From: an uncultured Algibacter sp.
GTDB lineage: Bacteria; Bacteroidota; Bacteroidia; Flavobacteriales; Flavobacteriaceae
Direction: 5' to 3'
Length of the DNA: 64,000 bases
NCBI GenBank assembly: GCA_947502405.1
Contig: CANMZT010000003.1
Location: 186,001 to 250,000, forward strand
Shown: positions 1 through 64,000 of the stretch, piece by piece
How positions within the stretch are numbered: the first letter of the stretch is position 1
How the letters are laid out: every line of letters starts with the position of its first letter
Translations under genes and position numbers: made by a program
The notes under the pieces: generated by a model
The model's input: the letters and a program-made list of their open reading frames with translations, nothing else
Told to the model about the DNA's origin: nothing
Databases searched by the model: none

Positions 1-235
1 AATCACCCCACAAATGGTAGTGGCTATAAAACTTATCAGACTGTTTGTTTCCCATTCCAGTATCTATCAAAATCAAACGGTTATCGTCTTCAATCAACAA
101 ACAGCGTGTTGCAATATCAATCATGTTGTTAGCATCAGCAGGATTGGTGCGCGACCATATTGATTTAGGCACTACCCCAAACATGGCACCTCCATCAAGC
201 TTCATATGTCCAGCGTTTATGGGATATAAGTTCAT
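1..235 (-). CDS. MBL-fold metallo-hydrolase (5' part only)
   Basis: The minus strand has an open frame from an ATG at 235 running off the left edge. The protein begins MNLYPINAGHMKLDGGAMFG and continues with CLLIEDDNRLILIDTGMGNK, the typical first strands of Bacteroidota metallo-beta-lactamase-fold hydrolases. The HxHxDH zinc motif would lie outside the window. The track ORF 45..245 on the plus strand is its shadow. Substrate unknown. Confidence 0.75.
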   Translation of the reverse strand, partial: MNLYPINAGHMKLDGGAMFGVVPKSIWSRTNPADANNMIDIATRCLLIEDDNRLILIDTGMGNKQSDKFYSHYHLWGD

Positions 236-289
236 AGGAATGTAAAATTAAGAAATCTATATCATATCCTTAAAAAACTTAAGAATATA

Positions 290-2491
290 TTAAGAAATAA
301 CTTGCTTTAAACGCTTGCCAAAATCGTAAAGCGCTTTAATTTCTTTAATGCTAGCTAAACGCTCTTTTCCAAAAATTAGTAAAGCGTTTTCATTTGATTC
401 CACATGGTAATAAGGGTTGCTTTCAAAAAAATGGGTCACATCATCGTCAAAAAACCTGGCAATACCCGTTTCGTTTTCACCTTTAAGATAGAAACGATTA
501 GAGAAATCATCATGATTTTCGATAGGAATGTCTTTAAATCCCGCAAATGCAGATACTTTTTCTAAAAACCCCTCTTTGTCAAGTGTAAATTCAGGTATTG
601 AAACATTTAAATCAACATAAAGCATGGTTTTTCTAATGACTTCTTTTGCGATAAATTCGCCTTCGGAAAACTCAATGTCAAAGAGTGTAATATGGTTGTT
701 TTTGTCGGATAGTTTATTGTAAATATGATTGATTTGTTTTGTTCTGAAAAAAGCAAAATTATTTAAGAATAATACCTCTTTTTTCTTTTCAGATTGGTAG
801 CTTAAGTTATAATCTTTGGCTAGAGCCTCCATACTCGATTGTCTTCTGGTAAGACTATTTTTTATGATATTTGGAACTGGTAATAATCGTCTTGAAGCAA
901 ATGGATGCTTGGTTTCAGTATCGTGCATATCTAAACCAACAACATCAAAATGCCCACCACGTTTAGTAAATAATTCCTGGTAATTATTAATATTTTCTAG
1001 TACAGTATCATCAACAAAATTACAAAGCGAAAAATCTAAAATCACATCCTGATCTTCCGGTATGGCGTCTAAGTGATTTTTTAATCGGAAGTAGTTTATA
1101 AAGCTACAAAAGTGCTTAACGCTCACATAGTAATTATCTTTGTCTCCTTGTTCCTTATACATAAGAACATTTGGTTTCAACAGATTCCTAATGAATAAGC
1201 CATAACCTAAATGCTTATTTATTATAACATGGATAATAAATGTAGCTAAAACACCTGCTAGAATACCAGATATTAAGCCAATTTTTAAAGTAATAATTAA
1301 GGTTACAAAAAATATAATAAGTTGCTCTTTACCGATTGAGAACATTTTAGTTATTACCTTGGGTGATGCCAACTTATAGCCAGTATATACCAAAATAGCC
1401 ATAAGCGCAGGAAGAGGAATTCGAGTTAATTGTGTGCTAAAAAACGCTATAAATAATACCAAGAAAAATGCATGAAAAAAGTTTGAAGAACGATTACTAG
1501 CACCTTGATTTACATTTACGGAGCTTCGAGCAATTACCGTAACTACATTTAACCCACCTAATAAACCACTGCCAACTGTTGCTAAACCAAGAGCTTTTAA
1601 ATCTCTATTAACGTTAGAACGACGTTTTTCAGGGTCTAATTTATCAACAGCTTTGATACTTAAAAGTGATTCAATACTTGCAATAAGTGTTAATGCTAAA
1701 ACGCTTCCCCAGAAAGAAAAACTCCAGACATTGCTAAAATCGGGTACAGGTAAATCGGCTATAATATTTTTAAGGCTTGGTATTCCTGAAATCATATATT
1801 CTGGAGCGATGGGATTTGGTTCATGCAGTCCCAATTCAAAATAATAACTAAACCCTACTGATAAAATAACAATCCACATAGGAGCTGGGATTAGTTGCAA
1901 ATATTTATTTCTAATTTTTGAATAAAAGAGCATAATGGTTAAGCTTATTACACCCGCCAAAGCAGCAAAAATTAACCCCTTATTTTCATAATGAACAGCA
2001 TCATTAATAGTAAACGGAATTTCTAAAAGATAGTCAATAGTATCAACGCGATTGATTTTATGAGCAAGCATAATATGAAATTGTTTGCCCAAAATAATTA
2101 ACCCAATAGCGGCTAACATACCTTGTATTGCTGATGAAGGAAAAAAATCAGCAAGAGCCCCCATTCTAAAAAAACCAAGAAGTAAAAGCAAGATTCCAGA
2201 GCACATAATGGCTACATAAGCACTCTCTAATCCTAAAGAGGATATAGCTACCAAAAGCACACCAACTAAACCGTTTCCCGGACCAACAATGGTAACATGA
2301 CTACCACCCAAAAAAGAAACAACAATACCACCAACTATAGCTGCAATAATGCCAGAAATAGGAGGTGCATCACTAGCCATAGCAAGCCCCAAACCTAAAG
2401 GTAATGCAATAAGGCTAACTACAAAACCAGAAAAAATATTTTTAGGAAGTGTTTTAAAGAAGCCTTTTATGTTATTTTTTTTTGGACTCAT
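290..2491 (-). CDS. SulP family inorganic anion transporter with STAS domain
   Basis: A 733-aa inner-membrane protein. The SulP membrane domain starts early (ALPLGLGLAMASDAPP, residues about 28-43) and spans to about residue 430 with many hydrophobic segments. A STAS-like domain follows (VILDFSLCNFVDDTVLENI, about 480-500). The extra C-terminal 170 residues match nothing I recognise. SulP proteins move sulfate, bicarbonate or other anions, and the substrate here cannot be read from sequence. The start codon overlaps the stop of the upstream universal stress protein gene by 4 bp, so the two are translationally coupled; the stress protein may regulate the transporter (inference). Confidence 0.9.
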   Translation of the reverse strand: MSPKKNNIKGFFKTLPKNIFSGFVVSLIALPLGLGLAMASDAPPISGIIAAIVGGIVVSFLGGSHVTIVGPGNGLVGVLLVAISSLGLESAYVAIMCSGILLLLLGFFRMGALADFFPSSAIQGMLAAIGLIILGKQFHIMLAHKINRVDTIDYLLEIPFTINDAVHYENKGLIFAALAGVISLTIMLFYSKIRNKYLQLIPAPMWIVILSVGFSYYFELGLHEPNPIAPEYMISGIPSLKNIIADLPVPDFSNVWSFSFWGSVLALTLIASIESLLSIKAVDKLDPEKRRSNVNRDLKALGLATVGSGLLGGLNVVTVIARSSVNVNQGASNRSSNFFHAFFLVLFIAFFSTQLTRIPLPALMAILVYTGYKLASPKVITKMFSIGKEQLIIFFVTLIITLKIGLISGILAGVLATFIIHVIINKHLGYGLFIRNLLKPNVLMYKEQGDKDNYYVSVKHFCSFINYFRLKNHLDAIPEDQDVILDFSLCNFVDDTVLENINNYQELFTKRGGHFDVVGLDMHDTETKHPFASRRLLPVPNIIKNSLTRRQSSMEALAKDYNLSYQSEKKKEVLFLNNFAFFRTKQINHIYNKLSDKNNHITLFDIEFSEGEFIAKEVIRKTMLYVDLNVSIPEFTLDKEGFLEKVSAFAGFKDIPIENHDDFSNRFYLKGENETGIARFFDDDVTHFFESNPYYHVESNENALLIFGKERLASIKEIKALYDFGKRLKQVIS

Positions 2492-3336
2492 TGAAGAATT
2501 AAAACATCGGTTGGTAATTCGGTTAAAATATGTTCTATATCATGTGGAAATAACCTGTCCCAAAATGTCATTTTTGAAGGCGCATTCATCACTAATAAAT
2601 CGGCTCTTGAAATTTGAGCAAAATGCCCTATAGAATATCCGCGCTTACCAAATATAGGCTGTAATTTTATGTTTTTATTTTTAGTGTAAGCTTCGGGTAT
2701 ATGGCTTATTATTTCTTTGATTCTGGCATTTTCTCTCAGCTTTATACGCTCCTTAGCAATAGTTGCTCTTCTTAACGATTTATCATCATCAACCTTTACA
2801 GCAATTTCATCTTGCTCAATCTCTTCAACTATAGTTATTTTATTAGATTTCAGCTTTTGTGCAACATAAAATGCAGAGGTAATAGTGTGTTCTGTCTTAG
2901 GGTCTTTTAATCCGTTAACAACAATATGCTGACAAGGTATCCGATCAACAGAAGGTTTAATTAATAATAAAATTGAACATTTAGCTTTTCGAGTAATTTT
3001 TCTAGCAATAGAGCCTACATAATATCTTAGAATTTTTTCACGTTGAACTGCTCCAAGAATCAAAAGATCTATTTTCTTTTCTTCGGAAGTAGATAATATA
3101 ACATCTACAGGGTCACCAGTTTTAAAAACAATTTCATAATCTAATTTGTCTTTTTCAAAACTTTTAAGTATGATGCTTAACATGTTAGCCTTATCTTCAG
3201 AGGCATCACCAACATGAATCAAAAATAATTTTGCGCCAAAGAAAACAGATAATCGTGCAGCCTCAAAAAGATTAGCTTTTAAGTTTGGGGAGTAAGCTAC
3301 CCCAATTCCAATACTTTTAAAAGGCTTTATAGACAA
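2488..3336 (-). CDS. Tandem universal stress protein (UspA family)
   Basis: A 282-aa protein with two Usp-like halves. The first contains VAYSPNLKANLFEAARLSVFFGAKLFLIHVGD and the nucleotide-loop-like segment LILGAVQREKILRYYVGSIARKITRKAKCSILLL, close to the G2xG9xG(S/T) ATP-binding pattern. The second half is more degenerate. It is the first gene of a two-gene minus-strand operon with the SulP transporter (4-bp overlap). Usp/SulP couplings are common in marine bacteria, but the regulatory link is inference. Confidence 0.85.
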   Translation of the reverse strand: MSIKPFKSIGIGVAYSPNLKANLFEAARLSVFFGAKLFLIHVGDASEDKANMLSIILKSFEKDKLDYEIVFKTGDPVDVILSTSEEKKIDLLILGAVQREKILRYYVGSIARKITRKAKCSILLLIKPSVDRIPCQHIVVNGLKDPKTEHTITSAFYVAQKLKSNKITIVEEIEQDEIAVKVDDDKSLRRATIAKERIKLRENARIKEIISHIPEAYTKNKNIKLQPIFGKRGYSIGHFAQISRADLLVMNAPSKMTFWDRLFPHDIEHILTELPTDVLILQ

Positions 3337-3441
3337 AGGTTTTGATTAAAATTTAGACAAAGTTGAAAGATAACGTTTTTATGAAAATAAAAAACCGAAC
3401 GTTTTACTTAAATTAGTGTTTTTAAAAATAACAGATAGCCT

Positions 3442-5307
3442 ATGTTAGAACTTGCTGGAATAATTATTTTAGGAATATTAGCCCAATGGTTTGCTTGGAA
3501 ATTCAAAATCCCAGCTATATTGCCTTTAATTTTAATTGGACTATTGGTTGGCCCCATAGCTGCAGCATTTTTAAGTGAAGATGGATCTAAATGGATTGAG
3601 CCTATTTGGAATGGAGAAAAGGGGCTGTTTCCAGGTGAAGGCTTATACTATTTTGTTTCTTTAGCCATTAGTATTATTCTTTTTGAAGGTGGTTTAACCT
3701 TAAAACGCTCTGAAATTAGAAACGTAGGGCCTGTAATTACGAAGTTAATTACGTTAGGGTCAGCTATTACCTTTTTTGGCGCGGGCATGCTGGCGTATTT
3801 TATTTTTAATCTAAGTTGGGAGCTTTCATTTTTATTTGCAGGTCTTATTATTGTTACAGGTCCTACAGTAATTACACCCATTTTAAGAAATATTCCGTTA
3901 AAAAAAGATATTTCTACGGTTCTAAAATGGGAAGGTATTTTAATTGACCCTATAGGAGCTTTAGTGGCGGTTTTAGTGTTTGAATTTATTAGTGTTGAAG
4001 GGGATAGTGGTTTTACAAAAACAGCTTTAATTGAGTTTGGTAAAATTGTATTATTCGGAACAACCTTCGGGTTTACATTTGCTCATGCACTAGCATTTGC
4101 CATTAATAAGAAGTTTATTCCGCATTATTTATTAAATGTAGTGTCTTTATCGACTGTTTTGTTGGTTTTTGTTGAATCTGAAATATTTGCGCATGAGTCA
4201 GGATTATTAGCAGTTGTTGTTATGGGAATGGTTTTAGGTAATGGGAAACTAAATAACCTAAAGGAATTACTTTATTTTAAAGAATCTTTAAGTGTATTAT
4301 TAATTTCCATACTTTTTATACTTCTTGCTGCCAACATTAATATTGAAGATTTAATGTTGCTTTATACCTGGAAAACAGCAGCTCTTTTTGCTTTAGTGGT
4401 GTTTTTGATAAGGCCACTTGCCGTTTTTGTAAGTACTCACGGCTCTAAATTGAAGTTTAATGAAAAACTATTTATCAGTTGGGTTGGGCCTAGAGGTATT
4501 GTTGCTGCAGGTATTGCTTCGCTTTTTGGAAGCAAACTTATTAAACAAGGGGTTGAAGGTGCAGAATATATTACTCCACTTGTGTTTATGATTGTTTTAG
4601 GAACCGTATTGCTTAATGCAACAACGGCACGTTTATTTGCGAAACTGGTAGGTGTATTTCTTAAAAAATCTGAAGGTATTTTAATTGTTGGTGCTTCTAA
4701 AGTTTCTCGATTGTTAGGGCATTACTTGGTTTCTAATAATAGACATGTGGTACTTATTGATAGTAATGAGACTAATATTGAAGCCGCTAAAGAGTTGGGT
4801 TTAGAAGCCATAAGTACCAATATTTATTCTGAAACATTAACAGATAATATAGAGTTAAATGATGTTGGTTATTTGATGGCACTTACTGGGAACCCAGATA
4901 TTAACAAATATGCTATCAATAAGTTTAGCAACCAGTTTGGAGAAAATGGATCGTTTAGGTTGGTAACATCAAAAGAGATTTTGGATGATACAGATAATCC
5001 TAAAGAAGGTTTGTTTTCTCATAAAGACGATTATAACAGGTTGATGGAATTAACCCAAAAACACCCATCTATTCAAGAGATTGATTTACAGGACATAAAT
5101 CACTACAAGAAACTTATTGAAATTTCGAATAATGATGAAGACATCATCCCTTTGTTTGTAAAAGATAACGAAGGTGAACTTCACATCATTTCATCATATA
5201 GTTTAGAGTTTGAAAACATTAAAAAAGGCTATCAACTTGTGTACTTAGGAAAGCCTTTTGATGTTGATGAAGTGCCTACTTTGGCGCAGGGTAATAGTAA
5301 AGATTAA
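3442..5307 (+). CDS. Monovalent cation:proton antiporter (CPA family) with TrkA-N domain
   Basis: A 621-aa protein. Residues 1 to about 405 form the antiporter membrane domain (IPAILPLILIGLLVGPIA; FEGGLTLKRSEIRNVG; ITGPTVITPILRNIP-like segment; WVGPRGIVAAGIASLF). A Rossmann-like RCK/TrkA-N domain follows (EGILIVGASKVSRLLGHYLVSNNRHVVLIDSNE, about 408-440) and senses nucleotide or redox state. It likely exchanges Na+ or K+ for H+ across the inner membrane. It is transcribed divergently from the Usp-SulP operon and ends at a strong bidirectional hairpin shared with the GH31 gene. Confidence 0.9.
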   Translation: MLELAGIIILGILAQWFAWKFKIPAILPLILIGLLVGPIAAAFLSEDGSKWIEPIWNGEKGLFPGEGLYYFVSLAISIILFEGGLTLKRSEIRNVGPVITKLITLGSAITFFGAGMLAYFIFNLSWELSFLFAGLIIVTGPTVITPILRNIPLKKDISTVLKWEGILIDPIGALVAVLVFEFISVEGDSGFTKTALIEFGKIVLFGTTFGFTFAHALAFAINKKFIPHYLLNVVSLSTVLLVFVESEIFAHESGLLAVVVMGMVLGNGKLNNLKELLYFKESLSVLLISILFILLAANINIEDLMLLYTWKTAALFALVVFLIRPLAVFVSTHGSKLKFNEKLFISWVGPRGIVAAGIASLFGSKLIKQGVEGAEYITPLVFMIVLGTVLLNATTARLFAKLVGVFLKKSEGILIVGASKVSRLLGHYLVSNNRHVVLIDSNETNIEAAKELGLEAISTNIYSETLTDNIELNDVGYLMALTGNPDINKYAINKFSNQFGENGSFRLVTSKEILDDTDNPKEGLFSHKDDYNRLMELTQKHPSIQEIDLQDINHYKKLIEISNNDEDIIPLFVKDNEGELHIISSYSLEFENIKKGYQLVYLGKPFDVDEVPTLAQGNSKD

Positions 5308-5322
5308 TAGATTTAGAAAATT

Positions 5323-5369
5323 ATAATTCAAAAAGCCTCACTTTTTAAAAGTGAGGCTTTTTGAATTAT
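5323..5369. terminator. Bidirectional intrinsic terminator
   Basis: A 23-bp near-perfect inverted repeat, ATAATTCAAAAAGCCTCACT and its complement, is centred at 5346 between convergent genes. The A/T runs inside the stem provide U-tracts for both directions. Confidence 0.9.
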
Positions 5370-5381
5370 GTTTAAGTTTTA

Positions 5382-7799
5382 TTAGCCTATGATATGCAAC
5401 TCGTTAAACTCCTTAGTAAGTGTTAATGTATTGTTTCCATTAAGCTTAAGTTCTTTTAAAGGAATTTCAACATTGTCAACCTCTACTTTTGAAATTTTGA
5501 ACGGTAACCCATGTAAATTCAATTTAAAGGTTTTGTACGTGGTAATAAATTTACCAGATTTGTGTTGTTGGATAATCAGTTCCTTCTTCTTACCAGACAG
5601 CTTAAAAGTTCTTAAGCTATATCTACCTTTAATGTAGTCATAACCATCAGTAGCATCTTCATAAACCTCAGAGTTTTCCTTACCTTCTTTGTAATATACA
5701 TCTAGTAACAACTCGTCTATAGTCTTTTCTCCAACATACTGTTGTACGGGGTATTTAGGTATAATTGCACCTTCTTTTACAAAAATTGGCATGCTATCTA
5801 AATCTGCATCAACCCATTGTTCTGTACCACCATCAATAACTTCATCATTCCAGAAGTTGTACCATTTTCCTAATGGAAAATACATGCGTCTTCCGTTTTG
5901 GTTTGGTCCTGTAATTGGGCATGCTAATATCTTTTCACCAAAAACAAACTCATCATTTCTATAGTGTGTCTGCGGATCTTCTTGATCGTAAAGTACTAAA
6001 GATTTTAAAATAGGTGTTCCTTCTTCAGCATATCTCCAAAATGCTGTGTATAAGTAAGGTAATAATTGATACCTAATTTCAATAAATTTTCTAACAACGT
6101 CTGTTATTGTTTTTCCGAAAGCCCAAGGTTCTTGATCACCATGGTCTCCAGAAGAGTGTGTTCTACAAAACGGATGGAAAATACCTAATTGAATCCATCT
6201 GGCATATAATTCGCCATTAGGTTGTTCAGCAAAACCACCAATATCAGATCCAATAAATGAGAACCCTGACATACACATACGTTGTGCTTGTAAATTCGCA
6301 ATGGTTAAATGATCCCAAGTTGCTATATTATCTCCAGTCCAACTTGATGTGTAACGTTGCGTTCCAGAATAGGCAGCTCTTGTAATTACAAAAGGTCTTT
6401 TTGGGTAAGAGAACTTCTTTAAACCTTGGTACGTAGCACGTGCCATTTGCATACCATAAACGTTATGTGCTTTTCTATGGCTACAGTGGTTTCCATCATA
6501 GTCATGTCTTACATCATTAGGAAATGTTTTTCCAGGAACGTCCATTACAGCAGGTTCATTCATATCATTCCAAACCCCTTTTACGCCTATGTCTTCTACG
6601 AGTTCTTTGAATAAATCAGACCACCAATCTCTTACTTCAGGATTTGTGAAATCTGGAAAATAGCATTCCCCAGGCCAAACTTTACCCTTCATGTAAGGGC
6701 CATCAGCACGCTTACAGAAGTAATCTTTATCAAGCCCTTCTTTAAACACAGAATAATCCATATCTATTTTAATACCAGGGTCAATGATTACTATGGTTTT
6801 AAAACCATCATCAGCTAATTCCTTAACCATTCGTTTTGGATCTGGAAAATATTCTTTACTCCAAGTAAAGCATCTAAAACCTTCCATGTAATCAATATCT
6901 AAGTAAATGGCATCACAAGGAATTTCTAATTCTCTAAATTTAGCGGTTATTTCCTTTACATTAGATTCTGGGTAGTAACTCCATTTGCATTGATGATACC
7001 CAAGCGTCCAAAGCGCAGGCATTTCATGAGGCTTACCAGTTAAATCTGTGTAACTTTCAACAACATCTGACATTTTAGGACCGTAGATGAAATAATAATT
7101 CATTTCACCACCTTGTGCCCAAAAACTAGTTATATTTCTACGTTCATTACAAAAATCGAAAAATGACCTAAACGTGTTGTCAAAAAACACACCGTAAGAC
7201 TTTTTGTTATGTAATCCCGTGTAAAAAGGAATGGCTTTATAAATGGGGTCTGTATCTCTGCCATAAGCATAAGAATCTGTCACCCAATTTTCAAATCGTT
7301 TTCCTTTCAAGTTGTTATCTACTGGTTTATCACCTAAGCCATAATAACTTTCTCCTGGTTGCGCAGTTTTTGACATCTTTACTATGTCTCCACCAAACTC
7401 ATAGCTTTCTTCCCAGTGGAAACCAAGCTCATCTTCACATATTAGAGATTTGTCTATAGCATCATAGATAGATGTTCTTAAATCTAATTTTGAAATATGA
7501 CAGATTAATTTTGAAGTTGTAATGATGTAGTTATCTTCATCTTCAGTTACATCTAAATGATTATAACCTCTGCTTGCGTATTTTGTAATAGCATATGAAA
7601 AATCTTTTTCAAAAATCCCTGTTGTAGTGAATCTGAAACGTAATATACTATCCCTTCTTACAGTAACTTCCAATACTACACCGTTTTCTGTGGTGAAGGA
7701 GAGTACATTTAGGTTCTTTTCGTATTTTATTATTTTAGAAGGAAATAGGTTTCCTTTATATTCTAATTCTGTATTTAATATCATAAAATGATGAGTCAA
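5382..7799 (-). CDS. GH31 family alpha-glucosidase
   Basis: An 805-aa protein with an N-terminal galactose-mutarotase-like sandwich (about 10-230) and a GH31 barrel. The nucleophile block WNDMNEPAVM, the downstream block SSWTGDNIATW (acid/base region) and FSFIGSDIGGF are all present, followed by the C-terminal beta domains. There is no signal peptide, so it is probably cytoplasmic or at most periplasmic by another route. It releases glucose from alpha-glucan ends and lies just downstream of the glycogen operon, separated by a terminator and 250 bp, so it is probably transcribed separately. The start could also be the ATG five codons in (MILNTELEYKGN), which looks more family-like. Confidence 0.93.
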   Translation of the reverse strand: MTHHFMILNTELEYKGNLFPSKIIKYEKNLNVLSFTTENGVVLEVTVRRDSILRFRFTTTGIFEKDFSYAITKYASRGYNHLDVTEDEDNYIITTSKLICHISKLDLRTSIYDAIDKSLICEDELGFHWEESYEFGGDIVKMSKTAQPGESYYGLGDKPVDNNLKGKRFENWVTDSYAYGRDTDPIYKAIPFYTGLHNKKSYGVFFDNTFRSFFDFCNERRNITSFWAQGGEMNYYFIYGPKMSDVVESYTDLTGKPHEMPALWTLGYHQCKWSYYPESNVKEITAKFRELEIPCDAIYLDIDYMEGFRCFTWSKEYFPDPKRMVKELADDGFKTIVIIDPGIKIDMDYSVFKEGLDKDYFCKRADGPYMKGKVWPGECYFPDFTNPEVRDWWSDLFKELVEDIGVKGVWNDMNEPAVMDVPGKTFPNDVRHDYDGNHCSHRKAHNVYGMQMARATYQGLKKFSYPKRPFVITRAAYSGTQRYTSSWTGDNIATWDHLTIANLQAQRMCMSGFSFIGSDIGGFAEQPNGELYARWIQLGIFHPFCRTHSSGDHGDQEPWAFGKTITDVVRKFIEIRYQLLPYLYTAFWRYAEEGTPILKSLVLYDQEDPQTHYRNDEFVFGEKILACPITGPNQNGRRMYFPLGKWYNFWNDEVIDGGTEQWVDADLDSMPIFVKEGAIIPKYPVQQYVGEKTIDELLLDVYYKEGKENSEVYEDATDGYDYIKGRYSLRTFKLSGKKKELIIQQHKSGKFITTYKTFKLNLHGLPFKISKVEVDNVEIPLKELKLNGNNTLTLTKEFNELHIIG

Positions 7800-7995
7800 T
7801 ATTAATTGACGAAAATACTAAATTTAAAAGACCTTACATGCTTCTTTTTACTAAAAAATAAAGCTAAAAATTGCATAAAAACTAAATAATGAATGGATTA
7901 ATTATGGAAAATTTAATGCTAAGTCAATCAGCAGATATTTAGTGACTTAGTCGATATATGAATACCATAGAATGATCTATTTTTCTACAAAAAAA

Positions 7996-8034
7996 TGGCT
8001 CTAATATTCATTTTAAAAATAAATATTAGAGCCA
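7996..8034 (-). terminator. Terminator of the glycogen operon
   Basis: A 13-bp inverted repeat TGGCTCTAATATT...AATATTAGAGCCA follows glgB. Read on the minus strand it is followed by TTTTTTTGTAG, a classical U-tract. It separates glgB from the GH31 gene. Confidence 0.88.
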
Positions 8035-8055
8035 TGCAATGTCTATGTTTTTATT

Positions 8056-9960
8056 TTAAGCCTTAAAGGAGAAAACTGTTACCGCTAATGGTGGTAAATT
8101 AATTTCTGCAGAATATTCTTTACCATTCCAAGGGTCTTTTTTAATGGTTATTTGTTTTTTATTACCAACACCACTACCTCCAAACTCTTTAGCATCACTA
8201 TTAAAAATTTCAATAAGTTTTCCCTTATTAGGAACGCCTATTTTGTATTTCTTTCTAACAGTTGGAGTTAAATTACAAACTACAGCTACATTTTCTTTAT
8301 AACCTTTTCTGATGTATGAAATAACACAGTTTTCATGGTCGTCATAACTTATCCACTCAAATCCTTCTCCGCTAAACCCTTGCTCATAAAGTGCTGGGGT
8401 GTTTTTATATAATGCGTTAAGTGATTTATAATAATTTTGCATGTTTTTATGCGGAGCAAATTCCAATAGGTTCCAATCTAAACTTTCTTGGAAATTCCAC
8501 TCATTGTATTGCCCAAATTCACCACCCATAAATAATAATTTAGTACCAGGGTGTGTAAACATATAGCCATATAATAAGCGTAAGTTTGCAAAACGCTGCC
8601 ATTCATCACCAGGCATTCTACCTAAAATAGAGTTTTTACCATAAACTACTTCATCATGAGAAAGCGGTAACATAAAATTCTCTGTAAAAGCATAAGCTAA
8701 ACTAAATGTAATTTCATTATGATGATATTTTCTGTAAACAGGATCTTTAGCAAAATATTCTAAAGTATCGTGCATCCAACCCATCATCCATTTCATTCCA
8801 AAACCTAAACCGCCAACAAATGTTGGTTTAGATACCATTGGAAATGCCGTAGACTCTTCTGCAATAGTCTGTACATCAGGAAATGAAGCATATATTTCTT
8901 CATTTAATTCTTTTAAGAAGCTTATAACAGCAAGGTTTTCTCTACCGCCATAAATATTTGGTTCCCACTCGCCATCTTCTCTTGAATAATCTAAAAACAG
9001 CATAGAAGCAACAGCATCAACACGCAAGCCATCGGCATGATATTGATCCATCCAAAACACAGCATTACTTATTAAGAATGAGCGCACCTCGTTACGTTCA
9101 TAATTAAAAATTAAACTTTTCCAATCTTGATGATACCCCTTGCGTCTATCTGGGTGTTCGTATAAATGTGAACCATCAAAAAATCCTAATCCATGTGCAT
9201 CTTCTGGAAAGTGTGATGGTACCCAATCTAATATAATACCCACTCCTGCTTGGTGCAATTTATCTACTAAATATTTAAACTCTTCAGGGTACCCAAAACG
9301 CGATGTTGGCGCAAAATATCCTGTTAATTGATACCCCCAAGACGGATCATAAGGATATTCCATAATTGGCATTAACTCTACATGAGTAAAATTCATATCA
9401 CTTACATAGTTAACTAAGTCATCAGCTAACTCATAATAAGACATAAAACGATCTTCTTCAATATGGCGTTTCCAAGATCCTAAATGTACTTCGTAAACAG
9501 AGAATGGTGCATCAATAGCATTATTCTTTTTACGGGTTTTCATCCAGCTTTTGTCTTTCCACTTATAATCATCATCCCAAACAATTGATGCTGTTTTGGG
9601 AGGATGTTCAAAACGTCTTGCGTAAGGGTCTGCTTTTTCTGTTTTTATATCGTTATTATGACTTTGTATTTTGTATTTGTAGGAAGTACCTTTGCCAATT
9701 AGTGGAATAAAACCTTCCCAAATACCACTTGAATCCCAACGAACATTTAATTGGTGTTCACCTTCCATCCAATAATTAAAATCTCCAATAACAGATACTT
9801 GTTTAGCTGTAGGAGCCCAAACTGCAAAATATACACCATCGATACCATCAACGGTAACTATATGAGATCCAAACTTCTCATAAAGTCTAAAGTGTTTCCC
9901 TGCCTTAAAGAGATTAATATCGAATTCGGTAAATAAACTGTGAACTTTTACTTGTGCCAT
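8056..9960 (-). CDS. glgB: 1,4-alpha-glucan branching enzyme
   Basis: A 634-aa GH13 protein that introduces alpha-1,6 branches into linear alpha-glucan. An N-terminal CBM48-like domain (FAVWAPTAKQVSVIGDFNYW, about 45-65) precedes the barrel, with conserved region II DGLRVDAVASM (nucleophile Asp), region III TIAEESTAFP (acid/base Glu) and region IV LPLSHDEVVYG. It is the last gene of the five-gene operon, 3 bp after the maltokinase gene. Length matches the usual 620-730 aa. In the GlgE route, branching creates the non-reducing ends that GlgE extends. Confidence 0.96.
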   Translation of the reverse strand: MAQVKVHSLFTEFDINLFKAGKHFRLYEKFGSHIVTVDGIDGVYFAVWAPTAKQVSVIGDFNYWMEGEHQLNVRWDSSGIWEGFIPLIGKGTSYKYKIQSHNNDIKTEKADPYARRFEHPPKTASIVWDDDYKWKDKSWMKTRKKNNAIDAPFSVYEVHLGSWKRHIEEDRFMSYYELADDLVNYVSDMNFTHVELMPIMEYPYDPSWGYQLTGYFAPTSRFGYPEEFKYLVDKLHQAGVGIILDWVPSHFPEDAHGLGFFDGSHLYEHPDRRKGYHQDWKSLIFNYERNEVRSFLISNAVFWMDQYHADGLRVDAVASMLFLDYSREDGEWEPNIYGGRENLAVISFLKELNEEIYASFPDVQTIAEESTAFPMVSKPTFVGGLGFGMKWMMGWMHDTLEYFAKDPVYRKYHHNEITFSLAYAFTENFMLPLSHDEVVYGKNSILGRMPGDEWQRFANLRLLYGYMFTHPGTKLLFMGGEFGQYNEWNFQESLDWNLLEFAPHKNMQNYYKSLNALYKNTPALYEQGFSGEGFEWISYDDHENCVISYIRKGYKENVAVVCNLTPTVRKKYKIGVPNKGKLIEIFNSDAKEFGGSGVGNKKQITIKKDPWNGKEYSAEINLPPLAVTVFSFKA

Positions 9961-9963
9961 AAA

Positions 9964-11592
9964 TTAATGATTTATAATATTAGATATTCCTTTTAAAGGA
10001 ATGACTGCCCATTGGGGACGTGAATTGAGTTCGTAACCCAACTCATAAACTGCTTTTTCTAATAAACAGTATTTTAATATAAATATACGCTCTTGATTGT
10101 ATCCTAAATTTAGATTTGCATTTTGAGTTTCAGTAACATAAGTTCCTAAGAACAAACCGGTTATATATCTGTATAATACCTCGCCAGCTTTAAATAATGA
10201 TTCTTGAGATTCTTTGTATTTACTAATATTATTAAAAATATTGGCATAAATAGCGTAATGAAAAGATCTGAACAAGCCTGCAACATCTTTTAATGGGGGT
10301 TGTTTTACTTTTCTATCTCGAATGGTGCTTTCTGGTTCTCCTTCAAAATCTAAAATGTAAAAATCACTATCTTTTACTAACACTTGCCCTAAATGATAAT
10401 CGCCATGAATTCTAATGCGTTCACCTTTGAGTTTGGTCCAATCAAAATTAACAAAACGTTTTCTTATGCTGTTTTTTTTATCTAGAAACTCGTGAGCTAA
10501 ATTAGCTGCTAAACCTTCTAGTTTATCTAAGCTGTTTTCAATAATATTTAATCGGTTTTGAAACTGATAGAGCATTTTGTTTTTTAACCAAACCTCATAG
10601 TCACCATTAAAATGCGCTGGTGTAAAGGCTGTTTCTTCAAACTCAGAGCCAAGGGCAATATGCATTTCTGCAGTGCGTTTAGCTAAGGTTTTTACTTGAT
10701 TGAATAAATTTAAACCAGCCCAATCTATAATTTGAGGTGCAATACCTTCTATGGTTAAACGCTGGTATAGTTCTGCGTTTGGAAGCGTTTCAATATTAAT
10801 TTTTTTGTATTCTAAATTTGAAAATACTTTGTGTAATTCTTTAAGCATGTAATCCCAAGCATCTCCTTCATTTGGAATCATTTCCTGCATCAATCCAATT
10901 GTAATATTAGTATTTTCAGAGTCTACTAGATTTATACTGCCTAAGTATAAAGGTGTATTTTTAAATTCCTTTTTTTCTGATAAAAAACGACTCATTTCGT
11001 AATCAGGATTTTTATCTCCAAAAATTCTTCTAAAAAATTTCAACACATACTTATCGTTATATACCAGAGACGTATTACTTTGTTCTAAGCCCATAAATCT
11101 TGATGAGTTATAGGTTATGTTTTCAAATAAAAGGCTTTTATGGTATTGAACTTTTGTTGTGTCTTTAGGTTGTGCAGTAGCAATTCGTTCAAAAACCAAT
11201 TTTCTAAACGATTCTAAATTAACGGCATCAATTATAAATCCATCTTTATTTTGAATACTAATTGGAAGTATCCTGTCTTTTTGTGCAAAATTTTCATCTG
11301 TTACAAAAGCAATAGGAAGAAAATAATGTTGATAAAATGCTTCAACAAAATTAACCTCTAAAATCAACCCAAAATAAATCTCACCATGTTGCTGAATTTT
11401 AAAGTATTCTGCAAGTTCTATGTATTTTAGTTGACTTGATTTACCACCATACCAACGTTGCTGTAGAATATAAGCTTCAAGGACATCAGATAGAAATATT
11501 TCAACAAACGCTTCGTTATCGAGCAATACTTCCCAAGAATCGTTAGATTCAAACAGAGGCTTTGTAGATGCTATTGAAGCGTGCTTAGCCAT
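9964..11592 (-). CDS. Maltokinase (Pep2/Mak1-like)
   Basis: A 542-aa kinase-like fold. The N-terminal cap contains LQQRWYGGKSSQLKYIELAEYF, a hallmark of maltokinases. The C-lobe has RIRIHGDYHLGQVLVKDSDFYILDFEGEP, the Brenner HGDxHxxQ and DFEG metal-binding motifs, then PPLKDVAGLFRSFHYA. It phosphorylates maltose with ATP to alpha-maltose-1-phosphate, the GlgE donor. It lies 3 bp from both glgE (upstream) and glgB (downstream). In many bacteria the kinase is fused to or adjacent to trehalose synthase TreS, and no treS is visible here. Kinase assignment is strong; maltose specificity comes from family and context. Confidence 0.9.
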   Translation of the reverse strand: MAKHASIASTKPLFESNDSWEVLLDNEAFVEIFLSDVLEAYILQQRWYGGKSSQLKYIELAEYFKIQQHGEIYFGLILEVNFVEAFYQHYFLPIAFVTDENFAQKDRILPISIQNKDGFIIDAVNLESFRKLVFERIATAQPKDTTKVQYHKSLLFENITYNSSRFMGLEQSNTSLVYNDKYVLKFFRRIFGDKNPDYEMSRFLSEKKEFKNTPLYLGSINLVDSENTNITIGLMQEMIPNEGDAWDYMLKELHKVFSNLEYKKINIETLPNAELYQRLTIEGIAPQIIDWAGLNLFNQVKTLAKRTAEMHIALGSEFEETAFTPAHFNGDYEVWLKNKMLYQFQNRLNIIENSLDKLEGLAANLAHEFLDKKNSIRKRFVNFDWTKLKGERIRIHGDYHLGQVLVKDSDFYILDFEGEPESTIRDRKVKQPPLKDVAGLFRSFHYAIYANIFNNISKYKESQESLFKAGEVLYRYITGLFLGTYVTETQNANLNLGYNQERIFILKYCLLEKAVYELGYELNSRPQWAVIPLKGISNIINH

Positions 11593-11595
11593 ATC

Positions 11596-13533
11596 TTATT
11601 TATTGATATTGAAAATATGAAAGGGCATAGTTGGATGCAACTCCACAAAACACCATTCATTATTCCAATTGTAACGACTATCTGTAATTAAATCGTGCAT
11701 TTCAAGGTTATGCCCATGGTACACTCCAATATCGTGTAAAGGTACCTGAATTGTACCTTGTTGCGAATTGTGAGCATCTAAACTGATAATCACTAATATC
11801 TGATTAGTTCTGTCGTCATTCCATTTATAGAATGCTATTAAATTATCGTTGTTTATATGACAAAATTTAATATTATTGGTTTGTTGCAATGCAGTGTTAT
11901 GATGTCTGATATAATTTATTTTCGCGATTATGGTCGTAAGTTTGTTTTGGATTTCCCAATTGTAATGCGTGATTTGGAATTTCTCAGAATTTAAGTACTC
12001 TTCTTTTCCTAATAAAGAATCAGAAAGCATGTATTCAAAAACAGGCCCATAAATACCAATACACGAACTTAGTGTTGCTGCAAGTGCATACCGTTGTATA
12101 TGCTTAGATTCATTAGCTCCCTGTAAATGATACGGGTTAATATCTGGAGTATTTGGCCAAAAGTTTGGTTGCATGTACTCTTTTAATTCTGATTTTGTTA
12201 ACTCTTCAACATATTCAGTAAGCTCATGCTTATTTTCACGCCAAGTAAAATAGGTATAAGATTGCGTGTAGCCTTGTTTGGCTAGCTGTTGCATAACTTT
12301 AGGTGCTGTAAATGCTTCGGCTAAAAAGATAACATCGGGGTGTTTTGCTTTTACTTGAGTAATTATCCAGTTCCAGAAATAGAATGGTTTTGTATGCGGA
12401 TTATCTACTCTAAAAATGTTTATACCACAGTCAATCCAATGCATTAAAATGTCCAAACATTCATGCCAAAGGTTTTTGTAGTCTTCGCTTTCCCAGTAAA
12501 TTGGTAATATATCTTGATATTTTTTTGGTGGATTTTCAGCGTATTGAACCGTACCGTCTGGTCGCCATTTAAACCAAGATGGATGTTCTTTTACCCATGG
12601 GTGATCTGGTGCTGCTTGTAAAGCATAATCCATGGCTATTTCAAGATTGTTTTCTTTAGCCTTTTGAATTAAAGATTTGAAATCATCTAATGAACCAAGT
12701 TGTGGATGAATATCTTTATGTCCACCATACTGAGAACCAATACCCCAAGTGGAACCTACATCACCTTCTTTGGCTTCAGTAGTATTGTTTTTACCTTTTC
12801 TATTAACCTCGCCAATGGGGTTAATTGGCGGTAAATACACCACATCAAAACCCATATTTTTTATTCGCGGTAACAACCTTTCGCAGTCTTTAAATGTACC
12901 ATGAACCCCTTCTTTTTCTGAAGCAGAACGAGGAAAAAATTCATACCAAGTGCTAAATCTCGCCTTTTTTCTATCTACATAAACTTGATATTCTTTGGAA
13001 GTATTATCAAGAATCTTTACAGGGTTATTAAAGAAAATCTTATAAAGTTTTTCATTACTTGCTTCTGTAATGGCTTCTCCATAATCATCTTCATTTTTGA
13101 AAAGCTTATGAAGGTGTTTGAGATAAGATTTATCATCTCCTTTTACTTTACCTAAAACAGCGTCGATATATTCAGCACCTTCAAGTAATTCTGAAGATAC
13201 ATGCTGTCCATCATTTATTTTTCTGATTAATCCATAGCGCCAATTTAAGGCATAATCTACCCAAGCCTGTACTTTATATGTGTAAAAACCTTGTTTTTCA
13301 ACTGTAAAAGTAGCTTTCCATTCATCATTGGAAATCAAGGTCATTCGGGTTTCTTTCCAGATTTTGTCTTTTTCGTGTTTGTATAATACAGATGCTCCTA
13401 AAACATCATGACCATCCGCCATAATGTGAGCTTCTACATTAACAATTTCATTAACAACACGTTTAATATAAAACTCACCACAATTAACACTAGGTGAGAT
13501 ATGGTCAATTACAACTCTTCTTTGGTCTTGCAT
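11596..13533 (-). CDS. glgE: Alpha-1,4-glucan:maltose-1-phosphate maltosyltransferase
   Basis: A 645-aa GH13_3 enzyme that transfers maltosyl from maltose-1-phosphate to glucan chains. The N-terminal beta domain is GlgE-like (RVVIDHISPSVNCGEFYIKR; GFYTYKVQAWVDYALNWRYG). The barrel has VVYLPPINPIGEVNRKGKNN, the nucleophile block IFRVDNPHTKPFYFW and the acid/base block VIFLAEAFTAPKVM. Length is as expected (about 640-700). It is the third gene of the operon after glgC. The maltokinase and the GlgM-like synthase alongside make the pathway assignment secure. Confidence 0.95.
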   Translation of the reverse strand: MQDQRRVVIDHISPSVNCGEFYIKRVVNEIVNVEAHIMADGHDVLGASVLYKHEKDKIWKETRMTLISNDEWKATFTVEKQGFYTYKVQAWVDYALNWRYGLIRKINDGQHVSSELLEGAEYIDAVLGKVKGDDKSYLKHLHKLFKNEDDYGEAITEASNEKLYKIFFNNPVKILDNTSKEYQVYVDRKKARFSTWYEFFPRSASEKEGVHGTFKDCERLLPRIKNMGFDVVYLPPINPIGEVNRKGKNNTTEAKEGDVGSTWGIGSQYGGHKDIHPQLGSLDDFKSLIQKAKENNLEIAMDYALQAAPDHPWVKEHPSWFKWRPDGTVQYAENPPKKYQDILPIYWESEDYKNLWHECLDILMHWIDCGINIFRVDNPHTKPFYFWNWIITQVKAKHPDVIFLAEAFTAPKVMQQLAKQGYTQSYTYFTWRENKHELTEYVEELTKSELKEYMQPNFWPNTPDINPYHLQGANESKHIQRYALAATLSSCIGIYGPVFEYMLSDSLLGKEEYLNSEKFQITHYNWEIQNKLTTIIAKINYIRHHNTALQQTNNIKFCHINNDNLIAFYKWNDDRTNQILVIISLDAHNSQQGTIQVPLHDIGVYHGHNLEMHDLITDSRYNWNNEWCFVELHPTMPFHIFNINK

Positions 13534-13568
13534 TTTTGTTGATTATAAAAAAATATAAGGTTTGATTT

Positions 13569-14834
13569 TTAGATGATGGTACCTTTAGGGATTGTGGCGC
13601 CATTTTTAACCACCACGATGCCATCTCTAACACAATAAGTGTCTGTTTCAGAATCTTCTAAATGTGGCCCACCTTTTATTCTAACATCATCTCCAATACG
13701 ACAATTTTTATCGAGGATACAGTTTTTAATAAAGCAACGTTCACCTATACCCATTAGGTTTTCGATTTTATTACTTTCCATATCTTCAAGGGACTCATAA
13801 TAGTCGGCTCCCATCATATATGTATTAATTACTGTGGACTCTTTGCCTATTCTAGAGCGAATACCAATAACCGATTTTTCAATTTTTGCAGCACTAATAA
13901 TACAACCTTCTGAAACAACAGCTTTATCTAGAGAAGTACCAGCAATTTTTGTTGTAGGCAACATTCTGGCATGCGTGTAAATGCGTTTTTCTTTATTGTA
14001 TAAATCAAATTTAGGAATATCATCGGTTAATCCTAGGTTGGCTTCAAAAAAGGAATCGATAGTTCCTATATCAGTCCAGTAGCCTTCATATTGATAACTT
14101 AATGTTTTGTGTGAATCAATGGATTGGGGTATGATTTCTTTACCAAAGTCAATGGTATCAGGGTTTTTCATCAATTCTACCAATAAATCTCTATTAAACA
14201 CATAAATACCCATTGAGGCTAAATAATTGCGCCCTTGTGCTTTCATATCGTCGCTCACCTCTGATGTCCAATCAGGTAATAAACTGGCATCTGGTTTTTC
14301 AATAAAAGAGGTAATAATATTCTCTTTATCAGCTTTAAGAATACCAAATCCTGTAGCATCTTTGGCATTTACAGGAATAGTAGCAATAGAAATTTTGGCA
14401 CCACTTTTTTCATGAGCTTCAATCAACTTATCATAATCCATTTGGTAAAGTTGATCACCAGATAATATTAAAGCATATTCAAAATCATGGTTTAAAAAAT
14501 GATGCATACTTTGTCTTACTGCATCAGCAGTTCCTTGAAACCAAGTTTTACTCTCTGGAGTTTGTTCTGCAGCTAGTACATCTACAAATGCACTACTAAA
14601 AAAACTAAAGTGATAGGTGTTTTTAATATGTTTATTTAAACCTGCTGAATTAAATTGTGTTAGTACAAAAATCCTTTTGATATCTGCATTAATACAGTTA
14701 GAGATTGGAATATCAACTAATCTGTATTTTCCAGCTATAGATACCGCTGGTTTTGAACGTCTATCGGTTAAAGGATATAATCTTGAACCTTGACCACCAC
14801 CTAATATTATGGATAAAACTTTATTGTTAATCAT
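13569..14834 (-). CDS. glgC: Glucose-1-phosphate adenylyltransferase
   Basis: A 421-aa ADP-glucose pyrophosphorylase. The N-terminal nucleotidyltransferase signature is GGGQGSRLYPLTDRRSKPAV, with the conserved VDIPISNCINADI and the catalytic-site segment LILSGDQLYQMDY. The C-terminal half is a left-handed beta-helix. It makes ADP-glucose for the synthase encoded upstream (30-bp gap) and commits carbon to alpha-glucan. Allosteric behaviour cannot be predicted from sequence alone. Confidence 0.96.
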   Translation of the reverse strand: MINNKVLSIILGGGQGSRLYPLTDRRSKPAVSIAGKYRLVDIPISNCINADIKRIFVLTQFNSAGLNKHIKNTYHFSFFSSAFVDVLAAEQTPESKTWFQGTADAVRQSMHHFLNHDFEYALILSGDQLYQMDYDKLIEAHEKSGAKISIATIPVNAKDATGFGILKADKENIITSFIEKPDASLLPDWTSEVSDDMKAQGRNYLASMGIYVFNRDLLVELMKNPDTIDFGKEIIPQSIDSHKTLSYQYEGYWTDIGTIDSFFEANLGLTDDIPKFDLYNKEKRIYTHARMLPTTKIAGTSLDKAVVSEGCIISAAKIEKSVIGIRSRIGKESTVINTYMMGADYYESLEDMESNKIENLMGIGERCFIKNCILDKNCRIGDDVRIKGGPHLEDSETDTYCVRDGIVVVKNGATIPKGTII

Positions 14835-14863
14835 ATTTTTTAGTTTTTAGTTAGTTGATTTCG

Positions 14864-16066
14864 TTAAACTAGTGTTTTATATAATGCTTCTACTTGTTTA
14901 GCAATGGCTACCCAATCAAAGTAATCTTCAACTCGTTTTCTACCATTTTTTGCCATAGTTTCTCTTAATGCTTTATCTCCAATAACCTTGTTTACACCAT
15001 TTGCTAAATCTTGTGCGAACTTATCAGGATCAATGGGCTCAAAAGGTGCTTCGGTTTGTTGTTCTAAAGGAATTAAAATACCTGTTTCACCATCAACTAC
15101 AACCTCTTTTATACCGCCTACAGCACTTGCCACTACTGCTGTATTACAAGCCATCGCTTCTATATTAATAATACCAAAGGGTTCGTAAATGGATGGACAA
15201 CAAAACACATCAGCATGTGAATAAAGTTGAATGATCTCTTCTTTAGTCACCATTTTATCAATCCAAATAACATTATTACGAGTTTTTTTAACTTCATTCA
15301 CAGCATCTTCCATTTCCTTACCAATTTCTTTAGTATCTGGAGCACCAGCACATAATACAATCTGAGTGTCTGGATCTATATATTTGATAGCATTTACAAG
15401 GTGAATAATACCCTTTTGACGGGTAATTCTACCAACAAAAAGCACATAAGGTTTTGTTTTATCTACACCGTATTCGTCTAAAGTTGAACTTTCGCTTGTT
15501 TGTACATATTGCTGGAGGTTAATGCCGTTATAAATAACCTTAACCTTATCTTCATCAACATTAAAATGTTTTATAACATCTTCTTTTGTTTCTTCTGAAA
15601 CAGCGATTAGCGCATCGGCCATTTCTATAGCTGTTTTTTCAACCCATGAAGAGGCATCGTAACCTCGCCCTAATTGTTCCCGTTTCCATGGGCGTAATGG
15701 TTCTAAGGAATGAGTTGTAATAACTAGTGGTGTACCGTAACACAGTTTTGAAACTATACCTGCAAAATGGGCGTACCATGTGTGGCAATGTACCACATCT
15801 GCATCAACAGCATCAGCATTCATATGAAGAGCCGTACTTAATGTTTTGAAAACAGATTTCAATTTATCGTCGGCATCTTTAAAAACACCATCTTCAAAAG
15901 GAAACCCTTTTACGCTTAGATTACCATCATTTGAATTTTGATCTCCAAAACACCTAACATCTAATTCCATGAGTTTTGATAGCTCTTCAGCTAAATATTC
16001 AACATGTACTCCCGCACCTCCATAAACGTATGGAGGAAATTCTCTAGTGTAAAAAAGTGCTTTCAT
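14864..16066 (-). CDS. GlgA/GlgM-type glucosyltransferase (probable maltose-1-phosphate synthase)
   Basis: A 400-aa GT-B transferase. The start MKALFYTREFPPYVYGGAGVHVEYLAEEL closely resembles the actinobacterial GlgM/GlgA type (GT4-like), shorter than the roughly 480-aa enterobacterial GlgA. Acceptor/donor motifs include FVGRITRQKGIIHL and CPSIYEPFGIINIEAMAC. Known GlgM enzymes couple ADP-glucose to glucose-1-phosphate to give alpha-maltose-1-phosphate. Since glgE and a maltokinase are in the same operon, the GlgM role is the better inference, though glycogen synthase activity is not excluded. It is the first gene of the operon. Confidence 0.88.
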   Translation of the reverse strand: MKALFYTREFPPYVYGGAGVHVEYLAEELSKLMELDVRCFGDQNSNDGNLSVKGFPFEDGVFKDADDKLKSVFKTLSTALHMNADAVDADVVHCHTWYAHFAGIVSKLCYGTPLVITTHSLEPLRPWKREQLGRGYDASSWVEKTAIEMADALIAVSEETKEDVIKHFNVDEDKVKVIYNGINLQQYVQTSESSTLDEYGVDKTKPYVLFVGRITRQKGIIHLVNAIKYIDPDTQIVLCAGAPDTKEIGKEMEDAVNEVKKTRNNVIWIDKMVTKEEIIQLYSHADVFCCPSIYEPFGIINIEAMACNTAVVASAVGGIKEVVVDGETGILIPLEQQTEAPFEPIDPDKFAQDLANGVNKVIGDKALRETMAKNGRKRVEDYFDWVAIAKQVEALYKTLV

Positions 16067-16185
16067 ATAAATTTATGGTCAGTTTTCAGTCTAAAATCTC
16101 GTCAAAAGAAAGGATTTTTAATTAACGTATTATCCTTTTTAAGACATTACTTCTAAAAATTGTTAAATCTGTTTTTCAAGGTTGT

Positions 16186-16286
16186 AATCGTTTGAAATAT
16201 AATAAAGTACACCCTAAAAGAATATGAAATTGTTAATAACAATTTCGGCTTTTCTGTGTTAAAACTCAATAATGCCAAACGATTGG
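16186..16286. promoter_or_regulatory. Inverted pair of CAAACGATT sites upstream of the glycogen operon
   Basis: AATCGTTTG at 16186-16194 and CCAAACGATTGG at 16275-16286 are the same 9-mer in opposite orientation. CCAA-ACGA-TTGG is itself palindromic, in the style of LacI-family operators. The pair sits 120-220 bp upstream of the first glg gene. Regulator and function are inference. Confidence 0.3.
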
Positions 16287-16447
16287 AACATAGTATTTTT
16301 GGGCTTTCTGACTGTTTATACTACAAACACATACGCCAGAGATGTAATTTACAAAATAAATTATTAACAATTTAAAAGCTAAAAACTTTTACAGAAAAAT
16401 AGGTGTTTTTAAGCGAAAAAGACATTTTTAACAAAAAATCAGTGGTA

Positions 16448-16624
16448 ATGTTTAAAACCTTTGAAGAATATTAAGCATATCTTAAAAAAGATGAGAAAAC
16501 TAGAATAGTTATACCTGATTCTATTGAGAATAGTTTTTACATACTTAAACCATCTGCTTCTGATACAAAAGTTATAAATGAAGCCCAAAAACAACCAATT
16601 CATCCTTTTTTTCACCCATTTTAA
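16448..16624 (+). pseudogene. Possible decayed small ORF
   Basis: In one frame this reads MFKTFEEY-stop-AYLKKDEKTRIVIPDSIEN...HPFFHPF-stop: 58 codons interrupted by a TAA at codon 9. It is otherwise codon-like and fills part of the 620-bp gap between glgM and the receptor gene. It could be chance. The remainder of the gap (16067-16447) shows only AT-rich sequence and the CAAACGATT sites. Confidence 0.25.
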
Positions 16625-16688
16625 AAAAAAGATATTCTTTTAAATATACTTTTTTAGGAGTTTTACAGTATCAAAAAACGATACACTT

Positions 16689-19073
16689 ATGAAATCAAAA
16701 CTCTATTTTATCTTAATCTTTTTAGTAGGCTTTTTTTCAGCTAATTCACAAAACACGATTTCTGGAACTATTAAAGAACCTAATGGTCGTGTTTTAGAGT
16801 TTGCCAATGTGATACTTTATAATGCAGATACCAAAAATGTAATTACAGGTGTAATATCTAATGATGAAGGAATTTATCTTTTTAAAGATGTTGCAATAAG
16901 CAAGTATTACATTGAAGTATCTACACTAGGTTTTAAAACTGAAAAATCTGAAGTTTTTAAACTAATTGAAAACAAAATTTTAGACTTTACTTTAGAAGAA
17001 GAAACGCAAGTTTTAGATGAGGTTGTGGTAAAAAGCAAGCGACCTGTAATTAGACAAACTGCAGAAAAATTGGTGGTGGATTTGGAAAAATCTGAAATGA
17101 TTAATTCTAATTTACAAGATGTTATAAAGCGTGTTCCTGGAATAGTAGTGACTAACAACGGTATCAACTTTGCTGGAAGAAGCGATGTTAGAATCCTCAT
17201 CAATGGTAAAACAACCAATTATATGGATATGAGAACATTGCTTCAAGACCTACCAGCAGATAATATTGCTCAAGTAGAACTTATAGAACAACCAGGAGCA
17301 GAGTTTGAGGCAGAGGGTTCAGGCCCAATTATCAATATTATTTTAAAGAAAAATGTAAGGTTAGGCACACATGGAAGCGTAAATGCTTGGGTTGGTGAAG
17401 ATGAAGGTTTTGAGCATGGTACAAGTTTCTCTATAGCCAGCTACAAAAATAAATTAAATTGGCAAGCTAATATTGGACAATCAAGCCCAACATGGCGAGA
17501 CGATTTGTTTATAAAACGACGCGTACAAGATCCTGACTCACAAGAAGAAACTGTTTACGACCAAGCCACCATTGAGCCTTACGACCCCAAAACCTTTAGA
17601 CTAGGAGGCGGTCTTGATTATTACATCAACGAGAAACATTCAATTGGATTTAGTTCAAGATATATCCATACAAATTCCGATAGGATATCAAACAGTAATA
17701 CATCAATAACCTCTCCAAATTTTAACGAAATGTTGGTGTCTCAAAATTCATTTGATAGAGCGCGACGCACCATAAACATCAATCCATATTACGAGTTTAA
17801 AACAGAAGGGCATAAGTTAGTAGTCGATTTTAATCACGTTAACTATACAAACGATAATATAGATGAAGTTTTTGCGGCTAATGGTAATACAGTACCCTTT
17901 ACCAACCAACGTTATTTACAAGATGGGACATTTGCAATCAACACCTATAAAGTGGATTATATCAGGACGTTTTCAGATGATTTAAAATTAAGTTTTGGGA
18001 GTAAGTTGGCTGAAGTAGATACTGATAGTGATTTAAAATCATTTACAGAAAATAACGCAACAGGAGAGTTTGAATTTCAAGAAAATAATAGCAATCGTTT
18101 TTTAATTGATGAAACTATTTTTGCTTTATATGGTAAAGTAAATGCCCAATTTGGGAAATGGTCGCTCTCTGCGGGCATACGTTTTGAGGATAGTAATACA
18201 GAAGGTATTTCAACAAACGCTAATGATAGTAGAACACGAAAAATCACAAGATTCTTTCCAAGTGCTTCAATAAGCAGAAAGATAAATGAAAATTTAGGTG
18301 CAAATATAGCTTACAGCAACCGCATAAGAAGACCATCTTATAATAGTTTAAATTCATTTGTACAGTTTTATGATCCTTTAACTTCAGAAGTGGGAAACCC
18401 AAATTTAAAGCCTTCTTTTACTAATAATTACCAATTTAACTTAACTTTTGATAGTCAACCATTTTTCACCATAGCTTATAGCGAAACCAAAGACGATTTA
18501 TTTCTATTCATTTCTCAAGATGACGCTACAGCTCAAATAAATCGTACCACAATTAATTTATCAGAACGAAGAAACTGGAATTTCAGGATATTTGGGCCTC
18601 TGGATTTTATAAAAGGCGTGGAAGGTTTTTCGGGTTTCATAGTGGATTATAATGAGTTTATGTCTTTCGATTTAAACCCACAATTAGAACTTTCTAAATG
18701 GAATATTGGTTGGTACACGCAAGCGAGCTATGAGTTACCTTGGGAAATAAACGCAGAAATGTCTAGCTATTTTGGTTCAGGAGCATTGGAAGGGCAAATT
18801 GATGTGGGATGGATTGGAGATTTAAGTTTCTCTTTTGGAAAGAAATTTATGGACGACAGATTAAAAGTAAATTTAGGCATTAATAAGGTATTAAATAGAG
18901 GTTTTGTTGGAACGGTAAACTATGATAATATTGATGCAGATATTGAAAGTAATGGTTCTAGACAAAATGTGCAATTACGATTAGCGTATAGTTTTGGTTC
19001 TAAATTCGGGAAAAAGAAAAGCAGAAGAAATTCATCTAGAGAAGAGCAAAACAGAATTGAAGAAAATAACTAA
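16689..19073 (+). CDS. Outer-membrane beta-barrel receptor (TonB-receptor-like, PF14905 type)
   Basis: A 794-aa protein. It has a signal peptide (MKSKLYFILIFLVGFFSANSQ), a carboxypeptidase-regulatory-like domain (TISGTIKEPNGRVLEFANVILYN, about 23-100) with TQVLDEVVVKSKRP, a plug domain (VIKRVPGIVVTNNGINFAGRSDVRILINGK; PGAEFEAEGSGPIINIILKK) and a long C-terminal barrel ending in LRLAYSFGSKFGKKKSRRN. There is no SusD partner next to it, so it is not a classical SusCD locus. The downstream protease and LytS/LytTR genes follow within a few bases, suggesting one operon. Ligand unknown. Confidence 0.9.
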   Translation: MKSKLYFILIFLVGFFSANSQNTISGTIKEPNGRVLEFANVILYNADTKNVITGVISNDEGIYLFKDVAISKYYIEVSTLGFKTEKSEVFKLIENKILDFTLEEETQVLDEVVVKSKRPVIRQTAEKLVVDLEKSEMINSNLQDVIKRVPGIVVTNNGINFAGRSDVRILINGKTTNYMDMRTLLQDLPADNIAQVELIEQPGAEFEAEGSGPIINIILKKNVRLGTHGSVNAWVGEDEGFEHGTSFSIASYKNKLNWQANIGQSSPTWRDDLFIKRRVQDPDSQEETVYDQATIEPYDPKTFRLGGGLDYYINEKHSIGFSSRYIHTNSDRISNSNTSITSPNFNEMLVSQNSFDRARRTININPYYEFKTEGHKLVVDFNHVNYTNDNIDEVFAANGNTVPFTNQRYLQDGTFAINTYKVDYIRTFSDDLKLSFGSKLAEVDTDSDLKSFTENNATGEFEFQENNSNRFLIDETIFALYGKVNAQFGKWSLSAGIRFEDSNTEGISTNANDSRTRKITRFFPSASISRKINENLGANIAYSNRIRRPSYNSLNSFVQFYDPLTSEVGNPNLKPSFTNNYQFNLTFDSQPFFTIAYSETKDDLFLFISQDDATAQINRTTINLSERRNWNFRIFGPLDFIKGVEGFSGFIVDYNEFMSFDLNPQLELSKWNIGWYTQASYELPWEINAEMSSYFGSGALEGQIDVGWIGDLSFSFGKKFMDDRLKVNLGINKVLNRGFVGTVNYDNIDADIESNGSRQNVQLRLAYSFGSKFGKKKSRRNSSREEQNRIEENN

Positions 19074-19074
19074 G

Positions 19075-19623
19075 ATGATAACCAAAAGTAATTTATTAAT
19101 TTATACAGGAGCTATTATATTAGCTACATTTTTAACGTTCTTTTTTCACGAAATGTTTCATTGGGTTGCTTATGAAATAATGGGATATGATGCTGGTTTT
19201 ACTCTTAATACATCGAGCTTAAAAAACCCAAAAATAGAGCTTTCTAAAACGCAAAGAATTATAACTAGTGGTTCTGGTCCTTTATTTACAATATTACAAG
19301 CCATTGTTTTCTATTTTATTTTAAGGAAAAGAAACAACCTAATGTTATACCCTTTTTTATTTCTTCCTTTTGTGATGAGGTTTGGTGCAGGTATTGCTAA
19401 TGTTTTTGAACCCAATGATGAAGGAAGAATAAGCTTATACTTAGGCTTAAACTTGTATGCAATATCTATTATTGTTGTTTCTTTCTTATGGTATCTAGTT
19501 TATAAAACATCTAAGAGAGCGAAGTATGGAATAAAAACCAATATCTTTACTTTTATAATGGCATTATTACTAATACTTTTAATTAGCTACGCAGACCAAA
19601 AATTTAATCTAAGATTTATTTAA
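19075..19623 (+). CDS. Membrane metalloprotease-like protein with HEMFH motif
   Basis: A 182-aa protein with about five hydrophobic segments. FFFHEMFHWVAYEIMGYDAGF provides an HExxH zinc motif inside a membrane helix, as in M50-type intramembrane proteases and related DUF families. The ATG at 19075 (1 bp after the receptor stop) is chosen over the track start at 18994, which overlaps the receptor. Its stop overlaps the kinase start (TAATG). Catalysis is not proven; the second zinc-ligand segment is not obvious. Confidence 0.65.
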   Translation: MITKSNLLIYTGAIILATFLTFFFHEMFHWVAYEIMGYDAGFTLNTSSLKNPKIELSKTQRIITSGSGPLFTILQAIVFYFILRKRNNLMLYPFLFLPFVMRFGAGIANVFEPNDEGRISLYLGLNLYAISIIVVSFLWYLVYKTSKRAKYGIKTNIFTFIMALLLILLISYADQKFNLRFI

Positions 19624-20633
19624 TGAATACTAAATTAAACAAGTCCGACTTTATAATTCTTACCGTATACTTTTTGGTTTCTTTAACTATACAGGCTGAT
19701 GATTATTATGCTAGAGATGCCTTTTTAATAGAGTATTTAGTTGATTTTCCAGCGCAGATAATAGCCATTTGTGGTACTATTTTCGTGTTTGTTTTTTGGC
19801 TAATTCCAAAATTTGTAAATGATAAAAAGAAATACTTGCGCTTTGCTATATTTGGAGTATTAACGCTTATTTTCTTTACTGCTTTTGAATACACTGTTGG
19901 TTTTTGGTCTGGTAATAACGACTGGAATAAATATCCTAAAGGCTTAAATTTTGTAATTCGTATGATAAATATAGGTTCTCAACAAACGGCTTTTCCTTTT
20001 GCACTGTTGCTTACCAAAAAATTCTATGAGGGGCAAAATCAATATTTAAAAATTGAAAAGCAGCAAAAGGAGAACGAACTTAAATTATTACGCTCACAAA
20101 TCGACCCTCATTTTTTGTTTAATAACCTGAATACTTTAGATTCATTAATAGATAGCAATACAGAAAAAGCTAAGGAATACATCAACAGACTGTCGTTAAT
20201 ATATAGATACCTCATTCAAACCAAAGATGCTGAGGTAATGGAACTTTCCAAAGAAATAGAATTAGCTGAAAATTATATATTTTTAATAAAAACACGTTTT
20301 GAAAACGATTACGACTTCAAAATAAATATTAAAACTCAAATTGAAGATAAATTTATTCCCACAGGAGCGTTACAAGCACTTCTAGAAAACGTTGTTAAGC
20401 ACAATAAACCTCAAAACGGAAAAGAGATTGTAGCAGAAATTATTATAGAAGATGACGTTTTAAAAGTCATTAATACAAAGTCTAACACAAAATCTAAAAA
20501 TGAGTCTTTTGGCACAGGTTTAGAAAATTTAAAAACACGGTATCAGTTACTATCAGATAAAGAAGTCATTATCATAAATACAGATAAAGAATACCATATT
20601 TCCATTCCGATTATTAAACTTATTGAATCATAG
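19623..20633 (+). CDS. LytS-type sensor histidine kinase
   Basis: A 336-aa protein with four N-terminal membrane helices (about 10-130), then a His_kinase (PF06580) domain with the phospho-acceptor block LLRSQIDPHFLFNNLNTLDSLI and a compact HATPase (ALLENVVKHNKPQNG; SFGTGLENLKTRYQLL). It overlaps the upstream gene by 1 bp and is followed 5 bp later by its LytTR regulator. It probably reports on the outer-membrane receptor/protease module (inference). Confidence 0.9.
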   Translation: MNTKLNKSDFIILTVYFLVSLTIQADDYYARDAFLIEYLVDFPAQIIAICGTIFVFVFWLIPKFVNDKKKYLRFAIFGVLTLIFFTAFEYTVGFWSGNNDWNKYPKGLNFVIRMINIGSQQTAFPFALLLTKKFYEGQNQYLKIEKQQKENELKLLRSQIDPHFLFNNLNTLDSLIDSNTEKAKEYINRLSLIYRYLIQTKDAEVMELSKEIELAENYIFLIKTRFENDYDFKINIKTQIEDKFIPTGALQALLENVVKHNKPQNGKEIVAEIIIEDDVLKVINTKSNTKSKNESFGTGLENLKTRYQLLSDKEVIIINTDKEYHISIPIIKLIES

Positions 20634-20638
20634 TTAAG

Positions 20639-21403
20639 ATGAAAATTTTAATTTTAGAAGACGAAATACCAGCATATAAAAAGCTTCAAGCCTTTGTGAA
20701 CGAATATTTTCAAACTGAAGTAGCTCATGATTGGGCAAGAACAAATAAGGATGGAAAAACCTTTCTTGAAAAGAATAAGTACGACTTTATATTATCAGAT
20801 ATTCAACTATTGGATGGCATCTCGTTTGATTTGTTTAACGACATAGAAACATCAGCTCCAATAATTTTTTGTTCCGCGCATGATGAGTACCTGTTTCAAG
20901 CCTTCAATACCAACGGTATCGCATACATTTTAAAGCCATATACAAAATTAGATTTCCGTAAAGCCATAGAAAAGTATCAAGCCCTATTTAATCAAGGCGA
21001 TTACAATACATTAAATAAGCAAACCATAACCGAATTAAAATCCGCTTTAAAAGAAGAGCATACCAATTATAAAAAACGATTCGTCATAAAAAAAGCCAAA
21101 GGCATTCAGTTGTTAAACGTATCAGATATCAATCTAATTGAGGCCTCGGGAGATTTTTGTATCGCCACAGATAATAAGGGAAAACGGCACACTATTTCAC
21201 AAAATCTAGGATCTATCCATCAGCAGTTACAACCCAATAAATTTTTTAAAATTAACCGTAGTGAGATTATAAGTATCGATTATATCGACAACATAGAAAG
21301 CCATTTTAAAAATAGGTTACTCATTAAAATGATTAATGTAAAAGAAAAAGTAATGACCAGCTCCTCCACAACATCAGATTTTAGAAAGTGGTTAGAGCAA
21401 TAA
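20639..21403 (+). CDS. LytTR-family response regulator
   Basis: A 254-aa protein. The receiver domain (KILILEDEIPAYKKLQ; phospho-acceptor Asp in FILSDIQLLDG; switch Lys in YILKPYTKLDF) is followed by a LytTR DNA-binding domain (about 150-254; RFVIKKAKGIQLLNVSDINLIEASGDF...FFKINRSEIISIDYIDNIE). It is the partner of the kinase 5 bp upstream. It is followed by the intergenic repeat and the lepA fragment rather than an obvious terminator. Confidence 0.92.
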   Translation: MKILILEDEIPAYKKLQAFVNEYFQTEVAHDWARTNKDGKTFLEKNKYDFILSDIQLLDGISFDLFNDIETSAPIIFCSAHDEYLFQAFNTNGIAYILKPYTKLDFRKAIEKYQALFNQGDYNTLNKQTITELKSALKEEHTNYKKRFVIKKAKGIQLLNVSDINLIEASGDFCIATDNKGKRHTISQNLGSIHQQLQPNKFFKINRSEIISIDYIDNIESHFKNRLLIKMINVKEKVMTSSSTTSDFRKWLEQ

Positions 21404-21405
21404 TA

Positions 21406-21580
21406 TTTTGGGCGTTACCACAAGGGTCGGGCTTTCCGTTATATCTTTTGTTTTTTGTCATTCCTGCGAAGGCAGGAATCCATAACATAGTTTTAGCATT
21501 TCATAAAACCAATTTGTTTATTCAATAAAAAAACAAAAGGATGCCACTGCAATCCCTAACGCAGCTATGTGCTAAAGCAG
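21406..21580 (+). repeat. Long intergenic repeat, copy A (with nested hairpin repeat)
   Basis: TTTTGGGCGTTACC...GGGTCGGGCTTTCCGTTATATCTTTT...AAAAGGATGCCACTGCAATCCCTAACGC recurs at 32.2 kb and, inverted, at 36.9 kb. Copy A is lengthened by a nested element containing the hairpin ATTCCTGCGAAGGCAGGAAT. It directly follows the LytTR stop codon. Confidence 0.75.
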
Positions 21581-21583
21581 TTG

Positions 21584-21708
21584 CTAGTCATTCAGCTTCA
21601 ATACCGCCATTAATGCTTGTTGTGGTATTTCTTCATTACCCACTTGGCGTATACGTTTTTTTACCTTTTTTCTGTTTTTCTAGAAGTTTATGCTTTCGCG
21701 AAATATCA
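21584..21708 (-). pseudogene. Diverged, frameshifted duplicate of the lepA 3' end
   Basis: On the minus strand this encodes [16 protein letters not shown](fs)[24 protein letters not shown]-stop, matching the last 40 or so codons of the intact lepA at 23033 with about 85% DNA identity. Most changes are synonymous. One extra base in the A-run (GGTAAAAAAACG) breaks the frame. The track ORF 21541..21741 is an antisense shadow. The intact lepA and this fragment flank the lipoprotein gene 21851..22903. Confidence 0.85.
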
Positions 21709-21850
21709 ATGTGTAATATTTTGACTAAATGTTTTGTATAGTAAAATACTATTTTTTTAAAGGTTATTTCTTATTTCTTTGTAAGAAATTTTTTTAAATA
21801 TATTAAGTTCTTATATTAGCAACTAATTTTTAACAAAACTTATATTAATT

Positions 21851-22903
21851 ATGAAAAAACTTATATTAGGGGTTCTTCTGATTGGAACTTTTGGATTTAC
21901 ATCATGCAGTAATGATGTTTTATCTAATCAAAGAGAAGAAAGTAATACTTCAATTGTAGAACCATTAGCTATTCCAAAAACAATTTTAAATTTTGAATCT
22001 TCCGAAGACATAATAAAAAAAGTAGATTCTATCAAAATGCTAAAACAAGAGAAAGAAAGGGTTATTTTTGAAAAAATATTGTTAAGAAATAATCTAACGC
22101 TAAAAGATTTGGAGGAAGTAGGCTCTTCAACTAAACTAGATAAAGAAGAGACTTTATTAATAGAGGATATTAAAAAAGATGTAATATTCTATCACAAGGA
22201 AATGTTAAATTCAATTCATGAATTACGTTCAGAGATAGAATTTACAAGTATACAAAGTATTGCTGATGAAATTAATTTCTTAAAGCTTTTAAATAAAAAA
22301 AAATCAGATTCTTTATTCAATAAATATAGAGATTTTTTAACGAAAGATAAATTTCTAGTTTATGCACTTTCGAATTCAAAATTAGCTGAGGTTTCAAATT
22401 TAGAAGGAAAATTGTTATTAAATAAAGAAGAAGTTATATATAATAGTAATAAAAAATTATCGAAAAACCATGGTAAAGTTCCTGGCGACAAGATTGATTT
22501 TAAAACTGGAATTTTAGTTAATAATTCTTTTTTTGCGGTGACATATCATGCTGGATGGCGAGAAGGCGGTTTTCAACTAAATGATCATGACTTTCTTTAT
22601 TCTGAATTAAGATCGTTTATTACAGTTAATGGTACCTATTTACCTTATCCATGTGTTATTCAAACTAGTTTAAGTTCTAAGTCTTACTTTTACAAGAGTG
22701 CTTTTGAAGCTGTAGCAAACATAGGGGCTAAAGGAGTTGTCTCTTTTAATTCAGTTAATTCTGGCATTATTTCTTCAAATGAAGTACCTTACTTTAATCG
22801 TTTTTCAAATGAAGTATCATATGCTAAAGGACATGTAACTGGAATATGTATGTTTCCTGCTTCAGGAAGCATTGTCACATTGATTGGATCAAAGGACTTT
22901 TAA
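21851..22903 (+). CDS. Lipoprotein of unknown function
   Basis: A 350-aa protein with a lipoprotein signal (MKKLILGVLLIGTFGFTSC, Cys 19). The middle is charged and helical with likely coiled-coil segments. The C-terminal half is aromatic and glycine-rich (GWREGGFQLNDHDFLYSEL; GHVTGICMFPASGSIVTLIG), perhaps a small beta domain. I do not recognise a family. The gene is more AT-rich than its neighbours and sits between lepA and a foreign-looking lepA fragment, so it is probably a recent acquisition. Confidence 0.75.
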   Translation: MKKLILGVLLIGTFGFTSCSNDVLSNQREESNTSIVEPLAIPKTILNFESSEDIIKKVDSIKMLKQEKERVIFEKILLRNNLTLKDLEEVGSSTKLDKEETLLIEDIKKDVIFYHKEMLNSIHELRSEIEFTSIQSIADEINFLKLLNKKKSDSLFNKYRDFLTKDKFLVYALSNSKLAEVSNLEGKLLLNKEEVIYNSNKKLSKNHGKVPGDKIDFKTGILVNNSFFAVTYHAGWREGGFQLNDHDFLYSELRSFITVNGTYLPYPCVIQTSLSSKSYFYKSAFEAVANIGAKGVVSFNSVNSGIISSNEVPYFNRFSNEVSYAKGHVTGICMFPASGSIVTLIGSKDF

Positions 22904-22994
22904 AATAAAAGAGGTTATAATTACTCTACAAATAAAAAGTTTTATTGTTTGTAATAAATAAAATAAATTTATTTAAAAATAAGTCATTAATTAC

Positions 22995-23029
22995 AAAAAG
23001 GCAATCTCTCATGTAAGATTGCTTTTTTA
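22995..23029. terminator. Bidirectional terminator after lepA
   Basis: AAAAAGGCAATCT...AGATTGCTTTTTT is a 7-bp stem with an A/T run on each side, lying between the convergent lipoprotein and lepA genes. Confidence 0.75.
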
Positions 23030-23032
23030 TTT

Positions 23033-24829
23033 TTAATCATTCAACTTCAACACCGCCATAAACGCTTGCTGCGGGATTTCAACATTACCAACCTGTCGCA
23101 TACGTTTTTTACCTTTTTTCTGCTTTTCTAAAAGTTTACGTTTACGCGAAATATCACCACCATAACATTTAGCAGTAACATCTTTACGAAGAGCCTTAAC
23201 AGTTTCACGAGAAATAATTTTAGCACCAATAGCCGCTTGAATCGGAATATCAAATTGTTGACGCGGGATAAGTTCTTTTAGTTTCTCACACATTTTACGC
23301 CCAATAGTTTGTGCATTTTCAGCATGTATTAAAGCCGAAAGCGCATCAACAGATTGCGCATTCAAAAGGATATCCAAACGCACTAATTTTGAAGGTTTCA
23401 TACCAATTGGATGATAGTCAAAAGAGGCATACCCTTTTGAAACTGTTTTGAGTCTGTCATAAAAATCAAAAACAATTTCTGCCAAAGGCATTTCAAAAGT
23501 TAGCTCTACACGCTCTGTAGTTAGGTATGTTTGATTAATAATAAGTCCGCGTTTTTCAATACACAAAGACATCACATTACCAACAAAATCAGCTTTTGTA
23601 ATAATAGTAGCTTTTATAAAAGGCTCTTCCACACGGTTTAAGGTAGAAGGTTCTGGTAAATCTGATGGGTTGTTTACAATGATAACTTCATCAGGCTCTT
23701 TATTTGTAAAGGCATGGTAAGACACGTTTGGCACGGTAGTAATTACCGTCATATCAAACTCACGCTCTAATCGCTCTTGGATAATTTCCATGTGCAGCAT
23801 GCCTAAAAACCCACAACGGAAACCAAACCCTAAAGCCGCAGAACTTTCTGGAGCAAATACTAAAGAAGCATCATTTAATTGTAGTTTTTCCATTGAAGCA
23901 CGAAGTTCTTCATAATCTTCAGTATCTACTGGATAGATACCTGCAAAAACCATAGGCTTTACATCTTCAAAACCTTCAACAATATTGGTAGTAGGTTTAG
24001 AAAAATCGGTAATGGTATCACCAACCTTGACTTCTTTAGCCGTTTTAATACCCGTAATCAAGTAACCAACATCACCTGTTTTTACGGTTTGTTTTGCAAC
24101 TTGATTTAATTTAAGCGTTCCAATTTCATCCGCATAATAATCTTTATCAGTCGCTACAAACTTTATATGTTGGCCTTTTTTAATTTCACCATTAAATACT
24201 CTAAAATACGTTTCTATACCTCTAAAAGTATTATAAACCGAATCAAAAATTAAGGCTTGTAGCGGTGCATTTGGGTTGCCCTCTGGAGCAGGAACACGCT
24301 CAATAATGGCTTTTAAAATATTGTCTACACCAAAACCTGTTTTTCCGCTGGCATGAATCACTTCTTCAGGGTCACACCCCAATAAATCTACAATATCATC
24401 GGTAACTTCTTCTGGGTTGGCACTTGGTAAATCTACTTTGTTAAGCACAGGAATAATTTCCAAATCGTTCTCTAAAGCTAGATATAAGTTAGAAATCGTT
24501 TGCGCTTGTATGCTTTGTGCGGCATCTACAATCAACAGCGCACCTTCGCATGCAGCAATTGACCTAGAAACTTCATAAGAGAAATCGACGTGACCAGGAG
24601 TATCAATTAAATTTAAAACATATTTTTCGCCTTCATATTCATAGTCCATTTGGATGGCGTGCGACTTAATGGTAATACCACGCTCTCGCTCCAAATCCAT
24701 ATTATCCAATAGTTGGTCTTGCTTTTCTCTAGCCGTTACCGAACCGGTATAATCTAATAATCGATCAGCAAGCGTACTCTTACCATGATCTATATGTGCA
24801 ATAATGCAAAAATTTCTAATGTGCTTCAT
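23033..24829 (-). CDS. lepA: Elongation factor 4 (ribosome back-translocase)
   Basis: A 598-aa translational GTPase. The G1 loop is [13 protein letters not shown], the switch region [12 protein letters not shown]3 [14 protein letters not shown] and G4 NKVDLP. The LepA-specific C-terminal domain ends [27 protein letters not shown]. The start at 24829 ([17 protein letters not shown]) matches family N-termini, and the 11 extra residues of the track ORF do not. Its 3' end is partly duplicated at 21584-21708. Confidence 0.97.
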
Positions 24830-25006
24830 AGTCAATAAGTGCCGTTTAAACAGCGATTGCAAAGATAGTTAAATATGTTTGTGTATGGAATAGCTTTAAG
24901 CATCTTAATTATTGCAGTTGGCAAGCCAAATTTGCAGTTTACAAGAAAGTGGTTTTTAAAGGAGTTTTATACCTGTTCTTTTGTGGTATAAATATTTAAA
25001 TTTACT

Positions 25007-26857
25007 GTGATGAAGACAACGTTTTATTTTTTGTTAGTTATGCTCTTAGGAGATTATTGTTATGGTCAAGATGTTGAAAAGTTACCAACCCAACCTTGGG
25101 AGGAATTGGTTGAGATGAATAACAACATATATTATAAAAATAAAAGATGGAAAAAAGACATAAATGTTGAACTTGAAGGGAGTTACACAAAAGAAGATTC
25201 ATTACATGTAAAAAAAATTCTTAAAAAGTTTGATAGTATAACAGAAACAATTTCTATTAAATTATCAAATTTCCCACCAGAATTAAATTTTAAAATTAGA
25301 TTTATAGACTCGATAATACCCGATACACGTCTAGATGAATCAAATTATTATCATTTTGTTGGGTATGAAGAAGAGGAAAAAAGTTATTTTAGAGCAAGGG
25401 TTTTTATTTACAAAAATTATAATAAAGATTTTCAATTAAAAAATACTTTAGAAGCTAAATTTGCTAGTTTTTTGGTTGGTGGAAGATTTGAATATTCAAA
25501 AACGAAAAGATATAGTGTATTTAACCCTTATTTGGGTCATGGAAATAATAATATTCCATTAGTCGATGAAGATTTAAACATTATTAAAGAAGTTTATAAA
25601 AAAGGGTTTGAGGAACGGTTGCAAAAAGCAGAACAACAATTTTCTTATGTTTTAGATAAATTAGAATATGGTAAGATTATCACAAGAGACCGCAATTTAT
25701 GGTGGGTAAAAAACCCTATCGCCGTTATTTTTCTCCCAACTTTAGTTTTAGTTCTGTTTTTTATATTTCTTACAAGTAAAATAAAGCATGCAATACAAGT
25801 AAAAAACGAACTTCTTCGTTTTACTGTCTTGTCATTTGTAACATTACTATTTGCAGGTTTTGTTATTGTATTTTGTGTTTCGTTTTACGATTTCTTAACG
25901 ACACCAAAGAGCTATGGCTTTTCCTTAGTAAGATATGATACTGTTTTTACTACAGCAGTTTTACTACTTTTTTTGTTTCCTTTTCTATATTTATTTCGCT
26001 TTATTGAGTTGAAAATCCAAAACACGGGGAAGAGTGTGTTTACAAAAACAGCACTTATCTTTTTGTCAACAGGTTTTTTGCCTTTTGCAATAGTTTCAGT
26101 ATTATTCTTCATAAGTATTAGAGAGGGTCAAAATTATCAAGGAGGCTACTTAACCTTATCAAAAATGTTTGTAGGAGCAATGATTATTGCGTCACTAAGA
26201 GCATTAATAAGTTATTTTGTTTTTAAAGAACGGAGTTTAATCATAGAAAACGAAACCAAACTTTCAAAATTGAGAGAGTTAAAATCTAAAGCAGAATTAA
26301 AATCTTTACAATCCCAAATAAACCCACACTTTTTATACAACTCATTAAACTCCATAGCCAGTTTAGCGCCAATAGATGCCAATAAAACCCAAAAAATGGC
26401 ACATTCTTTATCCGATTTGTTTAAGTATTCTATAAACCGAAAAGGCAAAAAAATGAGTACTGTTAAAGACGAAATAGAGATGGTAACATCATATTTAAAT
26501 ATTGAAAAAATACGTTTTGGCAACCGTTTACAATTTGATATTGAAGTTGATGAAACCCTAATGAATAATGAAATACCCTTATTTTTAATTCAGCCACTCG
26601 TAGAAAATGCTGTAAAGCATGGTATTTCTCAAAATGAAGGAGAAGGAACAATTCGTTTAAAAATTGAAAAAGTGGACAATCAATTAGTGATTTCGGTAAA
26701 CGATAATGGACCAGATTTCCCAGAAGGTTTAGTAAGTGGTCATGGTTTGCAAACTGTTTACGATTTGTTGCGTTTAAGCTATGAGGATAGCGCCGCATTG
26801 CATTGGACAAACACACCAGAAAAAACAATTACCATTACCATACCAGAAACTATTTAA
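25007..26857 (+). CDS. LytS-type sensor histidine kinase with periplasmic domain
   Basis: A 616-aa protein. It has a signal-like start (MMKTTFYFLLVMLLGDYCYGQD), a sensor domain of about 190 residues and membrane helices between about 240 and 405 (AVIFLPTLVLVLFFIFLTS and others). The His_kinase block is LKSLQSQINPHFLYNSLNSIASLA and the HATPase FLIQPLVENAVKHGISQNEGEG...DNGPDFPEGLVSGHGLQTVYDLL. It is followed by its LytTR regulator 1 bp after the stop. It is the second such pair within 7 kb, with low similarity to the first outside the kinase core. Confidence 0.9.
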   Translation: MMKTTFYFLLVMLLGDYCYGQDVEKLPTQPWEELVEMNNNIYYKNKRWKKDINVELEGSYTKEDSLHVKKILKKFDSITETISIKLSNFPPELNFKIRFIDSIIPDTRLDESNYYHFVGYEEEEKSYFRARVFIYKNYNKDFQLKNTLEAKFASFLVGGRFEYSKTKRYSVFNPYLGHGNNNIPLVDEDLNIIKEVYKKGFEERLQKAEQQFSYVLDKLEYGKIITRDRNLWWVKNPIAVIFLPTLVLVLFFIFLTSKIKHAIQVKNELLRFTVLSFVTLLFAGFVIVFCVSFYDFLTTPKSYGFSLVRYDTVFTTAVLLLFLFPFLYLFRFIELKIQNTGKSVFTKTALIFLSTGFLPFAIVSVLFFISIREGQNYQGGYLTLSKMFVGAMIIASLRALISYFVFKERSLIIENETKLSKLRELKSKAELKSLQSQINPHFLYNSLNSIASLAPIDANKTQKMAHSLSDLFKYSINRKGKKMSTVKDEIEMVTSYLNIEKIRFGNRLQFDIEVDETLMNNEIPLFLIQPLVENAVKHGISQNEGEGTIRLKIEKVDNQLVISVNDNGPDFPEGLVSGHGLQTVYDLLRLSYEDSAALHWTNTPEKTITITIPETI

Positions 26858-26858
26858 A

Positions 26859-27620
26859 ATGAATAAAGCATATACCACCATTATTATAGACGATGAAGCC
26901 CCTGCAAGATTGGGTTTAGAAAACATGCTTAAGGCATTCTCCGAAACATTTAAGGTGATTGATACAGCGCAAAATGTAACCGAAGCTAAAGCAAAAATAG
27001 AGCAGCAACATCCTGACATTATTTTTTTGGATATAGAAATGCCAGAGCAAACAGGTTTCGATTTATTGGCACAATTAAAAACAATTCCTATTGTGGTATT
27101 TTGCACCGCTTACGACCAATATGCTTTAGAAGCTTTTGATACCAATAGCATCGATTATTTAGTAAAACCTGTAAAAGAAGAACGGCTGAAAAAAACAGTA
27201 GAAAAGCTAAAAACGTTTAGTAAACATAAATCTTCGGAAGAGATACTCCATGTTTTAAAAGAAATTTCGAACAATAAAGCGGTTAAAAAAATGACCTCCA
27301 TAACCGTTAAAAAAAATGATAAACTTATTTTTATAAAATTAGAAGATATCGCTTTTTTTGAGGTCAATAATAATTACACTACCATAGATAGCGCGTCTGG
27401 AAACTATTTAAGTACAGAGTCTATTGCTACTCTAGAAAACAAATTACCAGACAATTTTTTACGTATTCATAGAAGCATTATCATCAATAAGGATTATGTA
27501 AATAACATTCAAAAATATTTTAATAGCCGGTATATTATTACGCTAAACAATAAAAAACAATCGCGTTTAACCTCTGGCAGAAGTTATAACGATGCTATTA
27601 AAGAATGGATGAACATTTAA
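26859..27620 (+). CDS. LytTR-family response regulator
   Basis: A 253-aa protein starting MNKAYTTIIIDDEAPARLGLENML; the longer track start at 26781 lies inside the kinase gene and is rejected. The phospho-acceptor is in DIIFLDIEMPEQTGFDLL and the switch Lys in YLVKPVKEERL. The LytTR domain (about 145-253) carries FIKLEDIAFFEVNNNYTTI and FLRIHRSIIINKDYV. Partner of the preceding kinase. Confidence 0.93.
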   Translation: MNKAYTTIIIDDEAPARLGLENMLKAFSETFKVIDTAQNVTEAKAKIEQQHPDIIFLDIEMPEQTGFDLLAQLKTIPIVVFCTAYDQYALEAFDTNSIDYLVKPVKEERLKKTVEKLKTFSKHKSSEEILHVLKEISNNKAVKKMTSITVKKNDKLIFIKLEDIAFFEVNNNYTTIDSASGNYLSTESIATLENKLPDNFLRIHRSIIINKDYVNNIQKYFNSRYIITLNNKKQSRLTSGRSYNDAIKEWMNI

Positions 27621-27632
27621 CTAACTTCAAAA

Positions 27633-28733
27633 TTAGTCCTGCCACTCAGCAATAAACAAATTAGTATCGCGCCCGCCACCATTGTTTCTGTTAGAAGAAA
27701 ACGCAAGATATTTTCCATCATTTGAAAACACAGGAAACGCATCAAAGGTGTCGCTATGCGTAACGCGTTCAAGGTTTTTACCATCAATATCAATTAAATA
27801 TAAGTTGAAGGGAAAACCACGTTCTGCTTCAAAATTAGATGAGAATAAAATCTTTTTTCCCGATGGATGAAAAAACGGACTCCAATTGGCATTTCCTAAA
27901 TCGGTTAGCTGTTTTAAGTCGCTGCCATCAGCATTGCAAATGTAAAGTTCCATATCGGTAGGTTCTACCAAACCTTCAGCTAAAAGCTCCTTATATTCTT
28001 TAATTTCTTGTTCGGTTTTAGGGCGCGAGGAACGAAATATAATTTTTGTGCCATCTGGCGAAAAGAAAGCACCACCATCGTAACCCAATTCATCAGTAAT
28101 TTGTTTAACATCGCTACCATCAAGGTTCATGGTATACAATTCTAAATCGCCACTACGGGTTGAGGTAAATACAATTTTATCACCTTTTGGGGATACAGTA
28201 GGCTCAGCATCATAACCTTTTTCATTAGTCAGTTGCTTAACGATGTTACCTTCCAAATCAGCAATAAAAATGTCGAAAGTATCATATACAGGCCAAATAT
28301 ATTTACCGTTTTTGCGTAACGGTGTGTCGGGGCATTTTTCGTCTCCTAAATGTGTGGAAGCGTAAATGATATGTTTATTATCTGGTAAGAAATAAGAGCA
28401 GGTTGTACGCCCTTTTCCTGTAGAAATCATGGGAGGAATTTTATTTTCGAAAGTTTCACCAACATTCATTAAAAACATTTGGTCGCAACCCACATTCCAA
28501 TTCTTATTATTGGATTGAAACACAATTTGTTTATCATCAAAACTCCAATAGGCCTCGGCATTATCACCTCCAAAGGTAATTTGTTTTATAGATTTAAAAT
28601 GTTTTTCACCTGGATAGATTAAGGAGTCCTTAACTTCAACAGTTTCTTCAAGGGTTTCACTAGTTTTTTTTGGTTCATTTTTACAACTAAAAACTAAAAG
28701 AACTAATGCTATAAGTGATGCGTATTTCGTCAT
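27633..28733 (-). CDS. PD40/TolB-like beta-propeller lipoprotein
   Basis: A 366-aa protein with a lipoprotein signal (ASLIALVLLVFSC) and at least five PD40-type repeats, for example GYDAEPTVSPKGDKIVFTSTRSGDLELYTMNLDGSDVKQITDE and GYDGGAFFSPDGTKIIFRSS. Such propellers bind proteins or glycans in the periplasm. It is divergent from the M28 peptidase gene 34 bp away and may share its promoter region and function in peptide processing (inference). Confidence 0.88.
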   Translation of the reverse strand: MTKYASLIALVLLVFSCKNEPKKTSETLEETVEVKDSLIYPGEKHFKSIKQITFGGDNAEAYWSFDDKQIVFQSNNKNWNVGCDQMFLMNVGETFENKIPPMISTGKGRTTCSYFLPDNKHIIYASTHLGDEKCPDTPLRKNGKYIWPVYDTFDIFIADLEGNIVKQLTNEKGYDAEPTVSPKGDKIVFTSTRSGDLELYTMNLDGSDVKQITDELGYDGGAFFSPDGTKIIFRSSRPKTEQEIKEYKELLAEGLVEPTDMELYICNADGSDLKQLTDLGNANWSPFFHPSGKKILFSSNFEAERGFPFNLYLIDIDGKNLERVTHSDTFDAFPVFSNDGKYLAFSSNRNNGGGRDTNLFIAEWQD

Positions 28734-28767
28734 AATAATTGGTTAAATTTGTGTAAAATTAATATTT

Positions 28768-29997
28768 ATGAAAATGAAATACAGTATACTTTTCTTTTTT
28801 TTATTGTTTTTAGCAAGTTGTAAATCAGAAGTTAACGAACCTGTTTCAATTGAATCCGATGTTGCTTTTCTTTCTGATGATAGATTGGAGGGTAGACAAA
28901 CAGGAACTGAAGGCGAGAAGGCAGCAGCAGCATATATTGCAAAACGTTTTGAAAATCTTGGTACAGAAGGGAAAGGCACCAATGGTTTTTTACAACCTTT
29001 TACTTTTAAACCCAAAACAAACCCACACCAACAGGTAAATTATACTGTAAAAGATGGCGATAGCACTATTACAGGTACTAACGTCATAGGTTTTTTAAAT
29101 AACAATGCTGAAAACACGATTGTAATTGGCGCGCATTACGACCATTTAGGTTATGGCGCTGAAGGCTCATTACATCGTGGTGAAAAAGCGATCCACAATG
29201 GTGCTGATGATAATGCAAGCGGTGTAGCAGTTATGCTCAATTTAGCACAAAAACTTAAAGGCAAAAACACAAATAACAACTATCTTTTCATGGCGTTTTC
29301 TGGTGAGGAAATGGGCTTATTGGGCTCTAATTATTTTGTTAAAAACCCAACAATAGACACAAAAAAAGTGAACTACATGATTAATATGGATATGGTGGGA
29401 CGCTTAAAAGCAGATAGCACTTTGGCGGTTTATGGTGTTGGCACATCACCCATTTTAAAACAAACACTAAAGGCACATAACGAAAGTTTTAAACTCATTC
29501 AAAAAGAATCGGGTATTGGCCCGAGCGACCATACGTCTTTTTATAATGCCGATATTCCTGTGTTGCATTTTTTTACTGGGCAACACGAAGATTATCATAA
29601 ACCAAGTGACGATTTTGAAAAGTTGAATTACAAAGGCATGCAAACCATATCAAACTATATTTTTGAAGTGATTTCTGATTTGGACGACAATGGAAAATTA
29701 CCATTTAGAAAAACAAAAAATGAAAGTGAAGAAACGCCGAGGTTTAAAGTTGGTCTGGGTGTAATTCCTGATTATTTATATGATGGTAAAGGCATGCGAA
29801 TTGATGGTATTAGTGAAGATAAACCCGCACAAAAGGCTGGACTACAAAAAGGTGATATTGTTGTGAAACTGGGTGATAGCACTGTAGTAGATATGATGAG
29901 TTATATGAAAGTATTAGCCACTTTTGAGAAAGGAGATACCACTAATGTAATAGTAGATAGAGAAGGCGAAGAGATAGAAGCTAAAATTGAATTTTAA
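28768..29997 (+). CDS. M28 family zinc aminopeptidase lipoprotein with PDZ domain
   Basis: A 409-aa protein with lipobox FLLFLASC. The M28 zinc ligands and catalytic residues are visible in GAHYDHLGYG, HNGADDNASGVAVML, FSGEEMGLLGS, NMDMVGRL and LHFFTGQHEDYHKPSDD. A C-terminal PDZ domain (about 320-405; GMRIDGISEDKPAQKAGLQKGDIVVKLGD) probably recognises peptide tails. It is exported and lipid-anchored and probably trims peptides in the envelope. Confidence 0.93.
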   Translation: MKMKYSILFFFLLFLASCKSEVNEPVSIESDVAFLSDDRLEGRQTGTEGEKAAAAYIAKRFENLGTEGKGTNGFLQPFTFKPKTNPHQQVNYTVKDGDSTITGTNVIGFLNNNAENTIVIGAHYDHLGYGAEGSLHRGEKAIHNGADDNASGVAVMLNLAQKLKGKNTNNNYLFMAFSGEEMGLLGSNYFVKNPTIDTKKVNYMINMDMVGRLKADSTLAVYGVGTSPILKQTLKAHNESFKLIQKESGIGPSDHTSFYNADIPVLHFFTGQHEDYHKPSDDFEKLNYKGMQTISNYIFEVISDLDDNGKLPFRKTKNESEETPRFKVGLGVIPDYLYDGKGMRIDGISEDKPAQKAGLQKGDIVVKLGDSTVVDMMSYMKVLATFEKGDTTNVIVDREGEEIEAKIEF

Positions 29998-30006
29998 AAT
30001 CAGCAA

Positions 30007-30390
30007 ATGCTAAAAACCAAACAGGACTTTATAAACAAAATTCACCTAATAATTTCGTTGATTATTGTTGTTCCTGTAGCGTTTTTGTATGGTTTCAATC
30101 CAAGTTCAGAATTTGATATTCATTTAGACACCATAGATGAACTCAATGCCTTTAAAGCCATCATGGGCTTATATTTAGGGTTTTCAATACTATGGATTCT
30201 AGGGGTTTTTCAAAAGAAATATCTAAAACTAGCTCTAGTTAGTAATATAATTTTTATGTTGGGATTGGGCTTTGGTAGGTTACTAAGTTTAGCCTTGGAT
30301 GGCATGCCAACATTTGCCTATATTTTTGGAACTGTAGGAGAATTGATTTTAGGATTTTACGGGTTATGGGTATTAAAATCCAGCAATTAA
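30007..30390 (+). CDS. DUF4345-like four-helix membrane protein
   Basis: A 127-aa protein with four predicted helices (IISLIIVVPVAFLYGF; AIMGLYLGFSILWILGVF; ALVSNIIFMLGLGFGRLLSL; TVGELILGFYGLWVLK), the layout and GLGFGR motif of the DUF4345 family. Function unknown. It is 9 bp downstream of the peptidase and its 3' end overlaps the convergent small gene by 18 bp. Confidence 0.7.
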   Translation: MLKTKQDFINKIHLIISLIIVVPVAFLYGFNPSSEFDIHLDTIDELNAFKAIMGLYLGFSILWILGVFQKKYLKLALVSNIIFMLGLGFGRLLSLALDGMPTFAYIFGTVGELILGFYGLWVLKSSN

Positions 30391-30582
30391 AGCACCACAA
30401 ATACCTAAGCTAATTATAAGATATACCACAGCAAGAATAAATAAAACTTTAGCTGCTTTTTTATTCTTTTTTAATACGAATGCTCCAATTATAGCCAATA
30501 AAATTGCAGGACCAAACATAATGGCAATAATTAGCACCAATAATCCGTCTAAGTTCATATTTGGGCCTAAAAGTGTCATCAT
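30373..30582 (-). CDS. Small two-helix membrane protein (paralog of next gene)
   Basis: A 69-aa protein, two hydrophobic helices joined by a basic turn (FVLKKNKKAAKVLFILAVVYLIISLGICG). It is similar in layout and sequence to the 72-aa neighbour (SKMKGKKPKTAKILQIIAVVYTIIGIGSCG), indicating tandem duplication. It is the third gene of the radical SAM operon. Function unknown. Confidence 0.6.
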   Translation of the reverse strand: MMTLLGPNMNLDGLLVLIIAIMFGPAILLAIIGAFVLKKNKKAAKVLFILAVVYLIISLGICGALIAGF

Positions 30583-30797
30583 TTCAATTCATATAAAATT
30601 ATCCCACAACTTCCGATTCCAATAATCGTATAAACAACCGCAATAATTTGTAAAATTTTAGCTGTTTTTGGTTTTTTTCCTTTCATTTTAGAGCCAATGA
30701 GCGAAATTATTATTGCTGGACAAAGAGCTACAAGTAAAATTAATAACCCTAACCAAGTAAAATCATAATTACCTTCATTTACACCTTTTATCATCAT
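30579..30797 (-). CDS. Small two-helix membrane protein (paralog)
   Basis: A 72-aa protein of the same type as the adjacent 69-aa protein. Starts and stops overlap by 4 bp on both sides (ATGA), so the three genes are translationally coupled. Possibly a membrane substrate or partner of the radical SAM enzyme (inference). Confidence 0.6.
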   Translation of the reverse strand: MMIKGVNEGNYDFTWLGLLILLVALCPAIIISLIGSKMKGKKPKTAKILQIIAVVYTIIGIGSCGIILYELK

Positions 30798-32185
30798 GCC
30801 TTTTGTTTCAATTCCTCCAACCGCTCCCTTTTATCATCCCGATACAATAAATTCATCGTTTCAAACGGAATAATCTTATTGTCTTTATCCACAATATGCA
30901 CACACGATTTTTTTATGGCGCGCACATCAAAGTTATAAGCATCAATAAATTGCATGATAATAATACGAAATAAATTGTCGTATCCCAGATTTGGCGCATC
31001 AATATTTGGCAAACAACACATAATACTTTTTAGGTTTTCCTCAGCAACTTCCACCGAATTTCCTGTGCTAAACAGCTCAATCATTTTACCGTGTAGTTGC
31101 TCATCCTGCTCGTAAATAATGGTGTTTTTGCTGTTGTCTAGTAAATCATTCGGGTTGATATATCGTGTTAACGGAAATACCTCGCCATCCAATTTTAAGG
31201 CATAACCCATCACCAAAGCATCAGGATTACAAGGTACGGGCAATAAATCGTCCCCCGTAAAAATATCGGTTTGCTCCATAATTTTTCGGCGCACTTCAGT
31301 TAGTGTCATCCTATCCGTTTCAGGATTAAAATTCTCTAAACGGCCAGCAATTTGTGTCGGCTGAAACGTCACACCCCGAACACACTTTTGTTGCAATGCG
31401 TAGTCAATAATTTTTCCAATCTCATGGTCGTTCAACCCTTTTTGAAGCGTTACCACCAAGGTGGTAGATAAGTTCAAGGCATTCAAATTCTCCAAGGCCT
31501 GTACTCGAATATCCCATAAATCTGCACCGCGCAATTCATGCAATACGTTATTCTCAAAAGAATCAAACTGTAAATAAATTTCAAAATCGGGTGTGTAGGT
31601 TTTTAAACGCTTAGCAAATTCAAAATCCTTGGCAATTTTAATGCCATTGGTATTCAACATCAAATGCCTAATCGGTAAGGATTTCGCATAATCCATAATT
31701 TCCCAAAACTGTGGATGAATCGTTGGTTCTCCACCCGAAATTTGCACCACATCAGGTTCCTTTTCGTTCCGCACAATAGTATCTAGCATTGCTTTAACCT
31801 CATCAAAAGTGCGATGCCTCCCGTATGTTGGCGACGATCCTGCATAACACGTCGGGCACGTTAAATTACAGCGGTCTGTCACCTCCACAACCGTAAGGCA
31901 AGAGTGCTGCTCATGGTCAGGGCACAACCCACAATCATAGGGGCAACCATAGTGCGTTTGTGTGTTAAATTTATATGACGTTTCGCTCGGTTTATTGTAG
32001 TTTCTAATGTTTTTGTAGTACTCAATATCATCTGCAATCAATACTTTAGAATTTCCATGCTCATTACACCGTTTTAGCATGTAAACATTACCATTTTCAA
32101 ATACAATTTTTGCGTCTACACGCCGTAAGCATTCGGGACAGAGGCTTAAGGTAAAATCGTAATAGGTGTATTTTCTCGTTGGCAT
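30794..32185 (-). CDS. Radical SAM protein, MJ0619-like
   Basis: A 463-aa protein. The N-terminal Cys-rich segment (CPECLRRVDAKIVFENGNVYMLKRCNEHG; HYGCPYDCGLCPDHEQHSC) precedes the radical SAM motif CNLTCPTC. VQISGGEPTIHPQF supplies the GGE SAM-binding motif. The arrangement matches the MJ0619-like methylase group. The substrate is unknown; co-translation with two tiny membrane proteins is the main clue. It is preceded by intergenic repeat copy B. Confidence 0.85.
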   Translation of the reverse strand: MPTRKYTYYDFTLSLCPECLRRVDAKIVFENGNVYMLKRCNEHGNSKVLIADDIEYYKNIRNYNKPSETSYKFNTQTHYGCPYDCGLCPDHEQHSCLTVVEVTDRCNLTCPTCYAGSSPTYGRHRTFDEVKAMLDTIVRNEKEPDVVQISGGEPTIHPQFWEIMDYAKSLPIRHLMLNTNGIKIAKDFEFAKRLKTYTPDFEIYLQFDSFENNVLHELRGADLWDIRVQALENLNALNLSTTLVVTLQKGLNDHEIGKIIDYALQQKCVRGVTFQPTQIAGRLENFNPETDRMTLTEVRRKIMEQTDIFTGDDLLPVPCNPDALVMGYALKLDGEVFPLTRYINPNDLLDNSKNTIIYEQDEQLHGKMIELFSTGNSVEVAEENLKSIMCCLPNIDAPNLGYDNLFRIIIMQFIDAYNFDVRAIKKSCVHIVDKDNKIIPFETMNLLYRDDKRERLEELKQKA

Positions 32186-32199
32186 AGTTTAATTTTTAT

Positions 32200-32324
32200 T
32201 TGGGCGTTCCCCAAAAGGGGTCGGGCTTTCCGTTCCAAGTCCTCGCTTCTGCGCTAAGGCGCAAAAGCTGTGGGCTTTCCACTACAATCCCTAACGCGGG
32301 TGTGTTTGCTAAGGTAGGGGTTTA
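32200..32324 (+). repeat. Long intergenic repeat, copy B
   Basis: TTGGGCGTTCCCC...GGGTCGGGCTTTCCGTT...CTACAATCCCTAACGCGGGTGTGTTTGCTAAGG parallels copy A and the inverse of copy C, with a different middle. It lies just upstream of the radical SAM gene start and the toxin-antitoxin promoter. Confidence 0.75.
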
Positions 32325-32389
32325 TCCTTTTCGGTGTGCTTTTTTGGAGAGTTTCGTTTAACAATTGTTATGTAGAATTTCGAAATTAT

Positions 32390-32444
32390 ACTTTAAAGTT
32401 GAATTATTGTTAATAAAATGTTTAAAAACAACCTTTAAAGTTGA
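32390..32444. promoter_or_regulatory. Two operator-like palindromes of the toxin-antitoxin operon
   Basis: ACTTTAAAGTTGA (32390-32402) and AACCTTTAAAGTTGA (32430-32444) share CTTTAAAGTTGA and are near-palindromic. The second resembles the ACCT-N-AGGT type of box known for MqsA, and overlaps the promoter -33 element, consistent with autorepression (inference). Confidence 0.55.
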
Positions 32445-32470
32445 TTTTTTAATAATATTGTCTATATTTG
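32441..32470 (+). promoter_or_regulatory. Bacteroidota-type promoter
   Basis: TTG (32441) - 19 bp - TATATTTG (32463-32470) fits the -33/-7 consensus TTG/TAnnTTTG, 23 bp before the toxin start codon. Confidence 0.65.
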
Positions 32471-32492
32471 CAAAGAAATCAACGCATTAATT

Positions 32493-32843
32493 ATGGTAGA
32501 CAGATCAGTTGTAAAATCTTTTTTACAAGAACTGAAACAAATAATTAAAGTATGGGGTATCATCTTCTCCAATCGCCCCAAGAATAGCATTCAGAATCTT
32601 GCAGATTTAAGTATTACAGCTAAAATGCGTGAAGAAATAATTTTCAATTTAGAGTTTGAAGATTATAGTGAAGGTCCTTTAGAGGAAACTCAACAAGGAG
32701 GAACAGAAATGTGGGTTTTTGGTAAAATAATCAAAGGTCAACAAGTATACATTAAGTTAACTATTTCTAGAATTTCTGGTGGCGCAATTTGCATTTCTTT
32801 TCACAAGGCTGAATTCCCAATGAAATTCCCTTTTAAGGATTAA
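32493..32843 (+). CDS. MqsR-like toxin (putative)
   Basis: A 116-aa protein. The C-terminal half (EMWVFGKIIKGQQVYIKLTISRISGGAICISFHKAE) resembles MqsR (GQVYLKIT...LIVSFKE) and RelE-fold mRNA interferases. The preceding IIFNLEFEDYSEGP aligns with the MqsR segment around IIGLSESDFY. It lies 21 bp upstream of an MqsA/Panacea-type gene in the toxin-first order typical of mqsRA. It probably cleaves mRNA, but catalytic residues cannot be confirmed by eye. Confidence 0.65.
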   Translation: MVDRSVVKSFLQELKQIIKVWGIIFSNRPKNSIQNLADLSITAKMREEIIFNLEFEDYSEGPLEETQQGGTEMWVFGKIIKGQQVYIKLTISRISGGAICISFHKAEFPMKFPFKD

Positions 32844-32864
32844 AAACTAATAAAATTAAAGATT

Positions 32865-33872
32865 ATGAAAAGTCCATTCACAGGTAAGGAAATGACCTTA
32901 CAAATTGAAAAAAGTATTTTGGTTTTTCGAAAGGAAGAATTTGAGTATCATCATAAAAGTTATTATTGTGAAGATAGTGGGGAATCATTTACAACAACCG
33001 AGTTAGATGAATTCAATTTGAATCAAGTATATAATCAATATAGAGATAAACATAATATCCCGTTTCCTGATGAAATAATTAAGCTAAGGGATACTTATGG
33101 CTTATCGGCTGGAATGATGTCCAGAATATTAGGTTTTGGTATTAATAGTTATAGAAATTATGAAAAAGGAGAAGTTCCAAGTTTGGCAAATGCTAACTTA
33201 ATTAAGACCATTTCAAATAGTATACAGAATTTTAAATTGTTGGTTGACTTGAACAACGATTTGAGCGGTAATGAAAAGGAAAAAATTCTTAAAAAGATTA
33301 AAATTGTTATCGATAATTACAGGGAAAATAAAGATGATAATAAATATGTAGGTATCTTATTTGAAGATAGATTGCCTGATAATTTTTCTGGATATAGAAA
33401 GCCAAACATGGAAAAAATGTCGCATATGATTATGTTTTTTGCGCAAAAATTAAATCCTACTGAAACTACCATGAATAAGTTATTGTTTTACTCTGATTTT
33501 TACAATTACAAAAAAACAGCTTACTCAATAAGTGGAGCAAATTATAGGGCTCATAATTATGGACCTGTCCCTTTTAGATATAGTGGGATTTTTGACTATG
33601 CGGCTACAAAAGGATACATTTTCATGAATGTTGAAGATTACGGTAATGGGTATTGGGGCAAATGTTTTTATAAATCGAAAACGAAGGATTTTAATTCAGA
33701 ACTATTTACTGTAAATGAACTAGAATCCTTAAACCTTGTTTCAGAAAAATTCAAGGGTTTTAATGCAACACAAATTATGGAGATAAGTCACGAAGAGAAA
33801 GCATGGATTGAGAATGAAAAAAATAAATCTTTAATAGACTACAACTATTCCTTTGAATTACTTCATGTTTAA
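32865..33872 (+). CDS. Antitoxin: MqsA-like HTH with Panacea (DUF4065) domain
   Basis: A 335-aa protein. An MqsA-like N-terminal module (about 1-50) precedes an HTH (IIKLRDTYGLSAGMMSRILGFGINSYRNYEKGEVP, about 68-105) close to the MqsA HTH. A C-terminal Panacea domain follows (MIMFFAQKLNPTETTMNKLLFYSDFYNY...GANYRAHNYGPVPFRY). Panacea domains neutralise diverse toxins. In place of the four zinc cysteines of MqsA (CPVC...CVHC), the sequence has SPFT...CEDS, so the zinc knuckle appears lost. It follows the toxin and is probably autoregulatory through the two palindromes upstream. Confidence 0.85.
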   Translation: MKSPFTGKEMTLQIEKSILVFRKEEFEYHHKSYYCEDSGESFTTTELDEFNLNQVYNQYRDKHNIPFPDEIIKLRDTYGLSAGMMSRILGFGINSYRNYEKGEVPSLANANLIKTISNSIQNFKLLVDLNNDLSGNEKEKILKKIKIVIDNYRENKDDNKYVGILFEDRLPDNFSGYRKPNMEKMSHMIMFFAQKLNPTETTMNKLLFYSDFYNYKKTAYSISGANYRAHNYGPVPFRYSGIFDYAATKGYIFMNVEDYGNGYWGKCFYKSKTKDFNSELFTVNELESLNLVSEKFKGFNATQIMEISHEEKAWIENEKNKSLIDYNYSFELLHV

Positions 33873-33912
33873 TTTTTTCATTGTATTTAGATTTTTATAT
33901 TGAACCAGAATT

Positions 33913-34668
33913 TCATTCCGTTACCCGTTCCTCCCCCGCGGGGAGGTTAGGAGGGGCTTTTAAATAATACAACCAACAACCAACACATAAAACTTGAATC
34001 GTACTCAACCCCAACACATAAAATACATTTGGTTTTAAAAATTCAATACAAAAGCGAAACCCAAAGTACAAAATCATAAACCATTTAAAGAGGTCGCCAT
34101 TTTTTAAGTTGGGGCTATTTTGAAGTCGTTTCAACCCAAAAAATAATAAAATTAAAAATACCAATTCGTATAGCGAGGTTGGGTGCCGCAATATGCCATC
34201 ACCTAAATCCATTCCAGTAAAAAATGCGGTTTCTTTACCATAGGTAAATTCATTAATGCCCGATAAAAAACAACCAACACGCCCAATAAAAATGCCCAAA
34301 ATAATAGGAAACACAAATAAATCGCCTGATGATTGTGTTTCGCTAATATATTTTTTAGCCAACTCAACACCTAAAAGTCCACCAAATAAACCACCCATAA
34401 TGGTTTTCGTATTCAACAACTGAATGACGTTTTGTTGTGACCACTCAAATACAGGATTTTCTAAAACACCAACAACGCGAGAACCAATTAAAGCACCCAA
34501 AGCAGCGCCAAGAATAATAGACAAGCGATTGTTTGAAGAAATAGCATCGTTAGATTTTCGTCTTAAAATCACATAATACCTAAACGCTAAAAAGAACGCT
34601 AAATACTCTAAAACCAAGTGAATGTTTATGTTATAACCGAATAATTGTGGTTCAAAAGGGATTTGCAA
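33913..34668 (-). CDS. lgt: Prolipoprotein diacylglyceryl transferase
   Basis: A 251-aa, roughly seven-helix enzyme that attaches diacylglycerol to the lipobox Cys, the first step of lipoprotein maturation; several lipoproteins are encoded nearby. The Lgt signature GRVGCFLSGINEFTYG and the downstream HPTSLYE are present. The last 16 codons (APPNLPAGEERVTE) run through a GC-rich palindromic repeat that also supplies the stop, so the natural C-terminus may have been shorter. Confidence 0.93.
   Translation of the reverse strand: MQIPFEPQLFGYNINIHLVLEYLAFFLAFRYYVILRRKSNDAISSNNRLSIILGAALGALIGSRVVGVLENPVFEWSQQNVIQLLNTKTIMGGLFGGLLGVELAKKYISETQSSGDLFVFPIILGIFIGRVGCFLSGINEFTYGKETAFFTGMDLGDGILRHPTSLYELVFLILLFFGLKRLQNSPNLKNGDLFKWFMILYFGFRFCIEFLKPNVFYVLGLSTIQVLCVGCWLYYLKAPPNLPAGEERVTE
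33930..33946. repeat. GC-rich palindromic repeat inside the lgt 3' end
   Basis: CCTCCCCCGCGGGGAGG, flanked by TTCCTCC/GGAGGGGC, is a dispersed palindrome type known in Bacteroidota. Here it is translated as PPNLPAGEER. Confidence 0.6.
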
Positions 34669-34726
34669 GGGTTGAATTTTTTATAAATATAGAGAAAAGC
34701 AGTAGTTTTGCTGAAAAATTAAACTT

Positions 34727-35719
34727 TTGGTAAAAATAGACAACATAGAACTTGGTGAATTCCCATTGCTTTTAGCACCAATGGAAGATGTGAGTGATCC
34801 GCCATTTCGTGCCTTGTGCAAAGAGCAAGGTGCCGATGTGGTGTACACCGAGTTTGTGTCTAGTGAAGGCTTGATTAGAAACGCAGCCAAAAGCGTGATG
34901 AAGTTGGATATTTACGAAAAAGAGCGTCCTGTTGGCATTCAAATTTTTGGGGCTAATCTGGATAGTATGCTGCAAACCATTGATATTGTTGAGCGTTCCA
35001 AACCAGATATTATCGATATTAATTTTGGGTGCCCCGTAAAAAAAGTAGTGAGCAAAGGTGCAGGCGCAGGTATTTTAAAAGATGTGTGTTTGATGGAAAA
35101 ACTCACTGCTGAAATGGTTAAGCGCACCAATATTCCAGTAACTGTAAAAACACGTTTAGGTTGGGACCATGATTCTATAAAAATAGTTGAGGTTGCCGAA
35201 CGCTTACAAGATGTCGGTATAAAATCTATTGCTATTCACGGGCGTACACGCGCACAGATGTACAAGGGTAGTGCCGATTGGAAACCCATTGCAGCCGTAA
35301 AAAACAACCCCAGAATGCACATTCCTATATTTGGAAATGGCGATGTGGATACACCAGAAAAAGCAGCCGAAATGCGAGACAGTTATGGACTGGATGGCGC
35401 CATGATTGGTCGTGCAAGTATTGGTAATCCTTGGTTTTTTAAGCAAGTCAAGCACTTTTTTAAAACAGGCGAACATTTAGCACCCATTTCTTTAGAAGAA
35501 CGTGTGGAAGCAGCACGCCGTCATTTACAAATGTCCATAGATTGGAAAGGAGAGGTTTTAGGAGTTTTTGAAACCCGTCGTCACTACACCAACTACTTTA
35601 AAGGGATTCCACATTTTAAAGAATACCGTATGAAAATGGTAACTTCAGACCACTCTGAAGATGTTTTTGCAGCCTTTGATGAGGTGTTAGATAAGTTTGC
35701 AGGTTATCAGTTTACATAG
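34727..35719 (+). CDS. dusB: tRNA-dihydrouridine synthase (TTG start)
   Basis: A 330-aa flavoprotein that reduces uridine in the tRNA D-loop. Motifs: PLLLAPMEDVSDPPFR (FMN site), DINFGCPVKKVVSKGAGAGIL (catalytic Cys), VKTRLGWD, SIAIHGRTRAQMYKG, IPIFGNGDVDTPEKA. The start must be non-ATG: an in-frame TGA lies at 34712 and the first Met is inside the FMN motif, so TTG at 34727 (VKIDNIELGEFP follows) is chosen. DusB-like by sequence; the exact target uridine is not known. Confidence 0.93.
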   Translation: MVKIDNIELGEFPLLLAPMEDVSDPPFRALCKEQGADVVYTEFVSSEGLIRNAAKSVMKLDIYEKERPVGIQIFGANLDSMLQTIDIVERSKPDIIDINFGCPVKKVVSKGAGAGILKDVCLMEKLTAEMVKRTNIPVTVKTRLGWDHDSIKIVEVAERLQDVGIKSIAIHGRTRAQMYKGSADWKPIAAVKNNPRMHIPIFGNGDVDTPEKAAEMRDSYGLDGAMIGRASIGNPWFFKQVKHFFKTGEHLAPISLEERVEAARRHLQMSIDWKGEVLGVFETRRHYTNYFKGIPHFKEYRMKMVTSDHSEDVFAAFDEVLDKFAGYQFT

Positions 35720-35785
35720 TAGGTGTTTCTTTTAAGTCTTATCATTTTTATACCTTAGCTAGCATCTATTTAAAAATTAATTGCT

Positions 35786-36913
35786 ATGCTTAAATTCACC
35801 CTTTTGCTATTCGGATTTTTATTATCATTTACTACCATTACCGCTCAAGAACCTTATCAGTTCACCGAAGTTATAGATTTAGAAGCTACACCCGTAATCA
35901 GTCAAGGGCGCACGGGAACATGTTGGAGCTTTTCAAGCACATCCTTTTTAGAATCTGAAATTATTAGGCTTACCGGAAAACAAATGGATTTATCCGAAAT
36001 GTATACAGTACGCAATACTTATCCTAAAAAGGCAGATAATTTTGTAATGCGACAAGGTAAAGCACAGTTTAGCGAGGGTGGTTTAGCGCATGATGTCATG
36101 AATTCTGTGGCGGAATATGGCTTGGTACCTAATACAGCTTTTAGTGGTTTGTTTCAAGGTGAGACTAGTCATAATCATGCAGAATTAGTGGCTGTTTTAA
36201 AAAGTATGGTAGAAACGTATGTAGGTAATCCCGGAAAGAAATTAAGCAAGAAATGGAAGCCTGCCATTGATGCGGTACTATCAACTTATATAGGAGAAAA
36301 CCCTGAGACTTTTGTGTACGAAGGCAAAACCTATACACCACAATCGTTTTTGGAACTAACTAAAATTAATCCCTCGGATTATGCAAACATCACCTCATTT
36401 GCGCATGCGCCATTTTATGAAAAATTTATTTTAAATATTCCTGATAATTGGAGCAATGGTAGTTTTTACAATGTGCCGTTAGATGCCATGATGCAAACTA
36501 TTGATAATGCTTTGGAAAACGGATTTACTGTAGAGTTAGATTGCGATGTGAGCGAACGTACATTTTCCTCAAAAAGTGGTGTTGCCATAATTCCCGAGTC
36601 TGCTGAAAACAATAAAAAGGCTTTGGAAGCTATTTATCCTGAAAAGCAAATTACGCAAGAGTATAGACAGGACGAATTTGAAAACTTTACAACAACTGAC
36701 GACCATTTAATGCACATCACAGGCATTTTAAAAGACCAAAACGGCACCAAATATTACAAGGTAAAAAACAGTTGGGGTACAGATGCCCACAGAAATGCAA
36801 ATGGTGGTTACGTGTATTTTAGCGAAAGCTATATGCGTTTAAAAGCTATTAGTATTACGGTGCATAAGGATGCGATACCTAAAACAATTGCTGGAAAGCT
36901 AGATATTGATTAG
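35786..36913 (+). CDS. Secreted C1 family cysteine peptidase (aminopeptidase C-like)
   Basis: A 375-aa protein with signal peptide MLKFTLLLFGFLLSFTTITAQ. The papain-family triad is visible: Cys in SQGRTGTCWSFSSTSFLES, His in DDHLMHITGILKD, Asn in YYKVKNSWGTDAH. The insert and spacing resemble the bleomycin hydrolase/PepC branch. Export suggests envelope peptide processing. It is followed by inverted repeat copy C. Confidence 0.9.
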   Translation: MLKFTLLLFGFLLSFTTITAQEPYQFTEVIDLEATPVISQGRTGTCWSFSSTSFLESEIIRLTGKQMDLSEMYTVRNTYPKKADNFVMRQGKAQFSEGGLAHDVMNSVAEYGLVPNTAFSGLFQGETSHNHAELVAVLKSMVETYVGNPGKKLSKKWKPAIDAVLSTYIGENPETFVYEGKTYTPQSFLELTKINPSDYANITSFAHAPFYEKFILNIPDNWSNGSFYNVPLDAMMQTIDNALENGFTVELDCDVSERTFSSKSGVAIIPESAENNKKALEAIYPEKQITQEYRQDEFENFTTTDDHLMHITGILKDQNGTKYYKVKNSWGTDAHRNANGGYVYFSESYMRLKAISITVHKDAIPKTIAGKLDID

Positions 36914-36920
36914 GAAATTA

Positions 36921-37033
36921 CTTTAGCAAACACACCTCGCGAGAAGGATTGCAGCGGCATCCTTTTTGCTTTTTCTGCAAAAAGATATAGCGGAAAGCCT
37001 GTTTGCCATTTTTTATGGCAACTCGCCCAAAAC
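36921..37033 (-). repeat. Long intergenic repeat, copy C (inverted)
   Basis: Read on the minus strand: GGTTTTGGGCGAGTTGCC...GGCTTTCCGCTATATCTTTTTG...AAAAAGGATGCCGCTGCAATCC...GTGTGTTTGCTAAAG. The same order of blocks is seen in copies A and B. It fills the gap between the convergent peptidase and permease genes. Confidence 0.75.
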
Positions 37034-37035
37034 CT

Positions 37036-38241
37036 TTATAATTGTTGTACTAAAGTTTTTGTGATTCGAACGGATGCAATTTTTGATGCTATAATGCCTA
37101 ATACCGAAATGGTTAGGAATACGATAAGCAAATTTTCGACTTTTATGGTTACTGGATAAGCTAAGGTTGGGGTTATCATGACCAGACTGAATGCTTTTTG
37201 AAGTGCTGTGATGATAAGGGCAAGAACCAAACCTAGGAGACCGCCAACAACGCTCATTAAGCTACCTTGGAAAAAGAAAATTTTACGAATATCTTTTACA
37301 GTGGCGCCAATATTGAAAAGGGTATTTAAGCTTTGTTTTTTATCGAGAATCATCATAATTAATGATCCGATAACATTAAAAAATGCGATGATTAATACTA
37401 GTGTGAAAATAAGGTAAACAGCTAGGTTTTCGGTGTTTAGCATTTTGTAAAGCGCATCGTTTAATTGTGCTCTGTTTTTTAGGGTGACTTTATCACCCAA
37501 AATAGCTTTTATGTTGGTTTTTACTTGGTTTTCGTTTGCACCGTTTTTAAGCTTAAATTCTATAGATGAAATTTGATTGGGTTTGTAATTAAGAAGGTTT
37601 TTAGCCAAATCTATAGGTGCAAAAACGTAGGTGTCGTTTAAAGTTTCGTTAATATAAAAGACACCAACGTTGATGGCTTTTATACTATTAAATGCGTTTT
37701 TTGTAGATGTTATTTGCCCTTTTCCAGGTTTAGGCACATAAATAGTTATGGGCTTTGTAAAGTTTAAAATACCAAGTGACAAGCTATTTGAAATACCCCA
37801 GCCTACAACAAGTTGATTTGATTTTTGCTCAAACCAACTGCCATGATCTAGTGTTGAATCTATAGCAACAACGTTTTGAAAATGTTCGTCAACACCCTTT
37901 ATTACTGCTAATGTGTTTTTATCATCGGAGGCTAAAAAAACACGCTCTTCTACAATTTTGGAGAAGTTAGCAATACCGTTTAAGTTTTCAAGTTTAGAGA
38001 TTTCTTCTTGAGTTAAGAAAAAGGATTTTCCTAGTGCAGCTTCTGCTTTTAGATCGGGATCAACCTGACTTGTAAATTGCAGTGTGAAATCTTTTAGTCC
38101 AGCAAAACCAGATAACACAACAAATAAAGATGCAGAACCTAAAATAACACCTATTAAAGCAATGTAGGTTATAAAATTAATAGCATTGTTAGTGCTTTTT
38201 GAACGTAAATACCGCTTTGCTATGTATAAGGAAACATTCAT
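37036..38241 (-). CDS. LolC/E-type ABC transporter permease (FtsX family)
   Basis: A 401-aa protein. One N-terminal helix (NAINFITYIALIGVILGSASLFVVLSGF), a large periplasmic MacB-like domain (about 50-265) and three C-terminal helices (LAVYLIFTLVLIIAFFNVIGSLIMMI; GSLMSVVGGLLGLVLALIITAL; LLIVFLTISVLGIIASKIASVRI) match LolC/LolE. It likely acts in lipoprotein release to the outer membrane with an ATPase encoded elsewhere. 93 bp separate it from rbfA. Confidence 0.85.
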   Translation of the reverse strand: MNVSLYIAKRYLRSKSTNNAINFITYIALIGVILGSASLFVVLSGFAGLKDFTLQFTSQVDPDLKAEAALGKSFFLTQEEISKLENLNGIANFSKIVEERVFLASDDKNTLAVIKGVDEHFQNVVAIDSTLDHGSWFEQKSNQLVVGWGISNSLSLGILNFTKPITIYVPKPGKGQITSTKNAFNSIKAINVGVFYINETLNDTYVFAPIDLAKNLLNYKPNQISSIEFKLKNGANENQVKTNIKAILGDKVTLKNRAQLNDALYKMLNTENLAVYLIFTLVLIIAFFNVIGSLIMMILDKKQSLNTLFNIGATVKDIRKIFFFQGSLMSVVGGLLGLVLALIITALQKAFSLVMITPTLAYPVTIKVENLLIVFLTISVLGIIASKIASVRITKTLVQQL

Positions 38242-38334
38242 AATCTATAATATTATAAAAATATAATGACAAAATGAATGTTCAAGCAGACCATTGAAAA
38301 AACAATAAAAATTACCTGGTTAAAACGCAATAGG

Positions 38335-38730
38335 CTAAGACTTTTTTCTTTTATCTAGAATATCAGGATTTTTAATAGGGTTTTCGTCTCCTTTTAAAGA
38401 TTTTTCTATTTGGTCAATATACTCCAAGGAGTCATCAATAAAAAACTCTAAATTCGGCATACGCCTCAATTGATTTTTAGTACGTTGTGCTAATTCATGA
38501 CGGATTAAGGGTGTATTAGATTTAATACCTTCTAGTAATTCGGCACCTTTATCATTTGGAAAAATGCTTAGATATACTTTTGCTACACCTAAATCTACGG
38601 TAACTTTTACTTTAGTAACCGAGATTAAAATACCGCGCATACCACCTTGTGTTGCGGCGCCTTGTAAAACATCAACTAAATCGTGTTGTAAAACCGAAGC
38701 TATTTTTTTCTGTCTTTGACTCTCTTCCAT
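38335..38730 (-). CDS. rbfA: Ribosome-binding factor A
   Basis: A 131-aa KH-fold protein for 16S 5'-end maturation and cold adaptation. MEESQRQKKIASVLQHDLVDVL and TVDLGVAKVYLSIFPND are family blocks, and the C-terminal helix has IRHELAQRTKNQLRRMPNLEFFIDDSLEYIDQIE. Length is normal. Confidence 0.95.
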   Translation of the reverse strand: MEESQRQKKIASVLQHDLVDVLQGAATQGGMRGILISVTKVKVTVDLGVAKVYLSIFPNDKGAELLEGIKSNTPLIRHELAQRTKNQLRRMPNLEFFIDDSLEYIDQIEKSLKGDENPIKNPDILDKRKKS

Positions 38731-38833
38731 ATTATATAGCTTTAATTCTTGCTACGCTGCAAAAATAACGGATATTTAAAGATTATGTTACTTTTATAAG
38801 TGATTTTCATATCTTGAAGGTAAAATTAGCTTT

Positions 38834-39238
38834 ATGAACAAAATAGAACACATAGGAATTGCGGTAAAAAGTCTAAAAAATTCTAATGAATTGTTTTCTA
38901 AGCTTTTTGGAATGCGACATTATAAAGTTGAAACTGTTGAAAGCGAGGGTGTAAACACATCGTTTTTTCAAGTTGGTGAAAATAAAATAGAGTTGTTAGA
39001 AGGTACAAAAGACGATAGCCCAATTACAAAGTTTATTGAGAAAAAGGGGGAAGGGATTCATCATATTGCTTTTGATGTTGATGATATTGAATTTGAGATT
39101 GAGCGTCTTAAAAATGAAGGATTCAAGGTATTAAATGAAACTCCAAAGAAGGGTGCAGATAATAAGTTGATAGCTTTTTTACATCCAAAATCGACAAATG
39201 GTGTTTTAATTGAGTTATGCCAAGAGATTAGGGAATAA
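38834..39238 (+). CDS. mce: Methylmalonyl-CoA epimerase
   Basis: A 134-aa VOC-fold protein. MNKIEHIGIAVKSLKNS (first metal His), FFQVGENKIELLEGT (Glu), GEGIHHIAFDVDDIE (second His) and GVLIELCQ (Glu) supply the metal ligands of methylmalonyl-CoA epimerase. It interconverts the stereoisomers in propionyl-CoA/succinyl-CoA metabolism. No mutase gene is next to it. Confidence 0.93.
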   Translation: MNKIEHIGIAVKSLKNSNELFSKLFGMRHYKVETVESEGVNTSFFQVGENKIELLEGTKDDSPITKFIEKKGEGIHHIAFDVDDIEFEIERLKNEGFKVLNETPKKGADNKLIAFLHPKSTNGVLIELCQEIRE

Positions 39239-39313
39239 ATTTCTTGTAGAGTTTTAAGAAATATAGTAATATTGCACACTCTTATTTTTAAGAGCATTAC
39301 ATTTTATGTAATA

Positions 39314-39387
39314 GGGCCTATAACTCAGTTGGTTAGAGTATCTGACTCATAATCAGAAAGTCCCTAGTTCGAGCCTAGGTGGGCCCA
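39314..39387 (+). tRNA. tRNA with CAT anticodon (Met or lysidine-modified Ile2)
   Basis: The cloverleaf reads by eye: acceptor GGGCCTA/TGGGCCC, D-arm CTCAGTTGGTTAGAG, anticodon arm TCTGA-CTCATAA-TCAGA, T-arm CCTAG-TTCGAGC-CTAGG, discriminator A, CCA not encoded. CAT can be Met or Ile2, and I cannot separate them safely. It is the likely integration target of the element to its right. Confidence 0.93.
39366..39387 (+). other. Candidate attL: 3' end of the tRNA gene
   Basis: The integrase gene begins 130 bp downstream of the tRNA 3' end, the usual position for a tRNA-targeting element. The matching attR repeat should lie beyond 64 kb and is not visible, so the core cannot be defined. Confidence 0.4.
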
Positions 39388-39393
39388 CAACAC

Positions 39394-39424
39394 AAACCCC
39401 GTTAATAATAACGGGGTTTCTTTG
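39394..39424 (+). terminator. Terminator after the tRNA
   Basis: AAACCCCGT-taataata-ACGGGGTTT followed by CTTTGTTTTTG: a 9-bp stem with a T-rich tail. Confidence 0.85.
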
Positions 39425-39517
39425 TTTTTGTGTGTAACCTTATTGTAAAAATAATTTTGTTTTTAGTGCTAAAAAGTGCTAAAATTGTGCTAAATATGTA
39501 TGTAAAATGTATGTCAT

Positions 39518-40756
39518 TTGAAAGCCACAATAACCTTATTAACATCACAAAGAGAAACTAAAAAAGGTTTTCCTATTTGTGTGGAACTATTTATATCATC
39601 TAAAAACAGACCACGAAAAAACATAGGTGCTTCAAAAATTGAGTACTGGGATAGTCAAAATAACATACCAACAAAAGATCATCCAGAATACTACGTGCTT
39701 TACCCAAAAGTACTAGAATATGTTTCTAAAATAACCAAAATAAATCATAACGATTATACTCCAGAAGAAGCTGCTAATTTCCTGTTTTCTGATAATAAAA
39801 AAGTCAGTACTAAAAAAGGTATTGGTTATATCGATTTTTTTAATGTCAGAATAAACGAAAAGGCCGCAAGAAAGGAAGCTACCAAAAATTACAAAGAAAT
39901 AAGGGATTTAATAAAAAATTATTTGGACAACACAGACGTTTTAATGCATGATTTGGATTATGAGTGGGTAAATGAGTTTATTAATTTTAAATACCAAACA
40001 GGATGCAATGAAGGTGGTGTAATGAGTTATTTAAGAACCATGAGTGCGGTTTATAATGAAGCATCAAAACGATCATCTTTAAATATTACAAACCAAAACC
40101 CGTTTAAGGCACATTTAAAAAAGCCCAAAAAGAAAGATGTTATAGTTATTCCAGAGCAGGAACTTTTAAAGCTTACTAATTTTTCACCTCATAAATTTGC
40201 TACTGAAAAATCTAAATTTAATATGCAACGAGCGTTAGCGGTTTGGCGTTTTCAGCTTTTTGTTGGTGGGCATGATTATATTGATATGTCGCAATTAAGA
40301 TGGGAGCAGATAAAAAATAACAGAATCAAATTTAAACGCTACAAAAATAGAGAGGAAGAAAATGGCGGTCCAGAAATTGATAATTATTTGTTTGATGAAT
40401 TGCTTTCTATAATTAAAGCCTACGGCACACCAAATAGTAGCCGTATTTTTTCTTTTATTCCAGATCCAGTTAAGGATAACCAAAGGTATATTATTTACAG
40501 GCAAAATGTTAGTAGAACATTAGCCAAAATAGCTAAACAATCTGGTATGAAACATAAAATGAAAACAAAATCTGTAAGGTATATTTTTAAAACCTATGCA
40601 GAAGAAATAATGACACATGATACTATTATAAAAAAGTTAATGGGCCATTCTTTACGTGGTGTATCTTTTAATTATTTAGGTAAGCTTTCTTATAGCGTTG
40701 TTGATGATGCACACCGTAGAATTATAGATTATATTTTAAATCCACCACAACACTAA
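39518..40756 (+). CDS. Tyrosine recombinase/integrase (TTG start)
   Basis: A 412-aa protein. An arm-type DNA-binding domain (LKATITLLTSQRETKKGFPICVELF) precedes a SAM-like core-binding domain (about 95-200) and a catalytic domain. C-terminal motifs are KSVRYIFKTYAEEI and LMGHSLRGVSFNYLGKL (Tyr nucleophile). The usual first catalytic Arg position reads VGGHDYIDMSQLRW, so the Arg appears replaced by His. The frame is open only from 39506 with no ATG, making TTG at 39518 the likely start. It probably integrates and excises the element at the tRNA. Confidence 0.9.
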   Translation: MKATITLLTSQRETKKGFPICVELFISSKNRPRKNIGASKIEYWDSQNNIPTKDHPEYYVLYPKVLEYVSKITKINHNDYTPEEAANFLFSDNKKVSTKKGIGYIDFFNVRINEKAARKEATKNYKEIRDLIKNYLDNTDVLMHDLDYEWVNEFINFKYQTGCNEGGVMSYLRTMSAVYNEASKRSSLNITNQNPFKAHLKKPKKKDVIVIPEQELLKLTNFSPHKFATEKSKFNMQRALAVWRFQLFVGGHDYIDMSQLRWEQIKNNRIKFKRYKNREEENGGPEIDNYLFDELLSIIKAYGTPNSSRIFSFIPDPVKDNQRYIIYRQNVSRTLAKIAKQSGMKHKMKTKSVRYIFKTYAEEIMTHDTIIKKLMGHSLRGVSFNYLGKLSYSVVDDAHRRIIDYILNPPQH

Positions 40757-40974
40757 TTACGGGTTTACCACAGGTGTTTTTTGTTATTTTGGTGATTAGT
40801 TAAAAAAAACCAGATTTTCTTCTTTTTGAGTGCGAAAATATTACATACTTTCGATTAACGGTAAAAATCAGTCTTAACTCATAGGTATTTTGTCGATAAA
40901 TTTGGTATTTCATCTACTTTATTTATCTTAGTTTCCTCAATTACAACAAAGTAATTGTTTTAAACCCCAAACCT

Positions 40975-41112
40975 ATGAATAAAAAACACCTATTGGTGCT
41001 ATGTTTTAGTGCCTTTTTTGCAATGACGTTTTTATCTTGTACTGAAACAAGTTTAGATAATGATGATGTTCAAATTGAAAAAGATAAATATAAACCACCT
41101 ACAGACGGCTAG
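40975..41112 (+). CDS. Very small lipoprotein (45 aa)
   Basis: Too short for the track: MNKKHLLVLCFSAFFAMTFLSC then TETSLDNDDVQIEKDKYKPPTDG. This is a signal sequence with lipobox Cys 22 and a 23-residue acidic tail. It may act in surface exclusion or entericidin-like stress (inference). Its 3' end overlaps the next ORF. Confidence 0.6.
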   Translation: MNKKHLLVLCFSAFFAMTFLSCTETSLDNDDVQIEKDKYKPPTDG

Positions 41113-41578
41113 GAGTTTTAAATTTATTACAGGGCTTGCGCTTGCATCGTTTATAGTAGCAAGCCCTTACCTTTTTTACTTATACAGAATACCACAGGAA
41201 GGAGCGCAAGAATGGTATGTGTTAGGTGTTAAAATAAAGGCATCTGGTTTTTACGATGTTTCTTCATATTTGCATGCAGTTTTCACAAAATTAGCATTAG
41301 TCTTTCTAACTTCAATTAGTTTTCTTAAAATACAAAGCTGGTGGAAATGGACTTTACTTATTCCTTTAATCATGTTTTTGTTTCAGCTTTTCAGCGTATT
41401 AAACAAAAACTGGAAAGTTTTTGACGAATATAGCTTTTACTACTCTCTTATTCCAACATTGCCTATAGTTGGAGTTTTAATTTATAGCACATTAAAAATA
41501 AACGACAAAATTAACCATTTAGATTTACTGGATCAAATTGATGCAGAGATTGAAAAGGTGAAATCTACAGTAGAATAA
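41060..41578 (+). CDS. Four-helix membrane protein, unknown
   Basis: A 172-aa protein with hydrophobic segments at about 23-42, 70-88, 95-112 and 130-145, then a charged tail LDLLDQIDAEIEKVKSTVE. The start overlaps the lipoprotein gene by 53 bp, so the true start may be a non-ATG codon further on. Its stop overlaps the next ATG (TAATG). No family recognised. Confidence 0.6.
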   Translation: MMMFKLKKININHLQTARSFKFITGLALASFIVASPYLFYLYRIPQEGAQEWYVLGVKIKASGFYDVSSYLHAVFTKLALVFLTSISFLKIQSWWKWTLLIPLIMFLFQLFSVLNKNWKVFDEYSFYYSLIPTLPIVGVLIYSTLKINDKINHLDLLDQIDAEIEKVKSTVE

Positions 41579-41784
41579 TGCACTATAAAAAAAGCCAACA
41601 CTTAAAAAAACTCAATCAGTTAATTAAAATGAAACATACCATGTCATCAGATGTGTATTTGTCGAGATTGAAAACCCTTGAAGCGGAAGTAAAAAAAGAA
41701 TTAATCAATGATATTGATGTTACTTTAGGTGAGAATGATGTAATTGATGACTTTTATAGCATTATAAAACCTAGCCTTAACTAA
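41578..41784 (+). CDS. Small charged hypothetical protein
   Basis: A 68-aa helical, lysine-rich protein translationally coupled to the membrane protein upstream (1-bp overlap). Possibly its cytoplasmic partner. Not recognised. Confidence 0.5.
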   Translation: MHYKKSQHLKKLNQLIKMKHTMSSDVYLSRLKTLEAEVKKELINDIDVTLGENDVIDDFYSIIKPSLN

Positions 41785-41793
41785 AAGAGTGCT

Positions 41794-42264
41794 TTAGTTT
41801 AAATAAATATCTTTAATAATGTTAATTGAGTTCCATAGATAATGATACATTTTAATTGTATCTTCAGAAGTGTTGATGCTAGGTTTGTAAAAGTCAGATT
41901 CAGACTTTGTAAGCAGTTCTTTATCACTATCATCATTAATCAAAAAACTGAAAACTTTATATTTTGTGTCTCGTCTAATAAACTCCACTAAAATACCACA
42001 CTTGTAATTATCACTTTCTCTAATAACGGTGTATATTTTAATTTCTCTTAAAGCTAATTTAGTTTCAGAGTATTTTCCAAGCTTATATTCAAGCCTTGTA
42101 GACGATCTGTTAACGCTTTCAATTTTGTAACCGCTTTTTATGTCTCTGCCGCTTTCTAAATCTTCAGCATAATATTTAGAAAAGTAAGTGTATTCCTTTT
42201 CGGTGGTTTGCGCTACGGCAATGCTACTTAAAAATAATGCGAATAAAAAGTGAGTAATTTTCAT
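41794..42264 (-). CDS. Secreted hypothetical protein
   Basis: A 156-aa protein from the ATG at 42264: MKITHFLFALFLSSIAVAQ is a clear signal peptide, and the 15 extra residues of the track ORF are rejected. The mature part is beta-rich and charged (YKIESVNRSSTRLEYKLGKYSETKLALREIKIYTVIRESD). It is cotranscribed with the repressor 4 bp upstream, the position of lysogenic-conversion or immunity genes. No family recognised. Confidence 0.65.
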   Translation of the reverse strand: MKITHFLFALFLSSIAVAQTTEKEYTYFSKYYAEDLESGRDIKSGYKIESVNRSSTRLEYKLGKYSETKLALREIKIYTVIRESDNYKCGILVEFIRRDTKYKVFSFLINDDSDKELLTKSESDFYKPSINTSEDTIKMYHYLWNSINIIKDIYLN

Positions 42265-42268
42265 AAAA

Positions 42269-42817
42269 TTAATTATTAGCGTTTTGTTGTTTTTTAACAG
42301 TTTGTTCAATCTCGTTTTGTATTTTAATTAAGGCTTGTAGCTTGTCTAAAAACGGACTTTGTTGATTTACTCCGTTTTGGTTAAGTAGCGTTTCAAGCAT
42401 TATTAATTGTTTTTCAAGGCTTTCAATAGTTTTATCAAGCACAGAAATTCTAATCATCCGTTCTTCAAGAAGTTTGTCTTTAGTTAAAACTAATTCTTCA
42501 TAATTACTAATTATTTTGTTGTAAGCTTCAATGGTTTTGCTATCAATGTCTTTTTCGTAATTAGTCTCGGGTTCTTTTACAAAGTGCTTCGAGGTGTTTT
42601 TGCCTTTTGATAAATCAGTGTTTATAAAATCATCAATACTAATTTCAAAATGTTTAGATAGCTTTTGGAAAAATTCAATTTCAAAATGTTTTTTCTTATT
42701 ATTTTCTAAGGCACTAATAAAATCTCTATTAACACCACAAACACTTGCTAAATCAGGTTGAGTTAAATAATTTATCTTTCTTAGATAGATGGAATTTATT
42801 GAAATAAAATTATTCAT
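42269..42817 (-). CDS. XRE-family repressor-like regulator
   Basis: A 182-aa protein. The N-terminal HTH_3 (LRKINYLTQPDLASVCGVNRDFISALENNKKKHFEIEFFQKLSKHFEI, about 13-60) is followed by a linker and a coiled coil (about 90-180, LEERMIRISVLDKTIESLEKQLIMLETLL). It is divergent from the early operon across a 349-bp gap and is the natural candidate for the element's repressor. There is no peptidase domain for self-cleavage. Confidence 0.85.
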   Translation of the reverse strand: MNNFISINSIYLRKINYLTQPDLASVCGVNRDFISALENNKKKHFEIEFFQKLSKHFEISIDDFINTDLSKGKNTSKHFVKEPETNYEKDIDSKTIEAYNKIISNYEELVLTKDKLLEERMIRISVLDKTIESLEKQLIMLETLLNQNGVNQQSPFLDKLQALIKIQNEIEQTVKKQQNANN

Positions 42818-43042
42818 AAATAAATATGATGAAAATATTTTGCTAGTATAATAATCTATTAATCAAGTGTTTGTGTGTGGTAAAAGACAATATCCAACGT
42901 TAAAAATTATTTACGTCTTGTGTAATCTAAAAATCCTCTTACCTTTACAATATCAATCTAAAAAAAATAACTTTAGATTCATAAACATTTGTTAAAACAA
43001 TTACTGTGCCATCAGTATTTTTTCAGATAAAAACAAAAAAAA

Positions 43043-43068
43043 GCCGCAAAGAAACCACTCTTTACGGC
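43043..43068. other. Hairpin in the divergent early regulatory region
   Basis: GCCGCAAAGA-aaccac-TCTTTACGGC (9 of 10 bp paired) lies immediately before the first copy of the shared leader. The rest of the 42818-43166 gap is AT-rich with no further gene apart from the tiny ORF at 43089. Confidence 0.5.
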
Positions 43069-43070
43069 AG

Positions 43071-43091
43071 ATACTTAAAACCACACCCATG
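43071..43091 (+). promoter_or_regulatory. Shared leader, copy 1
   Basis: ATACTTAAAACCACACCCATG: first copy of the element-specific leader, ending in the ATG of an 18-codon ORF. Confidence 0.75.
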
Positions 43092-43145
43092 AAAAACATG
43101 AGTGCAGAAAAAATAACCGCTTACCACAGCAATTATTTGCTGTAA
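43089..43145 (+). CDS. Tiny ORF (18 aa) behind the shared leader
   Basis: MKNMSAEKITAYHSNYLL. Support comes only from the leader placing an ATG exactly here. It could be a leader peptide for the operon. Confidence 0.3.
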   Translation: MKNMSAEKITAYHSNYLL

Positions 43146-43166
43146 AGGTAAATAAAATTTAAAACT

Positions 43167-43445
43167 ATGAGTATAACCTTTACAAAAAAAATACCCCCTA
43201 CAAACGCCAGACTTCTAGGTGTTAGAAAAACCACCGAAAAATACGATACGGATTACGCTTTATTCCATTTTACATTTATAGGCTACAATTTTTTTTGCAA
43301 CCACACGCAAGAGGTAAAAACTAAACTCCAGGTGTTTTTAGCCAATAAGCAACGTGCTTTACAAATGGCTAATACATTAATGGTGCCCGCTCAATACTCC
43401 CTTATAGAATACACACCAAACAAATTACGTAAACATGTCGCTTAG
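43167..43445 (+). CDS. Early-operon hypothetical protein
   Basis: A 92-aa protein with no family I recognise. The middle (YALFHFTFIGYNFFCNHTQEVKTKLQVF) is aromatic. It overlaps the next gene by 11 bp. First substantial gene of the rightward early operon. Confidence 0.6.
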   Translation: MSITFTKKIPPTNARLLGVRKTTEKYDTDYALFHFTFIGYNFFCNHTQEVKTKLQVFLANKQRALQMANTLMVPAQYSLIEYTPNKLRKHVA

Positions 43446-43749
43446 TTTGGACCAAAATACTATGGATGCCGTAATGCAGACTTTAAAGGCTAATAACTTG
43501 GTAGTTGTACCAGAAAAAGTTGCTAAATATTCAGAGAAATTTTATAAAAAACGCACCAACTTATTAAAACGAAAATGGGTTAGCGCATGTGCTATAGCTG
43601 ATTATGATTTGCTAAACACAAAACCATCAAGACAAACAGTAAGGAATATGATTACTGATAACAGAATTTTTAAAACAGAAACCTATAAAAACGAAAAAGG
43701 TGTGCAAATGGTATTAGTTGATGCCATACACCGATTAAACAATAATTAA
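43435..43749 (+). CDS. Small HTH-like protein (excisionase-type?)
   Basis: A 104-aa protein. RKWVSACAIADYDLLNTKPSRQTVRNMITDNRIFKTE looks like a winged HTH or excisionase-type fold, with a basic N-terminal stretch (KFYKKRTNLLKRK). Its early position opposite the repressor fits a Cro/Xis role, which is inference. Confidence 0.5.
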   Translation: MSLSLDQNTMDAVMQTLKANNLVVVPEKVAKYSEKFYKKRTNLLKRKWVSACAIADYDLLNTKPSRQTVRNMITDNRIFKTETYKNEKGVQMVLVDAIHRLNNN

Positions 43750-43770
43750 TACTTAAAACCACACACTATG
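43749..43770 (+). promoter_or_regulatory. Shared leader, copy 2
   Basis: ATACTTAAAACCACACACTATG before the 130-aa gene. Confidence 0.8.
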
Positions 43771-44160
43771 TATTCACAACACGAATTAAAACAATTTGAA
43801 AAAGCCGCAGTAAACACACCTAATTTAAAAGACTACAAAGAAAAAGGGTTAAATGCTCGAAGAGAGTTAAAAGAAGGCTTTATTAGGCTTAAAGATAATA
43901 GAGTTGTTAAAGTTTCTGATCTCCAAGCAGAAACTAAACCAGAGCAAGAAAAAGTATCTCCAGAGGTTGCTGCACAAATTGAAGCACAGGCCAAAGCGCA
44001 TCCAAGCTTATTTAATTGCATTGGTATTGGAATTGATAAAGCCACAGGAAAAGTTAAGAAAGGTTTTTACCAACTAGAAAGTGGTAAAGTTATTTCTATA
44101 AACAAACTTAATGCAGCTGTTACTGAAGCTGCAAAAAACGTTCAAACTTCTACAGAATAA
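43768..44160 (+). CDS. Hypothetical protein with an internal repeat
   Basis: A 130-aa protein. Two related segments, KEGFIRLKDNRVVKVSDLQAE (about 39-59) and KKGFYQLESGKVISINKLNAA (about 98-118), are separated by an acidic Ala/Gln-rich linker, suggesting duplication of a small beta-hairpin unit. No family recognised. Confidence 0.6.
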   Translation: MYSQHELKQFEKAAVNTPNLKDYKEKGLNARRELKEGFIRLKDNRVVKVSDLQAETKPEQEKVSPEVAAQIEAQAKAHPSLFNCIGIGIDKATGKVKKGFYQLESGKVISINKLNAAVTEAAKNVQTSTE

Positions 44161-44223
44161 TATTAATCTGAATTGGATTAATTAATAGCACCATAACGGC
44201 GTTGCAAATTGCAATATCCTAAC

Positions 44224-44275
44224 ACTTCCAGATGCAAAATATATGCTTTTAATAGACTGAAAAGCATCTGGAAGT
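44224..44275. repeat. 12-bp inverted repeat with 28-nt loop
   Basis: ACTTCCAGATGC...GCATCTGGAAGT is perfect, with outer TAAC/GTTA ends. There is no U-tract, so it is not a typical terminator. It resembles the hairpins of the 49-53 kb array in geometry but not in sequence. Confidence 0.7.
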
Positions 44276-44300
44276 TATTACAACATTAAGCACCTACCAC

Positions 44301-44555
44301 ATGAAAAAACTTAGTGATTTATCATTGCAAGAGTTGATTTTGTTACATGAAAATTGTCATGATGAAAATCAAAAAAAAATAAGCGAAGAATTTTATTCAA
44401 GATACGGTGTTAAACTTCCTTACACATCAAAAACAGAAAGCACTATGGTAAGTATAGTTATAGGAGCATCAATAGGAATACTCTTAGGTACCTGCATTAT
44501 GCTAATAGTTTTTCTTAAAAAAGCAGATTACATATTAGAAATAATAACCCCATAA
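44301..44555 (+). CDS. Single-pass membrane protein, unknown
   Basis: An 84-aa protein: a helical, acidic N-terminus (LSDLSLQELILLHENCHDENQKK) and one helix (MVSIVIGASIGILLGTCIMLIVFL, about 49-72). The start is preceded by CACCTACCACATG, a partial version of the shared leader. Confidence 0.6.
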   Translation: MKKLSDLSLQELILLHENCHDENQKKISEEFYSRYGVKLPYTSKTESTMVSIVIGASIGILLGTCIMLIVFLKKADYILEIITP

Positions 44556-44566
44556 ACCACATACCC

Positions 44567-44662
44567 ATGCAATACACCCCAAACCTACAAAAACTTATTA
44601 CGGATTATTTAGATAAACAAACGGCTTGTAAAAACTACAATACCGTATGCTATAATACTTAA
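44567..44662 (+). CDS. Small ORF (31 aa)
   Basis: MQYTPNLQKLITDYLDKQTACKNYNTVCYNT; preceded by ATAAACCACATACCCATG, a leader variant, and its TAA falls inside leader copy 3. Too short for the track; weakly supported. Confidence 0.35.
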   Translation: MQYTPNLQKLITDYLDKQTACKNYNTVCYNT

Positions 44663-44677
44663 AACCATACACAAATG
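44655..44677 (+). promoter_or_regulatory. Shared leader, copy 3
   Basis: ATACTTAAAACCATACACAAATG before the 65-aa gene. Confidence 0.75.
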
Positions 44678-44872
44678 ACTAAAACAATAATTCAAGTAAA
44701 TGAGACTAAAACCCCAAAAGGGATTAAAATAAAAGCCCATAGAGCAGACAAAAAACAGATTGATATTGTTGCTTTTTTTAAGCCTTACTATAAAAAAGGC
44801 TTAACTATAAAAAAATTCTTTTACGTAGTAAAAACAGGATTTTTAACAGCTACTCTGGTAGCTAAAAATTGA
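44675..44872 (+). CDS. Small basic hypothetical protein
   Basis: A 65-aa, Lys-rich protein (IKAHRADKKQIDIVAFFKPYYKKG), possibly nucleic-acid binding. It ends 9 bp before the large winged-helix gene. Not recognised. Confidence 0.5.
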   Translation: MTKTIIQVNETKTPKGIKIKAHRADKKQIDIVAFFKPYYKKGLTIKKFFYVVKTGFLTATLVAKN

Positions 44873-44881
44873 TAAAACACC

Positions 44882-46636
44882 ATGAAACCACAACACCACA
44901 AACCGCAATTACACATCGTGTTTAATAATGCCATCCCTAATACTCCAGATGGTGATTTACAAGTTATTCCAAAAATAATCCAGCACCAAAACATACACTT
45001 AGCACAACGCCGTATTATGTTGGAAAAATACCGCCACTACGTGCAAAAATACGCCAACTCTTGCCCAATACTAAATAAAGAGGTGCTGCAATACAATGCT
45101 AAAGTTATGGCCCATGTAGAGCAAACCAAAAACCATGACTATGCAAAACAGGTTACTGATGCTTTTAATGAAGATTTTAATAAAGTAAGCATCCAAGAAT
45201 ATAACCACGCTGTAAGATTGCGAAACATAGAACTTGCACAACCTTTAATAAAGCTTAAAAAATTTACTCCTGTAAAAAAGAGTACAGAACATGTGTTTAG
45301 CATGATATTGTTTAAGTATGCTATGCAGGTTACAGAAAAAAACAACATTCTAAAAAGTTGTGGTGCTACAACTACTAGAGGTATTCAAAAAATACAAATA
45401 AACCATTATGAATTAGCAAACACGGTTATTGATGAAGTTTTTACACTCCCCTATTGTAAGCGCACTATACACAACCACATTAACCGTTTGGTTGAAGCTG
45501 GGGTGTTGTTCGATTATACATTTAAAGGCCGTGAAAAGCCTGTTGAATACCATCTAAACGCTCAAATTCTAACCTTGTTTTGCCTGAAAAAGCGAAAACC
45601 CTTTTGCGCTCAAAATCAGCTTTTTACCTTTTCATTCGAGAAAGAGTTGCATAATAATGATATAGATACTAGAACATATATAAATAAAAAAGAAATAATA
45701 GAGCCTGTTAATAAACAGTCTCGAATAAAGGATACGGAAACCCTGTCGGGTGTCCTCTCGAAAATGCAGTTATCGGAAAAAACCGATAACAACCAGAACA
45801 ATAACAGGAACACCATCCAGCGTAGCAATTCTGAAAAAGAAAAACACACCAGCGGCGCGAATTTTGGCGCAAAAACCCAAGTTGATATGGCTAGTTTTCT
45901 ATTAAAAAATATAGATGATCGGCAAACATTAATAGAAAAGTTTAGCCACGGCCATTTTAAAAACTGGCGATTTTACGAAAACGCTCCCAAAAAGAACCCT
46001 TATGCTTTAGTAACCATGCAACATTTAGAGTATGAGCAAGATTACGGTATTATGCTAAAAGCCGATTTTTTAGAACTCCTGCAGCAAATTCTTTTTAAAA
46101 TGTGCGGTAATATTTATAGAAAATCTAATAAAAACGGACTTTTTAACTACGCAGGACCATCATACAAAGGTTACATGCAAATAGAAACCTTGTTACTTAA
46201 TAAAAATGGCACCGTACCCACAAAAAAAGTATTGCTTTCAACCTTTAAAGGCCTGTTGTGGCGTATAAAATTTGCATCAAACTACTACAATAGTAAATCT
46301 ATAACCCCACTTTTTATAAATGAATATCTGGACCCAACACGTACCACAAGTAAAGAAGGTGGTTTTGCATACACCCTACAGTTTTATAAAAACCATTTAG
46401 AATTGCAGCATTTCTCTGAAAAAGTAATTAAAACAAAGCAGCTTCAGCAAGAAAAAGCAAAAGTTAGAAAGCAAAAAATGAAAGCTATTGAATTGGTTGA
46501 AAAACAAATTAATAAGCTTAAAAACGGACAAATAAGCATTGTAAAATTACACGATTACGTTAGTAATAACGCACATATACCCCAAAGCATCAAAGCAAAA
46601 TTACCCGAGTATATTCAAAGAGCTTATAGTGTATAA
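44882..46636 (+). CDS. Large winged-helix protein, possible replication protein
   Basis: A 584-aa protein and the largest early gene. A central segment, NTVIDEVFTLPYCKRTIHNHINRLVEAGVLFDYTFKGREKPVEYHLN (about 183-230), reads as a winged HTH. A polar, low-complexity linker follows (about 275-330), then a conserved-looking helical domain (NWRFYENAPKKNPYALVTMQHLEYEQDYGIML). The C-terminus is Lys/Gln coiled coil. The layout resembles plasmid or phage replication initiators, but no catalytic motif is visible. I do not recognise the family. Confidence 0.65.
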   Translation: MKPQHHKPQLHIVFNNAIPNTPDGDLQVIPKIIQHQNIHLAQRRIMLEKYRHYVQKYANSCPILNKEVLQYNAKVMAHVEQTKNHDYAKQVTDAFNEDFNKVSIQEYNHAVRLRNIELAQPLIKLKKFTPVKKSTEHVFSMILFKYAMQVTEKNNILKSCGATTTRGIQKIQINHYELANTVIDEVFTLPYCKRTIHNHINRLVEAGVLFDYTFKGREKPVEYHLNAQILTLFCLKKRKPFCAQNQLFTFSFEKELHNNDIDTRTYINKKEIIEPVNKQSRIKDTETLSGVLSKMQLSEKTDNNQNNNRNTIQRSNSEKEKHTSGANFGAKTQVDMASFLLKNIDDRQTLIEKFSHGHFKNWRFYENAPKKNPYALVTMQHLEYEQDYGIMLKADFLELLQQILFKMCGNIYRKSNKNGLFNYAGPSYKGYMQIETLLLNKNGTVPTKKVLLSTFKGLLWRIKFASNYYNSKSITPLFINEYLDPTRTTSKEGGFAYTLQFYKNHLELQHFSEKVIKTKQLQQEKAKVRKQKMKAIELVEKQINKLKNGQISIVKLHDYVSNNAHIPQSIKAKLPEYIQRAYSV

Positions 46637-46645
46637 AATATAAAA

Positions 46646-46948
46646 ATGAGTGATAAAAAAAGCAATTTTAAAGCAACAAATCATGCATATAAAAGAGCCA
46701 AAGAACGCCTTAAATGGAAACCTAAAGTTTTAGATAGAATGATGGTTATAGCATTTAATAAAGGTATCAAACATTCTGATACTAAAGGCAATCTAAATAA
46801 GTACATTACTAACCTTTGGAGTAATAATAAGAGTTGTAATAATATTAGAATTTATGGAGAAAATGTGTATTTCTTCTGCAAAAAAAAAATGATAACAATT
46901 TATAGATTAAACAATAAAATTATTAAGCATATAAAAAATAATAAATAA
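46646..46948 (+). CDS. Small basic protein, phage-type
   Basis: A 100-aa protein. Pattern HAYKRAKERLKWKPKVLDRMMVIAFNKG...NNIRIYGENVYFFCKKKMITIYRL is a layout I associate with small nuclease- or toxin-like phage proteins. Function not assigned. Confidence 0.55.
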   Translation: MSDKKSNFKATNHAYKRAKERLKWKPKVLDRMMVIAFNKGIKHSDTKGNLNKYITNLWSNNKSCNNIRIYGENVYFFCKKKMITIYRLNNKIIKHIKNNK

Positions 46949-46952
46949 CAAT

Positions 46953-46977
46953 TTACTTAAAACCACATTACCACATG
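46953..46977 (+). promoter_or_regulatory. Shared leader, copy 4
   Basis: TTACTTAAAACCACATTACCACATG before the 205-aa gene. Confidence 0.85.
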
Positions 46978-47592
46978 AAAAATAAACCAAACATCTACGA
47001 TTTTATTTTAAAATACTTCACAAGTAAAGATGATCTGCGAATAAATTTAACAAAACCAAATCCACAAGGTAATTATATATATGCTACCGATGCACATGCT
47101 ATTGTTAGAATACCAAAAGAATTATCTGGAATTGAATATAAAAATAATCCTAAATACCCAAATAAAGTTAATGATGTATTTAGAATAGAAATAGAAAAAC
47201 CAAGTACACAAACTTTTGAAATTGAATCATTGCTAGTGTCAATTTTTGATTGTCAATTAACTACCGAAAAAGATTTTGAAACATGTAAAAAATGTAAAGG
47301 TGAAGGTTCAAAATACTGCAAGTGTTGTGGTTTTAATAACGATTGTAAAACATGTAATGGTGAAGGCCATAAAGAAGTAACCAAACCTTACGCAATGCCA
47401 TATTTAAATGGAACTGCGGTAAGGTTTATGGATAAAATAGTAAAACCTAGTTTTTTATATAAAGTTATACATACCGCATTATTACTTGGCTGTAATGAAA
47501 TAAAAGTAACTGAATCTGCACCAACAAAATTACTCTTTAAAGTTGGAAAACTAGAAATTATAATAATGACATTATTAGAATCTCAATCATAA
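46975..47592 (+). CDS. Protein with DnaJ-like CxxCxGxG zinc motifs, possibly sliding-clamp related
   Basis: A 205-aa protein. Two zinc-ribbon-like CxxCxGxG motifs (CKKCKGEG and CKTCNGEG) bracket CKCCG at about residues 100-125. The N-terminal YIYATDAHAIVRIPKEL recalls the ATDGHRLA segment of DNA polymerase beta-clamp folds, and the C-terminus (LLGCNEIKVTESAPTKLLFKVGKLEIIIM) fits a clamp-like strand pattern. Related proteins occur in phages, but clamp function is inference. Confidence 0.55.
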   Translation: MKNKPNIYDFILKYFTSKDDLRINLTKPNPQGNYIYATDAHAIVRIPKELSGIEYKNNPKYPNKVNDVFRIEIEKPSTQTFEIESLLVSIFDCQLTTEKDFETCKKCKGEGSKYCKCCGFNNDCKTCNGEGHKEVTKPYAMPYLNGTAVRFMDKIVKPSFLYKVIHTALLLGCNEIKVTESAPTKLLFKVGKLEIIIMTLLESQS

Positions 47593-47594
47593 AA

Positions 47595-47619
47595 ATACTT
47601 AAAACCACATTACCACATG
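47595..47619 (+). promoter_or_regulatory. Shared leader, copy 5
   Basis: ATACTTAAAACCACATTACCACATG before the secreted 189-aa gene; identical to copies 6 and 8. Confidence 0.88.
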
Positions 47620-48186
47620 AAAAATTTTAAAAAGAAACTTCTGGTTTTCCTATTACTCTGCTTTACAGTATTAGTAAAAGCCCAAAGCATCCAATTTCCA
47701 AAGCAAGAATATTTGGTTGCAAAACTACACACCCATTATCATTTTTTAGAAACCAATGCCAACTATCCAGGACTTAATTATGTTTTTGAAGCAGGTTACT
47801 CTGGTAAAATGTATGCTGTTTTAGGTTTCGAGCGTTTTAGCGCATTAAAAGGCGGTGTTATAGATGGTAAAAAAATTAATGGCTACACCAGCTTTAATTT
47901 TTCTACAGGTATAAATATAACACATGGCCACAGAAACCAATTTAATTATAACGCAGGAATAAGATTAGTAAAAGCTTATCGTGGTCCAATAAAAGAATCA
48001 AGATTTAGGCCTTTTATTGGTTGGGAAGCAGCTGCAATTTACCAATTTAAAAACAGGTTAGGTATAGGTATTCGTGCAACTATTGATAATAGGCAGGATC
48101 AAGATATTTTCAATTGGAAAATCAATAATGTGTTTAGTAGTTATCTAAGCATAACTTACAATATAATAAAACTATCAAATAAATAA
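47617..48186 (+). CDS. Secreted, probable small outer-membrane beta-barrel
   Basis: A 189-aa protein. Signal peptide MKNFKKKLLVFLLLCFTVLVKAQ precedes alternating amphipathic strands (LNYVFEAGYSGKMYAVLGFERF; GYTSFNFSTGINITHG; NRLGIGIRATIDNRQD; SSYLSITYNIIKL). An OmpA/OmpW-sized barrel is likely. For a mobile element it could serve surface exclusion or receptor masking (inference). Confidence 0.65.
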   Translation: MKNFKKKLLVFLLLCFTVLVKAQSIQFPKQEYLVAKLHTHYHFLETNANYPGLNYVFEAGYSGKMYAVLGFERFSALKGGVIDGKKINGYTSFNFSTGINITHGHRNQFNYNAGIRLVKAYRGPIKESRFRPFIGWEAAAIYQFKNRLGIGIRATIDNRQDQDIFNWKINNVFSSYLSITYNIIKLSNK

Positions 48187-48212
48187 AATCAATCAATATA
48201 ACTTATAATAAA

Positions 48213-48632
48213 ATGAAAAGTATATCAAAAATTTCAATCAATAAAGCATTAATTCTAGTGTTGTGTATTTATATAGCTATTTGCGCTTATATAATTAACT
48301 ATTTTAAACTTAATATACCTGTTAGTATTCTACTCTTTTTGTCAGGTGGTGGTGTTATTATTTTAATTAATCCGTTTCTAAAACCATTAGTTAAATTAAA
48401 GCAAAAGGCCTATGATAAGAAGCAGAAAAAAATTGACTTTCATATTAATATTGCTAAAAAATCTGGTAAAAGATCATTTGCAATGGGACCAGATAAAAAG
48501 CATACGGTTTGGGCAGTTAATATAGTTGAAGCTGCAAAACTTTATAACCTACATATAAAACCAAAATTAATAAAACACCCCAATAAAAGCTTTTGGTACA
48601 TATCTAAATTGTGCAATAATACAAGTAAGTAA
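48213..48632 (+). CDS. Membrane protein with basic cytoplasmic tail, unknown
   Basis: A 139-aa protein with two helices (ALILVLCIYIAICAYIINYF; IPVSILLFLSGGGVIILINPFL), then a Lys-rich tail ending NIVEAAKLYNLHIKPKLIKHPNKSFWYISKL. 2 bp from the next gene. Not recognised. Confidence 0.55.
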   Translation: MKSISKISINKALILVLCIYIAICAYIINYFKLNIPVSILLFLSGGGVIILINPFLKPLVKLKQKAYDKKQKKIDFHINIAKKSGKRSFAMGPDKKHTVWAVNIVEAAKLYNLHIKPKLIKHPNKSFWYISKLCNNTSK

Positions 48633-48634
48633 TT

Positions 48635-48910
48635 ATGGCAAATAAACGATGTTGCAGTCAATTTATAGATCGTGCTGGTTGCTGCCCTGTACATAGTAAG
48701 TATAAGTTAATATTTCAGTTAAAACCAGAATATAAAACTATGGATAGTAGCCCTACTTTTTATAATTGGGTGTATGAGAACAATAAATCTTACCAATTGA
48801 TTTTTCAAGGTATGATTAAAAGACTAGAAAAATACTTTACAGGTAAGTATAACGTAATAGAATTTTACGAACAAGGAGCCGAAAAACCTTTAATTGAAGC
48901 AAAACCATGA
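48635..48910 (+). CDS. Cys-rich-start hypothetical protein
   Basis: A 91-aa protein starting MANKRCCSQFIDRAGCCPVHSKYK, a possible metal-binding knuckle (CCx8-9CCxxH). It overlaps the next gene by 4 bp. Not recognised. Confidence 0.55.
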   Translation: MANKRCCSQFIDRAGCCPVHSKYKLIFQLKPEYKTMDSSPTFYNWVYENNKSYQLIFQGMIKRLEKYFTGKYNVIEFYEQGAEKPLIEAKP

Positions 48911-49242
48911 GCGAGCAAATAAAACTTACTAAAATACCACACAGTAAACTAAAAGCTATTGAGGTGGTTATTGCAGAATATATAATGTCTTTTCCTCCAG
49001 AAGATTTAACAGATGAAGTTAAAGACAAATTAAGCATTATTACTGCATTTTATCATAACAAATTAAAAAGCAAAGTTAATAGTCATTTTCCTAGTGAAAC
49101 GCATAAACTAAAATTTTATTTCCATGAAGCACGGGTAATGGTAGATGCTTTTTTAAGCTATCAAAATAACCATAATGTAAGCGAATTAAATTATTCTATA
49201 GTTGAAAATTTTAAGATCGATTTGTATAAGCAATTGATGTAA
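48907..49242 (+). CDS. Hypothetical helical protein
   Basis: A 111-aa, mostly helical and charged protein, coupled to the preceding gene by ATGA. Not recognised. Confidence 0.55.
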   Translation: MSEQIKLTKIPHSKLKAIEVVIAEYIMSFPPEDLTDEVKDKLSIITAFYHNKLKSKVNSHFPSETHKLKFYFHEARVMVDAFLSYQNNHNVSELNYSIVENFKIDLYKQLM

Positions 49243-49247
49243 CAGAT

Positions 49248-49340
49248 ATGATACAAATTATAGATAAAATAATAATGATAATAGGGGTAGCAGCAATAGT
49301 AATTGTATGTGCGTGGGCTTGCTACAGAGATTTAAAATAA
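49248..49340 (+). CDS. 30-aa single-helix membrane peptide
   Basis: MIQIIDKIIMIIGVAAIVIVCAWACYRDLK: one strong helix, 5 bp after the previous stop. Size and charge fit a holin-like or type-I-toxin-like peptide. Too short for the track. Confidence 0.45.
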   Translation: MIQIIDKIIMIIGVAAIVIVCAWACYRDLK

Positions 49341-49348
49341 TAATTTAA

Positions 49349-49399
49349 AAACAGTAGTGGTTTTTGCAACGTAGCAAGGGTTGCATTTCGAAACTGTTT
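49349..49399. repeat. Two-stem hairpin at the left of the small-ORF array
   Basis: AAACAGT...GCAAC...GTTGC...ACTGTTT: a 7-bp outer and 5-bp inner stem. It differs in sequence from the hairpins at 51.3-53.0 kb. Confidence 0.55.
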
Positions 49400-49428
49400 A
49401 CGGTAATAAAATATAAAAATTAATAATT

Positions 49429-49926
49429 ATGATACGAAAATTTGTAAAAGAAGGACCGGATAAAAACGGAAAAACACACATAATAGAAGTTGATGAAGTT
49501 AAAGAATCTTCTACTAGAAATGTGATTAGATTTATATGCGAAGTTCAAAATCAAGAAACAGAAGCAGAAACAGAAATGGTAACAGAATTGCTTTTAGATA
49601 ATCTTAATACTGATTTAGCATTGAAGCAAAGTCGTTTAGGAAACTTTGAATCTAAATTTAAAAACGGAACACCAGTAATTGTAAATAATCAGTTTATGGC
49701 TATTGTTTTTAGTAGCTATAATATGTTTAAAGATAAACGAAATGTTATTTACAAAGTAATTGCTGATGCTAATGAAATTGCTCATAGAGTAAGAAACAAA
49801 AATTACCAAGATTTTGAAGTTGAAACAGATAAGCATCTTTATAATGAAGATTATGAATGTTTACTTTTTGAAACTGACCAAGTGTGTTTATTGGAAGTTG
49901 GCGAAGATGAATTAAGGGCTTACTAA
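49429..49926 (+). CDS. Hypothetical acidic protein
   Basis: A 165-aa, acidic C-terminus (DYECLLFETDQVCLLEVGEDELRAY). First of the run of unrelated small proteins. Not recognised. Confidence 0.55.
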   Translation: MIRKFVKEGPDKNGKTHIIEVDEVKESSTRNVIRFICEVQNQETEAETEMVTELLLDNLNTDLALKQSRLGNFESKFKNGTPVIVNNQFMAIVFSSYNMFKDKRNVIYKVIADANEIAHRVRNKNYQDFEVETDKHLYNEDYECLLFETDQVCLLEVGEDELRAY

Positions 49927-50062
49927 CCTTTGAATTTATCTAAAAGTTAGCAAAGCGAAAGCGGATAAAAATAAATGTGCTTGATAAAGCTCTTTTATTT
50001 GTGCGGTTGCAAAAAGCGTGGGCTTCTTTTTAAAAATTGCGTGCCTTTAGGACATTGCCACC

Positions 50063-50089
50063 AACGGTTTGGCTATGTGTAGTTGCGTG
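50063..50089 (+). repeat. Array boundary segment, copy 1
   Basis: AACGGTTTGGCTATGTGTAGTTGCGTG; the same layout AACGkTTnnGCrTATGnnnAGTnGC recurs at 50426, 51352, 51823 and 52213. The remaining bases of the 49927-50118 gap hold no gene. Confidence 0.6.
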
Positions 50090-50118
50090 AATTAAAGACT
50101 AACTTAAAAAAATAAGAA

Positions 50119-50421
50119 ATGAACAAAGATAGCGAACAAAAACAAATGAAGGATTTACCACAATGGTTGCAAAGACTTTGGGAAATTAGCCCAATGTTAG
50201 CTAGAACAGCAGAAAATGACTATATAAACCTTAAAGAGCAATTACGTATAGGTGGTGTTAGCATTAGTGATTCTTTGGATATGAAAATAAAAACACTAGA
50301 ACACATTGACGAACTAATTGACCAAAAATTGGTTTGCTTTAAAAGTATTCCAGAACTTCAAAAAAAAAGAATTGAACTGAATGCACAAATTAAATTATTA
50401 CGACACTTAAAGAATAATTAA
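50119..50421 (+). CDS. Small helical protein of the array
   Basis: A 100-aa, highly helical protein (MKIKTLEHIDELIDQKLVCFKSIPELQKKRIELNAQIKLLRHLKNN). Not recognised. Confidence 0.5.
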   Translation: MNKDSEQKQMKDLPQWLQRLWEISPMLARTAENDYINLKEQLRIGGVSISDSLDMKIKTLEHIDELIDQKLVCFKSIPELQKKRIELNAQIKLLRHLKNN

Positions 50422-50425
50422 TGCT

Positions 50426-50450
50426 AACGTTTACGTGTATGAAATGTAGC
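50426..50450 (+). repeat. Array boundary segment, copy 2
   Basis: AACGTTTACGTGTATGAAATGTAGC directly after the 100-aa ORF. Confidence 0.6.
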
Positions 50451-50489
50451 CATTAATAAGCCTAAAATATTGATTAAGAACGGAACAGA

Positions 50490-50508
50490 ATAGTAAAATA
50501 TATTTTTT
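50490..50508 (+). repeat. Left 19-bp inverted repeat of a two-gene unit
   Basis: ATAGTAAAATATATTTTTT; its exact reverse complement is at 51212-51230, so the 139-aa and 75-aa genes are bracketed. Confidence 0.75.
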
Positions 50509-50548
50509 TTAGAAATGCAAATGGCGATAGCCAAAAAACACACAAATT

Positions 50549-50968
50549 ATGAAATTAGAATTAGGACACCTAACACCTTATTTAGCTTTTGAATTAAAAA
50601 TAAAAAGCGGTAAAAATGTTGTACGTGAATTATCTGAAATGTCAAAGGCTTATGACTTGCCTAGAAAATATACGCATTTGTACAATGTTATAAATGGAAT
50701 AGGTCATAGACCAATTTTAAGACCGCTTGACACACTTAAAAAGGAAATTACACATAATGGAAAAACGTTTATTCCTCTTCACGAATTATTAAAAGACAAT
50801 TGCTTTAATTTGGAAGAAATGACCGATGAAAGAATAAATGAGTTTGAACAAACTTTTATGGATGCTTATACTTGGTCTTACAAAGACGTAATAACTCTAT
50901 GCTCTTGGCATTATGACATTTTTAACCTTATAGAAAAAGGTTTAGCAATAAATTTAAACAAAATATAA
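50549..50968 (+). CDS. Array hypothetical protein (first of pair)
   Basis: A 139-aa protein (LGHLTPYLAFELKIKSGKNVV; WSYKDVITLCSWHYDIFNLIEKGLAINL). 0 bp from the next gene: a coupled pair inside one inverted-repeat unit. Pairing suggests a toxin-antitoxin or partner system, but neither protein is recognised. Confidence 0.6.
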   Translation: MKLELGHLTPYLAFELKIKSGKNVVRELSEMSKAYDLPRKYTHLYNVINGIGHRPILRPLDTLKKEITHNGKTFIPLHELLKDNCFNLEEMTDERINEFEQTFMDAYTWSYKDVITLCSWHYDIFNLIEKGLAINLNKI

Positions 50969-51196
50969 ATGAAAAAGTTTATTAAATGGCTCTCTGATAT
51001 TAGCGGTGTTACAGACCAAATTGAAAAAGAAACCGCTGTAAGTATTGGTTATAGAATGCACGATGCTTCAAGATGGATTGCTTCAAACAAGCCACTTGCA
51101 AAAGTTATTGATACTTATGCCGAATATTTAAAAAAAGGGCAATTGAATTTGTATGGAAACCAATTTGAAAAGTGGCGTAATGACGTAACAAGCTAA
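50969..51196 (+). CDS. Array hypothetical protein (second of pair)
   Basis: A 75-aa, helical protein (MKKFIKWLSDISGVTDQIEKETAVSIGYRMHDASRWIASNKP) starting at the base after the previous stop. Not recognised. Confidence 0.55.
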   Translation: MKKFIKWLSDISGVTDQIEKETAVSIGYRMHDASRWIASNKPLAKVIDTYAEYLKKGQLNLYGNQFEKWRNDVTS

Positions 51197-51211
51197 AAAG
51201 AGCGCAAAGGC

Positions 51212-51230
51212 AAAAAATATATTTTACTAT
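51212..51230 (-). repeat. Right 19-bp inverted repeat of the two-gene unit
   Basis: AAAAAATATATTTTACTAT, the perfect complement of 50490-50508. Confidence 0.75.
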
Positions 51231-51270
51231 GGCTAAACAGACAATGAACTTTAAATTAAGCACTTACTTA

Positions 51271-51379
51271 GGCTATTTTTTATACACGGTGTTACCAACT
51301 GGTGCGCTAACTATTTATCCGAGTGAGTATTTACAAAGCGCACTTGTTGGTAACGTTAAAGCATATGAAAAGTAGCGTG
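51271..51379 (+). repeat. Array hairpin H2 with boundary segment
   Basis: GGCTATTTTTTATACACGGT, then GTTACCAAC-tg-GTGCGC-30 nt loop (with GAGTGAGTA)-GCGCAC-tt-GTTGGTAAC (51291-51354), then the boundary segment AACGTTAAAGCATATGAAAAGTAGCGTG (51352-51379). The two stems are separated by a 2-nt mismatch. Confidence 0.8.
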
Positions 51380-51419
51380 TTAAATCACGAAAATTAATAA
51401 ATAAACAATAACCCTCATC

Positions 51420-51430
51420 GCTTCTTTTTT
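51420..51430 (+). repeat. Left 11-bp inverted repeat of the 85-aa ORF unit
   Basis: GCTTCTTTTTT; complement at 51695-51705 overlaps the ORF 3' end. Confidence 0.5.
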
Positions 51431-51457
51431 GTAGCGGTGGCAAAATCACAGAACAAA

Positions 51458-51715
51458 ATGAAAAAAACAGAACAAAGATTAGTAACAGCCTACGAAGATG
51501 CCTTAGATGCTATAGAGCCAACAAGGGGTATGTGGACAATGCAAGGTTTTAGCGGTAGCGCAGTAAATGTTGGAAAAGTAGAACTAAAGAGCGGTAAAAT
51601 GGCTCTTGTTAAAATTAGTATAGAAGCCGATGAAGATGAAATAGAATGTGAATGTGATGATTTTGAAGCCTTAACTGAATTAGAGCGTTTGGAAAAAAAA
51701 GAAGCTACAAGCTAA
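51458..51715 (+). CDS. Array acidic small protein
   Basis: An 85-aa protein from the ATG at 51458 (MKKTEQRLVTAYEDALDAIEPTRGMWTMQGF), preferred over the GTG at 51437. The C-terminus is very acidic (IEADEDEIECECDDFEALTELERLEKKEA), perhaps a DNA-mimic-like character. Not recognised. Confidence 0.55.
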   Translation: MKKTEQRLVTAYEDALDAIEPTRGMWTMQGFSGSAVNVGKVELKSGKMALVKISIEADEDEIECECDDFEALTELERLEKKEATS

Positions 51716-51717
51716 AT

Positions 51718-51849
51718 GTTATTTGATAAACGACGACCCTAGCTATTTTTTATATGCGGTGTTGTGGTCGTCGTTTGCCAAATAACCGTTATGAGTGAGT
51801 AAGAGTAAGGCAAATGCGCCACAACGTCAGCCGTGTATCACGTAGTCGG
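51718..51849 (+). repeat. Array hairpins H3a/H3b (overlapping alternatives) with boundary segment
   Basis: H3a: GTTATTTG-at-AAACGACGACC-27 nt-GGTCGTCGTTT-gc-CAAATAAC (51718-51786), with AGCTATTTTTTATATGCGGT in the loop. H3b: GTTGTGG-TTTGCC...GGCAAA-CCACAAC (51761-51825), whose loop carries GAGTGAGTA as in H2. The boundary segment AACGTCAGCCGTGTATCACGTAGTCGG follows at 51823-51849. The two folds are mutually exclusive. Confidence 0.75.
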
Positions 51850-51895
51850 GCGCGCCCGACGGAGAGTGATAAACGCGCCCGATTCGGGATACACG
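51832..51895. repeat. GC-rich nested palindrome
   Basis: GTCGGGCGCGCCCGAC (51845-51860) is a perfect 16-bp palindrome inside TATCAC/GTGATA and CGTGTATC/GATACACG arms. It is unusually GC-rich for this element. Confidence 0.75.
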
Positions 51896-51976
51896 TTGTT
51901 AGATGCTGTCGACTAAGCGGTAAGTATGGAAGTTAGATGACAGTCTATTAGAAAGTTAGGGCGTGTTTACGGATGA

Positions 51977-51991
51977 CGTTAGAGGCAATCG
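51977..51991 (+). repeat. Left 15-bp inverted repeat of the 51-aa ORF unit
   Basis: CGTTAGAGGCAATCG; perfect complement at 52202-52216. Confidence 0.75.
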
Positions 51992-52022
51992 AGCATACAG
52001 AGGAAAACATTTATAAAAAATT

Positions 52023-52178
52023 ATGGAAATAAAAACTATCAAATCTAAATATTCAAAAATGATAATTTCTATTAATAAGCAAATAGAAAATAATACTAAT
52101 TATGAAAAAGACATTATTCTAAAAACTAAAAGAAATGCTTACAAGCTTTTTATAAAAGACCTTAATAATTTTTTATAA
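52023..52178 (+). CDS. 51-aa ORF bracketed by inverted repeats
   Basis: MEIKTIKSKYSKMIISINKQIENNTNYEKDIILKTKRNAYKLFIKDLNNFL: basic and helical. It is the only ORF between the 15-bp inverted repeats. Not recognised. Confidence 0.45.
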   Translation: MEIKTIKSKYSKMIISINKQIENNTNYEKDIILKTKRNAYKLFIKDLNNFL

Positions 52179-52201
52179 ATGTTTCTGGATGCGTCCGCAG
52201 G

Positions 52202-52240
52202 CGATTGCCTCTAACGGTTAGCGTATGATTAGTGGCTATG
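52202..52240 (+). repeat. Right 15-bp inverted repeat with boundary segment
   Basis: CGATTGCCTCTAACG runs into AACGGTTAGCGTATGATTAGTGGCTATG, the fifth boundary segment. Confidence 0.75.
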
Positions 52241-52272
52241 ACAAGCCAAAAGATTGAATTATTAACAGACCC

Positions 52273-52289
52273 TTTTTCTTTTATTTTTT
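52273..52289 (+). repeat. Left 17-bp inverted repeat of the last unit
   Basis: TTTTTCTTTTATTTTTT; complement at 52882-52898. Low complexity, so weaker than the others. Confidence 0.55.
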
Positions 52290-52334
52290 GAGCGAGGGCA
52301 AATTAGTGAGGTACGAACTAAAATCACATAACAA

Positions 52335-52514
52335 ATGAAAAATTATACAATTAAAGAATTTAGAATATTAAAAAATAGCACCCATCCAGAGATTAGAACT
52401 TTTGCAAAAGAAGCGATGAGTGTAGATGATTTACTTTACGACCTGCAAGGCTCGATTAGCAAAAAAGTATCTAAAGAGACCAAAGAAATAATAGTAACCA
52501 TTAAAGAAGTTTAA
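52335..52514 (+). CDS. 59-aa array protein
   Basis: MKNYTIKEFRILKNSTHPEIRTFAKEAMSVDDLLYDLQGSISKKVSKETKEIIVTIKEV. Too short for the track; the next gene starts 1 bp after its stop. Not recognised. Confidence 0.5.
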   Translation: MKNYTIKEFRILKNSTHPEIRTFAKEAMSVDDLLYDLQGSISKKVSKETKEIIVTIKEV

Positions 52515-52515
52515 C

Positions 52516-52890
52516 ATGAAAGCAAACGAATTAAGAATTGGAAACATTGTAATATGGGGCTATAATGATGAATTGTGTACTTTATTAAAAATTAGCAAAA
52601 ACGAATGTACATTTTTAGCCGATGGTAAAACTTAATCTACCTATTGTGATTTAGATTATTTAAAGCCAATACCTCTAACTGATGAATGGTTGCATTGGTT
52701 TGGTGCTGAAATTAATTACAAAGACCATGTATATGACAGGTTTAGATTAATTTGGAAAGAAGCCTATAAATACTGGTATGTAGTTGATAAAGAAAGTTTG
52801 ACTTATCTGACTAAAGTTGAATCTGTACACGAATGGCAAAATTTTGTATATGTAATGAACTCACAAGAGTTGGTGGGAAGAAAAAAATAA
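52516..52890 (+). pseudogene. Phage-type MKANELRIGN family gene interrupted by an in-frame stop
   Basis: The frame reads MKANELRIGNIVIWGYNDELCTLLKISKNECTFLADGKT-TAA-STYCDLDYLKPIPLTDEWLHWFGAEI...VESVHEWQNFVYVMNSQELVGRKK, 124 codons with one TAA at 52633. Both halves fit one known small family of Bacteroidota phages and islands (start MKANELRIGN, middle IPLTxEWL, end VHxLQNLYFALTGEEL). The track shows only the 3' fragment. Its right repeat overlaps the stop. Confidence 0.8.
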
Positions 52891-52898
52891 AAGAAAAA
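52882..52898 (-). repeat. Right 17-bp inverted repeat of the last unit
   Basis: AAAAAATAAAAGAAAAA, complement of 52273-52289. Confidence 0.55.
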
Positions 52899-52954
52899 AC
52901 AAGTACACCTTAACCTTTGATTAAGCATAAACCCAAGCCATTAATTATACGCAT

Positions 52955-53018
52955 TGTTATAAACTGGTGGCTTTTATAGGGTTTGAGTGCGTACAGATTG
53001 AGCCACTTGTTTATAACA
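52955..53018 (+). repeat. Array hairpin H4
   Basis: TGTTATAAAC-tg-GTGGCT-28 nt (with GAGTGCGTACA)-AGCCAC-tt-GTTTATAACA. It has the same two stems and the same tg/tt mismatch as H2, with different stem sequences. Confidence 0.8.
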
Positions 53019-53048
53019 CATTTATATAACCACTATAACCAAAGCAAA

Positions 53049-53273
53049 ATGAACACAATATCAGTACATTACGATTTGAAGTGGAGATATAAAAAACACC
53101 ACAATTACCAATGGACAACTTGTTGTAAATTAATAAATACTCAAACAAGTAAAGTCATAAAAAAAACTGTAAATGGGCGTTCTGTTGGTTATTGGATAAA
53201 AGGAAAATTTGTAACGTTAAATAACTTAAGAAGTGATTTAGAATTAATACCTCCAGAAACTTACCCCTTTTAA
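53049..53273 (+). CDS. Small phage-type protein
   Basis: A 74-aa protein from the ATG at 53049; the track start lies inside hairpin H4. The pattern YQWTTCCKLINTQTSKVIKKTVNGRSVGYWIKGKFVTLNNLR...IPPETYPF is a small family I recognise from Bacteroidota mobile elements; function unknown. Confidence 0.6.
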   Translation: MNTISVHYDLKWRYKKHHNYQWTTCCKLINTQTSKVIKKTVNGRSVGYWIKGKFVTLNNLRSDLELIPPETYPF

Positions 53274-53283
53274 AAATATAAAA

Positions 53284-53308
53284 ATACTTAAAACCACATT
53301 ACCACATG
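53284..53308 (+). promoter_or_regulatory. Shared leader, copy 6
   Basis: ATACTTAAAACCACATTACCACATG before the C5 methyltransferase. Confidence 0.88.
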
Positions 53309-54985
53309 AAAACCAAAACCTTATTTCTTTTTGAAACGCAAAACTTTATAAACCATGTAAAGCAAAATTATAATCCAGACGAGCCACTTGTTTTTTGGAT
53401 AGATTTATTTTGTGGTGCTGGCGGCACATCAACAGGTATTCACTTTACAGGTGAAAATAATTTTGTTGCAGCATGTGTAAACCACGATTTAAACGCTATT
53501 AAATCGCATGAAAAAAATCATCCTAATACTATTCATTTTGTAGAAGATATTAGAGATTTTAAAGTTGTAGAAAAATTAGCCTATTTAGTTAAAAAACTAC
53601 GTTTAATATTTCCTAATTGCACTATTAATCTTTGGGGATCGTTGGAATGTACAAACTTTTCAAAAGCTAAAGGCGGCCAACCACGAGATGCAGATAGCCG
53701 TACACTAGCCGAACACATGTTTATGTACTTAAAAGCATTAAAACCTAGTTATTTTTGGGTTGAAAATGTTCGCGAATTTATGAGTTGGGGCCCGCTTAAT
53801 GAAAACGGCAAACCTATTTCCAGAACAGAAGGCAAAGACTATATAAAATGGATTAAAAAAGTAAAATCTTTTGGATATAAATATGATGCAAAGTTGCTTA
53901 ATGCTGCAAATTTTGGAGCATACCAAAGTAGAGAGCGATTATTTATTCAATTTACAAAAAAAGGATATCCAATTTCATGGCCAGAGCAAACGCACACCAA
54001 AGATAAAGTTGAAAACTCGTTGTTTCCTATGGAAAAATGGAAACCCGTAAAAGATGTTTTAGATTTGAATGATGAAGGTGTTAGTATTTTTCAGCGTAAA
54101 AAAGAACTTTCAGACAACACACTAAAACGCATCTATGCAGGATTATTAAAGTTTGTAGCTAACGGTGAGCAAGTATTTACAAAACGGTATAATGGTGGCA
54201 AAGTAAATCCGCACCAAAAAGTAAATTCAATTAACAAACCATTAGGCACAATTTTATCAAATAATACGCATGCGCTTGTAAAATCAGTGTTCATAAAAAA
54301 ATACTTTTCTGGTAGACCAGAAGGAAAAGTAATTAGTGTAGATGGTCCAGCAGGAACAGTTACTACTTCTGGTGGTCAAGCTGTGGTTACATCATCCCAC
54401 TTATCAACCTACTATGGTAACTTTGGTTTACACTCTATAGAAAATCCTTCACCCACCATCACCACAAAAGATAGAGTTACCAAAATAGATGTTAATTTTT
54501 TAGACGAGCAATACGGTAAAGGATCTGCACGAACCATTGAAAAACCAATTGGCGCACTTACTACAATTCCAAAATTTAATTTAGTAAAAGCAAAACAATA
54601 CATCTATAACCCAGGATGGGGTGGCACACACGGTAATATAGAAAACCCGTGTTGTACCGTTGTGGCTAGACAAGACAAAGCACCATTGTATTTAGTATCT
54701 ACAGAGTTAGGACAAATTACAATACCAGTCTATAAAAGTGATAGCGAAACCATGATTAAAATAAAAGAATTTATGGTAACACATGGTATTGTAGATATTA
54801 AAATGCGAATGCTTAACATACCAGAGTTAAAGCAAATACAAGGCTTCCCTAAAAATTATAAGCTAGTAGGAAACAAAACCCAACAAAAAAAGTTTATTGG
54901 TAACGCTGTAGAAGTAAACCAAGCTAAGGCATTGGTAAAAAGTAACTACCAAGCTATACAAATGTATTTTAATAATGCAGCATAA
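53306..54985 (+). CDS. DNA (cytosine-5) methyltransferase
   Basis: A 559-aa protein. Motif I WIDLFCGAGGTSTGIHF (about 31-47), motif IV GSLECTNFSKAKGG with the catalytic Cys (ECTNFS in place of the common PPCQxFS), motif VI FWVENVREF, motif VIII NAANFGAYQSRERLF, and motif X KFIGNAVEVNQAKAL. The target-recognition region between VIII and X is long and repeats SINKPLGTI/TIEKPIGAL/SIENPSPTI-type segments. No restriction enzyme is adjacent, so it is an orphan that probably protects the element from host restriction. Confidence 0.93.
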   Translation: MKTKTLFLFETQNFINHVKQNYNPDEPLVFWIDLFCGAGGTSTGIHFTGENNFVAACVNHDLNAIKSHEKNHPNTIHFVEDIRDFKVVEKLAYLVKKLRLIFPNCTINLWGSLECTNFSKAKGGQPRDADSRTLAEHMFMYLKALKPSYFWVENVREFMSWGPLNENGKPISRTEGKDYIKWIKKVKSFGYKYDAKLLNAANFGAYQSRERLFIQFTKKGYPISWPEQTHTKDKVENSLFPMEKWKPVKDVLDLNDEGVSIFQRKKELSDNTLKRIYAGLLKFVANGEQVFTKRYNGGKVNPHQKVNSINKPLGTILSNNTHALVKSVFIKKYFSGRPEGKVISVDGPAGTVTTSGGQAVVTSSHLSTYYGNFGLHSIENPSPTITTKDRVTKIDVNFLDEQYGKGSARTIEKPIGALTTIPKFNLVKAKQYIYNPGWGGTHGNIENPCCTVVARQDKAPLYLVSTELGQITIPVYKSDSETMIKIKEFMVTHGIVDIKMRMLNIPELKQIQGFPKNYKLVGNKTQQKKFIGNAVEVNQAKALVKSNYQAIQMYFNNAA

Positions 54986-54988
54986 TTA

Positions 54989-55015
54989 ATACTTAAAACC
55001 ACATTACCACACATG
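54989..55015 (+). promoter_or_regulatory. Shared leader, copy 7
   Basis: ATACTTAAAACCACATTACCACACATG before the adenine methyltransferase; 2 nt longer than the others. Confidence 0.85.
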
Positions 55016-55900
55016 AGCGGAAATATTAATAATAAAATAGCTTTTGATTATTTTGGAGGTAAATTCTCTTGGATTAAACATTTGTATCAATATTTTCCAA
55101 ATGATTTTATACATCTTGTAGATGTTTTTGGAGGAAGTTTTTCTGTAACGCTTAACTATGATAAAAAAGTTATTAAAACAGCTAACGAAATAAATAGCAA
55201 CATCACTAACTTTTTTGAAGTATTAAGAGACAGAGAAGATGAATTGTTAAACGCTCTTGAACTTACTCCTTGTAGCAGGGAAGAATATGATAGATGTTGG
55301 GAATATGACTTATCTCAAGATAAACTAGAAGCAGCTAGAAGATTATATGTAAGATTGAGACAATCCTTTTTTTCTTTAGGTTCAGCTCGTAAAAATAAAG
55401 GCTGGCACATGGCCAAGACACAAGTTAATTGTTCAGGAGGTGAAACCGTAAGTAAATGGAATAATGCTATTCCAAAATTACGAGATGTGGCAATTGAATT
55501 AAGAAAAAATATTCAAATAACTAATTACGACTTTTTAGAATGTATTGAAAGAATAGATTTTACTGGAGCATTTTTTTATTGTGATCCACCTTATCCTTAT
55601 GAAACTAGAGCGTCTAAAGATGATTATTTGTTTGAATTTACAACAAAACAGCACGAGCAGCTGGCAGAAAAATTACATTCAGTAAAAGGTAGAGCAATGA
55701 TAAGCAGTTACAATTCTGAAATGTATGATATATTATATTCTGATTGGACAAAAATAGAATTACCAAAGAAAAAAAACAATATTAGATCCGGAGAAGTGCA
55801 AGAGGTTATATGGTTTAACTATCCAATTGAAGAAACAAAACAATTTCATCTAAAAGTTGAAGATGAAAACTACGGCACACAATTAAAAATTGATTTATAA
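55013..55900 (+). CDS. D12-class N6-adenine DNA methyltransferase
   Basis: A 295-aa Dam-like protein. The N-terminal YFGGKFSWIKHL and VDVFGGSFSVTLNY (motifs X/I) and the catalytic FFYCDPPYPYET (DPPY) define the class. VRLRQSFFSLGSARKNKGWHM lies in the target-recognition part. The site cannot be read from sequence. Also an orphan, 28 bp after the C5 enzyme, and likely part of an anti-restriction or timing module. Confidence 0.93.
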   Translation: MSGNINNKIAFDYFGGKFSWIKHLYQYFPNDFIHLVDVFGGSFSVTLNYDKKVIKTANEINSNITNFFEVLRDREDELLNALELTPCSREEYDRCWEYDLSQDKLEAARRLYVRLRQSFFSLGSARKNKGWHMAKTQVNCSGGETVSKWNNAIPKLRDVAIELRKNIQITNYDFLECIERIDFTGAFFYCDPPYPYETRASKDDYLFEFTTKQHEQLAEKLHSVKGRAMISSYNSEMYDILYSDWTKIELPKKKNNIRSGEVQEVIWFNYPIEETKQFHLKVEDENYGTQLKIDL

Positions 55901-55925
55901 ATACTTAAAACCACATTACCACATG
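55901..55925 (+). promoter_or_regulatory. Shared leader, copy 8
   Basis: ATACTTAAAACCACATTACCACATG; its ATG fixes the start of the ASCH-like gene. Confidence 0.88.
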
Positions 55926-56453
55926 AACGCATCATTCACAACAAAATTTTCAAACAAAGCAAACCAATTAATAGCAGACAAATACACCTATTTTGTACCA
56001 AAAATATTAAAAGGTATAGAGCAGCTGCAACCAACCAACGAAAACCTGTATTTCTATTACCAGGAGTATGTTATGCTTCAGAGGAAATTAAAAAAGGATT
56101 ACAAAATTGATGTATTACACCCAAAAATACACACCATAAGAGAAGATAAGCACAACCGTTGGAAAGCAGGAAACCTTATTCATTTTTACATCTACACACG
56201 TACAAAAAACCAACTATTGTTTGCACCAATACTAAAATGTAAAAGTGTACAAAGTATAGAGGTTTTATGGCACGATCCAGATGGGTTTTTAACAGCCACA
56301 CCAAGAGTTTATATAAACCAACGTTGGATAATTGGCGATGAACTAAAAAAACTAGCTTTAAATGATGGTTTTGAATCTACAGAAACATTTTTTGCCTATT
56401 TCAACACTGATTTTAAAGGTAAACTAATTCATTGGACAGATTTAAAATATTAA
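55923..56453 (+). CDS. ASCH/PUA-like domain protein
   Basis: A 176-aa protein; the leader sets the start at 55923 rather than the track start 55890. HPKIHTIREDKHNRWKAGNLIHFYIYTRTKNQLLFAPILKCKSVQSIEV is the characteristic first half of phage ASCH-fold proteins, and the C-terminus has LALNDGFESTETFFAYFNTDFKGKLIHW. It probably binds RNA or modified bases; exact role unknown. Confidence 0.75.
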   Translation: MNASFTTKFSNKANQLIADKYTYFVPKILKGIEQLQPTNENLYFYYQEYVMLQRKLKKDYKIDVLHPKIHTIREDKHNRWKAGNLIHFYIYTRTKNQLLFAPILKCKSVQSIEVLWHDPDGFLTATPRVYINQRWIIGDELKKLALNDGFESTETFFAYFNTDFKGKLIHWTDLKY

Positions 56454-56455
56454 AC

Positions 56456-56614
56456 ATGAATACCCTAACCATAACTATAATAAAAGCACACCCCTCTATG
56501 TGGTATAATGCCAATATTAAAGCGCAATTTAAAGTTATAGACACACCATACAATTATTACAAATACAAAGGCAAGAAAATAATTTTTAAATCTGATGCCT
56601 TAGTTAATAAATAG
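56456..56614 (+). CDS. 52-aa hypothetical protein
   Basis: MNTLTITIIKAHPSMWYNANIKAQFKVIDTPYNYYKYKGKKIIFKSDALVNK from the ATG at 56456, 2 bp after the previous stop. A short SH3-like or Cro-like beta barrel is possible. Not recognised. Confidence 0.5.
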   Translation: MNTLTITIIKAHPSMWYNANIKAQFKVIDTPYNYYKYKGKKIIFKSDALVNK

Positions 56615-56619
56615 ATACC

Positions 56620-56895
56620 ATGAAATTATCAAACAAAACAGAAACAATTAATAAACCTTATGGTTGTTACGAAGAAAGAGAAAGTGCAGGCTTCAAATAT
56701 AAGTCTGGAGTGTATTACCATCCAAAAGGTATAGTATCAGTTTATGCTAGTGCTTTTAAAACAAATTTTATAATGTTTTCGTTCATCTACAACGGTACGA
56801 AGTATGAACGTAAAATTACAGGATCAAAATCTATAAGCGATAAAGCTATTAACACTAGGGCTAATCAGTTTGTAAAATCGTTATTTATTAAGTAG
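56620..56895 (+). CDS. Hypothetical small protein
   Basis: A 91-aa protein. The C-terminus FIYNGTKYERKITGSKSISDKAINTRANQFVKSLF and the overall layout recall AP2-like/integrase arm-type DNA-binding modules; weak. Last gene before the minus-strand regulator region. Confidence 0.5.
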   Translation: MKLSNKTETINKPYGCYEERESAGFKYKSGVYYHPKGIVSVYASAFKTNFIMFSFIYNGTKYERKITGSKSISDKAINTRANQFVKSLFIK

Positions 56896-56902
56896 GACTT
56901 TT

Positions 56903-57115
56903 TTAAGTTTTATTCTCTTCCAACTCGCCAAAAGCTTCCATAATAATGGTACATTCTTTTTTGGTGAGTTTTTTTATTTTTTTGGCTTCTTCAAGCGTTA
57001 TTCCACGCTGTTCTTTAATAGTTTTATTAGTAAATTCAGCTAAATAAGCATCTCTACTGCCGTTAATGTGTGTGTGTAACCGCCCTTTATTACAGGCGCA
57101 TGGTAGTGGTTTCAT
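56903..57115 (-). CDS. Small hypothetical protein on the opposite strand
   Basis: A 70-aa protein starting MKPLPCACNKGRLHTHINGS (CxC...H...H, possible metal site) with a helical acidic tail. It has its own shared leader and is divergent from the late operon, so it may be a late regulator (inference). Confidence 0.55.
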   Translation of the reverse strand: MKPLPCACNKGRLHTHINGSRDAYLAEFTNKTIKEQRGITLEEAKKIKKLTKKECTIIMEAFGELEENKT

Positions 57116-57137
57116 GTGGTGTGGTTTTTAAGTACTT
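57113..57137 (-). promoter_or_regulatory. Shared leader, copy 9 (minus strand)
   Basis: On the minus strand AGTACTTAAAAACCACACCACATG precedes the 70-aa gene, showing that the leader follows gene orientation. Confidence 0.78.
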
Positions 57138-57203
57138 CAAATTTAATAAATTATATCTATAAAAAATACTTTCTGCATAGTTTTTAGGTATGTTATAATA
57201 ACG

Positions 57204-57263
57204 AATAGTAAAAAATAGTAAAAAATCGTGGCTAATCGTGGCTTACGTTAACGAATCGTAAAA
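57204..57263. repeat. Six in-phase 10-bp units
   Basis: AATAGTAAAA x2, AATCGTGGCT x2, TACGTTAACG, AATCGTAAAA, with an exact 10-bp period. This is one helical turn, typical of arrayed operators or iterons. It lies between the divergent 70-aa gene and the late operon. Confidence 0.8.
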
Positions 57264-57359
57264 CCATCACACACTTATATCTCATCTTTATAACCTGATA
57301 AGAGAAATTTTAATCATGCACAATGAAAAGTTTTGAATTAGTTAAGTAAGGTTATTTAT

Positions 57360-57383
57360 AAGCGCAAGGTGGTTCTTGCGCTT
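57360..57383. promoter_or_regulatory. Hairpin in the late-operon leader
   Basis: AAGCGCAAG-gtggtt-CTTGCGCTT followed by GTTTTGTTC, 30 bp before the first late gene. It could be a leader hairpin or an attenuator/terminator. Confidence 0.6.
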
Positions 57384-57412
57384 GTTTTGTTCTTTGAAAT
57401 TGATAAAAAAGT

Positions 57413-59074
57413 ATGACGTCAGAAGAAATTAACACAGCATTATACAGGCCCATTTTAAGTGGCGATAAGTATAATGGTTTATTTCCTTCAAGCGCATGTA
57501 AAACAGTAAAGCTTGCTAAAGGTAATACCAAGGTAGCTATTACTCAAATGGCTAAATGGGCCAAAAAGTATGTAAATCATACTAAAAAAATAGCACCCAC
57601 TTTTATAGCAAATACGCTAGAAGAAACTTTGAATAATATTCAATGGTTTTTGTATTGGCATATTAACTACAAAATTGATGGTACAGATCAAAACCTAAAA
57701 AGCCCTGCATGTTCATGGGAAACAAGATTTGATGGTACTGATTGTAAAAGCTACAGCATTTTTGCAAGCACTATACTTTTAAACTTAGGTATCAACCATT
57801 TTCTGCGGAGAATTAAACAAAACGATGGCAGTAACGCCTTTACACATGTTTACGTAGCAATACCTATAAATCAATCACAAAAAACACTTACTAAAAACGC
57901 AAAATTTGGTAAAGACTATCTAATAATTGATGGCACCATAGAGCATAATATAGAATTACCCTTCAGAGATAAAGATGATATTTATATGGAAACTAAATTA
58001 CCAATATACGGATTAGCAGCACCACACAGAGGTATGGGTTGTAGTTGTGGTTGTAACAATTATCAATCACCAGATATAGTGCCTATGGTAACACCAGATG
58101 TAATGCCTGTGGTGGCAATGGCTGGTTTAGGTTCTGATAGAGTAACTCAAATTCCTATTAATGGTATAACAAAAGGGTTTAACCTACCTACATTAGAAAA
58201 CACTACATATAATCAATTACCTATTGGTACTAACAGCGGTTTTGACCCATTAAATCCAGTAAATTCTCTGATTTCTTTAATACCTGGTGGGGATATTATA
58301 AATTCTGTAGTGCCAGTTGGCGAAATACTTGGAAACATTACTAAGTATGCTGGCGATATGTTTTCTACAAGCTTATCGTGTTATAAATCTACACATACAC
58401 CCTCGCAAACTGAAACGTCTATCAATAATGTGTTGATGCCTTTTATTACAAACGAGTTAAGTCTTGTAGATTCTAATAATCCAGAATTGGCTTTAGTACA
58501 ACTAGAAACCATTATGAAGTATGCTAAAGGCGGATATAGTGGCGTTGAAGGTGCTTTAACTGAAAGCAAATGGAAAAAATGCAGTAGAGAAAGCTTAAAA
58601 ATGTTTAGCAAATGGTGGAACAAAACCTTTAATGAAGTTAAAGCAAAAAGAGACAAGCTAGTTTCTCAAATGAAAGCCGCAGGTTATGTTTTAGATAGTA
58701 AAACGCAATCTTTTGATTCCAGAACATGGGACGTAGGCGATAAACCTAACACCTATGAAGGCGATATAGGATTAAATGTATATGGAGCCAAATATGATAA
58801 TACAGGTTTTGAAACATTTAACATGAAAACATACAGTATCAAGTACGCTCCTGAAAATACAAGTATTTCTTTGGATGGTAGCACTCCAGATATTGTTTCC
58901 AGTTACGTTGATACAAATGGCGAATTGGTTTTTTTAGATGCAAACAACCAAAAAGTAAATACTAAAAAACCAAAAACACAACAAGCTGGTTTTGGTTTAA
59001 TGGGCGGTATAGTTATAACGGCCATAATTGTAGGTGCTGTTGTTTTAAACAAGAATGATAAACCAAAAGAATAA
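57413..59074 (+). CDS. Transglutaminase-like cysteine protein with C-terminal membrane anchor
   Basis: A 553-aa protein. Residues about 30-190 look like a transglutaminase/papain-like fold: Cys111 in FDGTDCKSYSIFASTIL, His145 in AFTHVYVAI, Asp173 in YLIIDGTIEHN. Next comes a Cys cluster RGMGCSCGCNN (about 206-216), a Gly/Pro-rich middle, a helical segment (about 330-430) and one C-terminal helix (GFGLMGGIVITAIIVGAVVL) with a short basic tail. First gene of the late operon. It may crosslink or cleave virion or wall proteins (inference). Confidence 0.65.
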   Translation: MTSEEINTALYRPILSGDKYNGLFPSSACKTVKLAKGNTKVAITQMAKWAKKYVNHTKKIAPTFIANTLEETLNNIQWFLYWHINYKIDGTDQNLKSPACSWETRFDGTDCKSYSIFASTILLNLGINHFLRRIKQNDGSNAFTHVYVAIPINQSQKTLTKNAKFGKDYLIIDGTIEHNIELPFRDKDDIYMETKLPIYGLAAPHRGMGCSCGCNNYQSPDIVPMVTPDVMPVVAMAGLGSDRVTQIPINGITKGFNLPTLENTTYNQLPIGTNSGFDPLNPVNSLISLIPGGDIINSVVPVGEILGNITKYAGDMFSTSLSCYKSTHTPSQTETSINNVLMPFITNELSLVDSNNPELALVQLETIMKYAKGGYSGVEGALTESKWKKCSRESLKMFSKWWNKTFNEVKAKRDKLVSQMKAAGYVLDSKTQSFDSRTWDVGDKPNTYEGDIGLNVYGAKYDNTGFETFNMKTYSIKYAPENTSISLDGSTPDIVSSYVDTNGELVFLDANNQKVNTKKPKTQQAGFGLMGGIVITAIIVGAVVLNKNDKPKE

Positions 59075-59128
59075 AAGAACGTGCATTGAAGCATACTTTA
59101 TATAATTATTAATTAACAACAAAAAAAG

Positions 59129-59545
59129 ATGAAATTACAGAAAGTAACCTCTAAAAAAGCATTAGATGCTGGATTAGTAGCCCTTGAAGCAGGCGTAGGA
59201 TTCGCAGCTTCAAATGCAGCGGTTGGACCTCTTAATTCGTTAGTAAACAATAAAATGGCTTCAAAAGGGATTTTGGCTGTTGTAGGTTTAACATTAGCGA
59301 TTGCAGTTCCTAACAACCACGTAAAAGCCATTGGCGCAGGTATGGCAGCTAAACAAACTTTTGATTTAGTAAAAGATGCTGTTGCACCACATGTACCTAG
59401 TGATGGTATTATTGCTGATGCATTAGAAATTGAAGCAGCACCACAAGCTGCACCCGAAGGTATGGGACGTTTAAACCGTGCTATGGGTAATGCAGAGCCT
59501 TTTAGAATAGGAAATCCATTAGGAGTAAACTATCAATTAGGTTAA
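59129..59545 (+). CDS. Small Ala/Gly-rich membrane protein
   Basis: A 138-aa protein with two weak hydrophobic helices (LVALEAGVGFAASNAAVGPL; GILAVVGLTLAIAVPNNHVKAIGAGMAA) and a tail with GMGRLNRAMGN and RIGNPLGVNYQLG. The GMGN/GNP words recur in neighbouring late proteins. Possibly a virion membrane protein. Confidence 0.6.
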   Translation: MKLQKVTSKKALDAGLVALEAGVGFAASNAAVGPLNSLVNNKMASKGILAVVGLTLAIAVPNNHVKAIGAGMAAKQTFDLVKDAVAPHVPSDGIIADALEIEAAPQAAPEGMGRLNRAMGNAEPFRIGNPLGVNYQLG

Positions 59546-59607
59546 ACAAAAAGGATCAAACACACACACAAACACACACAAATAAAAACAAATTAAAAAA
59601 AGTAATC

Positions 59608-60243
59608 ATGTTAGAAATACAGAATAAATTAAGAGCAATTGCTTGGATGCGTGACACAATGAAGCCAAAATTATTTACAGTATTAAGCTTTTTAGTACTA
59701 GTAAGTAGTCAATTGTCTGCTAACACTCAATTGTTAGCAGCGCAAGGTAAAATTAACCCTAGAGATAGAAGTATAACAGTTCGCAATAAAGTTGTAGCTG
59801 GAGGAACTATCAATTTATTAGATGGCTATAATGCCATGATTAAAGGTAAGAATGATTTTAACGGTAATAAGTTATCAAACAACTTAAATTTTGTTTTAGA
59901 TTCACTTCAACTGAATTATGGAACAGGAGTAACCGCAACGGTTGGTGATAAATATGATTTAGTAGATTTCACATCTTCATTGCCACCTGCTTTAAAATCA
60001 GCTATTTTAATTATTGAGCAAGACGATAAGGTGATTAGAAAACTTTCAATTGCAGCAATTAATGAAGCTAAAAGTACTGATAACCGTTTTTATGAAACTC
60101 AACTAGCTTTATTGAAAAGTGACACAATAACAGGTCTTAAAATCGAATTTGGAGAGAATGCTGCATTCACTTATACAGGTGGTGATGACGCTTCTTATGT
60201 GGAGTTGATTTTACAAGGTTTTGAAACCGCAACTACATACTAG
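59608..60243 (+). CDS. Beta-rich protein, capsid or major structural protein candidate
   Basis: A 211-aa protein. A hydrophobic stretch (LFTVLSFLVLVSSQLSA, about 22-38; possibly a signal if translation starts at Met 18) is followed by a strand-rich body (INPRDRSITVRNKVVAGGTINLLDG; SAILIIEQDDKVIRKLSIAAIN; TGLKIEFGENAAFTYTGGDDASYVELILQGFE). It has its own strong terminator, as expected for an abundant product. A jelly-roll capsid is plausible but unproven. Confidence 0.5.
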   Translation: MLEIQNKLRAIAWMRDTMKPKLFTVLSFLVLVSSQLSANTQLLAAQGKINPRDRSITVRNKVVAGGTINLLDGYNAMIKGKNDFNGNKLSNNLNFVLDSLQLNYGTGVTATVGDKYDLVDFTSSLPPALKSAILIIEQDDKVIRKLSIAAINEAKSTDNRFYETQLALLKSDTITGLKIEFGENAAFTYTGGDDASYVELILQGFETATTY

Positions 60244-60266
60244 ATAAAACACAAAATTATAATAAC

Positions 60267-60306
60267 AAAAGCCTTTATGCATGTATTGTGCTTAAAGGCT
60301 TTTTTT
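60267..60306 (+). terminator. Terminator inside the late operon
   Basis: AAAAGCCTTTA...TAAAGGCTTTTTTT: a 10-bp stem plus T-run, 25 bp after the 211-aa gene. Confidence 0.85.
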
Positions 60307-60320
60307 AAATCCAAAAAATC

Positions 60321-60704
60321 ATGGAAAATAGTAATGTTAAGCATCTTTACGATAAAGTAAATATTGTCATCCCTGTTGGTTCGCCTAGTTTTAGTAAATC
60401 AATTTCTATTAAAAAAGGAAAATGTGTTGGAGTTAAACTTATTCATATTTCTAGCGCACAAGCCGTTAATCAAAACTTAAATCTTGGGGTATCAGATGGT
60501 AATAATCCATTAGTTAACGCTACAGATTTTAGAGATTTTATTCAGCTTGGTGGCGGTTATAAAGATGGTTTTAAACCTTGTAATTTCGATTCTAGCTTAG
60601 AAGTATCTGTTGATGCCATTGCTGAAAGTAATATTGCAGGTGCAGATTTTAAGGCTCAACTCATTTTTATGATTGAGGAAGAGTGTAACGCAATTAATAA
60701 CTAG
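60321..60704 (+). CDS. Small beta-rich structural candidate
   Basis: A 127-aa protein. Strands (KVNIVIPVGSPSFSKSISIKKGKCVGVKLIHISSA; ADFKAQLIFMIEEE) fit one beta sandwich. The Gly/Asn-rich centre (NLGVSDGNNPLVNATDFRDFIQLGGGYKDG) is loop-like. Neighbours are also small and beta-rich. Not recognised. Confidence 0.5.
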   Translation: MENSNVKHLYDKVNIVIPVGSPSFSKSISIKKGKCVGVKLIHISSAQAVNQNLNLGVSDGNNPLVNATDFRDFIQLGGGYKDGFKPCNFDSSLEVSVDAIAESNIAGADFKAQLIFMIEEECNAINN

Positions 60705-60705
60705 C

Positions 60706-61110
60706 ATGAATACTCAAACAGCTTTATCTGGTGTTTTGCCAGAAGGTAATCACCGAAGTTTTTTATATATCATTTTATTGCTTAGACGTTTGGTTTTTGG
60801 CGTTGAATACGTAACCAGAGTAAAACGTTTTAGCCAGCAACAAAATTTTGATTTAAAAGACTTAGGCGGTAAGCTAGGTGTAAGAGGTTTTACGCTTAGA
60901 AATATTGGCGGCCATATTATTTATGTATCAACAAGTAGTTTAGATGAAAAAGAGCCAGTATATCCAGGAGAGCATTTTGCAATATCTGGAGAAGGCAGAT
61001 GTGTAGATCAAAGCATTAAAATAATTTTTGATGATAATGCTTACGCAGAAAACAACACACCTTTTTCTGGTAAAAATGCTATTGTACGGTACAAAGTAGA
61101 CGTATGTTAA
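60706..61110 (+). CDS. Small beta-rich protein, possible virion component
   Basis: A 134-aa protein from the ATG at 60706, 1 bp after the previous stop. A short N-terminal helix (SFLYIILLLRRLVFG) precedes strands (GVRGFTLRNIGGHIIYVSTSS; DQSIKIIFDDN; AIVRYKVDVC). Not recognised. Confidence 0.5.
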   Translation: MNTQTALSGVLPEGNHRSFLYIILLLRRLVFGVEYVTRVKRFSQQQNFDLKDLGGKLGVRGFTLRNIGGHIIYVSTSSLDEKEPVYPGEHFAISGEGRCVDQSIKIIFDDNAYAENNTPFSGKNAIVRYKVDVC

Positions 61111-61141
61111 ATCCATAAAAAAACAACAACCCTTCAAACTT

Positions 61142-62071
61142 ATGGAAATTAAAACAAAAGCAGATTTAATTCAGTATCTCGAAGCTCATTTAAGTAAAAA
61201 TACTGGGCGTGTTTCTGTTATTCAAGATACTAATAAGCGCAAAAAAGAAAACGCTAGATATCAAAAATTTGTCTGGAGTAAAGATGATATTTTAAAAGAG
61301 AGTGGCAGCATTGAAACCTTTATAGACACGCTTCCGCAATTTGGATTCACAAGTGGTGCAATACTTCAAATTAAAAGGATGGAAGGTGTTACTGCAAAAA
61401 TTAAAGGCGAAACTACTTTAACATTTCCTGATGCGCCAAAGCCTGAAACATCGGCACCACAATCAGCACAAAAACCCTCTGTAATGGAACAAATCGAAAA
61501 AACTCAAACTTCAACCGCAAGTCAGTCATCACCACCTGCCCAGTATCAAGGTATGGGAAACCCAGGACTAGGATTTGTAGCAGTACAACAACACGAAGTG
61601 GTTAGCATGAAGGTGAAAGCTGAACGCTATGATGAGTTAGTTGATAAGGTTTCAACTTTAAAAGAAGATTTAGCCGATTGTAAAGCCGATTTAAGAACTG
61701 AAAAAATTGCACGTTTTGATGCCGAAAGAAAGTTAGAAACTTTAGAGGATAAAAAGGAATTTGAAAAAACAAGGGCATTAGCCGAAAAAGAAAATGCTTT
61801 TGATAAACTAGCAAAAAATGAAGCCGTGGTTAACGGTTTAGGAACGCTTTTAGCCAGCCTTCCTGAAATGATAAAAAAACCACAAGCGGTTGGTATGGGT
61901 AATCCTATAGCTAATTTATCTGAAGCTAAACAGCAATTTGCAGCACAGTTGCAAAATATTCCAGATGAATTAATCCCTATTTTATTTCAAACATCACAAG
62001 GCTTAATATCAAATGATGAGTTTCAGCAATATGTTATTACAGGATTAAATCAAATTCAATCCAATTCATAA
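61142..62071 (+). CDS. Coiled-coil protein with GMGNP motifs
   Basis: A 309-aa protein: globular N-terminus (about 1-90, KADLIQYLEAHLSKNTGRVSVIQD), Pro/Gln/Ser linker (about 95-135), coiled coil (about 155-230, VDKVSTLKEDLADCKADLRTEKIARFDAERKLETLED) and helical C-terminus. It contains GMGNP twice (GMGNPGLGF; GMGNPIANL). Possibly a scaffold, spike or fibre; not recognised. Confidence 0.55.
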   Translation: MEIKTKADLIQYLEAHLSKNTGRVSVIQDTNKRKKENARYQKFVWSKDDILKESGSIETFIDTLPQFGFTSGAILQIKRMEGVTAKIKGETTLTFPDAPKPETSAPQSAQKPSVMEQIEKTQTSTASQSSPPAQYQGMGNPGLGFVAVQQHEVVSMKVKAERYDELVDKVSTLKEDLADCKADLRTEKIARFDAERKLETLEDKKEFEKTRALAEKENAFDKLAKNEAVVNGLGTLLASLPEMIKKPQAVGMGNPIANLSEAKQQFAAQLQNIPDELIPILFQTSQGLISNDEFQQYVITGLNQIQSNS

Positions 62072-62074
62072 AAA

Positions 62075-62269
62075 ATGGCAACAATATTACAAGTTACAGG
62101 TGCTAACGCAGCCGACGAAAAAAAGAGACACGAAGCCTTTTCTGATTTAAACGAATTAGATACGGTGGTTTTAACTCGCATTGCAGAGTTAAGTAAAAGC
62201 CCAAAGGCATTAAGTTATTTTAAAACAACAATAATGTTCGCCGCAGTTAAAAAGTTTTTAGGAGTGTAA
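62075..62269 (+). CDS. Small helical protein
   Basis: A 64-aa protein (LNELDTVVLTRIAELSKSPKALSYFKTTIMFAAVKKFLGV), helical with an amphipathic end; 3 bp after the previous gene. Not recognised. Confidence 0.5.
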   Translation: MATILQVTGANAADEKKRHEAFSDLNELDTVVLTRIAELSKSPKALSYFKTTIMFAAVKKFLGV

Positions 62270-62284
62270 ATAAACAGCAATACT

Positions 62285-62899
62285 ATGTCAAAAACACCAA
62301 CACATAAACTTGGAAATCCAGTAGCTATAGCAAATGTTGCTAGTGCTGCAAGTAAGGCGGCTCCTAAAGTTAAAAAAGCTACTAAAAAAGTTAATGCGGA
62401 CACCAAAGGTGCATTAAGCTGGGTTATTGTTGCTGGTGTAGCAATAACAGGGATTGTTGTATTAAAAGCTTTAAATAATGCTTCAAAAGTAACTAACATA
62501 ATTGGGTCTGGTGCCGAAGTAGCATCTGCTACTCTTGATGAAATTACTAAAGCAATAAAAGATCCAAATCTAAATGCTAGCGATTCGACTGTAGGAAACG
62601 CAGGAGAAATACCTTTAACAATTACTGAAGCTGAAGCGCAAAACAGAGCCAACTTATTACTTGAAGCTATGAATTGGCCCGGTACTAACTTTCAAAGAAT
62701 TAAACAAGCATTAACAAATATTACTCTTGCTGATTATGTTTTAATAGCTGAAAAGTTTGGCACACCAAGATACAATGGTGTAACAGGTACTGAAGCGTAT
62801 TGGCCTATGCCAAAAAGAAACCTTAGTTATTGGTTAGTGGCAGAACTTGATGATAATGAAGTTAAAGAAATAACAACGCTTTTACCAGGAATATTTTAA
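62285..62899 (+). CDS. Membrane protein with a helical C-terminal domain
   Basis: A 204-aa protein. An Ala/Lys-rich start with HKLGNPVAIANVASAASKAAPKVKKATKK, one helix (LSWVIVAGVAITGIVVLKAL, about 46-65) and a C-terminal domain (LLEAMNWPGTNFQRIKQALTNITLADYVLIAEKFG...YWLVAELDDNEVKEI). This last part resembles the annexin-like helical repeats seen in other Bacteroidota elements (resemblance only). Confidence 0.55.
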   Translation: MSKTPTHKLGNPVAIANVASAASKAAPKVKKATKKVNADTKGALSWVIVAGVAITGIVVLKALNNASKVTNIIGSGAEVASATLDEITKAIKDPNLNASDSTVGNAGEIPLTITEAEAQNRANLLLEAMNWPGTNFQRIKQALTNITLADYVLIAEKFGTPRYNGVTGTEAYWPMPKRNLSYWLVAELDDNEVKEITTLLPGIF

Positions 62900-62909
62900 A
62901 CCAATAATT

Positions 62910-63380
62910 ATGGGACCATATATACAACCACATTTAGCTTGTCCGTGTGATAGAAGCGAAATGTATAATCCTTTTAAGATTATGACAAAGCAAACACAAA
63001 TAGTTGATTTTAGTACAGCATTGCCCGTTGCAAACGTAAATGTTTACTTAAAAGACAACCCAAGTATAGGTACAATAACCAATGAAAACGGAGTTTTTAC
63101 TTTTGAAGCTAAACCAGATGATATTATAGTATTGTCTCATGTAGCTTATGGCAAATATCCTATAAAATTTAAAGAGGTTCAACCCGTAGAGTACATCGAA
63201 GAAAAATCTAATACGCTTGATGAAGTTGTGGTATTAGCTAAGAAAAAGAAAAGCTGGTTAGTAGCTGCTGGACTTGCGGTTTTAGGTTTATTTATTATCA
63301 CTTCAAATAGTGAAGAAGAAGAAAAGCCATCACCAAAGAAGCCAACACCAAAAAAGAATACTGTAAAAGCTAAAGTGTAA
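62910..63380 (+). CDS. SusC-type N-terminal (carboxypeptidase-regulatory-like) domain with membrane anchor
   Basis: A 156-aa protein. After HLACPCDRSEMYNP comes a carboxypeptidase-D regulatory-like domain (QTQIVDFSTALPVANVNVYLKDNPSIGTITNENGVFTFEAKPDDIIVLSHVAYG) ending in the SusC hallmark NTLDEVVVLAKKKK. One helix (WLVAAGLAVLGLFIITS) and a Lys/Pro tail follow. It looks like the first domain of a TonB-dependent receptor moved onto a small anchored protein. Its stop overlaps the lysozyme start. Confidence 0.75.
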   Translation: MGPYIQPHLACPCDRSEMYNPFKIMTKQTQIVDFSTALPVANVNVYLKDNPSIGTITNENGVFTFEAKPDDIIVLSHVAYGKYPIKFKEVQPVEYIEEKSNTLDEVVVLAKKKKSWLVAAGLAVLGLFIITSNSEEEEKPSPKKPTPKKNTVKAKV

Positions 63381-63943
63381 TGTCAAAATTTGATTTATAT
63401 GCGCCATTATTAGTTGCCGTAGAAGGTGGTTATCAAAAACTACCTAATGATTCTGGTAACTATAATTCCAGAAACCAGTTAGTAGGTACAAATCACGGTA
63501 TTAGCGCACCTGTTTATGAAAAATGGATTGGTAGAGTACCAACAGAACAGGATATGCGAAGCATAACTAAAACCGTTGCTTTTGAGATTTACAAAGCATG
63601 GTATTGGAATAAAATAGGAGCATCACAAATTAAAAATCAAAGTATAGCAAACATAATTGTAGATCATGCTGTTAATGCAGGAGTTGGTGCTTCAAGTAAG
63701 CTAGTACAAAAAAGCTTAAATAAAGATTTTGGTTTTAATCTAGCCGTAGATGGTATGATAGGTGAAAAAACCCGTAAAGCAATTAATAGTGTTGATGCAG
63801 AAAAACTACATGAAAGCATTAAAACAGCAAGACACCATTTTTACTTAAATATTGGTGGTGCTTTTTTAAATGTGTGGCTAAATAGGTTAAGCAATTTTGT
63901 TTTTACCGAAAAAAAAAAGCAGCAACGGCATTGGTGGGCATAG
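63380..63943 (+). CDS. GH108-type lysozyme (endolysin-like)
   Basis: A 187-aa protein. APLLVAVEGGYQKLPNDSGNYNSRNQLVGTNHGISAPVYEKWIG carries the catalytic Glu (EGGY) of the GH108 muramidase family. IIVDHAVNAGVGASSKLVQKSLNKDFGFNLAVDGMIGEKTRKAIN is the matching peptidoglycan-binding domain. The gene ends right after a run of ten A (GAA AAA AAA AAG) with a charged, non-family tail QQRHWWA. A -1 shift at the run opens a membrane helix (see next entry). It likely acts in entry or lysis. Confidence 0.9.
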   Translation: MSKFDLYAPLLVAVEGGYQKLPNDSGNYNSRNQLVGTNHGISAPVYEKWIGRVPTEQDMRSITKTVAFEIYKAWYWNKIGASQIKNQSIANIIVDHAVNAGVGASSKLVQKSLNKDFGFNLAVDGMIGEKTRKAINSVDAEKLHESIKTARHHFYLNIGGAFLNVWLNRLSNFVFTEKKKQQRHWWA

Positions 63944-64000
63944 TGTCACTCTTAACTTTTCTAGGTTTAAGGCATTATTTGAAGCAATCAAAAAATACAA
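63911..64000 (+). CDS. Out-of-frame transmembrane tail of the lysozyme (-1 frame, runs off the edge)
   Basis: From the A-run in the -1 frame: KKAATALVGIVSLLTFLGLRHYLKQSKNT, a clear membrane helix with basic flank, open to the window end. The slippery heptamer A AAA AAG is in the zero-frame phase used by dnaX-type -1 frameshifting. Either programmed frameshifting or a one-base deletion/sequencing error explains it. Confidence 0.6.

Follow-up and report, generated by a model that had tools for sequence, protein, structure and literature searches.

An array of phased 10-bp units as the proposed late-promoter operator of a probably tailless provirus-like element in Flavobacteriaceae

Between a small divergent gene and the first gene of a late operon, an apparently integrated element carries a run of short direct repeats, and the question raised by this locus is which protein reads them and for what purpose. 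The original prediction placed six consecutive 10-bp units here and left two options, a late-promoter operator or replication iterons. In the window (the whole stretch of DNA analysed, 64,000 nucleotides long, whose numbering is used throughout) the array was confirmed at exactly the positions claimed, with two copies of AATAGTAAAA, two of AATCGTGGCT and one each of TACGTTAACG and AATCGTAAAA. Tandem Repeats Finder detected both duplicated halves with a period of 10, and a lag-10 scan agreed with it: the strongest 50-bp segment of the 78-kb stretch scanned was the array (start 57196), with matches at 31 of 40 positions, whereas 60 simulations of the window under an order-2 Markov model averaged 23.9 and did not exceed 27. 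The second-best segment was a CA-rich simple repeat of low complexity (59556-59598) between two late genes. Unit 5 is off the consensus and shares its register with a degenerate unit that precedes unit 1; TAACGAAT(A/C)GTAAAA is thereby present twice at a spacing of exactly 50 bp (5 units), and seven in-phase units are the fuller description. The placement between a divergent small gene and the late operon was likewise borne out, and the features around the array are as follows.

56903..57115, reverse strand: gene of a 70-aa protein, the proposed array binder (family in 67 of 75 loci; covariation; predicted fold)
57138..57145, reverse strand: putative -7 box TAAATTTG of the divergent 70-aa gene, a perfect TAnnTTTG (from the sequence and the published motif)
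57194..57203, forward strand: degenerate in-phase unit TATAATAACG before unit 1, a weaker seventh (7/10 match to unit 5)
57204..57263, forward strand: proposed late-promoter operator, six contiguous 10-bp units (sequence, Tandem Repeats Finder, lag-10 scan; period kept in relatives)
57283..57290, forward strand: putative -7 box CATCTTTA of the late promoter, a weak match to TAnnTTTG about 20 bp after the array (AnnTTTG stands here in relatives)
57413..59074, forward strand: 553-aa first late gene (transglutaminase-like domain of about 215 aa; weak DUF553 match)

Among 400 genomes of the family, 18 carry a homologue of the 553-aa protein, and 75 GTDB loci, nearly all of them in Flavobacteriaceae, were likewise found to hold one; the 450 bp upstream of these genes show what is kept of the array and what is not. 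The top period was 10 or 20 in 52 of 76 loci. In a unit-alignment test 10 was the best period in 58 of 76 upstream regions (binomial P ~4e-30 against 1/6) and in 46 of the 54 with z>5, and with other settings period 10 reached z>4 in 49/75 regions vs 9/346 controls, which were other intergenic stretches from the same loci (Fisher P ~2e-35); about a quarter of the loci lack a 10-bp array at the position searched. Conservation in relatives, proposed earlier as a check, thus holds for the 10-bp phase in most of them and not for the unit sequence, which varies widely between elements (AATACCTTAC, AATCCGACAG, AAACCAACGT, TTAGTTTAAC, CCCAATCTCA) while the period stays constant. Even two elements of one genome, F. 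amniphilum KYPY10, carry different units, of the AATACCT type in one (L044) and the AATCA type in the other (L046), and their small proteins differ as well. As units differ between elements even inside a single genome, the reader of the array is likely to be encoded by the element itself. The late-operon strand of the arrays is C-rich in 46 of 52, so that polarity too is common to the relatives, the array of the window being an exception. At two loci 10-bp arrays were seen about 1.0 kb (L056, ~8995) and 5.5 kb (L057, ~4474) upstream of the late gene and not directly before it, and TTGCAA-type repeats spaced at 11 bp occur upstream of the late operon, farther away than the 10-bp units, in L065, L073-L076, L078, L079 and L082.

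The position of the arrays relative to the transcription start signals speaks for the first of the two options. In flavobacteria the -7 consensus of sigma-A promoters is TAnnTTTG (PMC9723704), and AnnTTTG, which matches most of it, lies at most 45 bp downstream of the array in 28 of 52 loci, typically 18-31 bp after the array end; shuffled sequences gave a mean of 4.0 and a maximum of 11, and the reverse-strand control was also raised (16/52). No TTG of a -33 box was found at offsets 15-34 upstream of AnnTTTG in any of the 28 promoters aligned, hence the arrays end at a place that lacks a -33 element. The putative box that follows the arrays resembles the -7 motif of flavobacterial sigma-A promoters (PMC9723704), but the -33 part is absent and an array stands in its place. 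The idea of a late-promoter operator is supported by this fixed place before the first late gene, by the AnnTTTG just downstream and by the missing -33 box.

The late operon runs on the forward strand with the gene of the 553-aa protein first and extends past the end of the window. The other features of the element which are needed here are listed below.

39346..39365, forward strand: probable attL core CTCATAATCAGAAAGTCCCT in tRNA-Met (39314-39388), a 20-bp direct repeat
39518..40756, forward strand: tyrosine integrase (Phage_int_SAM_5)
42269..42817, reverse strand: putative element repressor of XRE type (HTH_3/HTH_19)
44882..46636, forward strand: 584-aa protein kept in 33 loci, a replication-protein candidate considered as a rival array binder
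48635..48910, forward strand: 91-aa protein kept in 35 loci, considered as a rival array binder (relatives Cys-rich at the N-terminus)
59608..60243, forward strand: 211-aa protein, capsid candidate (predicted beta-rich single jelly-roll)
60321..60704, forward strand: 127-aa protein kept in 62 loci, a second candidate for a capsid protein on grounds of size and position only

The 20 bp of attL recur at 75981, beyond the window end, and from these two copies the length of the element follows as about 36.6 kb. Beside the attL core and the integrase gene, AGTGCTAAAA-type repeats with a spacing of 10-11 bp were noticed at 39464-39514, perhaps integrase arm sites. In the 553-aa protein C111, H145 and D173 of the N-terminal transglutaminase-like domain are conserved, the part outside this domain is variable, and a hydrophobic segment lies at the C-terminus. 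The AlphaFold model of the 211-aa protein is a beta-rich jelly-roll (pLDDT 83), for which Foldseek ranked the Sulfolobus polyhedral virus 1 (SPV1) capsid protein first (E=1.6e-3, prob 1.00, TM 0.41/0.46). None of the late proteins scanned was recognised as terminase- or tail-like. The viral contigs of IMG/VR gave no match for the single 553-aa protein or for A3 and three weak loci for A2; the full homologue alignment (A1) proved too diverse for collection scans. In INPHARED neither the 553-aa protein nor proteins related to those of 211 and 70 aa had a match. Given the jelly-roll model, the lack of a recognised terminase- or tail-like late gene and the near lack of relatives in both collections, the element (39346 to ~76000) is probably an undescribed tailless provirus with a jelly-roll capsid, present at at least 75 GTDB loci in Flavobacteriaceae but hardly represented in the phage collections searched. 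The F. columnare prophage fF4 was looked at and set aside as Mu-like (PMC7761591). In the part of the element past the window end (L002, 10092-13910) a 1272-aa protein shows by eye a P-loop motif (GKPKNGKT) near its C-terminus and is possibly a packaging ATPase.

The small proteins encoded upstream of the late operon fall into two clusters when the open reading frames of the loci are clustered, and the HMMs of both clusters find each other and the 70-aa protein (probability 97.7 when the alignments of the two clusters are compared by hhalign). The joint family occurs at 67 of 75 loci, with about half of the losses at contig ends; most members consist of one domain of ~60 aa, and some elements carry domain duplications. 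No member passed the Pfam cut-off, NCBIfam gave nothing convincing for the five family proteins scanned, and PHROGs gave marginal matches only, to unnamed families. The AlphaFold model of the family, made from a 56-sequence alignment (pLDDT 78, pTM 0.66), has the layout short strand, H10-18, H23-37, H41-45, short strand, H52-67, and Foldseek returned no significant match to it in PDB or BFVD (BFVD rank 1 at E=0.46). A resemblance to the C-terminal domain of ribosomal L7/L12 had two weak leads, one Pfam match (E=0.0013) below the cut-off and the BFVD rank 1, but profile comparison did not support it, hhalign giving no alignment. The family is an undescribed one with a possibly new fold. The small protein has a net charge of +4, and its gene lies upstream of the late operon and in the same orientation in 57 of 67 loci, the divergent layout being found in 10.

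That this protein is the best candidate for the array binder is suggested by covariation. The distance between unit motifs follows the distance between small proteins (Mantel r=0.31, P=0.0005, in a test which controls for relatedness only partially), and the correlation persists under control for five other proteins in turn, the late ones of 553, 211 and 127 aa and the early ones of 91 and 584 aa (r=0.23-0.31, P<=0.0025); none of these five correlates significantly with the units after control for the small protein. With close relatives removed it was r=0.20 (P=0.0005), while in 20 'near' loci it was not significant under control for the 211-aa protein (r=0.11, P=0.11). A control with the neighbouring gene c29 yielded no information (5 loci). 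These results bear directly on the second option of the original prediction, that the units are iterons of a replication origin bound by the replication protein of the element, here the one of 584 aa. Contiguous tandem repeats do resemble iterons and a conserved early 584-aa protein is indeed at hand, yet the array keeps to the late operon and its -7 box and not to the neighbourhood of the 584-aa gene, and under control for the small protein the units do not track the 584-aa protein (r=0.08, P=0.25). The usual iteron length of 17-22 bp also counts against this option, which finds no support here and is regarded as highly improbable.

A further argument for the small protein as the reader is the agreement of domain number with array period. 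Tandem two-domain proteins are encoded at L050, L062, L084 and L016, and at two of these loci the array follows a period of 20 (lag-20 0.66 and lag-10 0.37 in L050, 0.70 and 0.33 in L062, the lag-10 values being near background), while lag-10 values are raised in single-domain arrays. Among 32 arrays these two are the most 20-bp-like ones, with a chance of ~0.002 for such a coincidence, and L016 shows a weaker form of the pattern. No clear array was found at the two-domain loci L084 and L138, and at the two-domain locus L139 a repeat occurs just twice, with a spacing of about 19 bp. That domain and period are doubled together, clearly in L050 and L062 and weakly in L016, is indirect support from few cases for one domain to each 10 bp. 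Alternation of paralogues on the 20-bp-leaning arrays of Tenacibaculum (L022, L025) was rejected, a single paralogue having been found there, and a second domain in the L044 protein proved a spurious short match.

Here the possibility has to be weighed that a host protein reads the array, or that the array is a mere DNA-shape element, with the small protein as a linked hitchhiker. Linkage alone could yield some covariation, and A-runs phased at 10 bp can bend DNA; but the correlation persists where the small-protein gene is more than 1.4 kb away (r=0.26, P=0.03), the arrays of L062, L072 and L088 are not A-tract arrays, and the unlike units of L044 and L046 stand in one host genome. As the match of domain number and period would also be left without explanation, we give this possibility very little credence.

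Taken with the promoter position, these comparisons make it likely that the array is the late-promoter operator of an integrated, probably tailless virus-like element, and that a small element-encoded protein binds it and activates the operon. The basic protein, here the one of 70 aa, would bind head-to-tail with one domain per 10-bp unit, and in such a register adjacent molecules would stack along one face of the DNA into a short cooperative filament. The filament would end about 20 bp before the -7 box, at the position expected of a -33 box, where it most likely recruits RNA polymerase and switches the late operon on. Of this, computation shows the array, its conserved phase, the protein family, the covariation, the agreement of domain number with period in two elements and the place of the box; DNA binding, cooperativity and activation as opposed to repression are inferred. 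In most relatives the small protein is encoded in the early region, on the same strand, and would appear after induction; here the 70-aa gene is divergent within the same intergenic region and may regulate itself. The same operator and the same protein could instead serve repression, with a filament that covers the late promoter until it is removed on induction and, in the divergent cases, self-repression. Occlusion is possible for an array at the -33 contact position, the divergent layout of this locus and of 10 loci resembles autoregulation, and Omega of pSM19035 acts on contiguous heptads overlapping promoters (PMC9499535). A gene which in 57 of 67 loci belongs to the early region and the late strand is, however, expected to be expressed with the early lytic genes and not in the lysogen, and promoters without a TTG -33 box are what is expected under dependence on an activator. 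We infer from the gene position that activation is to be preferred, and regard repression as unlikely.

Known proteins that read short direct repeats offer partial parallels. Omega (ParB) of pSM19035 binds 7-10 contiguous non-palindromic heptads over promoters, cooperatively and with one dimer per repeat (PMC9499535). The locus described here shares with it contiguous short direct repeats overlapping a promoter and a small protein, in Omega also a transcription regulator, whereas the unit is 10 bp instead of 7 bp and Omega is a ribbon-helix-helix protein of a plasmid partition system. To our knowledge there are no tandem-domain versions of Omega with a doubled period. ParR proteins read direct repeats in parC, which measure 10 bp in pB171, 11 bp in R1 and 20 bp in pSK41 (PMC9426499). 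Similar to the present arrays, these repeats are near the helical repeat and their sequence changes between systems along with the protein, here ParR, which binds them cooperatively, as is proposed for the small protein; in contrast, ParR is a ribbon-helix-helix protein that serves segregation with ParM and not a late viral promoter. With neither a significant Foldseek match nor a Pfam family over the cut-off, no ribbon-helix-helix fold was found for the 70-aa family, for which reason it was not filed with Omega or ParR.

The likeness in repeat length invites a reading of the array as a centromere- or packaging-like site, onto which a ParR-like or small-terminase-like protein loads the element, the promoter being incidental. 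ParR proteins do bind direct repeats of 10, 11 or 20 bp (PMC9426499), but a ParM/ParA-like gene was not seen, the array keeps its place at the promoter and the small-protein model has no fold match to ribbon-helix-helix proteins, which leaves such a site with scant probability.

With regard to late activation, which we prefer, the nearest functional counterparts are found in temperate phages. P2 Ogr and Mu C are small late-gene activators with zinc-finger or HTH folds that bind one or two short sites. The protein proposed here would resemble them as a small early-phase product that acts immediately upstream of the late promoter to switch the operon on, and would differ from them in its contiguous phased decamer arrays. 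We tentatively suggest, with slightly less than even confidence, that these proteins make up a new class among viral late-gene activators: very small modular proteins whose fold has no known match, polymerising on decamer arrays with one domain per 10-bp turn, in which duplicated proteins read 20-bp units, the code drifts fast and the geometry remains fixed, and whose carriers are widespread undescribed tailless proviruses of Flavobacteriaceae. Should this be true, dozens of natural protein/operator pairs would form a library in which the geometry of one domain per 10 bp is kept and specificity has diverged, and covariation together with a few binding assays could reveal how a small domain recognises its site. 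Searches for this widespread provirus group, nearly missing from the phage collections searched, would likewise gain a signature at the promoter level.

Some further loci of the small-protein family were observed. In L138 (G386, 8178-9094) two convergent two-domain genes lie with no clear array nearby, and a homologue of the late gene is missing from the stretch. In L140 (G355, ~5993-12000) several 10-bp arrays with AATCCT/AATCG units accompany three genes of single-domain members, and the stretch fetched holds no 553-aa homologue. A case in favour of the proposed reader is L108 (1486-1840), from a genome of another family of the order (G500), where a distant homologue of the small protein adjoins a late-gene homologue and a 10-bp array separates the two (lag-10 0.54 vs 0.26 expected).
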